From Clostridia bacterium (GTDB lineage: Bacteria; Bacillota; Clostridia; Oscillospirales; Acutalibacteraceae), in NCBI GenBank assembly GCA_017613735.1, contig JAGADF010000007.1, positions 1-52,388 on the forward strand: 52,388 nucleotides of DNA. The letters are read 5' to 3'. Below the pieces are notes generated by a model. That model made no database searches. It saw only the letters and a list, made by a program, of their open reading frames with translations, and was not told the origin of the DNA. Positions 1 to 52,388 of this stretch are shown here, one piece after another. Made by a program: the position numbers and the translations under genes. How positions within the stretch are numbered: position 1 is the first letter of the stretch; each line of letters opens with the position of its first letter.

Positions 1-547
1 AGCTCCCGCAGTCGCAACGGGCGTTAAAAGAGCCGACCCCGAAAACCACGTTGTTTTCACCTATCAGGGCGACGGCGACCTCGCTTCAATCGGTATGGCT
101 GAAACAGTCCACGCCGCTGCGAGAAACGAAAACATCACAATCATTTTCATCAACAACGCAATTTACGGTATGACGGGCGGTCAGATGGCTCCCACGTCGC
201 TTCCCGGTCAGGTCACACAGACCTCGCCTTACGGCAGAGACCCGAAGCTTTGCGGTTACCCGATTAAGGTCTGCGAAATGCTTTCCGAGCTTGAGGGCCC
301 CGAATACCTTGAAAGAGTTACGGTTAATTCGGTTCCCCATATAAGAGCTGCCAAAAAGGCTATCAAAAAGGCTTTTCAGAATCAGCTTGACGGCAAGGGA
401 TTTTCACTTATCGAGGTTGTTTCTTCCTGCCCGACAAACTGGGGTATGACGCCGAAAGCCGCTCTTCAGTGGATTGAGGACAAAATGCTTCCCTATTACC
501 CTTTAGGCGTTTATAAGGACAGAAGCGCAGATAAGGAGGCGGAATAA
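1..547 (+). CDS. 2-oxoacid:ferredoxin oxidoreductase, beta (TPP-binding) subunit, 5'-truncated
   Basis: This is the C-terminal part of the thiamine-diphosphate subunit of a 2-oxoacid:ferredoxin oxidoreductase, which decarboxylates a 2-oxoacid to its acyl-CoA while reducing ferredoxin in the cytoplasm. The reading frame is open from base 2. It shows the TPP/Mg signature GDGDLASIG, followed about 30 residues later by the conserved NNAIYGMTGGQ segment. The N-terminus lies outside the window. The gamma subunit follows after one base, so the genes are translationally linked. The substrate (2-oxoisovalerate, 2-oxoglutarate or arylpyruvate) cannot be read from sequence. The branched-chain aminotransferase downstream favours branched-chain oxoacids (VOR type), which is inference. 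Confidence 0.93.
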   Translation, partial: APAVATGVKRADPENHVVFTYQGDGDLASIGMAETVHAAARNENITIIFINNAIYGMTGGQMAPTSLPGQVTQTSPYGRDPKLCGYPIKVCEMLSELEGPEYLERVTVNSVPHIRAAKKAIKKAFQNQLDGKGFSLIEVVSSCPTNWGMTPKAALQWIEDKMLPYYPLGVYKDRSADKEAE

Positions 548-548
548 T

Positions 549-1085
549 ATGGCTGCAAAGAATTTCTTATTCTCGGGCTTCGGCGGACAGGGTATCCTTT
601 TCGCAGGCAAGTTCTTAGCTTATAAAGGACTTATTGATAATAAGCAGGTCAGCTGGCTTCCGTCATACGGTCCCGAAATGCGCGGCGGTACGGCTTCGTG
701 CTCGGTAATTGTCAGCGACGAGCCCGTAGGTTCGCCCATCGTTTCAAATCCCGATATTCTTATCGCGATGAATCTTCCCTCATTCGACCGCTATGAACAG
801 GCGGTCAAAAAGGGCGGAATAATCTTTGCGGATTCGACGCTTATTGAAAGAAAGGCGGTCCGCGACGACGTTACCGTTTACTACATTCCCGCGACAAGGC
901 TTGCGAGTGAAAACGGTATGCCCACGCTTGCAAATATGATTATTATCGGCAAGATTTTAAAAGTTCTTGACGACTTTAATGAAGAAAGCGTACGCGCGGC
1001 TCTCGGAAAGGTAATTTCGGCAAAGCACGCGGATATGCTTGAAGTAAACCTTAAAGCAATGCAGATAGGCGCAGATTTTGAATAA
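549..1085 (+). CDS. 2-oxoacid:ferredoxin oxidoreductase, gamma subunit
   Basis: This 178-aa protein is the small subunit (pyruvate/ketoisovalerate oxidoreductase catalytic domain, gamma type) that completes the complex with the TPP subunit just upstream. The family hallmark [14 protein letters not shown] occupies residues 8-21, and [16 protein letters not shown] follows at about 38-53. Length is normal for the family. It starts one base after the beta-subunit stop codon, which implies coupled translation. The complex channels electrons to ferredoxin and feeds acyl-CoA into fermentation or, run in reverse, into amino-acid synthesis. Substrate specificity is unresolved. Confidence 0.93.
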
Positions 1086-1098
1086 GGAGTAGTGTATT

Positions 1099-2163
1099 AT
1101 GGAAATCAAATTTGTTAAAGCAGAAACTCTTAAGGCAAAGCCCGACCCGTCAACTCTCGGTTTCGGTAAAATCTTTACCGACTATATGTTTATGATGGAC
1201 TGGAATAAGGAAACGGGCTGGCAGAATGCGAGAATAGTTCCCTTTGAGAACCTTTCGATTCATCCCGCTTCAACCGTTCTTCACTACGGCTCCGAGATTT
1301 TTGAAGGTCTTAAGGCTTACAGAAGAGCCGACGGCAAAGTTCAGCTTTTCAGACCTATTGAAAACATCCGCAGAATGAATAATTCCGCCGAGCGTCTTTG
1401 CCTGCCTCAGATTCCGGAGGATATGGCTCTTGAGATTTATACAAAATTCGTTGACTGCGAAAAGGACTGGACGCCTTCTCAGGAGGGCACGTCGCTCTAT
1501 CTTCGTCCGTTTATGTTCGGTAACGACGAATCCTTAGGCGTTCACGCAGTTCACAATGCAACATTCATTATTATCGCTTCGCCCGTAGGTTCTTACTATA
1601 AAGAGGGTATTAATCCCGTAAGAATTATGATAGAGGACGAGGACGTCAGAGCAGTCCGCGGCGGCACGGGTTACACAAAGTGCGGCGGTAACTACGCGGC
1701 TTCAAACCGCGCCGGCGAAAGAGCCGAGCAGAAGGGTTATTCCCAGGTTCTCTGGCTTGACGGCGTTGAGAGAAAGTACATTGAAGAAGTCGGCGCTATG
1801 AACGTAATGTTCAAGATTAACGGCGAAATCGTAACTCCGAAGCTCACAGGCTCAATCCTTCCCGGTATCACAAGGAAGAGCTGCCTTGAAGTTCTTCGCA
1901 GCGAGGGCTACAACGTAAGCGAAAGACTTTTAAGCGTTGACGAGCTGACACAGGCTATGACCGACGGCACTCTTGAAGAGGCGTGGGGCTGCGGTACGGC
2001 TGCAGTTGTTTCGCCCATCGGCGAGCTTTGCTACAAAGAGCATAAGTATATTGTCAACAACGGCAAAATCGGCCCCGTTACCCAGCACCTTTACGATACT
2101 CTTACCGGTATTCAGTGGGGTAAGATTGAGGACAAATTCGGCTGGACACTTGAAATCGGCTGA
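1099..2163 (+). CDS. ilvE: branched-chain-amino-acid aminotransferase
   Basis: A PLP-dependent class IV aminotransferase of 354 aa, the usual size of the longer (BCAT II-like) group. It interconverts leucine, isoleucine and valine with their 2-oxoacids using 2-oxoglutarate/glutamate. The Schiff-base lysine is K194 in TKCGGNYAAS. Upstream, HYGSEIFEGLKAYR and the RPxxNxxR segment match the family. It lies 13 bases behind the oxidoreductase gamma subunit with an AAGGAG ribosome site, and a strong hairpin ends the unit. The pairing suggests a route from branched-chain amino acids to branched acyl-CoA, or the reverse, which is inference from context. Confidence 0.95.
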   Translation: MEIKFVKAETLKAKPDPSTLGFGKIFTDYMFMMDWNKETGWQNARIVPFENLSIHPASTVLHYGSEIFEGLKAYRRADGKVQLFRPIENIRRMNNSAERLCLPQIPEDMALEIYTKFVDCEKDWTPSQEGTSLYLRPFMFGNDESLGVHAVHNATFIIIASPVGSYYKEGINPVRIMIEDEDVRAVRGGTGYTKCGGNYAASNRAGERAEQKGYSQVLWLDGVERKYIEEVGAMNVMFKINGEIVTPKLTGSILPGITRKSCLEVLRSEGYNVSERLLSVDELTQAMTDGTLEEAWGCGTAAVVSPIGELCYKEHKYIVNNGKIGPVTQHLYDTLTGIQWGKIEDKFGWTLEIG

Positions 2164-2182
2164 TTGAATATTAACAAATAAA

Positions 2183-2218
2183 AGCACCGCCCCCGAGCAT
2201 TCGCTCGGGGGCGGTGCT
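2183..2218 (+). terminator. strong hairpin after ilvE
   Basis: A perfect 16-bp GC-rich stem (2183-2198 with 2203-2218) closes a 4-base loop ATTC 19 bases after the ilvE stop codon. There is no T-run on the plus side, because the sequence continues directly into the 99-bp inverted-repeat element. Termination could be weak or depend on the element. Read on the minus strand the stem is followed by TTTATTTG, which is a slightly better tail. Confidence 0.7.
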
Positions 2219-2316
2219 GTGTAGGGGTTGGCGTCCTCGACAACCCGTTGCCCGTTTGCACGGGCAATTGCCTCTCTAAGAGGCAACGGGACGTCCGAGA
2301 GGCCATCCCCTACACA
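2218..2316. repeat. 99-bp imperfect inverted-repeat intergenic element with two inner hairpins
   Basis: The ends are perfect 10-bp inverted repeats (TGTGTAGGGG at 2218-2227, CCCCTACACA at 2307-2316). Imperfect pairing continues inward for about 35 bases per side. Inside sit two small hairpins: TGCCCG/CGGGCA at about 2248-2265, and TTGCCTC/GAGGCAA at about 2267-2285. The result is a cruciform-like fold. Intergenic GTAGGGG-bounded elements of this kind are known as dispersed repeats in Oscillospirales genomes. Only one copy is visible here, so repeat status is inferred. It could be a MITE-like or REP-like element or a structured RNA. Confidence 0.6.
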
Positions 2317-2319
2317 ATG

Positions 2320-2370
2320 GACGAGCACTGCTCGTCTGAAAAAAGCAGGGGCTTTCGCCCCCGCCTTTAC
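2320..2370. other. two further hairpins after the inverted-repeat element
   Basis: A 7-bp stem GACGAGC/GCTCGTC with loop ACT lies at 2320-2336. Next comes a near-perfect 8-bp GC-rich stem, GCAGGGGC/GCCCCCGC with loop TTTC, at about 2346-2365. The latter is preceded by six A residues and followed by only CTTTAC. It could serve as a terminator for the minus-strand genes at 2447-3463, for which the upstream A-run would read as a T-run. The rest of 2371-2446 is AT-rich with nothing recognisable. Confidence 0.45.
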
Positions 2371-2446
2371 AAACAGCACAACATAAAAAAGAAAGTTTTA
2401 GGATTATATTAAGTTTTATGGATTATGTTGTACTGATGAAAGCATA

Positions 2447-2827
2447 TTAAAAATAATAGGTGTTTCCTTTATAAGCAATCATAGAGACAATATTATAGAT
2501 AATTCCAATAACACCTACAGCTATTGCAATAATAATGCCTATCGTATTAAGCTTCTTAACCTTTTTCACTTCTTCGTCATTTGTATCTAAAAAAGCACTT
2601 CCAGCTTTCACTTTTCCTATTATTCCAAATATTAACCCTATCATTGGTAAAAAGAATCCAAGAATGATAGATATGATTCCAAAAGTTTTAGCTTTTGATA
2701 TGCTATCATTTTTCATTACGTCATCTGATATCTGTCCAGATGGAGCATAGTTTTCTGTTTCGCATCCGCAAAAAGGACATATTATAGCATTGTTGTCAAT
2801 TTCATTTCCGCATTTTGAACAAAACAT
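2447..2827 (-). CDS. zinc-ribbon membrane protein (paralogue 1)
   Basis: A 126-aa protein whose first 23 residues form a zinc ribbon, MFCSKCGNEID then CPFCGC (four paired cysteines). A hydrophilic linker follows, then two hydrophobic segments at about 55-75 and 95-120. The frame is open upstream, but ATG at 2827 has a good AGGAG site and places the zinc ribbon at the very N-terminus, as in the neighbouring paralogue. The N-terminal CxxCG...CPxCG ribbon plus C-terminal DUF4190-like two-helix layout is common in Firmicutes proteins of unknown role. The gene is AT-rich, unlike its flanks. No function can be assigned. Confidence 0.75.
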   Translation of the reverse strand: MFCSKCGNEIDNNAIICPFCGCETENYAPSGQISDDVMKNDSISKAKTFGIISIILGFFLPMIGLIFGIIGKVKAGSAFLDTNDEEVKKVKKLNTIGIIIAIAVGVIGIIYNIVSMIAYKGNTYYF

Positions 2828-2846
2828 ATTTTTTTCTCCTTTAACG

Positions 2847-3233
2847 CTATGAATTTGCAATCATAAAAATAGTTACGATTATAACTGGAATAACGACAAT
2901 AACAAAGCCAACAACCGATATTATTATTCCTGCTGTCATCTTTGATTTGCTTTTGTCAATAGCGTATTTGCCGCTATTTGTTTTAATCATTGATTTGCTA
3001 GAGGATATTTTTGAAAAACCTACTATTGCCAAGATTATGCTGACAATTGGAATTATAAAAGCAAAAATCAATGAAAGTGTCCCTAAATTACTAATGCTTG
3101 AAACAAGATTTTGCTCTTGAAGTTCTGCCATTGTATCATTTTGCCTGAAATCTCTGTAACTTGTTGCACAACCGCAATTTGGGCACATAACGGCATTGTT
3201 GTCAATCTCTTTACCACACTTTGTACAGAACAT
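2847..3233 (-). CDS. zinc-ribbon membrane protein (paralogue 2)
   Basis: A 128-aa protein with the same plan as the gene 19 bases downstream: an N-terminal zinc ribbon (MFCTKCGKEID ... CPNCGC), a polar linker, then two hydrophobic segments at about 48-70 and 100-126. The two ribbons are nearly identical while the membrane parts differ more, so this is an old tandem duplication. An AGGGAG site precedes the start. It is expressed from the promoter at 3507-3535 together with the 72-aa gene. The role is unknown; the ribbon may bind protein or nucleic acid at the membrane. Confidence 0.75.
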   Translation of the reverse strand: MFCTKCGKEIDNNAVMCPNCGCATSYRDFRQNDTMAELQEQNLVSSISNLGTLSLIFAFIIPIVSIILAIVGFSKISSSKSMIKTNSGKYAIDKSKSKMTAGIIISVVGFVIVVIPVIIVTIFMIANS

Positions 3234-3244
3234 ATGACTCTCCC

Positions 3245-3463
3245 TTATTTAGATGTTTTAAAAAACACTTTTTTCTCTTGAACAGTAATAGAGTAACCTT
3301 TTTCTTTGCAAACCCTTGAAAGAGCAGACCTTTTAATTAAATAATCAGTTCCTTTAGGCAAAGGAATACCTGTTAACTTTTCATACTGTGCATCTGTTAG
3401 TGCAAAATCATTTCCTTTTTCAAAATACGAGTCTAATTTATTAAGTTTCGGATGTTTTCCCAT
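3245..3463 (-). CDS. 72-aa hypothetical protein
   Basis: A small soluble basic protein, not recognised. It begins MGKHPKLNKLDSYFEKG and has a DAQYEKLTGIPLPKG segment, an arrangement that could fold as a short helical/winged domain. A clear AAGGAG site lies before the ATG. It is the first gene of the minus-strand AT-rich unit, with a consensus promoter 45 bases upstream. Position, strong ribosome site and codon bias shared with its two downstream neighbours support a real gene. It faces a Cro/CI-type regulator and may be controlled by it. Confidence 0.65.
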   Translation of the reverse strand: MGKHPKLNKLDSYFEKGNDFALTDAQYEKLTGIPLPKGTDYLIKRSALSRVCKEKGYSITVQEKKVFFKTSK

Positions 3464-3481
3464 ATTATCACTCCTTAATTA

Positions 3482-3503
3482 TTTGTCGAAATATACCGAC
3501 AAA
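3482..3503. promoter_or_regulatory. dyad at the start of the minus-strand transcript
   Basis: Perfect 7-bp arms TTTGTCG (3482-3488) and CGACAAA (3497-3503) flank 8 bases. It lies just downstream of the minus-strand -10 box, so it covers the predicted start of the 72-aa/zinc-ribbon transcript. It could be an operator or a 5' hairpin. It has a different sequence from the AGTAT-type dyads next to it. Confidence 0.45.
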
Positions 3504-3506
3504 AAA

Positions 3507-3535
3507 ATTATACTCAAAATATTGAGTATTGTCAA
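3507..3535 (-). promoter_or_regulatory. consensus sigma-A promoter for the 72-aa/zinc-ribbon unit
   Basis: On the minus strand a perfect -35 TTGACA (3530-3535) and perfect -10 TATAAT (3507-3512) are separated by 17 bases. Both boxes match the consensus exactly. Such a strong promoter covered by dyads usually means a repressor holds it off, which is inference. Confidence 0.8.
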
Positions 3536-3559
3536 TACTTTAAGTATGATATGATACTT
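3511..3559. promoter_or_regulatory. cluster of overlapping AGTAT/ATACT dyads (candidate operator array)
   Basis: Four interlocking inverted repeats share the half-site AGTAT. They are TACTCAA/TTGAGTA (3511-3528), AGTATTG-T-CAATACT (3525-3539), ATACTT-T-AAGTAT (3535-3547), and AAGTAT/ATACTT with 6 bases between (3542-3559). Together they overlap the -35 and -10 boxes of both divergent promoters. The obvious candidate binder is the small Cro/CI-type protein encoded at 3572, which would then control itself and the zinc-ribbon genes. Confidence 0.6.
3522..3550 (+). promoter_or_regulatory. promoter of the small HTH regulator
   Basis: -35 TTGAGT (3522-3527), 17 bases, -10 TATGAT (3545-3550). It overlaps the opposing promoter almost completely, so the two polymerases should exclude each other. 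The predicted start near 3557 leaves a leader of only about 15 bases before the ATG. Confidence 0.6.
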
Positions 3560-3571
3560 TTGGTGATGAAA

Positions 3572-3772
3572 ATGATTAGTTATGAGCCGTTTTATGAAAC
3601 CCTTCTGAAAAAGGGAATCACGGAATACAACCTGATTTTCAAGCAGGGCTTTTCGGCAAACACTCTTTACCGCATAAAAAAGGGCGAAGCGATGAGCACA
3701 AAAACACTTGACGCTTTGTGCTATGCGCTCGACTGTGACATCACCGATATAATAAAGTTTATAAAAGAATAA
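3572..3772 (+). CDS. small Cro/CI-type helix-turn-helix regulator
   Basis: A 66-aa DNA-binding protein of the short XRE/YozG-like type. The helix-turn-helix runs through LIFKQGFSANTLYRIKKGEAMS and continues into TLDALCYALDCDITDIIKFI, the usual fourth and fifth helices. The frame is open from 3551, but family members start at MISYEP, so ATG 3572 (or 3566) fits better. Both lack a strong ribosome site, so the message may be near-leaderless. It is transcribed divergently from the zinc-ribbon genes across a dyad-rich region it probably binds. Its base composition is closer to the core genome than that of the genes it faces. Confidence 0.8.
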   Translation: MISYEPFYETLLKKGITEYNLIFKQGFSANTLYRIKKGEAMSTKTLDALCYALDCDITDIIKFIKE

Positions 3773-3815
3773 AACCGAGCGGATTTTAAGAATAACTGCT
3801 CGGTTTTATTTTTTT
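3771..3815 (+). terminator. terminator of the HTH gene
   Basis: A 10-bp stem AAAACCGAGC (3771-3780) pairs with GCTCGGTTTT (3798-3807), followed by a long T-rich tract. The stem starts inside the stop codon of the regulator. Confidence 0.8.
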
Positions 3816-3835
3816 ATTTTTTTTTATTTTCATTC

Positions 3836-3864
3836 TTGAAATCAATATATAGTTGTGTTAAAAT
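3836..3864 (+). promoter_or_regulatory. promoter of the DUF1846 gene
   Basis: -35 TTGAAA (3836-3841), 17 bases, -10 TAAAAT (3859-3864). It lies directly after the T-tract of the upstream terminator. Confidence 0.65.
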
Positions 3865-3903
3865 AAATGAGTTATATATTTTGTGTGAAGTGGAGAAGGA
3901 AAA

Positions 3904-5391
3904 ATGTTTAAACTCGGCTTTGACAACGATAAATATCTTAAAATGCAGTCCGAGCATATCAAGGAGAGAATCCAGAAATTCGGCGGTAAGCTCTACCTTG
4001 AATTCGGCGGCAAGCTCTTTGACGATTATCATGCTTCGAGAGTTCTTCCCGGTTTTAAGCCCGACAGTAAGATTAAAATGTTACTTCAGCTTAAGGACCA
4101 GGCGGAAATCGTTATCGTCATAAATGCCGCTGATATCGAAAAGAACAAGGTCAGAGGCGACCTGGGTATCACCTATGACCTTGACGTGCTTCGTCTTATT
4201 GACGCATTCACCGATTTCGGTCTTTATGTCGGCAGCGTTGTGCTTACAAGATTTGAAAACCAGACAGCTGCCGTTGAGTTTCAGAAAAAGCTTGAAAACC
4301 TCGGCATAAAGGTTTACAGACATTATCCCATTGACGGCTATCCCTCAAACATTCCCCATATCGTAAGCGACGAGGGCTACGGCAAAAACGATTATATTGA
4401 AACCGAACGCTCGCTGGTAGTTATTACTGCTCCCGGTCCCGGAAGCGGTAAGATGGCTACTGCCCTTTCTCAGCTTTATCACGAAAACAAAAGGGGCGTA
4501 AAGGCAGGCTATGCTAAGTTCGAGACCTTCCCGATATGGAATATTCCGCTTAAGCACCCCGTAAATCTCGCTTACGAGGCGGCGACCGCCGACCTTAACG
4601 ACGTCAATATGATAGACCCGTTCCACCTTGAGGCGTACGGAGTTACAACCGTAAATTACAACAGGGACGTTGAAATCTTCCCCGTTCTTAACGCTATGTT
4701 TGAAAAGATTTACGGCTCTTCGCCCTATAAATCGCCTACGGATATGGGTGTTAATATGGCGGGCAACTGCATTTTTGACGACGAGGCGGTTTCTTACGCC
4801 GCTAAGCAGGAAATAATAAGAAGATATTACACGGCTCTTTGTTCAGTCAGCCGCGGCGAGCCCCATGCTTCGGACGAAGCGCATAAAATTGAAATGCTTA
4901 TGCAGCAGGCGGGTATTACAATTGACGACAGACCCGTTGTCAAGGCGGCTCTTAAAAAGGAAGAGGAAACGGGCGCGCCCGCTACGGCGATTGAGCTTCC
5001 CGACGGAACTGTCCTTACGGGTAAAACCTCTAACCTTCTCGGCTCCGCTTCGGCAATGCTTATAAACGCTCTGAAACACCTTGCGAGAATAAGCGACGAC
5101 ATTATGCTTATTTCTCCCGTCGTTATCGAGCCGATTCAGAATATGAAGGTCGACCACCTGAGAAACAAGAATCCGCTTCTTCATACCGACGAGGTGTTAA
5201 TCGCGCTTTCTATCTGCGCGGCGACAAATCCGACGGTTCAGCTCGCGTTAAGCGAATTGAGAAAGCTCAAGGGCAGCGAGGTTCATTCCTCCGTTCTTTT
5301 GTCTGAGGTTGATATCAACACGTTCAAGTGCCTCGGCATTAACGTAACGTGCGAACCCAAGCACGAAAACAACCGTCTTTATCATAAGTGA
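3904..5391 (+). CDS. DUF1846 family protein
   Basis: A 495-aa cytoplasmic protein of the DUF1846 family, normal length for it. Members are widespread in Firmicutes, and their cellular function has not been settled. The whole-length match includes the start MFKLGFDNDKYLKMQSEHI and the VRGDLGITYDLD segment. A P-loop-like stretch, TAPGPGSGKM, at residues 175-184 suggests nucleotide or phosphate binding. HRYYPIDGYPSNIPHIVS-like text before it is also family-typical. A GGAGAAGG site precedes the ATG. It is a single-gene unit with its own promoter. Confidence 0.9.
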   Translation: MFKLGFDNDKYLKMQSEHIKERIQKFGGKLYLEFGGKLFDDYHASRVLPGFKPDSKIKMLLQLKDQAEIVIVINAADIEKNKVRGDLGITYDLDVLRLIDAFTDFGLYVGSVVLTRFENQTAAVEFQKKLENLGIKVYRHYPIDGYPSNIPHIVSDEGYGKNDYIETERSLVVITAPGPGSGKMATALSQLYHENKRGVKAGYAKFETFPIWNIPLKHPVNLAYEAATADLNDVNMIDPFHLEAYGVTTVNYNRDVEIFPVLNAMFEKIYGSSPYKSPTDMGVNMAGNCIFDDEAVSYAAKQEIIRRYYTALCSVSRGEPHASDEAHKIEMLMQQAGITIDDRPVVKAALKKEEETGAPATAIELPDGTVLTGKTSNLLGSASAMLINALKHLARISDDIMLISPVVIEPIQNMKVDHLRNKNPLLHTDEVLIALSICAATNPTVQLALSELRKLKGSEVHSSVLLSEVDINTFKCLGINVTCEPKHENNRLYHK

Positions 5392-5406
5392 TTTAAAAAT
5401 ATTTAA

Positions 5407-5432
5407 AAATTGCTTTTAATTAAGGGCAATTT
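5407..5432 (+). terminator. weak hairpin after the DUF1846 gene
   Basis: 7-bp arms AAATTGC (5407-5413) and GCAATTT (5426-5432) with an AT-rich interior that can extend the pairing. No T-run follows, so termination would be inefficient. Confidence 0.35.
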
Positions 5433-5433
5433 G

Positions 5434-5454
5434 TGATATACTAACATAGTTAGT
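5434..5454 (+). promoter_or_regulatory. extended -10 promoter of murA with an overlapping dyad
   Basis: TG at 5434-5435 and TATACT at 5437-5442 form an extended -10; no good -35 is visible. A perfect dyad ACTAAC-ATA-GTTAGT (5440-5454) covers the 3' half of the -10 box and the expected transcription start. That placement would suit a repressor. Confidence 0.5.
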
Positions 5455-5500
5455 GTAAATCCTGATTCGGAGATTAAACTAAAAGGAAGGGAGCATCGCA

Positions 5501-6796
5501 GTGGAAAAGTTTGTTATCGAAGGCGGGCACAGACTCACCGGCGAAGTAACAATCAGCGGCGCAAAGAATGCGGTAGTTGCAATTCTGCCCGCAGTTCTGT
5601 TATCGGACGATGTTTGCCGCATTGAAAATATACCTAACATCAGCGATGTTACGACGATGATAAAAATCCTGCACGGCATGGGTGCGAAAATCCGTATGAT
5701 TAACCCGACGACGGTTGAAATCGACCCGCGTCCCGTTAATTCCCATATTGTCGAGCACGATTTAACCCGTAAAATGCGCGCGTCATATTACCTTATCGGC
5801 GCACTTCTTGGCCGCTATTCGAAGGCTTGTGTCGCAATGCCCGGCGGATGCGATTTCGGGGTAAGACCTATTGACCAGCATATAAGAGGCTTCGAGGCTC
5901 TCGGCGCTCAGGTCACTATGGAAAAGAACGCTATGGTCGACGTAAAAGCCGAAATGCTTCTGGGCGCGTCGATTTATATGGACGTCGTCACCGTCGGCGC
6001 GACTATAAATATTATGCTTGCCGCCGTCAAGGCGAGAGGACTTACGGTCATTGAAAACGCCGCCAAGGAACCGCATATAGTTGACCTCGCGAACTTCCTT
6101 AACACCATGGGCGCGGACATCCGCGGCGCAGGTACCGACGTTATTAAAATCCGCGGCGTAGAGCATCTTCACGGCTGCACATATTCAATAATTCCCGACC
6201 AGATTGAAGCGGGTACGTTTATGGTTGCCGCCGCAGCCTGCGGAGGAAGAGTTCATATTAAGAATATTATTCCGAAGCACCTTGAATCCATTACCGCAAA
6301 GCTTGAAGAATGCGGCGTTTCAATTATCGAGGACGAGGACGGCGAGGGACTTGTCGTTTCGTCAAACGCTAACCTTGTTCGCTGTAACGTAAAAACTATG
6401 CCGCATCCCGGTTTCCCGACCGATATGCAGCCGCAGATGACGGTTCTTCTTTCGGTTGCCGAGGGCACTTCGGTTGTTTCCGAAAGCGTTTGGGACAACA
6501 GATTTAAATATGTTGACCAGCTGACAAGAATGGGCGCTCTTATTCACGTCGACGGTAAGGTTGCGGTTGTTGAGGGCGTCAAGCAGCTTCAGGGCGCGCC
6601 CGTAAGAGCCGATGACCTCAGAGCAGGCGCGGCTATGATTATAGCGGGGCTTATAGCTTCGGGTACTACCGAGATTGAAAATATTGAGTATATCGACAGA
6701 GGTTACGATAATATTGTCGGCAAGCTTACGTCGCTTGGCGCAAAGATTGACAGAGTTAACTTCCCAGACGGGAACGCGGTTGTCAAGGTAGGCTGA
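5501..6796 (+). CDS. murA: UDP-N-acetylglucosamine 1-carboxyvinyltransferase
   Basis: MurA transfers enolpyruvate from PEP to UDP-GlcNAc, the first committed step of peptidoglycan synthesis, in the cytoplasm. The 431-aa length is typical for the two-domain inside-out barrel. Visible signatures are SGAKNA with the catalytic lysine K22, and the loop GGCDFGVRPIDQH with the PEP-binding cysteine C117. Because this cysteine is present, fosfomycin sensitivity is expected from family knowledge. The start is GTG behind an AAGGAAGGGAG site. It is flanked by its own promoter and a clear terminator. Confidence 0.96.
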   Translation: MEKFVIEGGHRLTGEVTISGAKNAVVAILPAVLLSDDVCRIENIPNISDVTTMIKILHGMGAKIRMINPTTVEIDPRPVNSHIVEHDLTRKMRASYYLIGALLGRYSKACVAMPGGCDFGVRPIDQHIRGFEALGAQVTMEKNAMVDVKAEMLLGASIYMDVVTVGATINIMLAAVKARGLTVIENAAKEPHIVDLANFLNTMGADIRGAGTDVIKIRGVEHLHGCTYSIIPDQIEAGTFMVAAAACGGRVHIKNIIPKHLESITAKLEECGVSIIEDEDGEGLVVSSNANLVRCNVKTMPHPGFPTDMQPQMTVLLSVAEGTSVVSESVWDNRFKYVDQLTRMGALIHVDGKVAVVEGVKQLQGAPVRADDLRAGAAMIIAGLIASGTTEIENIEYIDRGYDNIVGKLTSLGAKIDRVNFPDGNAVVKVG

Positions 6797-6807
6797 GAAT
6801 AAAAATT

Positions 6808-6838
6808 AAAAAGCCGCTTTCAAAAAGCGGCTTTTTTG
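6808..6838 (+). terminator. rho-independent terminator of murA
   Basis: A 13-bp stem (6808-6820 with 6824-6836), core AAGCCGCTT/AAGCGGCTT and loop CAA, ends in six T residues. The following gene starts 20 bases later, so the walJ promoter must lie within or read through this region. Confidence 0.9.
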
Positions 6839-6857
6839 ATAGAAAAAGAGGTAAATT

Positions 6858-7646
6858 ATGGCAAGAATATGCCCGCTGTTTTCTTCCTCGGGCGGAAATT
6901 CGTTTTACATATCGGCTTCTGGAAACGCGGTCATTGTTGACGCGGGGATGAATGCAAAACAGCTTGAAATAGCGATAAGTCAGATAGGCGAGGACGCAGA
7001 TAAGGTCCGCGCCGTTCTTGTCACGCACGAACACACCGACCACATAGGCGCGGTCAGGGTTTTTTCTTCAAAGCATAAAATCCCCGTTTACGGCTCGGCG
7101 GGAACCTTAAAGGGAATGCAAAGCGTTATCGACTGCTCGAAGCTCGATTTAAGGGAGATTGATTTTGACGGCTTCGAGGTTGCGGGAATGGTCGTTCTTC
7201 CGTTCCATACCTCCCACGACTCGAGGGAGAGCAACGGTTACCGCGTCGAAACTCCCGACGGCAGAAGCATAGGAATAGCTACTGATATGGGCTATGTTTC
7301 GGATGACGTCAAAGCGGCTCTTCCCGGCTGCGATGCGGTTCTGCTTGAAAGCAACCACGACCTGAATATGCTGCGCTGTTCGTCATACCCGTATCACGTC
7401 AAGCGAAGAATTATGTCGGGTGTCGGGCATCTTTCAAACGACAGCTGCGCCGAGTTTGCGAAACAGCTTATTGAAAGCGGAACGACAAGGCTGATTTTAG
7501 GGCATTTAAGCAGGGAAAACAATCTGCCGTCTCTTGCTTACCAGACGACGAAAGCCGAGCTCGACCTTATGGGCGCGGTTGAGGGCAGGGACTACGTTCT
7601 GAAGGTCGCAAAACCGATAAATGATGAAAGGGTGATCAGTCTGTGA
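6858..7646 (+). CDS. walJ: MBL-fold metallohydrolase, WalJ/YycJ type
   Basis: A 262-aa metallo-beta-lactamase-fold hydrolase of the YycJ/WalJ family. The metal motif HEHTDH supplies H57, H59, D61 and H62. LFSSSGGNSFYI at the N-terminus and the ESNHDLNML and GHLSN segments are typical of YycJ. In other Firmicutes this protein sits in the walRK locus, affects cell-wall/division timing, and has nuclease-like relatives. Here the WalRK genes are absent from the neighbourhood. Its stop codon overlaps the GTG of rlmH by four bases (GTGA), and that pairing is widely conserved. Confidence 0.88.
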   Translation: MARICPLFSSSGGNSFYISASGNAVIVDAGMNAKQLEIAISQIGEDADKVRAVLVTHEHTDHIGAVRVFSSKHKIPVYGSAGTLKGMQSVIDCSKLDLREIDFDGFEVAGMVVLPFHTSHDSRESNGYRVETPDGRSIGIATDMGYVSDDVKAALPGCDAVLLESNHDLNMLRCSSYPYHVKRRIMSGVGHLSNDSCAEFAKQLIESGTTRLILGHLSRENNLPSLAYQTTKAELDLMGAVEGRDYVLKVAKPINDERVISL

Positions 7647-8125
7647 TAAACGTCACCGTAATTGCTCTTGGCAAGCTTAAGGAAAGCTATATGCGCGAAT
7701 TCTGCGCCGAATACGAAAAGCGCTTAAAACCGTTTTGCAGGCTGGGAATTGTTGAGCTCACGCCCTATGCGCTGCCCGATAATCCCTCGCAAAAGCAGAT
7801 TGAGCTCGCCCTTGACGCCGAGGCTGAAAAAATAAAGGAAAAAATACCCTCAGGCTCGTATGTCGTTTCGCTTTGTATCGAGGGAAAGCAGAAATCGAGC
7901 GAGGAACTGGCAAATATGTTCAATACGGTCTCGCTGGGCGGGATGAGCAGCTTTGTTTTTATCATAGGAAGCTCCTTCGGTTTAAGCGAAAAAATCAAGG
8001 CCGTTTCCGACGAAAGATTTTCAATGTCAAGGCTGACCTTTCCCCATCAGATGGCGAGGGTAATGCTGCTTGAACAGATATACCGCGCGTTTTCAATAAA
8101 CGGCGGCGGCAAATATCATAAATGA
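7643..8125 (+). CDS. rlmH: 23S rRNA (pseudouridine1915-N3)-methyltransferase
   Basis: RlmH is a SPOUT-fold methyltransferase that modifies pseudouridine 1915 in helix 69 of 23S rRNA on the assembled ribosome. The 160-aa length is right. The knot signature FIIGSSFGLS lies at about 113-122, followed by MSRLTFPHQMARVMLLEQIYRAFSI, and the protein ends in the conserved tail GGGKYHK. The start is GTG overlapping the walJ stop codon, so the two are translationally coupled. A terminator begins at its stop codon. Confidence 0.95.
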   Translation: MINVTVIALGKLKESYMREFCAEYEKRLKPFCRLGIVELTPYALPDNPSQKQIELALDAEAEKIKEKIPSGSYVVSLCIEGKQKSSEELANMFNTVSLGGMSSFVFIIGSSFGLSEKIKAVSDERFSMSRLTFPHQMARVMLLEQIYRAFSINGGGKYHK

Positions 8126-8157
8126 CGGATGAAACCACTGTTTCGTCCGTTATTTTT
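8125..8157 (+). terminator. terminator of walJ-rlmH
   Basis: An 11-bp stem (8125-8135 with 8140-8150, one G-T mismatch, loop CACT) is followed by TATTTTTTATT. It begins on the last base of the rlmH stop codon. Confidence 0.85.
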
Positions 8158-8167
8158 TATTCAAAAA

Positions 8168-8211
8168 TGTAAAGTAATTTACTTGACATTTTAATGTAAT
8201 AGTTATAAAAT
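8168..8211 (+). promoter_or_regulatory. promoter of rny with a dyad over the -35 box
   Basis: -35 TTGACA (8183-8188) is perfect, then 17 bases, then -10 TAAAAT (8206-8211). A 21-bp near-perfect palindrome (8168-8188, core AAGTAA-T-TTACTT at 8172-8184) ends exactly with the -35 box. The leader to the TTG start is about 100 bases and AT-rich. The dyad may be an operator, and no binder is obvious in the window. Confidence 0.65.
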
Positions 8212-8316
8212 ATAAAAGATATTGTGGTTTACTATACTCTTAACAACAATATCAATGATATTTGATTACAACTTTCAGATATTGAAAAAATTTTTTTAAA
8301 GAAGGAGGAACGATTT

Positions 8317-9870
8317 TTGGATAGTACATTAGCACTGATTTTAATTGTTGCTGCCGCCGTCGTTTTCGGCGTAGTCGGTTTTATAATCGGCCAGATTGTA
8401 CGCAAAAGATTTGCGGAACAGGCTATCGGCTCGGCAAAAGACGAAGCGGCTCGTATACTTAACCAGGCGATGACTGAAGCGGAAAGCCGCCGCAAGGAAA
8501 TAATTCTTGAAGCCAAAGAACAGATTCAGGCCGAAAGAACCGAAGCGGACAAGGAACTTCGCGAAAGACGTAACGAAGTCAAGAGCCAGGAAAGACGTAT
8601 AATTCAAAAAGAAGAAAGTCTTGACAAAAAAGTCGAGACTATGGAAAAGAAGGAAGAAACCCTCAACAGGAAACTGCGTGAAGCGGACGACAAAATCGCT
8701 GAGGTTGACGCTCTTAAAAAGAGCCAGTTCGAAATGCTCGAAAAGATTTCGGGCTACACCAAGGAGCAGGCAAAGGCATTCCTGCTTGAAAATCTTGAAC
8801 AGGAGCTTGTTCACGACAAGGCGGTCAAGATTTACGATTACGAGCAGAAAACAAGGGACGAGGCGGAATCGCTCGCCCGCGAGATTATCGCAACCGCTAT
8901 TCAGCGCTGCGCCGCGGACCATGCCGCCGAAGCCACGGTTTCGGTTGTCGCGCTGCCCAGCGACGATATGAAGGGCAGAATTATCGGCCGTGAGGGACGT
9001 AACATCCGTACCCTCGAAACAATTACGGGCGTCGACCTTATTATCGACGATACGCCCGAAACGATTACGGTTTCGTGCTTTGACCCGGTAAGACGTGAGA
9101 TAGCAAGGCTCGCTCTTGAAAAGCTTGTTCAGGACGGCAGAATCCATCCCACAAGGATTGAGGAAACCTACGAAAAGGCTAAAAAAGAGGTTGAAGCTAC
9201 TATAAAACAGACGGGCGAAAGAGCCGTTATCGACGCGGGAGTAAACAATATTCATCCCGAGCTCGTTAAGCTTCTCGGTAAGCTCAAATACCGTACCAGC
9301 TACGGTCAGAACGTACTCAACCATTCGCTTGAGGTTTCTTATCTTGCGGGACTTATGGCGGCGGAACTCGGCGCGGACGTCAAGGCGGCTAAGCGCGCGG
9401 GACTTCTTCACGACATAGGCAAGGCGCTTGACCACGAGATGGAAGGCTCTCACGTTGAACTCGGCGTTGAGTATGCCAAAAAGTATAAGGAAAACGAGAA
9501 TATAGTTCACGCGATTCAGGCGCATCACGGCGACGTTGAGGCAAAGACAATAGTTGCCTGCCTCGTTCAGGCGGCGGACGCTATTTCAGCCGCAAGACCC
9601 GGAGCCAGACGCGAAAACGTACAGAACTATATCAAACGTCTTGAAAAGCTTGAAGAAATCGCAACCTCGTTCGAGGGCGTTGAAAAATCCTTCGCTATTC
9701 AGGCGGGACGCGAGGTCAGAATTATGGTTAAGCCCGACGTTGTTTCGGACGACCGTATGATTCTTGTGGCGCGCGATATTGTCAAAAAGATTGAGGATGA
9801 GCTTGAATATCCCGGTCAGATTAAGGTCAATATCATAAGAGAAAACCGCGCGGTTGACTACGCGAAATAA
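8317..9870 (+). CDS. rny: ribonuclease Y
   Basis: RNase Y is the membrane-anchored endoribonuclease that starts mRNA decay in many Firmicutes. The 517-aa protein shows, in order, a single N-terminal membrane helix (about 4-27), a long charged coiled coil (about 30-190), a KH domain with [15 protein letters not shown], and an HD domain with [12 protein letters not shown]. Length and order are canonical. The start is TTG at 8317, chosen because a strong GAAGGAGG site sits 8 bases upstream and the membrane helix begins right after it. ymdB lies downstream, the usual partner. Confidence 0.96.
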
Positions 9871-9890
9871 TTAAAAATGCAATTAATAAG

Positions 9891-9925
9891 GCAGAGGAAA
9901 GTTCACGCTTCCCTCTGCTTTAAAA
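9891..9925 (+). terminator. hairpin between rny and ymdB
   Basis: Arms GCAGAGG and CCCTCTGC pair with a bulge, and AAG/CTT extends the stem. The tail TTTAAAAATT is a poor T-run. It may only attenuate transcription into ymdB. Confidence 0.5.
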
Positions 9926-9962
9926 ATTAGAGGGTAATGCCTCGTAGAACGGAAAAAAGAAG

Positions 9963-10754
9963 ATGAATTCAACAGTCAGAATTCTGTGCGTCGGCGACGT
10001 CGTAGGCAGTGTCGGGACCGACTATCTTATGAAAAAACTGCCTTTGATAAAAAAGGAAAAGGACGTTGACGTATGTATCGTCAACGGCGAAAATTCGGCA
10101 AAGGGCAACGGTATTACCCCGTTTTCCGCCCAGCAGATTTTTTCGGCGGGAGCCGATTTCATCACAACGGGAAATCACGCTTTCAAACGTCAGGAAATGT
10201 ATAAGTTCTATGACGAAACCCTGAGCGTTATACGTCCCGCGAATTATAAGGACAGCGTTTACGGAAAGGGCTTCGGCATAATCGATAAGGGCTTTGTGAG
10301 AATCGGCGTTGCCAACATTCTCGGAACGACGTATATGGAACCGCTTGAAAATCCGTTTGACTGCGCAGACAGGGTTATTGAAGAACTTAAAAAAGAGGTC
10401 GACATTATTCTTGTCGATTTTCACGCCGAGGTCACGAGTGAAAAACGCGCTTTCGGTTTTTACCTTGACGGCAGGGTATCGGCCGTGTTCGGCACTCATA
10501 CTCACGTTCAGACGGCGGACGAGCAGATTCTGCCCGACGGCACGGGCTATATTACCGACCTTGGTATGTGCGGGCCGATTAATTCAGTGCTCGGAATTAC
10601 TCCCGAGATAATTATAGAAAAGTTCAGGACGGGAATTCCTAAAAGATTTGAGAATCCCGAAACCGATTGTTGTATAATGGGCTGTATTTTCACCGTTGAC
10701 AAATCGAGCTCAAAAACAGTTGAGGTTGAAAGAATTTATTATGACAAAAAATAG
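9963..10754 (+). CDS. ymdB: YmdB-type metallophosphoesterase (TIGR00282)
   Basis: A 263-aa cytoplasmic calcineurin-like phosphoesterase. In Bacillus the orthologue hydrolyses cyclic nucleotides in vitro and is needed for biofilm versus motility decisions. The metal-binding blocks are all visible: CVGDVVG near residue 9, VNGENSAKG, TTGNHAF, VDFHAE and FGTHTHVQTAD. The length is exact for the family. It follows rny, as in most Firmicutes. Its end overlaps the start of the next gene by 14 bases, so the lipoprotein downstream is probably co-translated. Confidence 0.93.
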   Translation: MNSTVRILCVGDVVGSVGTDYLMKKLPLIKKEKDVDVCIVNGENSAKGNGITPFSAQQIFSAGADFITTGNHAFKRQEMYKFYDETLSVIRPANYKDSVYGKGFGIIDKGFVRIGVANILGTTYMEPLENPFDCADRVIEELKKEVDIILVDFHAEVTSEKRAFGFYLDGRVSAVFGTHTHVQTADEQILPDGTGYITDLGMCGPINSVLGITPEIIIEKFRTGIPKRFENPETDCCIMGCIFTVDKSSSKTVEVERIYYDKK

Positions 10755-12234
10755 GGTAGTTGCGGTTTTACTTGTAATAGCTGTTCTTTTTCTCGCTTCC
10801 TGCGGCAATAAAAAGCAGGAGGCGCCGACAACCGCGCCCTCGGGCGTCGGCGTAAGGGATACGGACAAGGAACAGAACGTTCTTAAATTACCCTATTCGG
10901 CGAACGACAGTCTTAACCCGTTTTATGCTCTGAGCGAGGTCAACAGCCAGCTTGACGCGGTGCTGTTTCAGCCGCTTTACAGAATCGATTCGAATTATAA
11001 CGAGGTTCCCGTGCTCGCCGCGAGCGGCAAGGTAAAGGGAAACCTTATTTCGGTAACGCTTATCGACGCGTATTTTTCGGATTCAAGCAGAATTACCAGC
11101 GAGGACGTTGTCTACTCGTTTTCAAAGGCTCTTGAATCCAACGCCTATTCCTCGCTTCTTTACACAATAAAATCCGCGACTGTAAGCGACGCCCAAAGCC
11201 TCGTATTCGAAATGGCGGGCAATAATCAGTTTGCCCTGTCTCTTCTTACCTTCCCGATAGTTAAGAATATGACTGCCGAGAGCGCGGACACCGTTCCCGT
11301 GGGGAGCGGGCCGTTTGTCGCGACGGACGGAAAAACGCTTGAAAAAAGCAGCGTGAACACAAGCGCGAAGATAAATAAAATCGAGCTTGTCGATATCTCA
11401 AAGGCGATTAACGAGGCTTACGTTCTTCAGACCGGCGACATTAGCTTCTGCTTTGATTCCCTTAACGGCGGCGCGTACAATAAAATCAACGCCGTTACAA
11501 GAAGCGTGCTTCTCAACAACCTTGTATACCTCGGCTTTAACGGAAGGGAAAGGGCGTTTTCCGACGTGAATGTAAGAGCTGCGGTTGCGTGCGCGGTTGA
11601 CATTGAAAAAATAGTTCAGAACGCTTACAGGGGGAACGCGGTTGCGACAAGAATTCCCTTTAACCCGAACTGGAGTAAATCAAAGGACATAAGCGCGTCG
11701 CTTAATTCCGCATCCGCGCTGTCATTCCTTGAAAAATCGGGTTATAACAAATTAGGCTACGACGGAATACGCTCGGACGGCGAAACGCTTTTGAATATTA
11801 AAATACTTGTCAATAAGGACAATTCATTCAGGGTTGACGCGGCTAAGATGATTGCCGATTCTCTTAACGACCTGGGTATGAGGGTAAGCGTTGACAAGGT
11901 GGATTTCGAAACCTATCAGAAGAGAATTAAAAGCGGCGATTTCGATATGTATATAGGCGAAATAAAGCTCGGCGCGGATATGAATCTTGACGCGTTCTTT
12001 TTTGACGGCGGGCTTTGCTCGGCGGGTATCGATTCAGACGGCGAAACCGCCCTCGCTTACAATGACGTTTTAAGCTCGAATATGACAGTCGAGGCGTTCT
12101 GCGCGGTATTTATGCGCGATATTCCGTTTGCGCCGCTGTGCTTCAGGACGGGCGTTGCGGCTTCGCTTCGCGGCGTGAATCTGAATATTGAAACCGACAA
12201 ATGGTACTCTGAAATCGAAAAGTGGAGTTATTGA
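10741..12234 (+). CDS. extracellular solute-binding lipoprotein, family 5 (peptide/nickel type)
   Basis: A 497-aa lipoprotein of the oligopeptide-binding superfamily. The signal peptide ends in the lipobox LASC (cysteine at about residue 20), followed by a Gln/Pro/Thr linker. The SBP_bac_5 pattern follows: LNPFYALSEVNSQLDAVLFQPLYR, then FSDSSRITSEDVVYSFSKAL, and a later DVNVRAAVACAVDIEKIV. The open frame extends 45 bases upstream, but ATG 10741 directly begins the signal peptide. No permease or ATPase gene is nearby, so it is an orphan binding protein. It overlaps ymdB and is followed after 6 bases by recG. Confidence 0.85.
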   Translation: MTKNRVVAVLLVIAVLFLASCGNKKQEAPTTAPSGVGVRDTDKEQNVLKLPYSANDSLNPFYALSEVNSQLDAVLFQPLYRIDSNYNEVPVLAASGKVKGNLISVTLIDAYFSDSSRITSEDVVYSFSKALESNAYSSLLYTIKSATVSDAQSLVFEMAGNNQFALSLLTFPIVKNMTAESADTVPVGSGPFVATDGKTLEKSSVNTSAKINKIELVDISKAINEAYVLQTGDISFCFDSLNGGAYNKINAVTRSVLLNNLVYLGFNGRERAFSDVNVRAAVACAVDIEKIVQNAYRGNAVATRIPFNPNWSKSKDISASLNSASALSFLEKSGYNKLGYDGIRSDGETLLNIKILVNKDNSFRVDAAKMIADSLNDLGMRVSVDKVDFETYQKRIKSGDFDMYIGEIKLGADMNLDAFFFDGGLCSAGIDSDGETALAYNDVLSSNMTVEAFCAVFMRDIPFAPLCFRTGVAASLRGVNLNIETDKWYSEIEKWSY

Positions 12235-12240
12235 TAAAAA

Positions 12241-14271
12241 ATGGACAGTAACACGGACATTAAATATTTAAAGGGTGTTGGCAGCGCAAGAGCCGCCGAG
12301 TTCAATAAGCTCGGCGTCGATACTGTTGACGCTCTTTTGCATTTTTATCCGCGTAACTATGAGGACTGGAGCAAAATTGTTTCAATCAAGGACGCGCCGG
12401 TTGACGAAAACTGCTGTATCAGAGCCGTTGTTTCCCATACGCCGACAAAGCACCTTATAAAAGGCGGAAGAACGCTATATAAAACCTCGGTGACCGACGG
12501 CAGGGGAGTGCTCAACCTCACGTTTTTCAATAATAAGTATATTCCTCAGATGCTGAAGGAAAACGAGGAGTACCTTTTCTACGGAAAGGTCCTTTATTCG
12601 AGAATAGGCGTGCGCGAAATGCTTTCGCCCATGTTTATAAAAGCTCAGCAGAACGATAAGATAAGACCTATTTATCACGCGACGTCAAGGCTTTCTTCAA
12701 GAACTATTGAAAAGTGCGTTGCGGAGGCGTTAAAGCATATTGACGAAATTATAACCGACCCGTTGCCCGTTGAGTTTCTTGAAAAATACAGGCTCTGCCC
12801 GTTAAAGGATGCTTTAAAGGCGGTTCATTTTCCCGCCGACAACGCCGAGCTTGAAAAGGGCAGGCGCAGGCTGATTTTTGACGAGCTTTTCTATCTTCAG
12901 ATGGGTCTGATAAGACTTAAGGACAAGAACAGACAGACCGAAAACCGACATATTATAAAGAACGATTACACGGCTGAGTTTATAAAAACTCTTCCTTTTG
13001 AGCTGACCGACGCCCAGAAGAGAAGCATTGACGAAGCGGTAAGGGATATGGCTTCGGAAAAATCCATGAACAGGCTTTTGCAGGGCGACGTAGGCTCGGG
13101 CAAGACTGCGGTCGCGGCGGCTCTTATATACACGGTTGCTAAAAATAAAATGCAGTCGGCTCTTATGGCTCCGACCGAGGTGTTAAGCGAACAGCATTTC
13201 AGGACATTTAAGGAAATGTTCAGGGGAACGGACCTTAAAATCGAGCTTCTGACGGGCAGCACAAAGGCGAAGGAAAAACGCGAAATCAAGGAAAAAATTA
13301 AAAACGGAGAAACCGACCTCGTCATAGGCACCCACGCGATTATTCAGCAGGACGTCGAGTTTTGCAGACTCGGCTTTGTCGTAACCGACGAGCAGCACCG
13401 TTTCGGCGTCAACCAGAGAACCGTTTTAAGGGAAAAGGGCGAAAGCCCTCACGTCCTTGTTATGTCCGCCACGCCTATTCCGAGAACTCTCGCCCTGATT
13501 ATTTACGGCGACCTTGACGTTTCGGTGCTCGATGAAATGCCGCGCGGCAGAATTAAGACCGAAACATATTTCGTAACGGGCGAGTATCACGAAAGAATAT
13601 ATAACTTTATAAAAAAACACCTTGACAGCGGCCTGCAGGCGTTTATTGTATGCCCGCTCGTCTCCGAGGGTGAAAGCGACCTCGTCCCCGCGAAGGAATA
13701 TTACGAAAAGCTTTCTTCAACCGTATTTTCGGGCTATAAGGTCGGGCTTTTGCACGGCCAGATGAAGGGCGCCGAAAAGGACGCCGTTATGAAGAGCTTT
13801 GCGAATAACGAAATCCAGCTGCTCATTTCCACGGTCGTAATAGAGGTCGGCATCGACGTTCCCAACGCCGCTCTGATTGTAATTGAAAACGCCGAGAGGT
13901 TCGGTCTTTCCCAGCTTCATCAGCTTCGCGGAAGAGTCGGGCGCGGAAACGCAAAGTCAACCTGTATTCTCGTCTCCGATTCCGCGGGCGAAACGGCGAG
14001 ACAGCGTTTTGACATTATGTGCAGTACGACCGACGGCTTTAAAATCGCGGATGAGGACCTGAAAATGAGGGGACCCGGTGATTTCTTCGGCTCAAAGCAG
14101 CACGGTTTGCCTCAGCTTAAAATTGCCTCGCTGCTTTCCGATAACGAGCTGCTTATGCTTTCAAGAAATGCCGCGGCGGCTCTTCTTAGGGACGACAGTG
14201 AAATGGAAAAGGAAGAGCACAGGCTTATTCGCCGTCAGGTCAATAAAATGTTCACCCAGCCGAGCATCTGA
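12241..14271 (+). CDS. recG: ATP-dependent DNA helicase RecG
   Basis: RecG remodels stalled replication forks and branch-migrates Holliday junctions. The 676-aa length is normal. The N-terminal wedge (OB-fold) domain is followed by the helicase motifs: QGDVGSGKTAVAAA (motif I, about 282-295), DEQHRFG (motif II), SATPIPRTL (motif III), and a C-terminal TRG region with LHQLRGRVGRG. It follows the solute-binding lipoprotein after six bases, apparently with no promoter of its own. Confidence 0.96.
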   Translation: MDSNTDIKYLKGVGSARAAEFNKLGVDTVDALLHFYPRNYEDWSKIVSIKDAPVDENCCIRAVVSHTPTKHLIKGGRTLYKTSVTDGRGVLNLTFFNNKYIPQMLKENEEYLFYGKVLYSRIGVREMLSPMFIKAQQNDKIRPIYHATSRLSSRTIEKCVAEALKHIDEIITDPLPVEFLEKYRLCPLKDALKAVHFPADNAELEKGRRRLIFDELFYLQMGLIRLKDKNRQTENRHIIKNDYTAEFIKTLPFELTDAQKRSIDEAVRDMASEKSMNRLLQGDVGSGKTAVAAALIYTVAKNKMQSALMAPTEVLSEQHFRTFKEMFRGTDLKIELLTGSTKAKEKREIKEKIKNGETDLVIGTHAIIQQDVEFCRLGFVVTDEQHRFGVNQRTVLREKGESPHVLVMSATPIPRTLALIIYGDLDVSVLDEMPRGRIKTETYFVTGEYHERIYNFIKKHLDSGLQAFIVCPLVSEGESDLVPAKEYYEKLSSTVFSGYKVGLLHGQMKGAEKDAVMKSFANNEIQLLISTVVIEVGIDVPNAALIVIENAERFGLSQLHQLRGRVGRGNAKSTCILVSDSAGETARQRFDIMCSTTDGFKIADEDLKMRGPGDFFGSKQHGLPQLKIASLLSDNELLMLSRNAAAALLRDDSEMEKEEHRLIRRQVNKMFTQPSI

Positions 14272-14279
14272 CCGCCGAC

Positions 14280-14308
14280 TTGAAAAAAACTGCCGTTTAT
14301 GGTAAAAT
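14280..14308 (+). promoter_or_regulatory. promoter of the M23 peptidase gene
   Basis: -35 TTGAAA (14280-14285), 17 bases, -10 TAAAAT (14303-14308), in the 81-bp gap after recG. An AAGGAAGG ribosome site precedes the ATG at 14353. Confidence 0.65.
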
Positions 14309-14352
14309 AACAAATTGTCCGTAAAAATCAAGTGTAAAAAAGGAAGGAAAAA

Positions 14353-16071
14353 ATGTCCGAAGTTTTTTACAATTACACATATTTGCTCGGAATTCAGTTC
14401 GTAAGAATTGCAAAAAGAGTTCTTAAACGTGCCGGCAGACTGGCTGTCAAGCCTTTCCTTGCCGTCGGCGCGGCGTTTGTTATTGCCTTTAAGGCGATTG
14501 ACAGCTTTCTGCTCAAGACCTTTCACTCGGTATTTGACGAGACAAGGGATTTTATTCAGGAAATTAAGAATACGAGAGATATTCTTAAAGAGCTTAAGGT
14601 GATTGATAAGGAGCATTATGCTTCCCACTGCAAATACTATGTCCGTAAGGCGTTTGAAAAGCACAGAAGAGTTTTTGAATACGCCGTCAATACGGTTCTC
14701 CCGATTATCGCATTGATTATTCTTCTTGCGACAATCCGTTCCTTTGCGGACAGGACTTTCGCGCTTGAGGTCGATTATGACGGTAAAACCGTAGGCTACG
14801 TCGCCAACGAAGAGGTTTACCTTTCCGCCCAGAACGAAGCGGTTGAAAGGCTTGATATTGACGAATTCTCGCAGGAGCAGACGCTCTCTCGCGCGAGTTA
14901 TACGGTTAAGCCCGTCGCCCTTAATTATCTCAACGACGCGTCGACGATATGCGACAGGCTTATGGAAAGCTCCGACAGTAATATAACCAACGCCTGCGGC
15001 ATTTATATCGATAACGAATTTCTTTGCGCGGTCAAGAACGAAACCGACGCGGTAAGCGTGTTCGACAAGCTTCTTGAACCGTATCAGACCAACGAAAAGA
15101 ACACGACCGTCGGCTTTGTCGAAAACGTCCAGTATGTTCAGGGGCTTTATCCCGATAACGAGAGCATTATCTGGAACGCCGACGTTCTTCAGAACAGACT
15201 TAATACAACTAAGGTTGAAGCCGAGTATTACACGGTCAAGGCGGGCGACACAACCTCAGGCATTGCCGATATGTTTGACCTTAAAACGAGCGAGCTTTAT
15301 GAGCTCAATCCCGACCTCGGCGTCAACGACGATATTTATGAGGGGCAGAAGCTTCTTATCTCAAATCAGGTAAACTACCTGCGCGTTAAGGTCACAAAGA
15401 CCGAAAAAAGAACTGTCGCCGTTCCGTATAACACGGTCGAGGTTAAAAACTCATCGCTGTACGTCGGCACCTCGAGAACAATTACCGAGGGCGTTGAGGG
15501 CGAGCAGGTCGTCACCGAGCTTATAACCTATGTCGACGGCGTAAGAACCTCTGTCAAGGAGATTTCAAGAGTCACCACGAAGGAAAAGGTCGACAAGAAG
15601 GTTGAGGTCGGCACGAAATCGCGTTACAGCTACGGCTACGGTTACGGCAGTTATTCGACGTCGTCCGATATAGGCTCAACCGCAAGATACGGAAGGTTTA
15701 TATGGCCGTGCGTAGGAGCAAGCGTTGTTTCCTCGCCTTACGGCTGGAGGTCGAGAGGCTTCCATACGGGCGTTGACCTTTGCAGACCGGGAGGTACCTA
15801 CGGCGCAACCATCGTCGCGGCGGATTCGGGTACGGTTACATCCTCGGGCTGGAACGGAAGCTACGGCTACTGCGTCACAATAGACCACGGCGGCGGAATA
15901 TCGACGCTCTACGCTCACTGCTCGCAGCTGAAGGTTTATTCCGGACAGTACGTTTCCGCAGGCCAGGTTATTGCGCTCGCGGGCTCGACCGGAAACTCAA
16001 CCGGCGCGCACTGTCATTTCGAGGTAAGAATTAACGGTTCGTCCGTAAATCCGATGCCTTATATTAACTGA
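14353..16071 (+). CDS. membrane-anchored M23 murein endopeptidase with LysM and G5 domains
   Basis: A 572-aa cell-wall hydrolase. In order it has a basic cytoplasmic N-terminus, a membrane helix at about 115-133, an extracellular stalk, a LysM domain (YYTVKAGDTTSGIADMF, about 293-337), a G5-like domain rich in Val/Thr, a Tyr/Gly/Ser linker, and a C-terminal M23 peptidase. The zinc ligands are H471 and D475 (HTGVD) and H555 in HCHFE, with H553 as partner. M23 enzymes cut peptide cross-links in peptidoglycan. It is a single gene with its own promoter, and a role in cell-wall growth or sporulation is plausible. Confidence 0.9.
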   Translation: MSEVFYNYTYLLGIQFVRIAKRVLKRAGRLAVKPFLAVGAAFVIAFKAIDSFLLKTFHSVFDETRDFIQEIKNTRDILKELKVIDKEHYASHCKYYVRKAFEKHRRVFEYAVNTVLPIIALIILLATIRSFADRTFALEVDYDGKTVGYVANEEVYLSAQNEAVERLDIDEFSQEQTLSRASYTVKPVALNYLNDASTICDRLMESSDSNITNACGIYIDNEFLCAVKNETDAVSVFDKLLEPYQTNEKNTTVGFVENVQYVQGLYPDNESIIWNADVLQNRLNTTKVEAEYYTVKAGDTTSGIADMFDLKTSELYELNPDLGVNDDIYEGQKLLISNQVNYLRVKVTKTEKRTVAVPYNTVEVKNSSLYVGTSRTITEGVEGEQVVTELITYVDGVRTSVKEISRVTTKEKVDKKVEVGTKSRYSYGYGYGSYSTSSDIGSTARYGRFIWPCVGASVVSSPYGWRSRGFHTGVDLCRPGGTYGATIVAADSGTVTSSGWNGSYGYCVTIDHGGGISTLYAHCSQLKVYSGQYVSAGQVIALAGSTGNSTGAHCHFEVRINGSSVNPMPYIN

Positions 16072-16095
16072 TAAATATCGGGAGAACGGGATAAA

Positions 16096-17022
16096 ATGAT
16101 GTGGTTCTGGCTCGCTTTGATTGCTCTGCTTTGTTGGAGCGGCAGCGACTTGTTTTCAAAAATCGGCTGCGCCGACGCGAGAGATAAATTCAGCCATTAC
16201 AAAATGGTTACCGCGGTCGGCGTTGTTATGGGACTTCATGCTGCTTATGAAATATTCATCGGCGGAGTCGAAATAAACGCAAACGTATTTATAAAATATC
16301 TTCCTGTATCGGCGTTGTATATAGTTTCAATGGCGATAGGTTACATAGGGCTTCGATATATCGAACTGTCGGTTTCTTCGCCCATCTGTAATTCCTCGGG
16401 CGCGCTTGTAGCCGTAATGGCGGTTGTTATGGCGCTTTTAAGGAAAGAAAAAATCGGTATGGTGCCGATGCAGTATGTTGCCGTTGCAATGGTAATTGCC
16501 GGCGTAGCGGGACTTGGCTTCGTCGAATCGAGGGAGGACGAAGAATTACGCAAGCTCAGACAGGAAAAGGCGAATTACAAATACGCCAAATCCCCGCTTG
16601 CGATTATTCTTCCGCTGATTTACTGTTTGCTTGACGCGCTTGGCACTTTTGCCGACAACAGAGTTCTCGAAACGCTTGACGAAAGCTCGGCGAACGTTGC
16701 GTATGAGCTGACTTTCCTCGCCTGCGGCACAGCGGCGTTCATTTATGTCAAGTTTATTAAAAAACAGAATTTCCTTCCCAAAAAGGAAGTTCCGAAGTAT
16801 CTCGGCGCGATATGCGAGACCGCAGGTCAGTTCGCCTATATTTACGCCATAGCCGACACCGAGCATCTTACAATGACGGCTCCGATGATTTCGTCCTACT
16901 GTCTTGTGTCGGTAATCTGGGGAAGAATTTTCCTTAAGGAAAAGCTTTCGTGGAAACATTACCTTGCAATAGGCGTCGCGATAGTCGGTATTGCGATAAT
17001 CGGTTTCTTCGACGAAGGTTAA
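16096..17022 (+). CDS. DMT-superfamily (EamA-like) transporter
   Basis: A 308-aa integral membrane protein with about ten hydrophobic segments arranged as two EamA-like halves, joined by a charged linker (about 140-165, EDEELRKLRQEKANYKYAK). The second half carries ETAGQFAYIYAIADTEHLTMTAPMISSYCLVSVIWGRIFLKEKLSW, the typical EamA end with the glutamate-lysine motif. Such proteins export or import small metabolites, and the substrate cannot be predicted. It starts 24 bases after the M23 gene, probably co-transcribed, and ends at a bidirectional terminator. Confidence 0.85.
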   Translation: MMWFWLALIALLCWSGSDLFSKIGCADARDKFSHYKMVTAVGVVMGLHAAYEIFIGGVEINANVFIKYLPVSALYIVSMAIGYIGLRYIELSVSSPICNSSGALVAVMAVVMALLRKEKIGMVPMQYVAVAMVIAGVAGLGFVESREDEELRKLRQEKANYKYAKSPLAIILPLIYCLLDALGTFADNRVLETLDESSANVAYELTFLACGTAAFIYVKFIKKQNFLPKKEVPKYLGAICETAGQFAYIYAIADTEHLTMTAPMISSYCLVSVIWGRIFLKEKLSWKHYLAIGVAIVGIAIIGFFDEG

Positions 17023-17034
17023 AAATGCATAATA

Positions 17035-17078
17035 AAAAACGCCCGGCCGGGTATTTCGGCTGGGCGTTTATTTTTTTA
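17035..17078. terminator. bidirectional terminator between converging genes
   Basis: A 13-bp stem (17037-17049 with 17057-17069, one G-T mismatch) is flanked by AAAAAAC on the left and TTTATTTTTTTATT on the right. It has T-rich tails in both directions and separates the plus-strand transporter from the minus-strand YerB-like gene. Confidence 0.85.
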
Positions 17079-17081
17079 TTG

Positions 17082-18116
17082 TTATGAAATTGTCGTGTTG
17101 CCGCTCGGGACAAAGCCAATCCAGAATTTTCCGATGTTGAATTCAATCTCCTTGCCGTCCTTGTCGGTGAACCTGAACATATCGTGAGTCGAACCCTTTT
17201 CCCATTTGATTTCTTCGTAGGTGCCGTTTGAAATATAATAGCCGCTGCCGCTTGAGAGATTCCACTCGGCGTACTTGCTGTCATAGTAAGACACGTTACA
17301 GGAAATGATAAGGACGTTTGAAACCGCCATCTGCGTTCCGTCGGCGTCCATCATACGGTTCGAGTTCATATAGTTATAATAAAGACCGTCTGTTTCGTCA
17401 TATTTGAAGGTGTGGTTATAGCTGTATGAGAAGGAAGCCTTTACCTCCTTGCATTCGCCGCCGGAAAGAGTCTTTTTGCTCTTCGCAAAGGTGAAGGGGG
17501 ACGTATACTCTTCCTTTATTTCGGTACGGACTCCCTTGTTCTCAATACCCTGCATAAGCCATTCGCCAGTTGTATAGGCGGTATGCTCGGTAGCAACGCC
17601 TCTTGAATGGTCGCGGTCATATTTCGCGTCGCCGTTCTTATAGTCGATATGGTCGATTGACGAATCGTTGTTCATAAGTCTGTACGCGTGCGAGCTGCCG
17701 CCGAAATGAGCGTAGATAGCGTCAAAGGCTTCGGCAACCTCAACATAGTTGTTTCTCGCGCTTCTGCACGGACCGATTTTTTCAACCTCGGAAACATCCG
17801 AATAGAGCCAGAGCATTCTCGTAATGCCGCCCTCGACAAGTCCTTCGACAACGATATCGGGCGTATTGAGCCCCCACTGAGGACGCGCGTCGGGATGGTT
17901 TTCAACCATAATGCCGACCGGACGCCTGCCTATCGCTTCGTCCTTTAAATTCGCTTCGCCGGTAAGAATGTTAATATTCTTCGGCGCGGCTTCCGTCGTG
18001 GGTTCGGTTGTTGTTACCGTCGTTGAAGGCGGTTCTTCCTCCTTTTTGCAGGCGGCAAACGGGATTATCATACACAACGCCAGCAAAACGCAAAGTACCG
18101 CTTTAATTCTTCTCAT
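17082..18116 (-). CDS. yerB: DUF3048 (YerB-like) lipoprotein
   Basis: A 344-aa lipoprotein. Its signal peptide ends in the lipobox FAAC, followed by a Thr/Glu-rich spacer and the DUF3048 domain. Family text includes RRPVGIMVENHPDARPQWGL, IVVEGLVEGGITRMLWLY and GPCRSARNNYVEVAEAFDAIYAHFGGS. The biochemical function of YerB is not established; the LCP-like placement suggests an envelope role. The frame is open upstream, but ATG 18116 follows a perfect GGAGGAG site. It overlaps the sugar transferase by 14 bases, so it belongs to that operon. Confidence 0.88.
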   Translation of the reverse strand: MRRIKAVLCVLLALCMIIPFAACKKEEEPPSTTVTTTEPTTEAAPKNINILTGEANLKDEAIGRRPVGIMVENHPDARPQWGLNTPDIVVEGLVEGGITRMLWLYSDVSEVEKIGPCRSARNNYVEVAEAFDAIYAHFGGSSHAYRLMNNDSSIDHIDYKNGDAKYDRDHSRGVATEHTAYTTGEWLMQGIENKGVRTEIKEEYTSPFTFAKSKKTLSGGECKEVKASFSYSYNHTFKYDETDGLYYNYMNSNRMMDADGTQMAVSNVLIISCNVSYYDSKYAEWNLSSGSGYYISNGTYEEIKWEKGSTHDMFRFTDKDGKEIEFNIGKFWIGFVPSGNTTIS

Positions 18117-19545
18117 TTTTTTCTCCTCCGTCATCCTTTTTATCTTTTTTCTCAGCAGATTTCGGCTCCTGAGTTTTGATATAATTCTGATAAATCTTTT
18201 TCGTTTCCTTTTCGTCAAAGCCTTCGGTGCTTTCCTTCTGGAAAAGGATTTTTATAGTCATAAGCAAAAGCTTGACGTCAAGGCGGAACGAATAGTTCTG
18301 AATATAAATAAGGTCGAGCTTTAATTTGTCAAGCGGGGTGGTGTTGTATTTGCCGTAGACCTGCGCGTAACCCGTAAGACCGCCCTTAACCTTAAGACGG
18401 AAAGGAAATTCGGGTATTTCCGAGGTGAACGCTTTCATATGTTCAACTCTTTCGGGCCTCGGGCCGACAATGCTCATATCGCCCCTGAAAACATTGAAGA
18501 ACTGCGGAAGCTCGTCCAGCCTGAACGGTCGTATTAGTCTTCCGACCTTTGTGATTCTTTCGTCATGAGCCGACGCGCCGCGGAAACCGTCCTTGTCTGC
18601 GTCGACAACCATGCTTCTGAACTTAAGTATATTGAATCTCGTGTTGTCAAGCGTCGAACGGCGCTGCTTGAAGAATACGGGACCGCCGTCTTCTATCTTA
18701 ATTGCAATCGCAATTATAAGCATAACCGGCGCGGTTATTATAATGCCTATTGACGAAAGGACAATGTCCATAATCCTTTTTACAATTCTCTGACCGAGCG
18801 TAAGTCCGAAATTACGGCAAAGAACCAGCGGAGTATCGAATAAGTCAACAACCGAGCCGCCGCGCATAATTACGTCGGAAATTTTAGGCGTTACGTAAAC
18901 CCTGACCGAGTTTTCAAAGCAGAACTTAAGAAGAATATTCCTGATATTGGCTTCAATGTCGTAAAGAATTACCGAGCCGTACTGAAGAGCCTTCTGCTTT
19001 ACTGTCTCGAGGTCGGTGTCCGCTATGGCGATATCCTCGGCAATCTGGAATTTCTCATATCTTGAGTCGAAATTACTTCGAAGCTTCGAATAATGCTCGT
19101 TACCGACTATAAGCAGGATTTCTCTCGGCGGGAAAAGCTTGTAGAAAAGCATGTCCGCAAACATTCCCCAGAGAACAAGCACAGCAATATCCGCGCAGAA
19201 CAGGAATAAAAGCGGAGTGGGCTTAACAAGCGCCGCCGCGATAAGACAAATCTGGGCATAGGCGAAAGCGGTGTTGATAAGCGTTGAAAGCAGTCCCGCG
19301 AAAAGCACGTCGGACAGCTTCAGATGCCCTATCTTGAATCCGCCGTAAACATTCTGCAGAATAAAATACAAAGCAGCGTAAACCGCGATTACAAGAAAAT
19401 TACCGGGACGGCGGAAGATATTGTTTCCCATAATCCGCCTGTAAAACGTATACCAGACATAGGCGTACATACCCGTAATTATTATTATGTTTATGAGGGT
19501 AGCTATTGAAGTGTAAATACCCTTGTACTCATTTTTCCTTTTCAT
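18103..19545 (-). CDS. undecaprenyl-phosphate sugar phosphotransferase (polyprenyl glycosylphosphotransferase)
   Basis: A 480-aa membrane enzyme that loads the first sugar phosphate onto undecaprenyl phosphate to start exopolysaccharide, capsule or teichoic-type glycan synthesis. The N-terminal half has four to five membrane helices plus a CoA-binding-like domain (LLIVGNEHYSKL). The C-terminal catalytic domain has MDIVLSSIGI, FKQRR, FNILKFRSM, RPFRLDELPQFFNVFRGDMSIVGPRPE and GLTGYAQVYGKY. It sits in a minus-strand run with a CpsB-like phosphatase, but no other glycosyltransferases are nearby. Its last 14 bases overlap the YerB-like gene. Confidence 0.92.
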   Translation of the reverse strand: MKRKNEYKGIYTSIATLINIIIITGMYAYVWYTFYRRIMGNNIFRRPGNFLVIAVYAALYFILQNVYGGFKIGHLKLSDVLFAGLLSTLINTAFAYAQICLIAAALVKPTPLLFLFCADIAVLVLWGMFADMLFYKLFPPREILLIVGNEHYSKLRSNFDSRYEKFQIAEDIAIADTDLETVKQKALQYGSVILYDIEANIRNILLKFCFENSVRVYVTPKISDVIMRGGSVVDLFDTPLVLCRNFGLTLGQRIVKRIMDIVLSSIGIIITAPVMLIIAIAIKIEDGGPVFFKQRRSTLDNTRFNILKFRSMVVDADKDGFRGASAHDERITKVGRLIRPFRLDELPQFFNVFRGDMSIVGPRPERVEHMKAFTSEIPEFPFRLKVKGGLTGYAQVYGKYNTTPLDKLKLDLIYIQNYSFRLDVKLLLMTIKILFQKESTEGFDEKETKKIYQNYIKTQEPKSAEKKDKKDDGGEKNEKN

Positions 19546-19581
19546 TGAAAAACTCCCGTAAAAAGTGTATTCAGAGTCGGA

Positions 19582-20196
19582 TTAACGACTGCCACTCCAG
19601 AAGATATGGTCTTTTATAAGTACGGCGCGGCACATAGCCGCTTCGGCTCCTTCAATCAGAACAGGCTGGGCGGCGATAAAGTATTCGCCCTCGCGCGCTT
19701 CGGTAAGGTCAAGTCCTTCGAGAAGCGCAACGCCCTCGCCCAGAAGGAAGCGGTGAGCACTGCCGTCGGAGCCGACCTTTTCAATCGAAGGCGCGTCAAT
19801 GCCAAGAAGCTTGCATCCGCGGAAGGCGATTTCGCTCGCCGCGCTCGGATGAAGGAAGGTTCTTCCCTTGCCCTTTAACAGAACTCTGTCGCATACCCTC
19901 GGGAAAAGCTTTTCAACGTCCGCTCCCGTAAGAAGCCCTGCGGGAGTTTCGATAACGGTGCAGGGACCTATGAACGTTTCGAGCTCAAGGATGTCGACCG
20001 AATCCCCGTCGTCAAAGAAATGCAGCGGGGCGTCAACGTGAGTGCCGTTGTGAAGTCCCGTGGAAATGCGGCTGAGATTGTATTCGTCGCCGTTTCTGAT
20101 TTTTTTAAGTCTTTCGAGTCTTGCCTCGGGGTCACCGGGGTAAACCTCGCTTGTAAGCATTTCGCGGGAAATATCGATTATTTCAATTGATGGCAT
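19582..20196 (-). CDS. cyclase-family metallohydrolase (kynurenine formamidase-like)
   Basis: A 204-aa protein of the cyclase family (PF04199), which includes metal-dependent arylformamidases and polyketide cyclases. The metal motif HNGTHVDAPLH gives H49, H53, D55 and H59, and the N-terminus IIDISREMLTSEVYPGDP is typical. The substrate is unknown; amide or ester hydrolysis of a small metabolite is the family activity. It lies between the PHP phosphatase (11 bases upstream) and the sugar transferase (36 bases downstream), which is an unusual place for this enzyme. Confidence 0.85.
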   Translation of the reverse strand: MPSIEIIDISREMLTSEVYPGDPEARLERLKKIRNGDEYNLSRISTGLHNGTHVDAPLHFFDDGDSVDILELETFIGPCTVIETPAGLLTGADVEKLFPRVCDRVLLKGKGRTFLHPSAASEIAFRGCKLLGIDAPSIEKVGSDGSAHRFLLGEGVALLEGLDLTEAREGEYFIAAQPVLIEGAEAAMCRAVLIKDHIFWSGSR

Positions 20197-20207
20197 AATA
20201 ACACCTC

Positions 20208-20951
20208 TTATATAACGCCTCTCTCGGGAAGAATAATCCTTCTGTCGCCGAGTACCGAGGCGGGGTTTTCCTCAAGCAGTTTTTCAAGCGTTTCCCTTTC
20301 AATAAAATCGGGAAAATACTTTGATTTCGTAAGCAGGTCGTTAGCCCTGAAATCGGGTGAATGGGCGTCGCTGCCGATAAAATCAATAAGATTGTTTTCA
20401 AGCATAAGGCACGCGAGCGAAAAGCAGCTCTTGCCGTTGCCGCCCGTAAGGGAATCGGCGTTGAGCTGAAAAAGAACCTTGCGGGAGGCGAATTCGTTTA
20501 TGAATTCGGGGGCGCGTAAAAATGTATTGTATCTTTCGGGATGGGCGATTACGGGAACGTAGTCGCGGTGAATAAGCTCGTCAATCCAGCTTAACGCTTC
20601 GTCAAAGTCAAAATGGCGCAGCGAAAATTCGCAGAGCAAATAACGGCTGTTGTTGAGCGTAACTCTGTCGAGGTCGGGAGCCGAAAAAATCATTTCGTCA
20701 AGATAAAGCTCGCATCCCGTTTTAATATTAAGCTCGATTTCTTCCTCCTCAAGCGCTTCGGTAAGCTCGTTGAGCCTTTCTTCGCGAAGAGATACGAATT
20801 CGTCAATGCTGTCGTAATCGGCGAAATGCGGGGTGACGATAATATCGGTCAGTCCCTGCCTTTCGGCAATTGAACAAAGCCTTACCGCTTCGCCGAGGTC
20901 TTTTGCGCCGTCGTCGATTTTATGAAGAACGTGACAGTGAATGTCAATCAT
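20208..20951 (-). CDS. PHP-domain tyrosine-protein phosphatase, CpsB/YwqE type
   Basis: A 247-aa manganese-dependent phosphatase that in Gram-positive capsule systems removes phosphate from the CpsD/YwqD tyrosine kinase. The PHP metal motif DIHCH (H5, H7) opens the protein. DDGAKDLGEAVRLCSIAE, DIIVTPHF, HPERYNTF and GSDAHSPDFR follow, all in the expected order. No CpsC/CpsD kinase pair is in the window. It overlaps the AI-2E family gene by four bases (ATGA), so the two are coupled. The neighbouring sugar transferase supports a role in surface-glycan control. Confidence 0.9.
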   Translation of the reverse strand: MIDIHCHVLHKIDDGAKDLGEAVRLCSIAERQGLTDIIVTPHFADYDSIDEFVSLREERLNELTEALEEEEIELNIKTGCELYLDEMIFSAPDLDRVTLNNSRYLLCEFSLRHFDFDEALSWIDELIHRDYVPVIAHPERYNTFLRAPEFINEFASRKVLFQLNADSLTGGNGKSCFSLACLMLENNLIDFIGSDAHSPDFRANDLLTKSKYFPDFIERETLEKLLEENPASVLGDRRIILPERGVI

Positions 20952-22138
20952 TTTTCTTCACTTCCCTCCTGAGAAGCCGCGGGGATTTCTGCGGTGACTG
21001 CCTCTCTTTTCTTAAGCGGTTTGTAAAGGTGAATGATACCTTCGTCGTTGAGCGCCTTTATTGTGATAATCGAAAGCGGCAGCAGGAAAATGCCGAGCAC
21101 GCCGAAAATCTGGGAACCGATATACATAGCCATAAGCGTAAGGAAAGGCGGCAGACCGAGCTGACCCGCAACGAGCTTGGGCTCGATAACCTGTCTTATG
21201 ACGGTGATGATTGCATACATAACGAGAAGTCCTATGCCTAAGGCGTAGTTGCCGGTAATCAGCGAAATTACCGCCCACGGAATGAGAACCGAACCCGTGC
21301 CGAGAACGGGGATGATATCGATAATCGCGGTTAAAAGAGCGATTATTACGATATAGCCGCCCGTATAGATATTGAGTATCGAAAGAAGCGAAAGGCCGAC
21401 AACAAGCTCGATGAACGTTATTGTGAGAATCAGCGCGTAAGCCTTGCCCATTTTGCCTAAGAACGAAAAGATAAGGTGCTTCGCCTGAGAAATCTTTTTA
21501 GCCTTTTCGGGTGAGAACTGGTTGAGAATGAAATCCCTGATATTCGGATAGTCCGAGGTCATAAAGCAGCAGGTGATTATTGAAACGAGAATTCCGACAA
21601 GAACATAGGGAATTGCCTTCGCCGAGCTTATGATGGACATAATCGGAGACAGCAGCGAGCCGAAGCTGAACGATGAGCTCTTTTCCGCTTCCTCAGCCGA
21701 AACAAACGTGTTTTGCAGGAAATTCGTTATCGAGTCGGACATTGAGGTTTTTACGCTGTCCGGCAGGAAATTGAGATTGTTTGCGAACCACTTTTTAATC
21801 TGCTCAATAAATTCGGGCATATTGTCGAACTTTGACATAAGGAACTGGAAAAATCCCTTGAACTCGGAAACAATTCTCGCGCCGATAAGACTTATTATTG
21901 TAATTATCGCAAAAACGATAAGAAGCACTAAAACCGTCGAAACAACGCCGCGCTTTAACGGAGTTTTCCTGACGAAAAAATTAACGGGCTTCTGTAAGCA
22001 TATCGCCAGAAAGAACGCGAACACAAACGGCATAAACAGACCGAAGCCGTAGTGCATAAAAATATAGAACAGCGCCACAAGTACGGCGATGTATAAAATG
22101 TCGATTATAAATTTTCTTTTTCTTTCAACGTCGTTCAT
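20948..22138 (-). CDS. AI-2E family (TqsA/YdbI-type) membrane transporter
   Basis: A 396-aa polytopic membrane protein with about eight hydrophobic segments and a central soluble loop. The typical C-terminal block is GGYIVIIALLTAIIDIIPVLGTGSVLIPWAVISLITGNYALGIGL, then RQVIEPKLVAGQLGLPP. Family members export signalling molecules or act as Na+(Li+)/H+ antiporters, and the substrate here is open. A GGAGG site precedes the ATG. It is the first gene of a five-gene minus-strand block with a promoter at 22197-22225. Confidence 0.9.
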   Translation of the reverse strand: MNDVERKRKFIIDILYIAVLVALFYIFMHYGFGLFMPFVFAFFLAICLQKPVNFFVRKTPLKRGVVSTVLVLLIVFAIITIISLIGARIVSEFKGFFQFLMSKFDNMPEFIEQIKKWFANNLNFLPDSVKTSMSDSITNFLQNTFVSAEEAEKSSSFSFGSLLSPIMSIISSAKAIPYVLVGILVSIITCCFMTSDYPNIRDFILNQFSPEKAKKISQAKHLIFSFLGKMGKAYALILTITFIELVVGLSLLSILNIYTGGYIVIIALLTAIIDIIPVLGTGSVLIPWAVISLITGNYALGIGLLVMYAIITVIRQVIEPKLVAGQLGLPPFLTLMAMYIGSQIFGVLGIFLLPLSIITIKALNDEGIIHLYKPLKKREAVTAEIPAASQEGSEEK

Positions 22139-22196
22139 TTTTTCCTCCGTTGCCCGAGGGCGAAAAAAATCGGATAATTAACTTATTAATATATCT

Positions 22197-22225
22197 ATTT
22201 TATACTATTTTTTGTAATTAGACAA
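22197..22225 (-). promoter_or_regulatory. promoter of the AI-2E/CpsB/sugar-transferase operon
   Basis: On the minus strand, -35 TTGTCT (22220-22225), 17 bases, -10 TAAAAT (22197-22202). The leader to the ATG at 22138 is about 50 bases. Confidence 0.6.
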
Positions 22226-22285
22226 TGAATAATAATAAAAAAATATAAAAATAACGAAAAATAACTGTTTTTTCGCAAAAAAATC

Positions 22286-22314
22286 TTTTATTAATCGAAT
22301 TTTTGTGATATTAT
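22286..22314 (+). promoter_or_regulatory. extended -10 promoter of hom-lysC
   Basis: TATTAT (22309-22314) is preceded by TG one base upstream, an extended -10. The -35 position holds only TTTTAT (22286-22291). Confidence 0.5.
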
Positions 22315-22318
22315 ATAA

Positions 22319-22361
22319 CTTGTTTTTCTGCGCCCATTTGTTTCGGGGCGTAAAAAACAGG
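22319..22361 (+). promoter_or_regulatory. 5' leader hairpin of hom
   Basis: The short leader can fold into one long stem. CTTGTTTTT (22319-22327) pairs with AAAAACAGG (22353-22361, one G-U). After a small internal loop, CGCCC (22331-22335) pairs with GGGCG (22346-22350). It has no T-run and ends 10 bases before the ribosome site. It is too small for a lysine riboswitch or T-box and may stabilise the mRNA or tune initiation. Confidence 0.4.
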
Positions 22362-22384
22362 TTGATTAAAAGGAAGTGAAGCAA

Positions 22385-23620
22385 ATGAAGGTTGCGGTTA
22401 TGGGCTACGGCACAGTCGGCAGCGGCGTGGTTGAAGTGCTTATAAAAAACCACGATACCATTGTCGGTCGCAATTCCCTTGACGAGCTTGAGCTTAAATA
22501 CATTCTCGACATAAGGGATTTTCCGCTCGACCCGAATTCCGACAAGTTCACAAAGGATTTTAACGATATAATCTCTGACGACGAGGTAGGGATTGTTGTT
22601 GAAACCATGGGCGGAATTCACCCTGCCTACGAATTCACTTCACAACTTCTCCAAAGGGGAAAAAGCGTCGTAACGTCGAATAAAGAGCTCGTCGCTCAGA
22701 AGGGTTATGAGCTTTTAAGACTTGCAAAGGACCATAACGCGAACTATATGTTCGAGGCGTCCGTCGGCGGCGGAATCCCGATAATAAGACCTATCAATAA
22801 CTGCCTTTCGGCGAATGAGATAATCGAAATCGCCGGCATCCTTAACGGCACGACAAACTACGTTCTTACAAAAATGATAGACGAAGGTATGTCTATGGAC
22901 GAGGCTCTTCTTCGCGCTCAGCAGAAGGGCTATGCCGAAAAGGACCCGACGGCTGATATAGAGGGCATAGATTCGGGAAGAAAAATCTGTATTCTTGCCG
23001 ACCTCGCGTTCGGAAAGCACGTTTTTCCCGACCAGGTTTACACTCAGGGAATACGCGGCATTACGCTTGAGGACGTCGATTTTGCAAAGGATTTCGGCGG
23101 CGTTATAAAGCTTATCGGTTCCGCCAAAAAGCTTCCCGACGGCAGAATCTGCGCCGAGGTAAGACCGTCAATAGTTATGGACGGCAGCGTCCTCGCTACG
23201 ACCTCGGGCGTGTTCAACGCGATTCTTGTCCGCGGAAACGCTCTGGGCGACGCGGTATTTTACGGACGCGGCGCGGGCAAGCTTCCTACGGCGAGCGCCG
23301 TTGTTGCCGACGTTATTGACTGCGCAAGGAATTTCGGCAGGACAAAGATGATTCCCTGGGCTGAAAACGATAGGGATTTTGTCGCTTCGAACGACACGTT
23401 GTCCTCACGTTTCTATATCAGGGCATATAATGTTAATGACGACTCGCTTGCCGGATTCGACAGGGCTCTGGGCATTTATAAGGTGCTTGAGAGAAAGAAT
23501 CAGCTTCCCGACGAATTTGCTTTCGTGACCGAAAAAATCACCGAGGGCGAGCTTAAGGAAAAGCTCGGCGGAATGGAGTCTGTCGAAATCAAATCACTTA
23601 TTCCTGTTACGGATTATTGA
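22385..23620 (+). CDS. hom: homoserine dehydrogenase
   Basis: Reduces aspartate semialdehyde to homoserine with NAD(P)H, the branch point to threonine and methionine. The 411-aa protein has the dinucleotide fold GYGTVGSG (residues 7-14). The catalytic region includes GILNGTTNYVLTKM and AQQKGYAEKDPTADIEGIDSGRK, and a C-terminal ACT domain serves threonine feedback. GTG 22376 is in frame, but it overlaps the AAGGAAG ribosome site that serves ATG 22385. lysC follows after 18 bases, so two early steps of the aspartate pathway are co-expressed. Confidence 0.95.
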   Translation: MKVAVMGYGTVGSGVVEVLIKNHDTIVGRNSLDELELKYILDIRDFPLDPNSDKFTKDFNDIISDDEVGIVVETMGGIHPAYEFTSQLLQRGKSVVTSNKELVAQKGYELLRLAKDHNANYMFEASVGGGIPIIRPINNCLSANEIIEIAGILNGTTNYVLTKMIDEGMSMDEALLRAQQKGYAEKDPTADIEGIDSGRKICILADLAFGKHVFPDQVYTQGIRGITLEDVDFAKDFGGVIKLIGSAKKLPDGRICAEVRPSIVMDGSVLATTSGVFNAILVRGNALGDAVFYGRGAGKLPTASAVVADVIDCARNFGRTKMIPWAENDRDFVASNDTLSSRFYIRAYNVNDDSLAGFDRALGIYKVLERKNQLPDEFAFVTEKITEGELKEKLGGMESVEIKSLIPVTDY

Positions 23621-23638
23621 TATTAAAGGGGAAAGAAT

Positions 23639-24850
23639 ATGGCATTGATTGTTCAGAAATTCGGCGGCACATCCGTTGCGGACGCCGAAAGGGTTATGAA
23701 TGTTGCGTCGATTGTTACGGACACATACCGCAAGGGTAACGACGTTATCGTTGTGGTTTCCGCTCAGGGCGACACGACTGACGACCTTATTGACAAGGCA
23801 AAGGAAATTAATCCCAAGGCATCAAAACGCGAAATGGATATGCTTCTTTCGGCGGGCGAGCAGATGTCAATAGCGCTTCTCGCCATGGCTATCGAAAAGC
23901 TCGGCTGTCCCGTCGTTTCGCTTCTCGGCTGGCAGGCGGGAATGACGACCGATTCGTCCTATTCAATCGCGAGAATAAAAAAGATTGACACCTCAAGAAT
24001 TGTCGCAGAGCTTGACAGACATAACATTATTGTTGTCGCGGGCTTTCAGGGGTTAAATAAATACGACGATATTACTACTCTCGGCAGAGGCGGAAGCGAC
24101 ACCTCGGCGGTTGCGATTGCCGCCGCAATGCACGCGGACCGCTGCCAGATTTTTACCGACGTCGAGGGCGTTTTCACAGCCGACCCGAGAAAGATTCCCG
24201 GCGCCATAAAGCTTAAGGAAATCACTTATGACGAAATGCTTGAGCTCGCAACGCTCGGCGCGCAGGTGCTTAATAACCGCTCGGTCGAAATGGCGAAAAA
24301 ATATAACGTTGAATTAGAGGTTCTTTCGAGTCTTATAAAGGCTCCCGGAACAGTCGTCAAGGAGGTTACAAAAATGGAGAAAATGCTTATCAGAGGCGTT
24401 ACAAAGGATACGGACGTCGCAAGAATCGCAGTTACAAATATACCTAACACACCCGGTATTGCGTTCAAGCTTTTTGCAAAGCTTGCGCAGAAAAAAATCA
24501 ACGTCGGCATCATTTTGCAGTCTGTAGGACGCGACGGCACAAAGGATATTACCTTCACCGTTACAAAGGACAATGCCGAAGCGGCTGTTGAAGCGGTCAG
24601 CAATATCTTCAATATTAAGGACAGCAATATCGCGTGCGATACGAATGTCGCCAAGGTTTCGGTTGTCGGCGCGGGAATGGAATCGCATCCGGGTACAGCT
24701 TCAAGAATGTTCGAGGCTCTTTATGAGCAGAATATCAATATCGAAATGATAGCTACAAGCGAGATTAAAATTTCGGTGCTTATTGACGCGGCTGACGCAG
24801 ACAAGGCGGTCGAGGCGGTTCACAGGGCGTTTTTTGAACAGGCTAAATAA
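23639..24850 (+). CDS. lysC: aspartate kinase
   Basis: Phosphorylates aspartate, the entry step to lysine, threonine and methionine synthesis. The 403-aa length matches the class with a kinase domain and two C-terminal ACT domains. Visible signatures are VQKFGGTSVA at the N-terminus (K7), LGRGGSDTSAVAIAAA at about 148-163, and the ACT repeats around 265-400 (IAVTNIPNTPGIAFKLF and VSVVGAGMESHPGTASRMF). Feedback by lysine and threonine is expected from the family but cannot be judged here. A hairpin follows. Confidence 0.96.
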   Translation: MALIVQKFGGTSVADAERVMNVASIVTDTYRKGNDVIVVVSAQGDTTDDLIDKAKEINPKASKREMDMLLSAGEQMSIALLAMAIEKLGCPVVSLLGWQAGMTTDSSYSIARIKKIDTSRIVAELDRHNIIVVAGFQGLNKYDDITTLGRGGSDTSAVAIAAAMHADRCQIFTDVEGVFTADPRKIPGAIKLKEITYDEMLELATLGAQVLNNRSVEMAKKYNVELEVLSSLIKAPGTVVKEVTKMEKMLIRGVTKDTDVARIAVTNIPNTPGIAFKLFAKLAQKKINVGIILQSVGRDGTKDITFTVTKDNAEAAVEAVSNIFNIKDSNIACDTNVAKVSVVGAGMESHPGTASRMFEALYEQNINIEMIATSEIKISVLIDAADADKAVEAVHRAFFEQAK

Positions 24851-24865
24851 TTTTTCATAATAAAT

Positions 24866-24896
24866 CAGCTCCCCTTGAAAAAGGGGAGCTGTTACT
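24866..24896. terminator. hairpin between lysC and tatD
   Basis: A perfect 11-bp stem (24866-24876 with 24881-24891) closes a GAAA tetraloop between converging genes. Neither side carries a proper T-run. A very similar hairpin (GCTCCCCT, GAAA, AGGGGAGC) lies after the gene ending at 41893. Confidence 0.65.
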
Positions 24897-24929
24897 TTGT
24901 CGGAAAACGTCTGTTCCCGAAAACAAAAA

Positions 24930-25700
24930 TTACAGGTTAAACAATTTCTTTGCGTTTTCGCTTGTCAAATCCAATATTTCCTGCGCCGTGGTATTCCTTA
25001 CCTCGGCGATTTTTTCTGCCGTAAAGGGAATCAGGGAAGAATCGTTTCTCCTGCCTCTGAACGGTACGGGCGTCATATACGGCGCGTCGGTTTCGATTAA
25101 TAGTCTGTCGGGGGGAACTTCCCTTGCCACCTCGACGGGCTTTTTTGCATTTTTAAATGTTACCGCGCCGCCGAGCCCTATATACATGCCGAGCTTTACG
25201 ACCTCTTTCATCATTTCGACCGAGCCCGAAAAACAGTGAACAACGCCTTTCGGGTTGTGTTTTTTGAGAATGTTTAAAATGTCCTCGTGGCTTTCTCTGT
25301 CGTGAACAATTACGGGCAAATCAAGCTCTTTTGCAAGAATAATCTGTTTTTCAAGAACTTCAATTTGCTTTTCTCTCGGAGCCGAGTCGTAGTGGTAATC
25401 AAGACCGATTTCGCCTATGGCAACAACCTTTTTGTTTGAAGCGAGTGAACGGAAAAAATCAATGTAATCTTCTCTTTCTTCATCTTCGATATTAAGCGGA
25501 TGAAGTCCGACAGCCGCATACATAAACGGGTATTTTTCTGCAAGTGAAACAGCCTCAGGCGAGTTTTTTGTGTCAGTAGCGCATGTGATACAACCGCAAA
25601 TGCCCTCCTCCGCAAAGGAGGAGAGCAAAGCTTCTCTGTCAGTATCAAATTGCTCATCGTCATAATGGGCGTGAGAGTCAAAAATGTTTCTGTAATTCAT
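24930..25700 (-). CDS. tatD: TatD-family deoxyribonuclease
   Basis: A 256-aa metal-dependent hydrolase with the TIM-barrel amidohydrolase fold; family members have 3'-5' DNase activity. The metal motif FDSHAHYDD has H10 and H12. GEIGLDYHYDSAPREKQIEVLEKQI, PVIVHDRESHEDIL, HCFSGS and LLIETDAPYM follow in order. It begins inside the metG stop codon (TAATG overlap), the metG-tatD arrangement found in many Firmicutes, and depends on that promoter. Confidence 0.94.
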   Translation of the reverse strand: MNYRNIFDSHAHYDDEQFDTDREALLSSFAEEGICGCITCATDTKNSPEAVSLAEKYPFMYAAVGLHPLNIEDEEREDYIDFFRSLASNKKVVAIGEIGLDYHYDSAPREKQIEVLEKQIILAKELDLPVIVHDRESHEDILNILKKHNPKGVVHCFSGSVEMMKEVVKLGMYIGLGGAVTFKNAKKPVEVAREVPPDRLLIETDAPYMTPVPFRGRRNDSSLIPFTAEKIAEVRNTTAQEILDLTSENAKKLFNL

Positions 25701-27637
25701 TATCTGATTTTTGCTCCGTTGGGCATACCGTCGACGAAAACCACCTTTACGTCGTTCTCGGCGCAGTCTGCCGCGAGAATCATACCCTGACTTTCAACTC
25801 CGCAAAGAACGGCGGGCTTGAGGTTGGCTACAACGACAACCTTTTTACCGATTAAATCCTCGGGCTTGTACCACTGCGCAATACCCGAAGCGACTGTCCT
25901 CGGAACGCCGCTGCCGTCGTCAAGAGTGAGCTTTAAAAGCTTTTTCGCCCTCTTAATCGGCTCGCAGTCCTTAACCTCGGCAACTCTTAATTCGACCTTT
26001 GCAAAGTCGTCAATGTTTATCATAACGCCTGCGGGCTTTTCTTCTTCCGCAGGGATGTTTGCGGCGATTTCCTCTTCAATTTCCTTTAACATTTTTTCGG
26101 CGTCAATTCTGTTGAAGAGGGGAGTCGGTTCGTTCACAACCGTTCCCGTCTTTAATGCGCCGAAGGATTTAAGAGACTCGTAGGATTTTTCGTCACAGTT
26201 GAGCTGTTCAAAAATCTTTTCGGCGGTTTCGGGCATATAGGGCTGAAGCTGAACCGCTATAAAGCGTATGCTTTCAATAAGATTATAGAGAACGGTGCCG
26301 AGTCTTGCCTTTTTGCTTTCGTCTTTAGCGAGAGCCCAAGGCGCGGTTTCGTCGATATATTTATTGCTTCTCTTCGCAAGGTTTACAACCGCCTCAACCG
26401 CGTCCGCAATACAGAACGCGTCCATTGAAGAAGCGACCTTTCCGACAGAGTCAAGAGCGGTCTTTTTAAGGTCTTCGTCAACTTCTTCGGTTACGTCGCC
26501 TGATTGGACAACGCCGTCGAAATACTTTTTCTGCATCGCTACGGTGCGGTTTACGAGATTGCCTATTGTATTGGCAAGGTCGGAATTGTACCTTTCGATT
26601 AAGGTTTCATAAGTCAGTGAACCGTCTGCCGCGTGAGGAATTTCGGAAAGAAGATAATACCTTACCGCGTCAACGCCGAAACGCTTTGTCAGGCCGTCTG
26701 CATAAATGACGTTGCCTCTTGACTTGCTCATCTTATCGTTGCCGACAAGAAGCCACGGGTGACCATAGACCTTTTTGGGCAGCGGCTCGCCTAAAGCCAT
26801 AAGCATAATCGGCCAGTAAATCGTGTGGAAACGGACTATGTCCTTGCCGATTATATGAACGTCGGCAGGCCAGTATTTTCTGTACATGTCGCTGTTTTCT
26901 TCCGTATCGTAGCCGAGAGCCGTGATATAGTTTGAAAGCGCGTCAATCCAGACGTAGATTACGTGCTTGTCGTCAAACGTAACGGGAATGCCCCATTTGA
27001 ACGAGGTGCGCGAAACGCATAAATCCTGAAGGCCGGGACGGATAAAGTTATTGAGCATTTCCTTTTTTCTGCTTTCGGGATAAATGAAATCGGGATTCTT
27101 TTCAATGTAATCCTCAAGCTGCTTCTGATATTTTGAAAGGCGAAGGAAATACGCTTCCTCGCTCGCTTTCTTTACCTCTCTGCCGCAGTCGGGGCATTTG
27201 CCGTCAACCAGCTGGCTTTCGGTCCAGAAGCTTTCGCACGGGACGCAGTAAAGCCCTTCGTAGGAGCCCTTGTAAATATCGCCCTGGTCATAGAGCTTTT
27301 TGAATATTTTCTGAACTGCCTTTTCGTGATAGTCGTCGGTAGTTCTTATGAATTTATCATAGGTTGTGTTGAGCAAATCGCAGATACCGCGGATTTCGCC
27401 GGCTACCTTATCGACGTATTCCTTCGGCGAAACGCCCGCCGCCTTGGCGTAATCCTCAATCTTCTGACCGTGTTCGTCGGTGCCCGTAAGGAAGAAAACA
27501 TCATAGCCCTGCATTCGCTTAAACCTCGCAATAGCGTCGGTCAAAACGATTTCATAGCTGTTGCCGATATGCGGTTTTCTTGAAGTGTAGGCAATAGCGG
27601 TTGTGATGTAGTATTTTTCTTTGTTGCATTCACACAT
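25700..27637 (-). CDS. metG: methionyl-tRNA synthetase
   Basis: Charges initiator and elongator tRNA-Met. The 645-aa class Ia enzyme has the HIGN signature (23-26), a zinc knuckle with C131/C134 and C148/C151, and the KMSKSRGN loop near residue 300. After the anticodon-binding helices it has a C-terminal tRNA-binding (Trbp111/EMAP-II-like) domain from about 540 (IDDFAKVELRVAEV). It has its own extended -10 promoter with a short leader, too short for a T-box. tatD is coupled downstream. Confidence 0.97.
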   Translation of the reverse strand: MCECNKEKYYITTAIAYTSRKPHIGNSYEIVLTDAIARFKRMQGYDVFFLTGTDEHGQKIEDYAKAAGVSPKEYVDKVAGEIRGICDLLNTTYDKFIRTTDDYHEKAVQKIFKKLYDQGDIYKGSYEGLYCVPCESFWTESQLVDGKCPDCGREVKKASEEAYFLRLSKYQKQLEDYIEKNPDFIYPESRKKEMLNNFIRPGLQDLCVSRTSFKWGIPVTFDDKHVIYVWIDALSNYITALGYDTEENSDMYRKYWPADVHIIGKDIVRFHTIYWPIMLMALGEPLPKKVYGHPWLLVGNDKMSKSRGNVIYADGLTKRFGVDAVRYYLLSEIPHAADGSLTYETLIERYNSDLANTIGNLVNRTVAMQKKYFDGVVQSGDVTEEVDEDLKKTALDSVGKVASSMDAFCIADAVEAVVNLAKRSNKYIDETAPWALAKDESKKARLGTVLYNLIESIRFIAVQLQPYMPETAEKIFEQLNCDEKSYESLKSFGALKTGTVVNEPTPLFNRIDAEKMLKEIEEEIAANIPAEEEKPAGVMINIDDFAKVELRVAEVKDCEPIKRAKKLLKLTLDDGSGVPRTVASGIAQWYKPEDLIGKKVVVVANLKPAVLCGVESQGMILAADCAENDVKVVFVDGMPNGAKIR

Positions 27638-27676
27638 TGAAAACTACCTTCCTTTCTTTAAAAATTTCAATACTAT

Positions 27677-27704
27677 ATTTTACCACAAATATATATTTTT
27701 ACAA
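27677..27704 (-). promoter_or_regulatory. promoter of metG-tatD
   Basis: On the minus strand, -35 TTGTAA (27699-27704), 16 bases, TG extension and -10 TAAAAT (27677-27682). The leader is about 35 bases with an AGGAAGG ribosome site. Confidence 0.6.
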
Positions 27705-27710
27705 GTGTTA

Positions 27711-28583
27711 TTATTTTTTGATTAATCCGAGAATTTCTTCGGGGGTAAAAACGTATTTTTTGTTGCAGAAATGACAGGTGACCTCGGTTTTCTCATCTTC
27801 AGCCATTTCTCTTAACGCCTTTTCGCCCGTGCTGATAAGAGCCGCCTCAACCCTCTTTCTTGAGCAGTTGCAGCGGTAAACGGGGGACGCGGTGTCAAGA
27901 ACGTCAAGCTCAAATTCGGGAAGAACCGCGCGGCAGATTTCTTCGGGAGTCATTCCTTTAGCGAGCATTGTCGTAACGGGTTCAATTTTTTCAATGCCCT
28001 TTTCAACCTTTTCTATCGTGTCCTCGCCCGCAGTCGGAAGAAGCTGAATAATAAAGCCGCCCGAACAGAGAATATCTTCGGTATCTGGATTGACGAGAAC
28101 GCCCAGACCGCAGACTGTCGGTATCTGTTCACTTACGGCGAAATACGAGGTTATGTCCTCGGCAATTTCACCCGTGACTATCGGCACCTGACCGACGTAA
28201 GGCTCTTTAAGCCCCAAATCCTTGATGACGGTTAAGAATCCGTTTGTGCCTATTGCCGAAGCGACGTCGAGCTTGCCCTTTGAATTGAGCGGCAGGTCAA
28301 CCCTCGCCTCGCCGATACAACCTCTGACGTTGCCCTCGGAGTCCGAAACGGCGATAACGCTGCCCGCTTTGCCGTTGCCGTTAAAACGCACGGTTACGGT
28401 GTCGTCTTTACCCTTGAGCACGCTGCCCATAAGGGAAGCCGCCGTAAGAGTTCTGCCAAGAGCCGCCGAGCAGACCTTTGAGGTGTTATGTATTTTATGC
28501 ATTTCGCTTACAATGTCGGTCGTGTCCGCCGCCATTACGGTAAGCGTTCCGTCGACCGAAATCATCCTTACAAGAAAGCTCAT
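27711..28583 (-). CDS. hslO: Hsp33 redox-regulated chaperone
   Basis: Hsp33 is a cytoplasmic holdase activated by oxidation: four cysteines release zinc, form disulfides and expose the substrate site. The 290-aa protein carries all four in the canonical layout, C238-x-C240 and C270-x-x-C273. The N-terminal domain has the AALGRTLTAASLMGS helix typical of the family. It starts one base into the stop of the methyltransferase gene upstream. An active Hsp33 fits an anaerobe that faces oxygen bursts. Confidence 0.95.
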   Translation of the reverse strand: MSFLVRMISVDGTLTVMAADTTDIVSEMHKIHNTSKVCSAALGRTLTAASLMGSVLKGKDDTVTVRFNGNGKAGSVIAVSDSEGNVRGCIGEARVDLPLNSKGKLDVASAIGTNGFLTVIKDLGLKEPYVGQVPIVTGEIAEDITSYFAVSEQIPTVCGLGVLVNPDTEDILCSGGFIIQLLPTAGEDTIEKVEKGIEKIEPVTTMLAKGMTPEEICRAVLPEFELDVLDTASPVYRCNCSRKRVEAALISTGEKALREMAEDEKTEVTCHFCNKKYVFTPEEILGLIKK

Positions 28584-29323
28584 TATTTCTCCTTTTTACA
28601 TACGAATACTGCCCGCTCGGTTGTATCGGTTACGGGCGAATCCGTATAGTCGTCAAATATATTTATTACCGAAAATCCCGCTTTTTCAAGGGCTTTTTCG
28701 ATTTCTTCAAGCTCGTATGCGGTCTCGGTGAAAAACTCGTTTGTGCGTATTACTTCGCCGCTTTTGTCCTTTGTAAAAAAGTCGAGGCTTATATTGACCG
28801 AGTCGCCGTCAAGCTCGTTTTGCCAGACGCAGTAGATGTCCTTTTCGTCATAAATGAAAATGTTGTTTTCAAGAACCTTTTTATGCTTGTAAAGAGTGTT
28901 TACGTCAAAAATGAAAACGCCGTCCTTTTCGGTAAAAAGAGACACCTTTTCAAAAGCGGCTGTCACCTCGTCAAAATTCTCAAGGTGATTTATGCTGTCG
29001 AGAGTGCATACGCAGGCTTTTATTGTTCCGTATAAATCGAGCCCGGTCATACTCTGATTGAGAAAAAGAATGCCGGCGTTTTCTTCGGCGTTTTTCTCCA
29101 TAGCCGCAGAAAGCATTTCGGCGCTTTTATCGGCGGCTATTACGTCGTAACCCGCCTTTGAAAGAAGAACCGAAAGAGTGCCCGTTCCGCAGGCATTATC
29201 AAGCAAAAGCCCCTTGCCTACGCCGTTTTCACGAAGCAAGGAGCATATTCTTTCGGCTATTTTTTCGTAACCGACGTTCTTTGTCAGAGCGTCGTAGACC
29301 TTTGCGAAAGAGGAATAACTCAT
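28583..29323 (-). CDS. class I SAM-dependent methyltransferase
   Basis: A 246-aa Rossmann-fold methyltransferase with motif I LLDNACGTGTLSVLLSKAGYDV at about residues 40-61, an acidic loop (AADKSAEML) after strand 2, and CVCTLDSINHLENFDEV as the post-motif region. The C-terminal half resembles small-molecule or YqeM-like methyltransferases. The substrate is not predictable. It overlaps the YerC-like regulator by four bases and hslO by one, so the three genes form one translational unit. Confidence 0.85.
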   Translation of the reverse strand: MSYSSFAKVYDALTKNVGYEKIAERICSLLRENGVGKGLLLDNACGTGTLSVLLSKAGYDVIAADKSAEMLSAAMEKNAEENAGILFLNQSMTGLDLYGTIKACVCTLDSINHLENFDEVTAAFEKVSLFTEKDGVFIFDVNTLYKHKKVLENNIFIYDEKDIYCVWQNELDGDSVNISLDFFTKDKSGEVIRTNEFFTETAYELEEIEKALEKAGFSVINIFDDYTDSPVTDTTERAVFVCKKEK

Positions 29324-29607
29324 TTCAACCTCTCAAAAATAGTGTCGTAACCGCTCTCGCCGAACATCAGCGAACGGTTGACGCGGCTTATAGTCGCGGT
29401 TGAAGCGCCGGTCTGTTCGACAATATCTTTATAAACCTTGCCCTCGGAAAGCATTTTCGCAACCACAATTCTCTGAGCGATTGCGCTTAATTCCTTCATT
29501 GTGCAAAGATCTGTAAAGAAATCCTCGCATTCCTGCTTTGACTGAAGCTGGAGAATGCATTCATATAAAAAGTCGACGTTTGGGTCTTTTTTTCTTTTAG
29601 CGGGCAT
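29320..29607 (-). CDS. YerC/TrpR-like small DNA-binding protein
   Basis: A 95-aa all-helical protein of the YerC/YecD family, which shares the TrpR fold and helix-turn-helix. The core is LCTMKELSAIAQRIVVAKMLSEGKVYKDIVEQTGASTATISRVNRSL, where the final helix is the recognition helix. The ligand, if any, is unknown. The frame is open 36 bases upstream, but ATG 29607 has a GGAGG site and starts at the usual MPAKRKK. It heads the operon with the methyltransferase and hslO and may control them. Confidence 0.88.
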   Translation of the reverse strand: MPAKRKKDPNVDFLYECILQLQSKQECEDFFTDLCTMKELSAIAQRIVVAKMLSEGKVYKDIVEQTGASTATISRVNRSLMFGESGYDTIFERLK

Positions 29608-29643
29608 TGTACTTTCCTCCCGAATAAAATAAAGTGTATTCAT

Positions 29644-29672
29644 ATATTAGCACATTAAACTGTAAAAGTAAA
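29644..29672 (-). promoter_or_regulatory. candidate promoter of the YerC-hslO operon
   Basis: On the minus strand, -35 TTTACT (29667-29672), 17 bases, -10 TAATAT (29644-29649), in the 73-bp gap before the YerC-like gene. Confidence 0.5.
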
Positions 29673-29680
29673 GTGAATTT

Positions 29681-30343
29681 TTACGGATTGCATAAAAGAA
29701 TGACCGCGTAAACGTATCCGTCGTCATCCGTCGACACGGCTACGGCGGCGTATGAATACTCGCTGCCGAGAACCGTTTCGGACTGTTCGCTCTCTTTTAC
29801 GAGCCCGTCGATAAGAAGCGAAACGCCCTCGTCATCTTCCTTCGCGCCCTTCGCGAGACATTCGCCGAAAAGGCTGAATTCGATTTTGTTATCGGTCAGA
29901 ACGGTTGAAGGCTTTCTGCCGTCGGGACGCGTGTGGCTGAAAAGGGAAAGGGTTTCGTCCGCCCTTGTTTTTGCGAGCGTGTGAAGGCAGCCGTTCCAGT
30001 TGAGTCCGGACACTCCCGCCTCTTTGCGCTTGCTGTTCACGGCGTTGAAGAGCTTTGCTTCAAAGGCGGTCGGTTCGTGAGCGCCGCCGACGTCGGCGTT
30101 GAGGATTGTTTTCTTTTTGTCCTTTCCGTTTTCGCTTTCGGATTCTTTTTCGGTTTTGTTTTCCGAAGTGATTACGCTTGCAGGCTCTGTTCCGGTTTGC
30201 GTAAGAGAAGAAGTATCGGTCGGAACGGTTGTTTCTTCGGGCATAAAAACATTTCTGTACTTATATGCGAAAACAACTGCCAGAGCAGTTAAAAGAATAA
30301 GAATTACTAATTTGAAAACGTGTCTGAAGGTTTCCTTTTTCAT
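29681..30343 (-). CDS. CAP/SCP-domain secreted or membrane-anchored protein
   Basis: A 220-aa protein with an N-terminal membrane helix (about 8-28, LVILILLTALAVVFAYKY). A low-complexity Thr/Ser/Glu/Lys linker (about 35-80) and a CAP domain (about 90-220) follow. The CAP text includes FEAKLFNAVNSKRKEAGVSGLNWN, LAKTRADETLSLFSHTRPDGR and FGECLAKG, equivalent to the YkwD-type CAP proteins of Firmicutes. The role is unknown, and extracellular placement is inferred from the signal anchor. A TTG codon precedes the ATG in frame, but the ribosome site GGAG is spaced for ATG 30343. Confidence 0.85.
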   Translation of the reverse strand: MKKETFRHVFKLVILILLTALAVVFAYKYRNVFMPEETTVPTDTSSLTQTGTEPASVITSENKTEKESESENGKDKKKTILNADVGGAHEPTAFEAKLFNAVNSKRKEAGVSGLNWNGCLHTLAKTRADETLSLFSHTRPDGRKPSTVLTDNKIEFSLFGECLAKGAKEDDEGVSLLIDGLVKESEQSETVLGSEYSYAAVAVSTDDDGYVYAVILLCNP

Positions 30344-30361
30344 CAAATCAACTCCAAGGCT

Positions 30362-30390
30362 ATTATATAATTTTCACTCGTTTTTTTCAA
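30362..30390 (-). promoter_or_regulatory. promoter of the CAP-domain gene
   Basis: On the minus strand, -35 TTGAAA (30385-30390), 17 bases, perfect -10 TATAAT (30362-30367). The leader is only about 12 bases. Confidence 0.65.
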
Positions 30391-30434
30391 TGCCGTAAAA
30401 ACTCAAATTTTTTCAATTTTCTTTATAAAATATA

Positions 30435-30464
30435 TTGTCAAAATAACACTAAATATGGTATAAT
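30435..30464 (+). promoter_or_regulatory. promoter of rlmB
   Basis: -35 TTGTCA (30435-30440), 18 bases, TG extension and a perfect -10 TATAAT (30459-30464). It is divergent to the CAP gene promoter. Confidence 0.7.
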
Positions 30465-30505
30465 TAATTGATTATTATCAAAAATATTGCGTTCAGGGTG
30501 CGAAT

Positions 30506-31261
30506 ATGCGTGAAAATAACGAAGCAAACAGGCAGGACCTTTTAATCGGCAGGAACGCCGTTGCCGAAGCCGTTAGGGCGGGCAGACAGATTGATACGCT
30601 TTTTGTCCTTAAGGGCGAAAAGAACGGCGCGGTCGGCAATATCGTCGCCGTCTGCCGCGATAAGGGCGTTACGGTTAAACAGGTTGACAGAAAAAAGCTC
30701 GACTATATGTGCGGCAGGGAAAACCATCAGGGAGTCGCCGCGTTCGTAGCGGCTCACGAATATGCCGAAATCGAAGATATTTTTGCCCTTGCCGAAAAGA
30801 GAAACGAAAAGCCTTTCATCATCGTCTGCGACGAAATGGAGGACCCGCACAATCTTGGCGCGGTTATAAGAACAGCCGAGCTTGCGGGGGCGCACGGAGT
30901 TATTATTCCGAAACGCCGTTCGGCTTCGCTTTCCTACGCGGTAGGCAAGACGAGCGCGGGAGCGCTTGAATACGTACCCGTGTGCCGGGTTGCGAATCTT
31001 CCCGCAACCATTGATTTGTTAAAGGAAAAGGGCTGCTGGGTTTACGGCGTGGATATGGGCGGCGAAGACTGCCGTACAATGGATTTTGACGGCGCGGTCG
31101 CTCTTGTAATCGGCTCCGAGGGCAGGGGACTGGGCAGACTTGTCAGAGAAAAATGCGACTATATTGTTTCGCTTAAACAAAAAGGCAAAATCAATTCCCT
31201 TAACGCGTCCGTCGCGGCGGGGATTCTTATGTACGAAATAATGTATCAGAGAGATAAATAA
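30506..31261 (+). CDS. rlmB: TrmH/SpoU-family rRNA 2'-O-methyltransferase
   Basis: A 251-aa SPOUT methyltransferase expected to methylate the ribose of G2251 in 23S rRNA. The N-terminal substrate-binding domain (LIGRNAVAEAVRAGRQIDTLFV, then YMCGRENHQGVAAFV) is followed by the knot with DEMEDPHNLGAVIRTAELAGAHGVIIPKRRS, ALVIGSEGRGLGRLVREKCD and SLNASVAAGILMYE, all conserved. The exact rRNA target is inferred from the family. It precedes the pseudo-P-type ATPase gene by 14 bases, so the two are co-transcribed. Confidence 0.92.
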   Translation: MRENNEANRQDLLIGRNAVAEAVRAGRQIDTLFVLKGEKNGAVGNIVAVCRDKGVTVKQVDRKKLDYMCGRENHQGVAAFVAAHEYAEIEDIFALAEKRNEKPFIIVCDEMEDPHNLGAVIRTAELAGAHGVIIPKRRSASLSYAVGKTSAGALEYVPVCRVANLPATIDLLKEKGCWVYGVDMGGEDCRTMDFDGAVALVIGSEGRGLGRLVREKCDYIVSLKQKGKINSLNASVAAGILMYEIMYQRDK

Positions 31262-31275
31262 TCGGGGTGTGAACA

Positions 31276-33942
31276 ATGGCTGAAGAGAATAAAAACAACT
31301 TTTTAAGCGACCTTAACAAGTACGACGAGGGCAGAGTCTGGTCTCTCGATGAAATTGACGCGCTTCTGGGCGGCGAAATCGTTCATGAAGAGCCTCTTGA
31401 AATCGAAAAACAGCTCGCTGAGGAAAAGAGAAGGGAAGAAGCGGCTGAAAACGAAGGCGGTCAGCTCGCTTTCGCCGAGGTGGACATTCCCGAATCCGTT
31501 CCCGAAGAGGAAGAGATTACGGTTGAGGAAACAAAGCCCGCCGAAGGTCAGATTTCCTTTGAAAAGACGAGAGTTTTTAACGAGGTAGACACCTCCGCCG
31601 GCTATAACATAAATATCGAGCACAATATTACCGACCAGCGCGTAGTTCACACCACTACCGGCAGGGACGACAATATTGTTCAGCGCTCCAACAGAATGGA
31701 GTCCGATAAAATCAGGGAGAGATTTATTAATCCACCCGTAAAGGATATCGAAAAAACGGCGGAGCACAGAGCGATTCTCGATAAGCTTCCGCCGAAGACA
31801 ATCGAAAGAGCGGGCTTCTTTGTCGAAGAGGGAACGAACAGTTCAACCTCCGACCTTGACCCGTTGCCGACAATTGTTTCCGCCGATTCCGTTATGCAGA
31901 ATCAGAGAGCCGATGACTTAAACGAAGAAATTCACGAAAACCAGATAACCTTTGAGGGCTTTAACGAGGAAGAGGAAATCGAAAAGGTCGACGAATACGA
32001 GGCTGAAACCGAGCTTATTCGCCGTCGCCGCGAAAAGGCGAAAAACTTTAAGCTTTTCCCGAATCTTCCCGAGGACGGGGAGACGGAAGACGGAGAGATT
32101 TCCGACGAAAACGCCGAGTCGGATGAGAACGACGATTTTGAGGACGCCATTGATTACCCCGAGGAAAACGCGGTTCTCAAAAGAGTTGAAAGAAGAAAGA
32201 AAAGCGCGTCGGACCAGGTTATCGAGAGGGAGTTTTACGGCGCGAAGGACAAAAAGGGCGTTGAGGATTTACTTGAGAAAAAACGCAGAGGCGCCCTTAT
32301 ACAGATGATTATAAGCGCGGTCGCGTTTGCGGTTCTTACCGTTATGAGCCTGCTCGCGTCAAACGGAGATTTCACGTTCTTCAGCGGAAGAGTTGAAATT
32401 TTCCTTATGCTCAATATCGCGGTTCTTGTAATCGCGTGCTGCGCAAGTCTTGACATTTTCAAGAGCGGTATTCTCGGTCTGTTCGGCAGAAAAGCGAATA
32501 CCGATTCGGCGGTTTTTGTTGCATTCGTCGCGGCGGTTATTCAGAACGGAATATCCTTTGCTTTTACGGATTCGGTCGAAACCTCGGTTCATATTTATTC
32601 CGCTGCGGCGGCATTTACGCTGCTGCTGAATACGGCGGCGAGGTTTGTAAAAGCCAAAAGCATTGAAGAAAACTTCGGCTATATTTCTCAGGAAAGAGAT
32701 TTCTATACGGTTAAAAGCATTGAGGACGAGGACGCGTCCTTCGAAATCGGCAGGGGACTGTTCCTGGGTGACCCGGATATCCGCTATAACGCGATGACCG
32801 CGTTCGAAGAAAAGTACGTTGAGAATTCGTCAAAGACCGAGCCCGCGGCGACTACGGTTATGAGAGCGATTCCCGTCACCGCGATTCTTGCGGTTGTAAT
32901 AGGTGCTATTACAGGCGTTATAATGCGCGATATCCCTTCCGCAATAGCGGCGTTTACGGGCACTGTTTGTCTTGCTTCCCCCGTAGGAGCGTTCCTCGCA
33001 AGCGCCTGGATTTTCTCGTCAATGTCGAAAAAGCTTACCGACGAAGACGCGCTTATAGTAGGTTATGAATCGGCTGACGAACTGACCAAGGCGAATGCCG
33101 TCGTATTTGACGCGGCGGAACTTTTCGATACCGAAAACTGCAAGAGTTTCGGCTTTAAGACCTTTAATTCAATGCGTCCCGACGAAGCGATGCTTTATAC
33201 GGGCGCGGTAATGATAGCGGCGGGCGGCCCGCTTGCAAATCTTTTCCGCCTTTCGGTTATAGGCGACCGCGACGTTTTCCCGACGGTCGAAAACCTCAAT
33301 TATGAGGACAAGCTCGGCTGTTCGGCGTGGGTTGAACATAACAAGAGAGTTCTTGTGGGCAACCGCGAGCTTCTTATAAACCATAACGTCGAGGTGCTCG
33401 ACAAGGAATATGAATTAAAGCTTAAGAGAAGCGGCAGGCAGATTATTTATCTCGCTGTCGAACACGTGCTTTCCGCCATTTACGTTGTCGGCTACACACC
33501 TGATACTCAGGTGGCTTCGCTTCTGCGCAAGCTCGAAAAGAATTCTCTTCCGATTCTTGTAAGAACGACAGACCAGAATATAACCGAGGAATTTATTGAG
33601 GAAAGCTTTATTCTTCCTAAGAATTCCGTTAAGGTTATAAGCTCGGTCGCGGGCGAGATGTTCAGCGATATTTACGAGACGATAAGCGAAAAGGATTCCT
33701 CCGGCGTAATGCACGACGGAACGACAAAATCCTTCCTTAAGGCGTTCAATTCCGCTTATACGCTTATGGCGAGAGTTCAGATTGCATCGATTCTTCAGTA
33801 TATCGGCGTCGGACTCGGCGTGCTTATTATGTCGCTTATGGCTTTCTTCTCGGCGCTTATGCAGGGCGGCGCGCTCCAGCTTTGTATTTTCCAGATAATC
33901 TGGACGGCGGTTACAATTCTCATTCCGAAAATCAAAAAATAA
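31276..33942 (+). CDS. large membrane protein resembling a catalytically dead P-type ATPase
   Basis: An 888-aa protein without an obvious named family. Residues 1-340 are hydrophilic and very acidic. They are followed by about six to eight membrane helices in a P1-type layout. After the pre-catalytic helix (TGTVCLASPVGAFLASAWIFSS, about 560-580) comes an LTKANAVVFD stretch matching the approach to the phosphorylation site. There the expected DKTGT reads D612-AAELFD. A nucleotide-binding-like region has ARRVLVGNRELL-type text (HNKRVLVGNRELL). Where TGDN is expected it reads TTDQN, and no TGES actuator motif is seen. Two helices close the protein. I infer a pseudoenzyme; it lies 14 bases after rlmB. 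Confidence 0.7.
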   Translation: MAEENKNNFLSDLNKYDEGRVWSLDEIDALLGGEIVHEEPLEIEKQLAEEKRREEAAENEGGQLAFAEVDIPESVPEEEEITVEETKPAEGQISFEKTRVFNEVDTSAGYNINIEHNITDQRVVHTTTGRDDNIVQRSNRMESDKIRERFINPPVKDIEKTAEHRAILDKLPPKTIERAGFFVEEGTNSSTSDLDPLPTIVSADSVMQNQRADDLNEEIHENQITFEGFNEEEEIEKVDEYEAETELIRRRREKAKNFKLFPNLPEDGETEDGEISDENAESDENDDFEDAIDYPEENAVLKRVERRKKSASDQVIEREFYGAKDKKGVEDLLEKKRRGALIQMIISAVAFAVLTVMSLLASNGDFTFFSGRVEIFLMLNIAVLVIACCASLDIFKSGILGLFGRKANTDSAVFVAFVAAVIQNGISFAFTDSVETSVHIYSAAAAFTLLLNTAARFVKAKSIEENFGYISQERDFYTVKSIEDEDASFEIGRGLFLGDPDIRYNAMTAFEEKYVENSSKTEPAATTVMRAIPVTAILAVVIGAITGVIMRDIPSAIAAFTGTVCLASPVGAFLASAWIFSSMSKKLTDEDALIVGYESADELTKANAVVFDAAELFDTENCKSFGFKTFNSMRPDEAMLYTGAVMIAAGGPLANLFRLSVIGDRDVFPTVENLNYEDKLGCSAWVEHNKRVLVGNRELLINHNVEVLDKEYELKLKRSGRQIIYLAVEHVLSAIYVVGYTPDTQVASLLRKLEKNSLPILVRTTDQNITEEFIEESFILPKNSVKVISSVAGEMFSDIYETISEKDSSGVMHDGTTKSFLKAFNSAYTLMARVQIASILQYIGVGLGVLIMSLMAFFSALMQGGALQLCIFQIIWTAVTILIPKIKK

Positions 33943-33950
33943 ATATTTTT

Positions 33951-33980
33951 AAAAAGGCGTCTGCGGACGCCTTTTTTATT
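33951..33980 (+). terminator. terminator of rlmB and the pseudo-ATPase
   Basis: An 11-bp stem (33951-33961 with 33966-33976), core AAAGGCGTC/GACGCCTTT and loop TGCG, ends in a T-run. Confidence 0.9.
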
Positions 33981-34007
33981 TACACTAATTAAGAAATATG
34001 ATATAAT
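33979..34007 (+). promoter_or_regulatory. promoter of the DUF951-prfA-tsaC-coaE operon
   Basis: -35 TTTACA (33979-33984), 17 bases, TG extension, perfect -10 TATAAT (34002-34007). The -35 box lies directly behind the upstream terminator tail. Confidence 0.7.
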
Positions 34008-34037
34008 AAATATTCAGTGATTTTAAGGAGGGCAGTT

Positions 34038-34229
34038 ATGGACGTAAGAGTTAACGATATTCTTGAAATGAAAAAACCGCATCCGTGCGGCTGCAACAGA
34101 TTTACAGTCGAAAGAATCGGTATGGATTTTAAAATCCGCTGCGAAAACTGCGCTCACGAAATAATGCTCCCGAGGGGCAAGGTCGAAAAGAATATAAGAA
34201 AGATTTTCAGAGACGGTGAAAAGATATGA
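34038..34229 (+). CDS. DUF951 family protein
   Basis: A 63-aa basic protein of the DUF951 family, small zinc-ribbon-like proteins common in Firmicutes, often next to ribosome-associated genes. Conserved features are [20 protein letters not shown] and the CENC pair later, giving four cysteines. The frame is open from 34017, but ATG 34038 has an AAGGAGGG site and matches family starts. It overlaps prfA by four bases (ATGA), so it is coupled to the release factor. Function is unknown. Confidence 0.9.
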
Positions 34230-35299
34230 CCGATAAATTACAGAGCGTTGAGGACAGATTCGAAAAGGTGAACGAGCTTTTATGCCTGCCCGAAACCGTC
34301 GCCGACAACGAGCTATATACAAAGCTTATGCGCGAACTCAAACAGCTTACCCCCGTTGTCGAGAAATTCCGCGAATACAAAAGAATACTCTCCGACTTTG
34401 AAGAGGCGAAGCAGATAATTGCGGATTCCTCGCTTGACAAGGATTTCCGCGATATGGCTCAGGAGGAATACGATTCTTCAAAGGAAAAGCTTGCCGTTTG
34501 TCAGGAGGAGCTGAAGATTCTTCTTCTCCCGAAGGACCCGAATGATGAGAAGAATGTCATAGTTGAAATCCGTGCGGGCGCAGGCGGTGAAGAGGCGGCG
34601 CTTTTTGCCAATTCGCTTTTCAGAATGTATTCAATGTATGCCGAATCAAAGGGCTGGAAAATCGAAATAATGAACGAAAGCCCGACGGAGCTTGGCGGCT
34701 ATAAGGAAATAAGCTTTCTTGTCGACGGCGAGGGCGCGTATTCGCGCCTTAAGTTCGAAAGCGGAGTTCACCGAGTTCAGCGCGTCCCCGAAACCGAAAG
34801 TCAGGGCAGAATTCAGACCTCGACCGTTACCGTAGCGGTGCTTCCCGAAGCCGAGGAGGTTGATTTTGAGCTTAATCCCGCGGATTTACAGATTGACGTT
34901 TTCCGTTCCTCGGGCGCGGGCGGTCAGAAGGTAAACAAGACCTCGTCCGCGATACGCGTGACGCATCTGCCTACGGGTATGGTTGTCGAGTGTCAGGACG
35001 AGAGAAGTCAGTATAAGAATAAGGATAAGGCGCTTGCGGTGCTGCGCTCAAGACTTCTTGAAATCGAGCGTGAAAAACAGCACGAGGAAATCGCGGGCGA
35101 GAGAAAAAGCCAGGTCGGCACGGGCGACAGAAGCGAGAGAATCCGTACCTACAATTTCCCTCAGGGACGTGTTTCCGACCACAGAATAGGGCTCACCCTT
35201 TATAAAATCGAGGCAATAATGAACGGCGATATTGATGAAATAATCGACGCTCTTATCACTGCCGATACTGCGGAAAAAATGAAAGCCGAGGAAAGTTAA
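34226..35299 (+). CDS. prfA: peptide chain release factor 1
   Basis: RF1 reads UAA and UAG stop codons and triggers peptide release. The 357-aa protein has the GGQ motif at 232-234 in [17 protein letters not shown]. The decoding region lacks the RF2 SPF tripeptide: it reads [15 protein letters not shown], the RF1 (PxT-type) context. [19 protein letters not shown] is another RF1 marker. It is coupled to DUF951 upstream. tsaC follows directly (TAAGTG). No prmC methyltransferase gene is adjacent, unlike in many Firmicutes. Confidence 0.96.
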
Positions 35300-36316
35300 G
35301 TGACAACTGAGTTTATCGACATAAGGACAGACGAAAAAGAAGCTCTTGAGAAAGCCAAAAGGCTTATTCTTAAGGGCGAGGTTGTCGCCATACCGACCGA
35401 AACGGTATACGGACTTGCCGCAAACGCATTCGACGAAAAAGCGGTTGAAAAAATCTTTGCCGCAAAGGGCAGACCGCAGGACAACCCGCTTATAGTTCAT
35501 ATAAGCGAAATGAGCCAGCTTGACGCCCTCGTTGAAGAAATACCCGACAAGGTAAAAATGCTTGCAAAGAAATACTGGCCCGGTCCGCTGACAATGATTA
35601 TGAAAAGAAGCGGAAAAATCCCGTCGGTCGTTTCCGCGGGGCTTGATACGGTCGCGGTAAGAATGCCCAAAAGCGAATACGCAAGGGCGATTATTTCGTT
35701 CTCGGGCGTTCCTCTTGCCGCCCCGAGCGCAAATCTTTCGGGTTCCCCTAGCCCGACAAGGGCAAAATACGTTCTTGACGATATGAACGGCAGAATACCG
35801 CTGATTATTGACGGCGGCGAATGTGAAATCGGCGTTGAATCAACCGTCGTAAGCTTTGCCGGGGAAAAGCCGAGGCTTCTTCGCCCGGGAGGAATAACGC
35901 TTGAACAGCTTGAAAGCGTTGCGGGCGAGGTCGAGGTCGACAGGGCGGTTCTGAATAAGCTTGAGAAAAACGCAACGGCTTCTTCGCCGGGTATGAAATA
36001 CAAACACTATGCGCCGAAAGCGGACATTACGGTCGTAAAGGGCAGCCTTGAAAGCTTTTGCGAATATGTGAAAGACAAGGGCGACTTTTTTGCGCTTTGC
36101 TTTGACGGCGAGGAAAAGTATTTCGCGAAGGCTCTTTCCTACGGTAAAATTGACGACGGCAAATCCCAGGCGAAAAGAATTTTTGACGCTCTGCGCGAGC
36201 TTGACGAAATGGGCGCGAAAAAGGTTTACGCGCGCTGCCCCGATTTAAAGGGAATGGGGCTTGCGGTGTATAACCGCCTTATACGCTCGGCGGGCTTTGA
36301 TATAATTGAGGTGTGA
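35300..36316 (+). CDS. tsaC: L-threonylcarbamoyladenylate synthase (Sua5 type)
   Basis: Makes threonylcarbamoyl-AMP from threonine, bicarbonate and ATP, the first step of the t6A modification at tRNA position 37. The 338-aa length is the Sua5 form: a YrdC domain (about 10-200, with GEVVAIPTETVYGLAANAF, KGRPQDNPLIVHI and ESTVVSF) joined to a C-terminal Sua5 domain (SSPGMKYKHYAPKA as the linker). The start is GTG immediately after the prfA stop codon. The neighbours are all translation or cofactor genes. Confidence 0.94.
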   Translation: MTTEFIDIRTDEKEALEKAKRLILKGEVVAIPTETVYGLAANAFDEKAVEKIFAAKGRPQDNPLIVHISEMSQLDALVEEIPDKVKMLAKKYWPGPLTMIMKRSGKIPSVVSAGLDTVAVRMPKSEYARAIISFSGVPLAAPSANLSGSPSPTRAKYVLDDMNGRIPLIIDGGECEIGVESTVVSFAGEKPRLLRPGGITLEQLESVAGEVEVDRAVLNKLEKNATASSPGMKYKHYAPKADITVVKGSLESFCEYVKDKGDFFALCFDGEEKYFAKALSYGKIDDGKSQAKRIFDALRELDEMGAKKVYARCPDLKGMGLAVYNRLIRSAGFDIIEV

Positions 36317-36317
36317 A

Positions 36318-36902
36318 ATGATTATTATCGGACTTACGGGTCAGACGGGCGCGGGCAAGAGCACCGTTGCGAAAATACTTTGTGAATACGGCTGCGTTCA
36401 TATTGACGCGGACATTATTGCAAAGACTGTTATTCAGTCGAGCGAAACCGTTCTGAATTCGCTGAAAAACGAATTCGGCGCGGACATTTTCAAAAACGGC
36501 TCGCTTGACAGAAAGGCTCTTGCGAAAAAGGCGTTTTCGTCGCTTAAAAATACCCAGAAGCTCAACGCCGTGACTCACCCCGCGGTTAATAAGGCGGTTG
36601 AAAAAATAATTCAGTCGCAGAAAGAAAAGGGGACGAAAGCGGTTATTATCGACGCGATTGCTCTTTTCGAAAGCGGCGAGGACAAGCTGTGCGATTTTAC
36701 CGTCGCGGTAGTCGCTCCGAGACAGGTGCGTTTTGACAGAATCACAAAGCGCGACAATATCACCGCCCGTCAGGCAAACGAGAGAATTGACGCGCAGAAG
36801 GACGAGAGCTTTTACACCGAAAACTGCACCTATACGGTCAGAAATTACGGCGAATTTTCCCTTGAAAAAGAGCTTGAGCCGATAATTGCGAGATTATCTT
36901 GA
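36318..36902 (+). CDS. coaE: dephospho-CoA kinase
   Basis: Phosphorylates dephospho-CoA, the last step of coenzyme A synthesis. A 194-aa P-loop kinase with GLTGQTGAGKST (Walker A, residues 5-16), HIDADIIAK, VTHPAVNKAV and DAIALFESG. The usual lid region (RFDRITKRDNITARQANERIDAQ) is present. The frame is open four codons upstream, but ATG 36318 follows a GAGGTG site and places the P-loop at the normal distance. It starts just after the tsaC stop codon. Confidence 0.93.
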   Translation: MIIIGLTGQTGAGKSTVAKILCEYGCVHIDADIIAKTVIQSSETVLNSLKNEFGADIFKNGSLDRKALAKKAFSSLKNTQKLNAVTHPAVNKAVEKIIQSQKEKGTKAVIIDAIALFESGEDKLCDFTVAVVAPRQVRFDRITKRDNITARQANERIDAQKDESFYTENCTYTVRNYGEFSLEKELEPIIARLS

Positions 36903-36928
36903 AAAAGAATATATAAATGTGGTATAAT
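36899..36928 (+). promoter_or_regulatory. promoter of the M18 aminopeptidase gene
   Basis: -35 TTGAAA (36899-36904, overlapping the coaE stop codon), 18 bases, TG extension and perfect -10 TATAAT (36923-36928). Confidence 0.65.
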
Positions 36929-36965
36929 TTTTATTTGAAATAAATGATTGCGGAGGTAATTAAAA

Positions 36966-38366
36966 ATGTTTGAAAACAAAAATGCAATCGACTCTCTTAA
37001 GGAAGGTCTTTTCTACTCTTCAAAGCATGTATGCGACGCGGCGGGCGAAAACGAAATCAACGCCGCCGACGACTTTTCCGAAGGCTATAAGGAGTATATG
37101 AACGAGGGCAAAACCGAGCGCGAATCGGTTTGCTATTTTGAAGAAAAAGCAAGGAATGCGGGCTTTGCTGAGTTTGACGCGAACGCAAAGTACGTTGCGG
37201 GCGACAAGGTGTTTTACAATAACCGCGGCAAATCGCTGATTCTTGCCGTTATAGGCAGAAGAAGTATCGCTTCGGGCGCTAAAATCGCCGCCGCTCATAT
37301 CGACTCCCCGCGTCTTGACTTAAAACCCAATCCGCTTTATGAGGACAGCGAAATGGCTCTTTTCAAAACTCATTATTACGGCGGTATCAAAAAATATCAG
37401 TGGACGGCTATTCCGCTTTCTATTCACGGCGTAGTCGTAAAGGCGGACGGTGAAAAGGTCGTTGTCAGAATCGGCGAGGACGAGGGCGACCCGCAGTTCG
37501 TCGTTACCGACCTTCTTCCCCATCTTGCGTCGGAGCAGATGAAGCGTTCCCTTTCTGAAGGAATAAAGGGCGAGGAACTTAATATCCTTATAGGCTCGCG
37601 TCCCTTCTCAAAGGATGAGGGCAGCGAAAAGGTAAAGCTTAATATTCTTAAAATTCTTAACAGAAAATACGGTATCACCGAGGCGGATTTCCTTTCGGCG
37701 GAGCTTGAAATCGTTCCCGCGTTCAAGGCTGTCGACATTGGCTTCGACAGAAGCCTTATCGGCGCTTACGGCCACGACGACAAGTGCTGCGCGTATCCTG
37801 CGGCGGAGGCTATTTTAGGCGTTGAGAATCCCGAATACACGGCGATTACAATTTTAACCGACAAAGAGGAAATCGGCTCAGTCGGCAATACGGGACTTCA
37901 TTCCTCGTATCTTAAGTACTTTATAGCCGATATTGCGACAATGCAGGGCGTTGAACCCTGGGTTGCGCTTCGCCACAGCGAATGCCTTTCGGCAGACGTT
38001 AACTCTGCGTTTGACCCGACCTTTGCCGACGTTTACGAAAAGAACAATGCGTCGCTTATCAATCACGGCGTAGTAATCACAAAGTACACCGGCGCAAGAG
38101 GTAAATCCGGTTCTTCCGACGCTTCGGCGGAGTTTATGGGCAAGGTTCGCAAAATGCTTGACGACAACGGCGTCGTATGGCAGATAGGCGAGCTCGGCAA
38201 GGTCGATATAGGCGGCGGCGGAACGGTCGCTCAGTATGTTGCCGACCTTGATATCGACGTTGTTGACCTCGGTATTCCCGTTCTTTCAATGCACGCTCCG
38301 TTTGAAGTAATCGCGAAGACCGATTTGTATATGGCTTACAGAGCTTTCAGCGTATTCTTCAAGTAG
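36966..38366 (+). CDS. apeA: M18 family aminopeptidase
   Basis: A 466-aa two-zinc aminopeptidase of family M18, forming large cytoplasmic assemblies that trim N-terminal residues from peptides. The family motifs are clear: AAHIDSPRLDLKPNP (first metal histidine and aspartate), GHDDKCCAYPA, ITILTDKEEIGSVGNTGL (catalytic glutamates) and VDLGIPVLSMHAPFEV with the final histidine ligand. The length fits the bacterial enzymes. It has its own promoter and is followed by prfB. Confidence 0.94.
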   Translation: MFENKNAIDSLKEGLFYSSKHVCDAAGENEINAADDFSEGYKEYMNEGKTERESVCYFEEKARNAGFAEFDANAKYVAGDKVFYNNRGKSLILAVIGRRSIASGAKIAAAHIDSPRLDLKPNPLYEDSEMALFKTHYYGGIKKYQWTAIPLSIHGVVVKADGEKVVVRIGEDEGDPQFVVTDLLPHLASEQMKRSLSEGIKGEELNILIGSRPFSKDEGSEKVKLNILKILNRKYGITEADFLSAELEIVPAFKAVDIGFDRSLIGAYGHDDKCCAYPAAEAILGVENPEYTAITILTDKEEIGSVGNTGLHSSYLKYFIADIATMQGVEPWVALRHSECLSADVNSAFDPTFADVYEKNNASLINHGVVITKYTGARGKSGSSDASAEFMGKVRKMLDDNGVVWQIGELGKVDIGGGGTVAQYVADLDIDVVDLGIPVLSMHAPFEVIAKTDLYMAYRAFSVFFK

Positions 38367-38371
38367 TAATT

Positions 38372-38402
38372 TCATTTCTTAAAAAAATCAGTTAAGAAAT
38401 GA
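38372..38402 (+). promoter_or_regulatory. hairpin abutting the prfB ribosome-binding site
   Basis: A perfect 11-bp stem, TCATTTCTTAA (38372-38382) with TTAAGAAATGA (38392-38402), closes a 9-base loop. Its 3' arm reaches the GAGAGG ribosome site of prfB. There is no T-run. It may affect prfB initiation or mark the end of the aminopeptidase message. Confidence 0.5.
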
Positions 38403-38411
38403 GAGGTAATT

Positions 38412-39533
38412 ATGTTACAGTACGAAGAATTAAGATTAAGACTTTTGGACCATAAAAAAGCGCTCGAGGACGTTTCCGAGGCGTTAGGTCTTGAAAAGAT
38501 GAAAGAAGAGATAGCGCGCCTTGAAGAAATGGCGGCGGACGAGGGCTTCTGGAACGACCTTGAAAATTCGCAGAAGGTGCTTCAGAAAACAAGCTCGCTT
38601 AAAAACAAGGTCGCCTCATACGAAAAGCTCAAGGGCGATTTTGAGGACGCGCTCGTTATGATTGAACTTGCCGACGAAGAGGGCGACGAAAGCCTGCTTG
38701 ACGAATGCACTCAGGGCGTCGAGGATTTCGAAAAGAAGCTCGACGAAATGACTCTGACGACGCTTCTTACGGGCGAGTACGACAATAAAAACGCGATTCT
38801 CACCTTCCACGCGGGCGCGGGCGGAACCGAAGCTCAGGACTGGGCTCAGATGCTTTTCCGTATGTACTGCCGCTGGGGTGAAAGACATGATTTCAAGGTC
38901 ACCACGCTCGATTATCTTGACGGCGACGAGGCGGGCATTAAATCGGCGAGTATTCTTGTCGAGGGCGAGAACGCCTACGGCTTCCTTAAAGGCGAAACGG
39001 GAATTCACAGACTTGTACGCGTTTCGCCGTTTGACGCCGCGGGAAGAAGACATACGTCCTTCGCTTCTCTTGAGGTTATGCCCGAAATTGACGACAGCAT
39101 TGAGGTCGAGGTTAATCCCGAAGATATTAAAATGGACGTTTACCGCTCCTCAGGCGCGGGCGGCCAGAAGGTAAACAAGACCTCGTCTGCGGTAAGGCTT
39201 ACCCATATTCCGACGGGAATTGTCGTTTCCTGTCAGGTTGAAAGAAGTCAGCATCAGAACCGCGAGGTCGCTATGAGAATGCTCAAGTCAAAACTGCTTG
39301 AAATAAAGGAAAGAGAGCACCTTGACAAGATTTCCGACATCAAGGGCGACCAGAAGGAAATCGGCTGGGGCAACCAGATAAGGTCTTATGTCTTTATGCC
39401 CTATACTCTTGCAAAGGATAACCGCACGGGTTTTGAAATGGGCAATATCAATGCTGTTATGGACGGCGACATTGACGGGTTCATAAATGCGTATCTTAAA
39501 ATGGAATCGCAAAAGAAACTCGGAACACAGTAA
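38412..39533 (+). CDS. prfB: peptide chain release factor 2 (no programmed frameshift)
   Basis: RF2 reads UAA and UGA. The 373-aa protein has GGQ at 250-252 and the stop-codon-reading SPF tripeptide in RLVRVSPFDAAGRRHTSF, so it is RF2 and not RF1. The usual in-frame UGA near codon 25, which most bacteria bypass by autoregulatory +1 frameshift, is absent. At the aligned place the protein reads straight through EALGLEKMKEEIARLEEM. The gene is therefore not controlled by the classic frameshift. A hairpin sits just before its ribosome site. Confidence 0.96.
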   Translation: MLQYEELRLRLLDHKKALEDVSEALGLEKMKEEIARLEEMAADEGFWNDLENSQKVLQKTSSLKNKVASYEKLKGDFEDALVMIELADEEGDESLLDECTQGVEDFEKKLDEMTLTTLLTGEYDNKNAILTFHAGAGGTEAQDWAQMLFRMYCRWGERHDFKVTTLDYLDGDEAGIKSASILVEGENAYGFLKGETGIHRLVRVSPFDAAGRRHTSFASLEVMPEIDDSIEVEVNPEDIKMDVYRSSGAGGQKVNKTSSAVRLTHIPTGIVVSCQVERSQHQNREVAMRMLKSKLLEIKEREHLDKISDIKGDQKEIGWGNQIRSYVFMPYTLAKDNRTGFEMGNINAVMDGDIDGFINAYLKMESQKKLGTQ

Positions 39534-39542
39534 TAACAGAAT

Positions 39543-39574
39543 AAAGCACACCCTTTTGGGCGTGCTTTGTTTAT
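39543..39574 (+). terminator. terminator of prfB
   Basis: An 11-bp stem (39543-39553 with 39558-39568, one A-C mismatch, loop TTTT) is followed by GTTTATTT. Confidence 0.8.
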
Positions 39575-39602
39575 TTACATCGAAAATGTTTTATGTTAGA
39601 AT
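39574..39602 (+). promoter_or_regulatory. promoter of the repeat-bearing CAP protein gene
   Basis: -35 TTTACA (39574-39579), 17 bases, -10 TAGAAT (39597-39602), behind the prfB terminator. Confidence 0.6.
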
Positions 39603-39634
39603 AAAGACGTAAAAATCCGAAAGGAGATAACGCT

Positions 39635-41893
39635 ATGACAAAAAGAATTATATCGGTCATTCTTGTTTTTGTTTTATCCGTTTTAATAGTTGTTCCCTCT
39701 TTTGCGGCGAGCTTCAATACCCTTATTAAGCTTGAGGACGCAAGCAGCTCGAACAGTTCTTATTCAAGCTACGGTACTGTTTATGACGCCGCTACGGGCA
39801 GCAGTCAGAAATTCAGCTACACCGTTCCCGACGGCGGAGCGGCAGTCCTTATCTTCTATATCGCGGGAACGGACAACGATTACTCAAGCTCGTTGTTCAA
39901 AAGCCTTTCCTCCGCTTCGTGGGCTAAAAGCAGCAAGCTGAATTTCGTCACGTTTGAATGGCAGATGGCGAGTCAGTCGACCGTAAAAACCTATGTTTCA
40001 AAATACGATACAAGCGGTTTTGTAAATAAATCTTTTTATAATTCAAGCGCGAATTACCTTATCACCTGGTATTATAACTACGTCAAAAACAGCGGAAATA
40101 TGTCGAATATCACGACCGACAGCATTTCGCCCTGCTTCGTTATTTACGTAAGCTCCGAAAACGGTAAAAAATACATAAGATATGCCGAAACGGGAGTTAA
40201 CTCCGCTTCGCAGATTTCTTCCGCATTAAGCAAGTTTATGGACACGTCCTCGCTTGTCGGCGGCGGTTACGACGGCTATCTCGATTCGGGCTGCGCGTCC
40301 GTAGCCAAACTTTCAAAGCCCGGCATAACTGCTCTTCTTGACCAGAACCAGACTGTGGGTCCGCTGACGGACGACGGATATTTTGATACGGCGCCGTGTG
40401 TATCGGGAACATACGCGACGGGCAAGGTAAAGGATTATCTTCTTCAGGCGACTGTAAACAGACTTTCCGCTCTCAGAAATATTGCGGGACTTCCGTCCGT
40501 TACGATGGATTCAACCCTTAATTCTCAGGCGCAGTACGGCGCGGTTCTTCTTGCGGCGTCGGATTTCAGCCATTTCCCCCAAAAGCCCTCGGATATGACT
40601 CAGGATTTCTTTGACAAGGGTACTGCGGCGACCTCGACAAGCAATATTTCCGCCGGCAGAAGTCTGAGCACGACTCCCGACGGCTTTATGAAGGATGAGG
40701 GCGACAACAATCTTCCCGTTATGGGACATCGCCGCTGGCAGCTTAATCCCGATATGAAAAAAGTCGGATTTGGTTTTGCAATTAACGAATCAAATCCTTA
40801 TAATTCATATAAATACTATGCGACTGAAAAATGTATGGACACAAGCGGCAACGCCAACGATTTCATGTATGTTTCCTGGCCTGCTTCGGGCAATTTCCCG
40901 AAAGAGCTGTTTGAAGGCGATACGGCGTGGAGCGTAACGCTTAACCCGTCGTATTATCAGACTCCTGAAAAGGCGAAAGTCAAGGTCACGCTTAAAAGTA
41001 ATTCAGACAATACAGAATGGACTTTCTCCGGTGATGAAACCTATACGGTTTCGTCCGTCGGAAAGTATTTCAATGTCGAGACAAACGGCTACGGCATAGG
41101 CAACTGCATTATTTTCCGTCCGGCGGGAATATCGTATTATTACGGGGTATATACCGTTGTTATTTCGGGACTTAAGGACAGTTTCGGAAATGCCGTAACC
41201 TTAAGCTATAAGGTCGATTTCTTCGACGCTAACGAATACAGGGAAATGGAACCCGGCTGGTATACGGACAGCGCTACGGGCAGAAAGTACTATTTCAATG
41301 ACGACGGTTCGATGGTCAAGAGCAAGCTTATGACAATCGGCGGTAAAAAATACTACTTCGGAAAAGACGGAGCTATGTATACGAAACGTCTTATTTCCGT
41401 GAGCGGTAAAAAGTACTATATGGGTGCTGACGGAGCTGCTTACACCAAGAGACTTATATCCGTAAACGGCAAGAAATACTATATGGGTGCTGATGGCGTA
41501 GCTTATAAGAGCAAACTGATTTCCGTTGACGGAAAGAAGTATTATATCGGCTCAGACTGTGTGGCATATAAGAGCAAACTCGCTTCTATTGACGGCAAGA
41601 AATATTATTTCGGCTCGGACTGCGTAATGTATAAGAGCCGCCTTGCGTCGATAAGCGGTAAAAAATACTACTTCGGCAAAGACGGTATTGCTTATAAGTC
41701 AAAGCTCATTTCCGTAAGCGGAAAGAAATACTACATCGGTAAGGATTGCATAGCTTATAAATCAAAATTTGCGTCCTTGAGCGGTAAAAAATACTATTTC
41801 GGCTCCGACTGCGTAATGTATAAGAGCAAGACATTCTCAGTCAGCGGAGTAAAATGGAAAGCTGATTCCAACGGCGTCTGCAAAAAAGTATAA
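39635..41893 (+). CDS. secreted CAP-domain protein with C-terminal cell-wall-binding-type repeats
   Basis: A 752-aa secreted protein. A signal peptide (cleavage after about residue 24, PSFAA) precedes an unrecognised Ser/Tyr-rich domain (about 25-235). A CAP/SCP domain follows (about 270-390, with LLQATVNRLSALRNIAGLP, ASDFSHFPQ and VMGHRRWQLNPDMKKVGFGF), then a beta-rich region to about 540. The C-terminus has eight 21-residue repeats with the consensus GKKYYxGxDxxxYKSKLxSv, like choline/cell-wall-binding repeats but with the usual tryptophans missing. In four units the expected glycine is a cysteine. The role is likely surface attachment; the ligand is unknown. Confidence 0.85.
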   Translation: MTKRIISVILVFVLSVLIVVPSFAASFNTLIKLEDASSSNSSYSSYGTVYDAATGSSQKFSYTVPDGGAAVLIFYIAGTDNDYSSSLFKSLSSASWAKSSKLNFVTFEWQMASQSTVKTYVSKYDTSGFVNKSFYNSSANYLITWYYNYVKNSGNMSNITTDSISPCFVIYVSSENGKKYIRYAETGVNSASQISSALSKFMDTSSLVGGGYDGYLDSGCASVAKLSKPGITALLDQNQTVGPLTDDGYFDTAPCVSGTYATGKVKDYLLQATVNRLSALRNIAGLPSVTMDSTLNSQAQYGAVLLAASDFSHFPQKPSDMTQDFFDKGTAATSTSNISAGRSLSTTPDGFMKDEGDNNLPVMGHRRWQLNPDMKKVGFGFAINESNPYNSYKYYATEKCMDTSGNANDFMYVSWPASGNFPKELFEGDTAWSVTLNPSYYQTPEKAKVKVTLKSNSDNTEWTFSGDETYTVSSVGKYFNVETNGYGIGNCIIFRPAGISYYYGVYTVVISGLKDSFGNAVTLSYKVDFFDANEYREMEPGWYTDSATGRKYYFNDDGSMVKSKLMTIGGKKYYFGKDGAMYTKRLISVSGKKYYMGADGAAYTKRLISVNGKKYYMGADGVAYKSKLISVDGKKYYIGSDCVAYKSKLASIDGKKYYFGSDCVMYKSRLASISGKKYYFGKDGIAYKSKLISVSGKKYYIGKDCIAYKSKFASLSGKKYYFGSDCVMYKSKTFSVSGVKWKADSNGVCKKV
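41339..41842 (+). repeat. eight tandem 63-bp coding repeats
   Basis: Eight head-to-tail units of exactly 63 bp encode the 21-residue wall-binding-type motif. A 60-bp degenerate unit starts at 41279, and a final decayed unit runs from 41843. Units differ by synonymous as well as amino-acid changes, so they are not freshly copied. Confidence 0.9.
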
Positions 41894-41903
41894 AAAACCT
41901 GCT

Positions 41904-41937
41904 AAAGGCTCCCCTGAAAAGGGGAGCTTTGTTTTTG
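41904..41937 (+). terminator. terminator after the repeat protein
   Basis: An 8-bp GC-rich stem, GCTCCCCT (41908-41915) and AGGGGAGC (41920-41927), closes a GAAA loop. Flanking AAAG/CTTT extends it past one bulge, and GTTTTTG follows. Confidence 0.8.
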
Positions 41938-41957
41938 TAAAAAAAGACATTTTTCTC

Positions 41958-43499
<1,542 letters not shown>

Positions 43500-43522
43500 T
43501 TTCTTATTAAGGAAGATAACTG

Positions 43523-44953
43523 ATGAAAGATATTTACGAAAGTCCGCTTAATTCGAGATATTCGAGTAAGGAGATGAAATATATTTTCTCTCCGGATTTC
43601 AAATTCCGCACCTGGCGCAGGCTCTGGATTGCGCTTGCCGAAAGCGAAAAGGAACTCGGGCTCAATATCACCGAAGAGCAGATTAACGAGCTTAAGCAAT
43701 TTAAGGACGATATAAATTATGAGGTCGCCGAGGCGAGGGAAAAGGAAACCCGCCACGACGTTATGGCTCATATCTTCGCCTACGGTCAGCAGTGTCCGAC
43801 GGCTAAACCAATAATCCATCTCGGCGCGACAAGCTGTTATGTCGGCGACAATACCGACATAATAATAATGACCGAAGGTCTTAAGCTGATAAAGAAAAAG
43901 CTTGTCAATCTTCTTGAAAGGCTTGCAAAATTCTGCGACGAATACAAGGCTTTGCCGTGTCTGGGCTTTACCCATTATCAGGCGGCGCAGCCGACAACCG
44001 TCGGCAAGAGGGCTTCGCTCTGGCTTCAGGACGTAATGCTCGATTATTACGCGGTTGAAAATCAGCTTGAAAATATGCGCCTCCTCGGCTCAAAGGGCAC
44101 GACGGGAACTCAGGCTTCGTTTGTCGAGCTTTTTGACGGCGACGACGAAAAAATCAAGCAGCTCGATAAAAAAATAGCCGAAAAAATGGGCTTTAAATCC
44201 TGCTTCGCGGTATCGGGACAGACTTATTCGAGAAAGGTTGACTTTAATGTTCTTTCCGTTTTGAGCGGTATTGCGCAGAGCGCGTCAAAATTCTCATGCG
44301 ATATGCGTCTTTTACAGCATATGAAGGAGCTTGAGGAGCCGTTTGAGAAAACTCAGGTCGGTTCGTCGGCGATGGCTTATAAGAGAAACCCGATGAGAAG
44401 CGAAAGAATAACATCTCTTTCCCGTTACGTTATATGCGACCTGACAAATCCCGCTATGACGGCGGCTACCCAGTGGCTTGAAAGAACTCTTGACGACTCG
44501 GCGAATAAGAGAATAAGCGTTGCCGAGGGCTTCCTTGCGACCGACGCTATTCTTGAGCTTTACATTAATATTGTCGACGCCATTGTCGTCTATCCGAAAA
44601 TGATTGAGAAAAGGCTTTTAAGCGAGCTTCCGTTTATGGCTACCGAAAATATTCTTATGGAGGCGGTCAAGCGCGGCGGCGACAGACAGCTTCTTCACGA
44701 AAAAATCCGCGTTCACTCTATGGAAGCGGGCAAGGTAGTTAAAGTCGAGGGCGGCGAAAACGATTTGATTGACCGAATTGCCGCCGACGCTTCCTTCGGT
44801 ATGACAAAGGAAGAAATAATGTCCGTTATGAAGCCCGAAAATTATATAGGCAGGGCTCCGAAACAGGTTGAAGAATTCCTTGAAAATGAGATTTATCCCA
44901 TACTCAAAGCAAATGAGGATTTACTCGGGATAAATGTTGAGATAAACGTTTAA
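43523..44953 (+). CDS. purB: adenylosuccinate lyase
   Basis: Splits SAICAR and adenylosuccinate with release of fumarate, serving both IMP synthesis and the AMP branch. The 476-aa protein belongs to the aspartase/fumarase superfamily. The signature GSSAMAYKRNPMRSERI holds the catalytic serine loop, and HLGATSCYVGDN and GFTHYQAAQPTTVGKR carry the other active-site histidines. The length fits the longer (eukaryote-like) PurB form. It probably shares the guaB promoter. Confidence 0.96.
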   Translation: MKDIYESPLNSRYSSKEMKYIFSPDFKFRTWRRLWIALAESEKELGLNITEEQINELKQFKDDINYEVAEAREKETRHDVMAHIFAYGQQCPTAKPIIHLGATSCYVGDNTDIIIMTEGLKLIKKKLVNLLERLAKFCDEYKALPCLGFTHYQAAQPTTVGKRASLWLQDVMLDYYAVENQLENMRLLGSKGTTGTQASFVELFDGDDEKIKQLDKKIAEKMGFKSCFAVSGQTYSRKVDFNVLSVLSGIAQSASKFSCDMRLLQHMKELEEPFEKTQVGSSAMAYKRNPMRSERITSLSRYVICDLTNPAMTAATQWLERTLDDSANKRISVAEGFLATDAILELYINIVDAIVVYPKMIEKRLLSELPFMATENILMEAVKRGGDRQLLHEKIRVHSMEAGKVVKVEGGENDLIDRIAADASFGMTKEEIMSVMKPENYIGRAPKQVEEFLENEIYPILKANEDLLGINVEINV

Positions 44954-44968
44954 GTCGGAGGTATTATT

Positions 44969-46714
44969 ATGAAGAACAATAAAAGAGTAATAATTACAGC
45001 CGTATTTATGTGCGTGGTCGTATGCGTTACGCTCGTTGCCTGTAAAAAGAACGGCGTAAACAAGCTTGACCCGATTGTTGTAACAGACCAGAACGGCGTA
45101 GCCTACACCGATGAAAACGGCGAGGTAATGACAATCATTCCCGAGGGCGAGGTAGTCGAGGTTACAAATGCCAAAGGCGAAAAGGTTCTTGACGAAAACG
45201 GCGAAGTCAAGACTTCTATTAAATACGATTCCCAGCTTGTCGGCGTTCCCGTAACGAACAAAGACGGCGAGGCCCTTACGGATAAGGACGGAAAGTGGAT
45301 TACAACAGGTATCTGGGTTCCCGCGACTTCGGGCACTGAGGCTTCAACAATAATCACAATGCCTCTTACGGACTCAAACGGCGTTACCGTTACAAACGGT
45401 GACGGCGAGGTAATCACTTACACGGCGATTTCAACCGTTTCGCCGGTTGACCCGTCGCCTAACTCATCCGATTATAACAGCACCTTCGGCGGCTCGGGAA
45501 TTGATACGTTTGTCGATGTTGCGGCAACGGGCGACGGCGGCTTCGTCGCGCTGATGACCTCATCATCAAAGGACGGCAGCCTTTCGGGTATGAACAGCGG
45601 CTTCGGCGAACAGAATTCCGTTCTCGTAAAATACGACCAGGAAGGTAAAATCCAGTGGAAGAAATTTGTCGGCGGTAACGACGGCGTTTCGCTTGTCGCT
45701 CTTGACGTTGATTCGGACGGCAATATCGCCGCTGTCGGCTATACAAAGTCCACGGATGTCGGCGAAAAGAACTACGGTAACTATGACGCTATAGTATATG
45801 TGTTCAAATCAACGGGCGAAGTCAAGTGGACCGCTATGATAGGCGGTACTCAGGCTGAGGCGTTCAACGGCGTTGCATTCGCTTCCGACGGTTCGCTTGT
45901 TGCGGCGGGCTTCAGCTATTCGCGTGACGGCACTGCAAAGGTTTTCGGCATTCCCAAGCGCGAAAGCGCGGCAGTTATTGCCAAGTATTCCGCTTCGGGC
46001 AAGCTTGAGTTTTCAAAGATAATCGGCTCAACTGCGGACGCTCTTTACGGAGTTGACGTTGACCCCGAAGGCAATATCTATACAATCGGCAGCTTCAGCT
46101 CGAACACAGCGAACAGCCTGTTTACGCCTTACGGCAAGGCTGACGGCGCGCTTATTAAATTTGATTCAAAAGGCGAGAAACTCTGGCATTATCAGATAGG
46201 CGGAACGAAGATTGACCGCTTTGCTTCTCTGACGGCGTCTCCGGACGGCGGCGTTGTGGTTGTCGGCAGAAGCGAATCAAAGGACGAGGGTATGACCGAT
46301 ATCAAGAATTACGGCGGATATGACGCGATTATTCTTAAGTTCAATGCAAAAGGCTCTCTTGCATGGGCTAACTCCTTTAAAGGATATTATGACGATTCGT
46401 TCTTTGATGTCTGTGCGGGTAACGGCGGTTATTACGCAGTCGGTTCCTCAAACTCCTCCAACCGCGATTTCATCACAATCGGTAACAGAGGCGGACTTGA
46501 CGGCTTTGTAGTCAAGTATTCGGAATCCGGCGAGGTTCAGTCGGTTGAAGGCTTCGGCGGAAGCAATGACGATGTTTTCAATGCAGTCTGCGTTCTTAAT
46601 AACGGCAGGGTAATCGCAGTAGGCAATACGCTTTCTTCGGACGGCGACCTTGTAGGTAACGGCGCGGTGCCGTCGGCTGACAGGACCGTAGGCGTTGTCG
46701 CAAAATTTCAGTAA
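44969..46714 (+). CDS. lipoprotein with C-terminal beta-propeller-like repeats
   Basis: A 581-aa lipoprotein with lipobox TLVAC (cysteine near residue 25). Residues about 30-150 hold four degenerate repeats of a motif like DxNGxxxTDExGEV, a short Ca-binding-looking pattern. Residues about 165-580 consist of six or seven repeats with GG..D.FxxV....DGGxVAxGxSxSxDG, as in SBBP/beta-propeller proteins. No enzymatic motif is seen. It probably binds something at the outer membrane face of the cell; the ligand is unknown. It lies 15 bases after purB with a GGAGG site. Confidence 0.75.
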   Translation: MKNNKRVIITAVFMCVVVCVTLVACKKNGVNKLDPIVVTDQNGVAYTDENGEVMTIIPEGEVVEVTNAKGEKVLDENGEVKTSIKYDSQLVGVPVTNKDGEALTDKDGKWITTGIWVPATSGTEASTIITMPLTDSNGVTVTNGDGEVITYTAISTVSPVDPSPNSSDYNSTFGGSGIDTFVDVAATGDGGFVALMTSSSKDGSLSGMNSGFGEQNSVLVKYDQEGKIQWKKFVGGNDGVSLVALDVDSDGNIAAVGYTKSTDVGEKNYGNYDAIVYVFKSTGEVKWTAMIGGTQAEAFNGVAFASDGSLVAAGFSYSRDGTAKVFGIPKRESAAVIAKYSASGKLEFSKIIGSTADALYGVDVDPEGNIYTIGSFSSNTANSLFTPYGKADGALIKFDSKGEKLWHYQIGGTKIDRFASLTASPDGGVVVVGRSESKDEGMTDIKNYGGYDAIILKFNAKGSLAWANSFKGYYDDSFFDVCAGNGGYYAVGSSNSSNRDFITIGNRGGLDGFVVKYSESGEVQSVEGFGGSNDDVFNAVCVLNNGRVIAVGNTLSSDGDLVGNGAVPSADRTVGVVAKFQ

Positions 46715-46729
46715 AGGCTAATTGGTTTT

Positions 46730-47518
46730 ATGTCAATAAGAAATCCAAACAAAATCGGATATTTGCCTAAAAAAGTCAGAATAGCGTGGATTGCTATGAG
46801 GGCGGGCTTGCTTGTATGGGGCATTTACGGTCTTTTCCACGGCTCCGTTGTCGAGTTTTTGCAGGCGATATTTGCAATCGCTTTTACGCATCTGTGGGAT
46901 ATGTTCCAGCTCTGGGGCGGCAGGTCTTTCATAACGAAAGTTCATTATAAATACCAGACCCTGCTTAACGCTTTTATCTTTTTCGGTACGGTTATAGGCT
47001 CGACCATAAATAACCGCACAAGCTTTGAGCATTGCGACCTGATAAGCCATTTCCTTGCGGGCGCGCTGACGGCGTATTTCGCTTATGATTTTGCGTTCCT
47101 CATTCAGGGCAAAAAGGGAAGACTTTCCCCCGCGCTTGCGTCGATGTTTTCACTCGGCTTTTCCTGCGCCATCTGTGTTGGCTGGGAGTTCTATGAGTTC
47201 ACGATGGACAGGCTTTACGGGCTTCATCTTCAGAGAAGTCTGCCTACTTCGGATTGCGGACTGACTGATACGATGGTCGACCTTATAATAGGCGTTGCGG
47301 GCGCCCTTATAGCTATGCTTTATATTGCGTTCAAGCGTAACGGCGTTATCGGCAAAGACAAAAACCGCATAAAGCAGCAGAAACAGCGTGAAAATGAACA
47401 GGCGGCGGAAAAGGAACGCGTCTGGCAGGACTATCTTTTAAAGAAACGCGAAAGGGAAAACCTTTTTAATAATGACAGCTTTTTTACGGAAACACCCGAT
47501 GAGCTGACCGACAAATAA
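46730..47518 (+). CDS. polytopic membrane protein, YjdF/DUF2238-like
   Basis: A 262-aa protein with about six membrane segments and a charged C-terminal tail (about 205-262, rich in Lys/Glu/Gln). The conserved pattern DLISHFLAGALTAY, CVGWEFYEFTMDRLYG and GLTDTMVDLIIGVAGA (acidic and histidine residues inside helices) is reminiscent of the YjdF/DUF2238 family. I am only moderately sure of the family, and its function is not known. It starts 15 bases after the propeller lipoprotein, with a weak ribosome site, and is 16 bases before the PrsA-like gene. Confidence 0.65.
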   Translation: MSIRNPNKIGYLPKKVRIAWIAMRAGLLVWGIYGLFHGSVVEFLQAIFAIAFTHLWDMFQLWGGRSFITKVHYKYQTLLNAFIFFGTVIGSTINNRTSFEHCDLISHFLAGALTAYFAYDFAFLIQGKKGRLSPALASMFSLGFSCAICVGWEFYEFTMDRLYGLHLQRSLPTSDCGLTDTMVDLIIGVAGALIAMLYIAFKRNGVIGKDKNRIKQQKQRENEQAAEKERVWQDYLLKKRERENLFNNDSFFTETPDELTDK

Positions 47519-47534
47519 AACGGGAGGTAAGGAC

Positions 47535-48431
47535 TTGAAAAAAACAGTAAGCGTTCTGCTTGTAATTTTAATAATTTCAGGTCTGCTCTCCTCGTGCGTC
47601 GGCAGGGAGGAAACGGTACAGATCGGTTCCGTTACGGTCGGTAAGGGTATCTATGAGTACTTTTTGAGCGAGGCCGAAAAAACAAATCCCGACTCGCCCG
47701 AAAAGGACGCCGAAAAAATGACGCTCAGGTACGTGGCGGTCAACACCCAATTCGAAGGGCTCGGCCTGGAACTTAACGCCGCTCAGAAAGGCGAGGCGTC
47801 AAAAACTGCCAATAGCTATTGGCACCTGTTTTCCGATTATTACACAGAGCGCGGCATTTCCAAAAACGACGTATATTTTGCGGCGCTTTCCGACGAGTAT
47901 CTTAAGGCGATAATCCGCAGTATTTACGACACCGACGGAACAAATCCCATTCCCGAAAAGGCAATTAAGGATTATTTCAGCGAGAACTATGTCGCTTACA
48001 AGGCTATAATCGAGCTTCTCCAGACTACCGACGAGAACGGTAATTCCATTGACCTGAGCGACGAGAAGATTAACAGCGTCACGAAACAGTTTAATCAGAT
48101 GAAAAAAAGCATTGACGGCGGAACCTCGTTTGAAAAGGTCAACGCGGCTTATCAGGCCAAGGGACTTGAAAACGAGGCGGACAGCGAACAGGTAATGCTG
48201 CTTTCGGCTTCTTCAAAAGCGTTCCCGACGGGTACGTTTGAAGAGATAATGAAAATCAAACGCAAGGAATCGGGAGTCTTTACCGCCGGCAAGTACATTT
48301 TCCTTGTCGAAAGAATAGGCGAGTTCGACGACAAGAGCTTTTATGAGCAGAATCGCGACGACTGCCTTGTAGCGCTCGGCAGACAGGCTCTTGAAGAAAC
48401 GCTCGACAGCTGGGCTCAGGCGATAAGATAA
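47535..48431 (+). CDS. PrsA/SurA-like lipoprotein
   Basis: A 298-aa lipoprotein with lipobox LLSSC (cysteine near residue 21). The body resembles extracytoplasmic foldases: a short N-terminal strand (VQIGSVTVGKGIYEYFL), a helical chaperone part, then KAIKDYFSENYVAYKAIIEL and a parvulin-like region (SIDGGTSFEKVN, TFEEIMKIKRKESGVFTAGKYIFLVERIG). Canonical parvulin catalytic residues are not evident, so it may act only as a chaperone. The start is TTG 47535 behind a GGGAGG site. A terminator follows. Confidence 0.7.
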   Translation: MKKTVSVLLVILIISGLLSSCVGREETVQIGSVTVGKGIYEYFLSEAEKTNPDSPEKDAEKMTLRYVAVNTQFEGLGLELNAAQKGEASKTANSYWHLFSDYYTERGISKNDVYFAALSDEYLKAIIRSIYDTDGTNPIPEKAIKDYFSENYVAYKAIIELLQTTDENGNSIDLSDEKINSVTKQFNQMKKSIDGGTSFEKVNAAYQAKGLENEADSEQVMLLSASSKAFPTGTFEEIMKIKRKESGVFTAGKYIFLVERIGEFDDKSFYEQNRDDCLVALGRQALEETLDSWAQAIR

Positions 48432-48452
48432 ATAATATATAAAATGTATAAC

Positions 48453-48480
48453 GGAACCGGTTTTTACCGGTTCCTTTTTT
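48453..48480 (+). terminator. terminator after the PrsA-like gene
   Basis: A perfect 9-bp stem GGAACCGGT (48453-48461) and ACCGGTTCC (48466-48474), loop TTTT, followed by six T residues. Confidence 0.9.
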
Positions 48481-48519
48481 GCTGTCCTATTAAAAGTACT
48501 CTGAATCTGTTTTTTGTTA

Positions 48520-48548
48520 TTGATTTTAATATCGGACTGTGTTATTCT
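48520..48548 (+). promoter_or_regulatory. promoter of the LexA-box small gene
   Basis: -35 TTGATT (48520-48525), 17 bases, -10 TATTCT (48543-48548). Predicted transcription starts within a few bases of the LexA box at 48555-48572. Confidence 0.55.
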
Positions 48549-48554
48549 CTTTTT

Positions 48555-48572
48555 GTCGAACAAATGTTCGAC
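48555..48572 (+). promoter_or_regulatory. LexA (SOS) box
   Basis: GTCGAACAAATGTTCGAC is a palindrome with 8-bp arms around AA. Its core CGAACAAATGTTCG fits the Gram-positive LexA consensus CGAACrnryGTTyG. It lies between the -10 box and the ribosome site of the 82-aa gene, where bound LexA would block transcription until DNA damage. Confidence 0.75.
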
Positions 48573-48586
48573 AGGAAGGAGGAAAA

Positions 48587-48835
48587 ATGACACTGTACGA
48601 GCTCGGCGAGGACTATCTTCGCCAGAATGATATAATTGTCGATAAAATACATTATCTTAATAAGGAGCTGAAAACGAAAACGGGCAACGATTATATCGTC
48701 TTAAAGGGTAATATTCTTATTCTTTATCAGATGTCAAGGGAGCTTCGCGATACCGCTTATACGCTTATGCATTACTATGACAGATGCGACAGACGCCTTT
48801 ACCGCAAGCATAAAAACGCCGAGTATTACGGCTGA
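48587..48835 (+). CDS. 82-aa helical protein under a LexA box
   Basis: A small soluble protein, not recognised. It has no signal peptide or membrane helix and appears all-helical with many charged and tyrosine residues (DKIHYLNKEL, ILYQMSRELRDTAYTLMHYYDRCDRRLYRK). The C-terminus is basic. The frame is open from 48539, but ATG 48587 has a perfect AAGGAGG site right after the LexA box. By control it should be made after DNA damage. It is not similar to the YneA-type division inhibitors, which are membrane-anchored, so the role is open. Confidence 0.7.
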   Translation: MTLYELGEDYLRQNDIIVDKIHYLNKELKTKTGNDYIVLKGNILILYQMSRELRDTAYTLMHYYDRCDRRLYRKHKNAEYYG

Positions 48836-48859
48836 AATACACTGTTAATAAATTTTTAA

Positions 48860-48888
48860 TTGAATTTGACTCCCGTTAGTGATACAAT
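48860..48888 (+). promoter_or_regulatory. promoter of the zinc-ribbon/TPR gene
   Basis: -35 TTGAAT (48860-48865), 17 bases, TG extension and -10 TACAAT (48883-48888). Confidence 0.6.
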
Positions 48889-48921
48889 AATAAAGATATC
48901 TAACCGAAAGGAGTTTTCCCT

Positions 48922-50538
48922 TTGAGTGAGAATAAAGATTTGAATGCTCCCGTTGACGAAAACCTTGACGAAGCTGTCGCTTCCGTCGGGGAAGAGGTTG
49001 AACAGCTTCCCGAAGAGGCGGCTGCGGATTCGGCTGAAACTGCGGAATCAATAACCGAAGACGTTTCCGAAGACGGAGACCTTGATAAGGAGCTTGAGGA
49101 AATACGCGATTATTTCCAGCAGGAACTGGACAAGGCTAAAGCGCAAGCCGAAAGTCCCGAAAACGAAGCGGAAGAAACGGCTGATGAAGAGAAAAAAACC
49201 GATGAAGAAGCCGAAGAAGAGGTAAATGAAAATCTTTGCCTTTGCTGCGGCGAAAGGGAAAAAATGGAGGGCAGCGACTACTGTGAGGACTGCCACGAGG
49301 TTATGCGCCGCTATCCTTTCAAATGGGTTTATTTCCTTGTAGCTTTGCTTGCGGTTTACGTAGCGGTTCTTGCCGTAGGTAAAATTGCCGATATCAATGC
49401 CGGCTGGGTTTACGCATATGAGGGCGACGTGCTTGCCGAAGCGGGCTGGTATAACGACGCGCTTGACAAGTATGAGTACGCCCAGAACTATCTTTACAGA
49501 AGCAAGGTTGAGCCGAAGATGATTTACCTTCGCAATCTTGAGGTAGGTTATGAGCAGGGCGGCTTCAATGTAATCAACGCTTATCCCGTGTCCGTAGCCA
49601 CTCTTTTTGAAGAGTGGGAATTAAAGCTTCCCCATATGAAGAGGCTTAAGCAGTATTATATGACTGCTCAGGAAATGAAGGCGACAATTCAGACTGTTAA
49701 TGAAGAAATCTTTTCCGAATACAGTTCGACTCCCGCCGAGGAGCTGCCGTACGACGAGATAATCAAAAAGATTTCCTCACTTGAAAACAAGGTGCTTCAT
49801 ATCGGAATCGACGAGGACGGAAATGAAATTGCCGATGAGCCGACAACGGAAAAAGCAGGTGAAATGTCATCGTCAAACGCGGTTTACTTTAAGAGAACGA
49901 CGAAATACAATACGGCTATGCTTCAGTATTTCAAATACTATTTTGCAACAACCTGCAATAAGTCGTTCGACGAAAAAATCGGCTTCCTTGAAGCCGTAAA
50001 GGCCAACGCTCCCGAGATGATCTGGCTTTATGCGGGCGAAATGGGAATTGAATATGCCGAAAACGGCGATAAGGACAAGGCGCTTGAATACGCGGACATT
50101 ATTTATAAGAATTCCGAAACCGACGTTACCTCTTATTACATCCGTTCACTCGTTGCCAAGAAGATTGACAATGATTACGATAAGGCTATAGAGTATTGCG
50201 AGCAGGGTAACGGTTATTCGGTAAACTACGAGTTCTACAGACAGATAGCTCTTAACTATCTTCTTAAGGGCGACTATGAAAAGGCGCAGGAAAATGCGGA
50301 GAGCGCATACGGTGAAAATCAGGATTTATCCACGATTAATGCTCTTGCATTCTGCGCTCTGGCAAATAAGGACGAAACGAAGTTCAAGGAAATGGAACAG
50401 CTTTTCGCCGATTATAACGCGGAACTTGAAGATAAAAATAATGCGCTTGATTTCTCACAGAGCGTACTCGATTTAAAGAGCGGCAAGAAAACTGTCGCCG
50501 AAATTTTAGAGCAGGGAGGTTATGATTTGTATGATTAA
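48922..50538 (+). CDS. membrane protein with acidic N-terminus, zinc ribbon and TPR-like repeats
   Basis: A 538-aa protein with a highly acidic N-terminal third (about 1-105), then a four-cysteine zinc ribbon (CLCCG ... CEDCH, about 108-128), and one membrane helix (about 137-155, WVYFLVALLAVYVAVLAVG). A long helical region follows with TPR-like repeats (GDVLAEAGWYNDALDKYEYAQNYL, NGDKDKALEYADIIYKN, KGDYEKAQENAESAYGEN). The start is TTG 48922 behind AAAGGAG. The topology would put the ribbon inside and the repeats outside. Its last 8-17 bases overlap the next gene, so the pair is coupled. Function is unknown. Confidence 0.75.
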   Translation: MSENKDLNAPVDENLDEAVASVGEEVEQLPEEAAADSAETAESITEDVSEDGDLDKELEEIRDYFQQELDKAKAQAESPENEAEETADEEKKTDEEAEEEVNENLCLCCGEREKMEGSDYCEDCHEVMRRYPFKWVYFLVALLAVYVAVLAVGKIADINAGWVYAYEGDVLAEAGWYNDALDKYEYAQNYLYRSKVEPKMIYLRNLEVGYEQGGFNVINAYPVSVATLFEEWELKLPHMKRLKQYYMTAQEMKATIQTVNEEIFSEYSSTPAEELPYDEIIKKISSLENKVLHIGIDEDGNEIADEPTTEKAGEMSSSNAVYFKRTTKYNTAMLQYFKYYFATTCNKSFDEKIGFLEAVKANAPEMIWLYAGEMGIEYAENGDKDKALEYADIIYKNSETDVTSYYIRSLVAKKIDNDYDKAIEYCEQGNGYSVNYEFYRQIALNYLLKGDYEKAQENAESAYGENQDLSTINALAFCALANKDETKFKEMEQLFADYNAELEDKNNALDFSQSVLDLKSGKKTVAEILEQGGYDLYD

Positions 50539-51127
50539 GATTTTCTATCTGATTGCAAAAACAATAACGTTCCCCGGAACTCTTTTCAAAGCGTTTCTTG
50601 AGCATATAGCCTGCAGGCTTACTTTAACGGCTATGGAAAACGACCGCTACTATCAGAATAACGAGATGTGCGGCCACGTCGAGCACGACCTTGCCGAAAG
50701 AAAAGGCCAGGCATTCGTACTCTGCTTTTTCCCGTTTATAGTTATGCTCATATTCGGCATTATCTTCGCCTGGGCGGGCAGTATTGACATAATCGCTCTC
50801 GGCGAATTCAGACGTACTGAGCAGATAAATCTCATGGGATTTTTATATGTCTATCTCGGACTCTGCTTTTTAACGAATTTGTTCCCGTCAACCGAGGATT
50901 ATCTCTCGTTCAAGGTCCTGTTCTACGGTAAGGGCAGTAAGAATATCTTCCTGAAGATAATTCTTGCTCCGCTGTTCGCGGTGTTCTTTATCGGAACAAA
51001 GCTCGAAAAGTGCGGACTGTCTCTTTTGACAAGCGCGGCGTTTATATTCTTTATGCCGCAGATTCTTTCGCTTTTCGTACCCGCGCTTACAAATCTAATA
51101 ACCGATTACTCAACGGGATTGAATTAA
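50531..51127 (+). CDS. four-helix membrane protein coupled to the TPR protein
   Basis: A 198-aa integral membrane protein with about four hydrophobic segments (about 60-85, 100-120, 135-155, 165-190) and a cytosolic-looking N-terminus with NEMCGHVEHDLAERKGQAF. There is no HExxH or other catalytic motif, and I do not recognise the family. The ATG at 50522 lies only two bases from the GGGAGG site, so ATG 50531 is favoured. Either start lies inside the preceding coding region, so it is translated with it and probably forms a complex with it. Confidence 0.7.
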   Translation: MIKIFYLIAKTITFPGTLFKAFLEHIACRLTLTAMENDRYYQNNEMCGHVEHDLAERKGQAFVLCFFPFIVMLIFGIIFAWAGSIDIIALGEFRRTEQINLMGFLYVYLGLCFLTNLFPSTEDYLSFKVLFYGKGSKNIFLKIILAPLFAVFFIGTKLEKCGLSLLTSAAFIFFMPQILSLFVPALTNLITDYSTGLN

Positions 51128-51139
51128 ACAAAAACAATA

Positions 51140-51176
51140 AGAAACTCTGCACGCATTCTGAGTGCAGAGTTTCTTT
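51140..51176. terminator. bidirectional terminator
   Basis: A 13-bp stem AGAAACTCTGCAC (51140-51152) with GTGCAGAGTTTCT (51162-51174), followed by TTTTATTT. The minus-strand side is also T-rich. It separates the membrane gene from the converging hydrolase gene. Confidence 0.85.
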
Positions 51177-51881
51177 TTATTTACAGAATCTGTGATTTCC
51201 TATTACCGTTGTAACCGGACGCGAGAACATCCATTTCGAGGTGGTCTTTGCGGGGTTGTAATAGTAAATTGCGCCTCCGGTCGGGTCCCAGCCGTTAATC
51301 GCGTCCTGCGCCGCTTTTCTTGAGGTCGATGTCGGTTCTACCGACCAGTTGCTGTCGGTGACGCACGAGAACGCGCCTTTCTGATAAATTACGCCCGCTA
51401 TCGTGTCGGGAAAAGAGGCGTGCTTGACTCTGTTGAGAACTACCGCGCCTATCGCAACCTGCCCCGTATAGCTTTCGCCTCTGCCTTCGGCTGCTATCAG
51501 CTTTGCGAGAAGGTAAATGTCGCTGTTGCTGTATTTGCCCGATGATGATTCGGACAGTCCGAGATACAAAAGCGTTTTCGGACCTGCGATTCCGTCGGCG
51601 GTCAGTCCGCAGCTTCTCTGAAAATTAATGACGGCTTTTCTCGTCTGCGTTCCGTAAATGCCGTCTATTGTCCCGTTGTAGTAACCGAGCTGTTTAAGCT
51701 TTGTCTGAATACGTCTTACTTCGTCCGAGCGTGAGCCGAGTTTTGAAAGAGCGTCTATCGCTCTGGAGTTGTCGAAATAAATATTTGTGGCGACAAGAAG
51801 TATGATTATATTAATCAGTATAAGAGAAATAATCTGAATTATCAGTTTGTTTCTTTTCTTTTTTAAAAGCGAAAAAGTCAT
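51177..51881 (-). CDS. SleB-like cell-wall (cortex) hydrolase with a peptidoglycan-binding domain
   Basis: A 234-aa protein with an N-terminal membrane helix (about 14-36), a PG_binding_1 domain (about 55-105, VRRIQTKLKQLGYYNGTIDGIYGTQTRKAVINFQRSCGL), and a Hydrolase_2/SleB domain (about 120-234). The catalytic-domain motifs are LLAKLIAAEGRGESYTGQVAIGAVVLNRV and SFPDTIAGVIYQKGAFSCV. SleB is a spore cortex-lytic transglycosylase, but similar proteins exist for vegetative walls. The frame is open upstream, but ATG 51881 has a GGAGAG site. It is a single gene. Presence does not prove sporulation. Confidence 0.88.
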   Translation of the reverse strand: MTFSLLKKKRNKLIIQIISLILINIIILLVATNIYFDNSRAIDALSKLGSRSDEVRRIQTKLKQLGYYNGTIDGIYGTQTRKAVINFQRSCGLTADGIAGPKTLLYLGLSESSSGKYSNSDIYLLAKLIAAEGRGESYTGQVAIGAVVLNRVKHASFPDTIAGVIYQKGAFSCVTDSNWSVEPTSTSRKAAQDAINGWDPTGGAIYYYNPAKTTSKWMFSRPVTTVIGNHRFCK

Positions 51882-51989
51882 TTTTACACTCTCCGTAAAT
51901 CCATTTAAAAATAGTATTTCCGGAGCCTGATTTTTTATTCTAAATATAGGCGAAAAACAGGGCAAAAAATCAAGATATTGTATGCCGAA

Positions 51990-52029
51990 AAAAGTCGAAA
52001 ATTTTTTTAAATTTTTTTAAAAATTTTTG
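51990..52029 (+). promoter_or_regulatory. phased T-tracts (UP-element-like) upstream of the rRNA promoter
   Basis: T-tracts begin near 52002, 52012 and 52024, roughly one helical turn apart, ending at the -35 box. This is the usual look of an upstream activating AT-rich element at rRNA operons. The 51882-51989 stretch holds the minus-strand hydrolase leader and no assigned promoter. Confidence 0.6.
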
Positions 52030-52058
52030 TTGACAAGAGGGGTTCGGTGTGATATTAT
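52030..52058 (+). promoter_or_regulatory. rRNA promoter P1
   Basis: Perfect -35 TTGACA (52030-52035), 17 bases, -10 TATTAT (52053-52058), with an AT-rich upstream element. Confidence 0.8.
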
Positions 52059-52081
52059 ATCAAAGCTGTCCGCGAGAACGG

Positions 52082-52102
52082 CAGTTTTGTTATGAAAAAC
52101 TG
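52082..52102 (+). other. hairpin between the two rRNA promoters
   Basis: CAGTTTT (52082-52088) pairs with AAAACTG (52096-52102). It falls in the leader of the P1 transcript, upstream of P2. Confidence 0.5.
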
Positions 52103-52111
52103 AAAAAGTTC

Positions 52112-52141
52112 TTGACAGGGGAAAGACCTTTATGTTATCAT
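52112..52141 (+). promoter_or_regulatory. rRNA promoter P2
   Basis: Perfect -35 TTGACA (52112-52117), 18 bases, -10 TATCAT (52136-52141). P1 and P2 lie about 82 bases apart, a typical tandem arrangement for an rRNA operon. Confidence 0.75.
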
Positions 52142-52149
52142 AAAAGTCC

Positions 52150-52378
52150 ACCCCTTAAACGGCGGCGGTTTTGAACCTTGAAAATTAAACAACGATGACG
52201 AACGAAAGGAACCCTGAGATTCTGACGTTGCGAGAGCAGCGGAAGAGAAAAAGAAGTACTTCAAAAGTACACAGTAGATTCGGGAAACCGAGTTTAAGAA
52301 ACGCGCAAGCGTATAAGAGAGCGAAGAAAAAAGCTCTGAAGAATGATTTAAGCGACCGAAAGGTTGTTTGGATACAAT
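52150..52378 (+). other. pre-16S rRNA leader
   Basis: No coding frame is supported here. The text GAACCTTGAAAATTAAACAA at 52171-52190 is the type of leader segment found before 16S genes in Clostridia, where antitermination and processing signals lie. A small hairpin GTACTT-CAA-AAGTAC lies at 52256-52270. The strand complementary to the 3' flank of 16S, needed for RNase III processing, cannot be checked because that flank is outside the window. Confidence 0.65.
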
Positions 52379-52388
52379 TTTTTAGAGA
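52379..52388 (+). rRNA. rrs: 16S ribosomal RNA, first ten bases
   Basis: The window ends in TTTTTAGAGA. In most bacteria 16S rRNA begins with a few bases and then GAGTTTGATC, and the final GA here fits the start of that conserved segment. The tandem promoters and leader upstream support the call. The mature 5' end is placed by analogy and could be off by a few bases. Confidence 0.7.

Follow-up and report, generated by a model that had tools for sequence, protein, structure and literature searches.

P-type ATPases are named for their phosphorylated aspartate, and further prokaryotic families of them are considered likely in a review (PMC10654040). The passages of this review that were searched for wording on pseudo-pumps described none, and no P-type pseudoenzyme family was found in the literature searched, most subscription journals lying outside its scope. 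The closest described systems are the P1B-1 copper ATPases (CopA, ATP7B, HMA4), followed by the P1B-2 Zn/Cd ATPases (ZntA, CadA), which were matched more weakly than the copper type. The DKTGT, TGES, TGDN, GDGxND, HP and CPC motifs of the copper pumps are missing from the 111 orthologues described below, and the same losses separate them from the Zn/Cd pumps. Unlike the copper ATPases, the pseudo-pump has a shrunken A domain, a truncated P domain and a long acidic arm in front.

Other likenesses concern the surroundings and the N terminus. In the mgtCBR operon of Salmonella (PMC3641672), an MgtC gene lies beside a gene of the P-type fold, likewise the arrangement in the genus of our DNA; however, MgtB is a working Mg transporter, and the link between the pseudo-pump and MgtC was observed at the genus level only. 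The N-terminal EIDALL peptide of FliM/FliY binds CheY-P (PMC9126983), and WSLDEIDALL near the N terminus of the arm looks alike, a resemblance in sequence only.

The window (the whole stretch of DNA analyzed, 52,388 nucleotides) carries the pseudo-pump gene as an uninterrupted frame with an ATG start, whose features are collected in Table 1. The residues singled out in the initial annotation were confirmed: LTKANAVVFD at 603-612, where it had been placed, VLVGNRELL at 692-700 and TTDQN at 764-768.

Table 1. Features of the pseudo-pump gene and of its upstream neighbour in the window.
Feature	Position	Strand	Basis or remark
rlmB (SpoU-family rRNA 2'-O-methyltransferase)	30506..31261	+	Pfam SpoU_methylase and SpoU_sub_bind
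Pseudo-P1B-ATPase gene	31276..33942	+	888 aa; NCBIfam, A3 profile and structure matches
Acidic cytosolic arm, residues 1-322	31276..32241	+	88 D+E vs 39 K+R
Arm motif WSLDEIDALL, residues 22-31	31339..31368	+	resembles FliM/FliY EIDALL
Arm motif GQISFEKTRVFNEV, residues 91-104	31546..31587	+	consensus GQIxxEKTRxFxEV of 25 arms
Arm segment, residues 174-258	31795..32049	+	partly ordered in prediction
Membrane helices MA, MB, M1, M2, residues 323-470	32242..32685	+	models; hydropathy peaks for 3/4
Shrunken A domain without TGES, residues 471-522	32686..32841	+	alignment; short M2-M3 stretch
M3 and M4, residues 523-589	32842..33042	+	helix-breaking Pro569 in M4 kept, CPC not
Pseudo-P domain, first part, residues 590-629	33043..33162	+	sequence comparison with orthologues
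DAAELFD in place of DKTGT	33109-33129	+	inside pseudo-P domain, first part
Pseudo-N domain, residues 630-743	33163..33504	+	G681, G695 kept; GP vs HP in P1B pumps
Truncated pseudo-P domain, second part, residues 744-816	33505..33723	+	GDGxND deleted
TTDQNIT	33565-33585	+	inside pseudo-P domain, second part
M5 and M6, residues 817-888	33724..33939	+	models, hydropathy

The likeness to P-type ATPases, initially proposed by eye, proved to be P1B homology beyond chance. The single protein matched the NCBIfam heavy-metal P-type ATPase model TIGR01525 at E=3e-9 and the CopA model at E=1.7e-7; the respective scores (36.3 bits for TIGR01525, whose cut-off is 346.25, and far under the curated cut-off for CopA) leave it short of what NCBIfam demands of a P1B ATPase. 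The CopA model was matched at E<=0.001 by 79 of the 80 members of alignment A3, the window protein among them. When the A3 profile was run against the PDB, 21 distinct sequences appeared at E<=0.01, all of them P-type ATPases, with LpCopA at the top (E=1.9e-24), whereas the PDB search with the single sequence gave nothing meaningful. Pfam returned zero matches for the window protein, even at E<=10, and weak ones in A3 (HAD hydrolase in 14/80, best 0.0025; E1-E2 ATPase in 11/80, best 0.0007).

The AlphaFold2 model of the core (pLDDT 91.2, pTM 0.86) comprises helices MA, MB and M1-M6 together with N and P domains. The 50 matches listed by Foldseek and the 50 listed by VIA-align were P-type ATPases or their domains, with P1B at the top; 9byb, among the structural matches listed, bears only the title 'membrane transport protein'. 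The predicted fold of the pseudo-pump is that of a P1B ATPase. Of the two outcomes that the initial annotation had named as refuting, a fold unrelated to P-type ATPases and orthologues with intact motifs, neither was observed.

The motifs were compared between 111 distinct orthologues, a sample that leans on the window's family, and 29 true P1B pumps recovered in the same searches. At the aligned places, DKTGT, TGES, TGDN and the CPC of M4 were present in all 29 control pumps and in none of the orthologues, which have a gap (108) or other letters (3) in place of TGES and, in one case, CPL in place of CPC. GDGxND, found in every control (once as GDGVND), corresponds to a gap in 111/111 orthologues, and the HP of the N domain, replaced by HL in 4 of the 29 controls and intact in 25, was likewise absent from all 111. 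In the window protein DAAELFD, starting at D612, indeed occupies the place of DKTGT. The TGES that the initial annotation could not see is absent rather than merely unseen: the M2-M3 stretch (aligned with residues 455-528) is shortened to 61-85 aa in 57 relatives vs 139 aa in four congeneric true pumps. Look-alikes found across whole ORFs, DKTG (L014, L064), TGEP (L135, L167) and TGDN (L027), were dismissed as chance, because all five sit in arms, far from the P domain.

The statement that every catalytic motif had been lost held for DKTGT, TGES, TGDN and GDGxND and was a slight overstatement for single residues, Asp612 and the T and D of TGDN being retained in the window protein. Among the orthologues, T or S of TGDN persists in 101/111 and D (D766) in 109/111, followed by N at 768 (106/111) and T at 770 (97/111). 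An acidic residue stands three places after the phospho-acceptor, at position 615, in 104/111. Asp occupies the phospho-acceptor place itself in 87/111 orthologues but in 5/23 when one protein per family is counted, a difference due to the leaning of the sample towards the window's family. In the N domain, the G of GN is invariant (111/111) with the full GN in 60/111, and G681, the second G of GxG, has a weighted conservation of 0.98, while the first G is mostly replaced; we take GxG and GN to be part of the nucleotide site of this domain.

With the T and D of TGDN, G681, G695 and Asp612 retained, some nucleotide or phosphate chemistry may conceivably persist. The protein might be imagined as a re-tooled enzyme in which the old P-domain site (acidic 615, T764, D766, N768, T770) would now serve as a novel active site, HAD-like or nucleotide-using. 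Several of these proposed active-site residues are among the best conserved columns. However, Asp at 612 is missing in 18/23 families, and the Lys of P-x-D-K and the entire GDGxND stretch are lost, so no recognisable metal-binding HAD centre is left. We regard this explanation as improbable.

Conservation is distributed unevenly along the core: 36 of its 45 most conserved positions lie inside the pseudo-N/P part, and a ligand or partner is therefore expected there. The same distribution argues against a passive channel or carrier that would use the P1B membrane body without ATP. The eight membrane helices of the model and the M4 proline, kept in 105/111 orthologues, would suit such a function, but the metal-binding CPC is lost throughout (the second Cys is left in 10 and the first in 2 of the 111) and the conserved positions are chiefly cytosolic, so that we give it even less credence than the re-tooled enzyme.

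Predicted P1B fold and motifs lost in 111 orthologues together support the reading as a pseudo-ATPase, and we hold with high confidence that the protein is a pseudo-pump. Lacking the features that define a P-type ATPase, it does not merit that name and is better described as a pseudoenzyme branch of the P-type superfold. A non-transporting role, in which the protein would neither turn over ATP nor move a substrate, is indicated by the fold together with strict conservation and the loss of those pump-cycle motifs that sequence can reveal. Pseudoenzymes that are strictly kept are often regulatory. As to the mode of action, we lean, with some reserve, towards a scaffold or sensor.

A match to the pseudo-pump was found in 58 of 59 related genomes, the exception being 55% complete. 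Its wider distribution was followed with the A1 profile, built from 28 relatives. In a sample of the order restricted to genomes of >=90% completeness, in which three candidates were scored per genome, 290/297 genomes and 143/145 genera matched at E<=1e-50, each matching genome once except G399, which had two matches. In a second search of the seven misses, at E<=1e-5, G468 turned out positive (1.1e-45) and G203 contained a 294-aa open piece assignable to the pseudo-pump or to a true pump; G232 and G290 (one genus), G255, G267 and G386 gave only matches of the ordinary-pump type at this threshold. Of 147 genomes sampled from the class, six belong to the order and scored 424-952 bits, and the best score elsewhere, 127.5 bits, covered profile positions 455-731, the N/P part. 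At the phylum level 2/199 genomes matched at E<=1e-50, both from the order. Within the samples covered, the pseudo-pump gene thus belongs to the core genome of a single order.

This order is most likely Oscillospirales. Support for both names, of the order and of the genus, comes from a single identity: Candidatus Fimenecus excrementavium (L112) and G025 (L011), a genome of the window's genus, encode the same protein sequence, and Candidatus Fimenecus is assigned to Oscillospirales, Acutalibacteraceae (PMC8035907). The best 80 of 269 named loci bear names such as Oscillospiraceae, Ruminococcaceae, Clostridia, Candidatus Fimenecus, Candidatus Limimonas and similar. The gene is near-universal in a large order of gut bacteria, nearly always as a single match per genome, with a product in the window to which Pfam is blind.

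In a tree of 29 pseudo-pump and 29 true-pump rows the two sets were split by one fully supported branch; the tree carries a long-branch warning and was relied on solely for this split, which agrees with a single origin of the pseudo-pumps without proving it. A simple count gave dN/dS values of 0.05-0.18 for the core in 37 close pairs, which share members and so are not independent, with dS near saturation in wider pairs. The core is under purifying selection.

These data bear directly on the possibility of a decaying or broken transporter gene. The lost catalytic motifs and a few interrupted copies in draft genomes (one TGA in G057, one TAA in G040, a split over two frames in G046) might be read in this way. 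However, the near-universal presence of the gene and the identical deletions in the orthologues compared speak against recent decay, as does the low dN/dS; the absence of DKTGT, TGES, TGDN and GDGxND from all 111 orthologues, none having intact motifs, likewise means that we are not dealing with a recently broken transporter. We consider decay hardly credible and retain the pseudo-pump as the preferred reading. The in-frame TGA that breaks the G057 orthologue (L031:3412-6557) is either a genuine mutation or an artefact of the draft assembly.

The front of the protein had been annotated as a 340-residue acidic cytoplasmic N terminus; the acidic character was confirmed, and the length was corrected to about 322 residues. 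Low confidence prevails in the prediction of the arm, most of its block means of pLDDT in the full-length model being <70, and it is probably disordered for the most part. Among 25 aligned arms W22, S23, D28, L30 and L31 are nearly invariant, and the blocks common to the window's family are W-S-x-x-E-I-D-x-L-L, GQIxxEKTRxFxEV, ~174-217 and ~223-258. Three loose arm patterns were detected in 63, 57 and 40 of 107 arms, a non-independent set drawn mainly from the window's family, vs means <1 in shuffled arms; the 57 are those with the EIDALL-like pattern (mean 0.3 in shuffles). An N-terminal S-x-x-x-I-L/D pattern is absent from 44/107. The EKTRVFNEV part of the second block (31546-31587) reminds us of the threonine sites read by FHA domains, and we presume that it may be a kinase target. 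Mimicry of FliM at the flagellar motor was rejected for the genus, as FliM had no match in any of the 36 genus genomes searched; it had none in 55/59 relatives either.

The segment 174-258 differs from the rest of the arm. Strands 181-184 and 199-202 and helices 203-217 and 240-257 were predicted in it, with pLDDT block means of 77, 84 and 83 over 181-210 and 86 over 241-250, and P198, Q223, F229, E240, E244, L247, R251 and F258 are invariant among the 25 aligned arms. Strands and helices become confident over residues 181-217 and 240-257 of the full-length model (mean pLDDT 79.3), in which, compared with the core model, the A-domain strand 502-508 extends to 502-512 and a new P-domain strand 804-808 appears. 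Because of these gains, we read residues 174-258 as probably packing on the core, perhaps at the shrunken A domain or the truncated P domain.

At the profile level the arm is not shared order-wide. Its profile matched the pseudo-pump alone, in one place each in 19/30 genomes, and had no match in the 11 genomes that represent other families; two patterns of the family's arm blocks were found in 0/20 distant proteins, one of them armless. Looser look-alikes of the blocks are visible in L035, L041 and L051. A search for the S-x-D-D-I-L-type motif in other proteins, run with a narrow pattern on 1.62 Mb of loci that cover largely identical neighbourhoods, returned only the first half of a disrupted orthologue. 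A similarly narrow DNA pattern for this motif gave 5 matches in 8 genomes, 2 of them in the gene and none of the 3 others N-terminal in a listed protein.

Upstream of the pseudo-pump gene in the window lies rlmB, whose stop codon is separated from the pseudo-pump start by 14 bases. The same neighbour stands directly upstream on the same strand in 101/111 distinct loci (median gap 21 bases). Among the remaining ten, five are without upstream sequence, L051 and L175 are without an adjoining rlmB, and in L021, L031 and L108 rlmB is present but was uncounted (a run of N, an interrupted ORF and an overlap, respectively). Co-transcription with rlmB, asserted outright in the initial annotation, fits the 14-base spacing and the keeping of the pair across the order, and the two genes presumably form an operon. 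The rlmB neighbour hints at a possible link to ribosome maturation, although it may reflect operon history alone. A fusion with RlmB (a 1228-aa ORF in L021) was rejected, as a run of N separates the two in the DNA.

Besides rlmB, no neighbour was conserved across the order among families present in at least six loci; the next commonest, downstream, was found in 32/111. A gene of the MgtC family follows the pseudo-pump gene directly in 31/36 genomes of the window's genus (Pfam) and in 33/111 distinct loci (L004-L011, L013, L015-L030, L053-L057, L118, L136, L180), i.e., in the genus and its near kin. This neighbour raised the alternative of a regulatory subunit that pairs in the membrane with another protein, e.g., an MgtC-type protein or a true pump; in the window's genome two more ORFs, of 638 and 833 aa, are matched by the profile along the P-type stretch. 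The MgtC linkage is, however, confined to the genus and near kin, and in five genus genomes, the window's own included, mgtC is located elsewhere. Moreover, MgtC had no match in 14/59 relatives, 13 of which carry the pseudo-pump. Because of this limited linkage, MgtC as a partner is kept only within this alternative, which we judge to be unlikely, on a par with the re-tooled enzyme.

Returning to the scaffold or sensor, we favour the following account. An ancient copper-type P1B ATPase was stripped of its phosphorylation motif, the bulk of the actuator domain, a portion of the P domain and the membrane metal site, probably no later than in the last common ancestor of the order, and was subsequently maintained as a core protein. 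The protein retains the eight-helix membrane body and the pair of N and P domains and carries the long acidic arm. It most likely serves, anchored in the membrane, as a non-transporting scaffold or sensor: the degenerate N/P domain, with the glycines of the nucleotide site and the conserved cluster of acidic residues and TxDxNIT, would bind a partner or a ligand, perhaps a nucleotide, and the arm would recruit cytosolic partners via its short conserved motifs. At its most specific, this raises the tentative hypothesis, which we put forward as a possibility rather than an expectation, of a first P-type pseudo-ATPase family: an order-wide membrane receptor derived from a copper pump, kept by nearly all members, whose N/P part still binds a nucleotide or other ligand and whose arm, partly folded on the core at the A-domain gap, signals to cytosolic partners, perhaps in connection with ribosome maturation via the rlmB operon. 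The pseudo-pump offers a concrete and testable unknown of a core genome and a natural case of the use of the P-type body without pumping.

Some less frequent neighbours were also noticed by eye. Genes resembling EF-G-type GTPases (GHVGDGKS) lie downstream in L031, L039, L041, L047 and L052, each of a different family. Genes resembling serS, parA and parB are present upstream in 16 to 17 loci, at median distances of 0.9 to 3.1 kb, and the operon may therefore adjoin the replication origin in those relatives.
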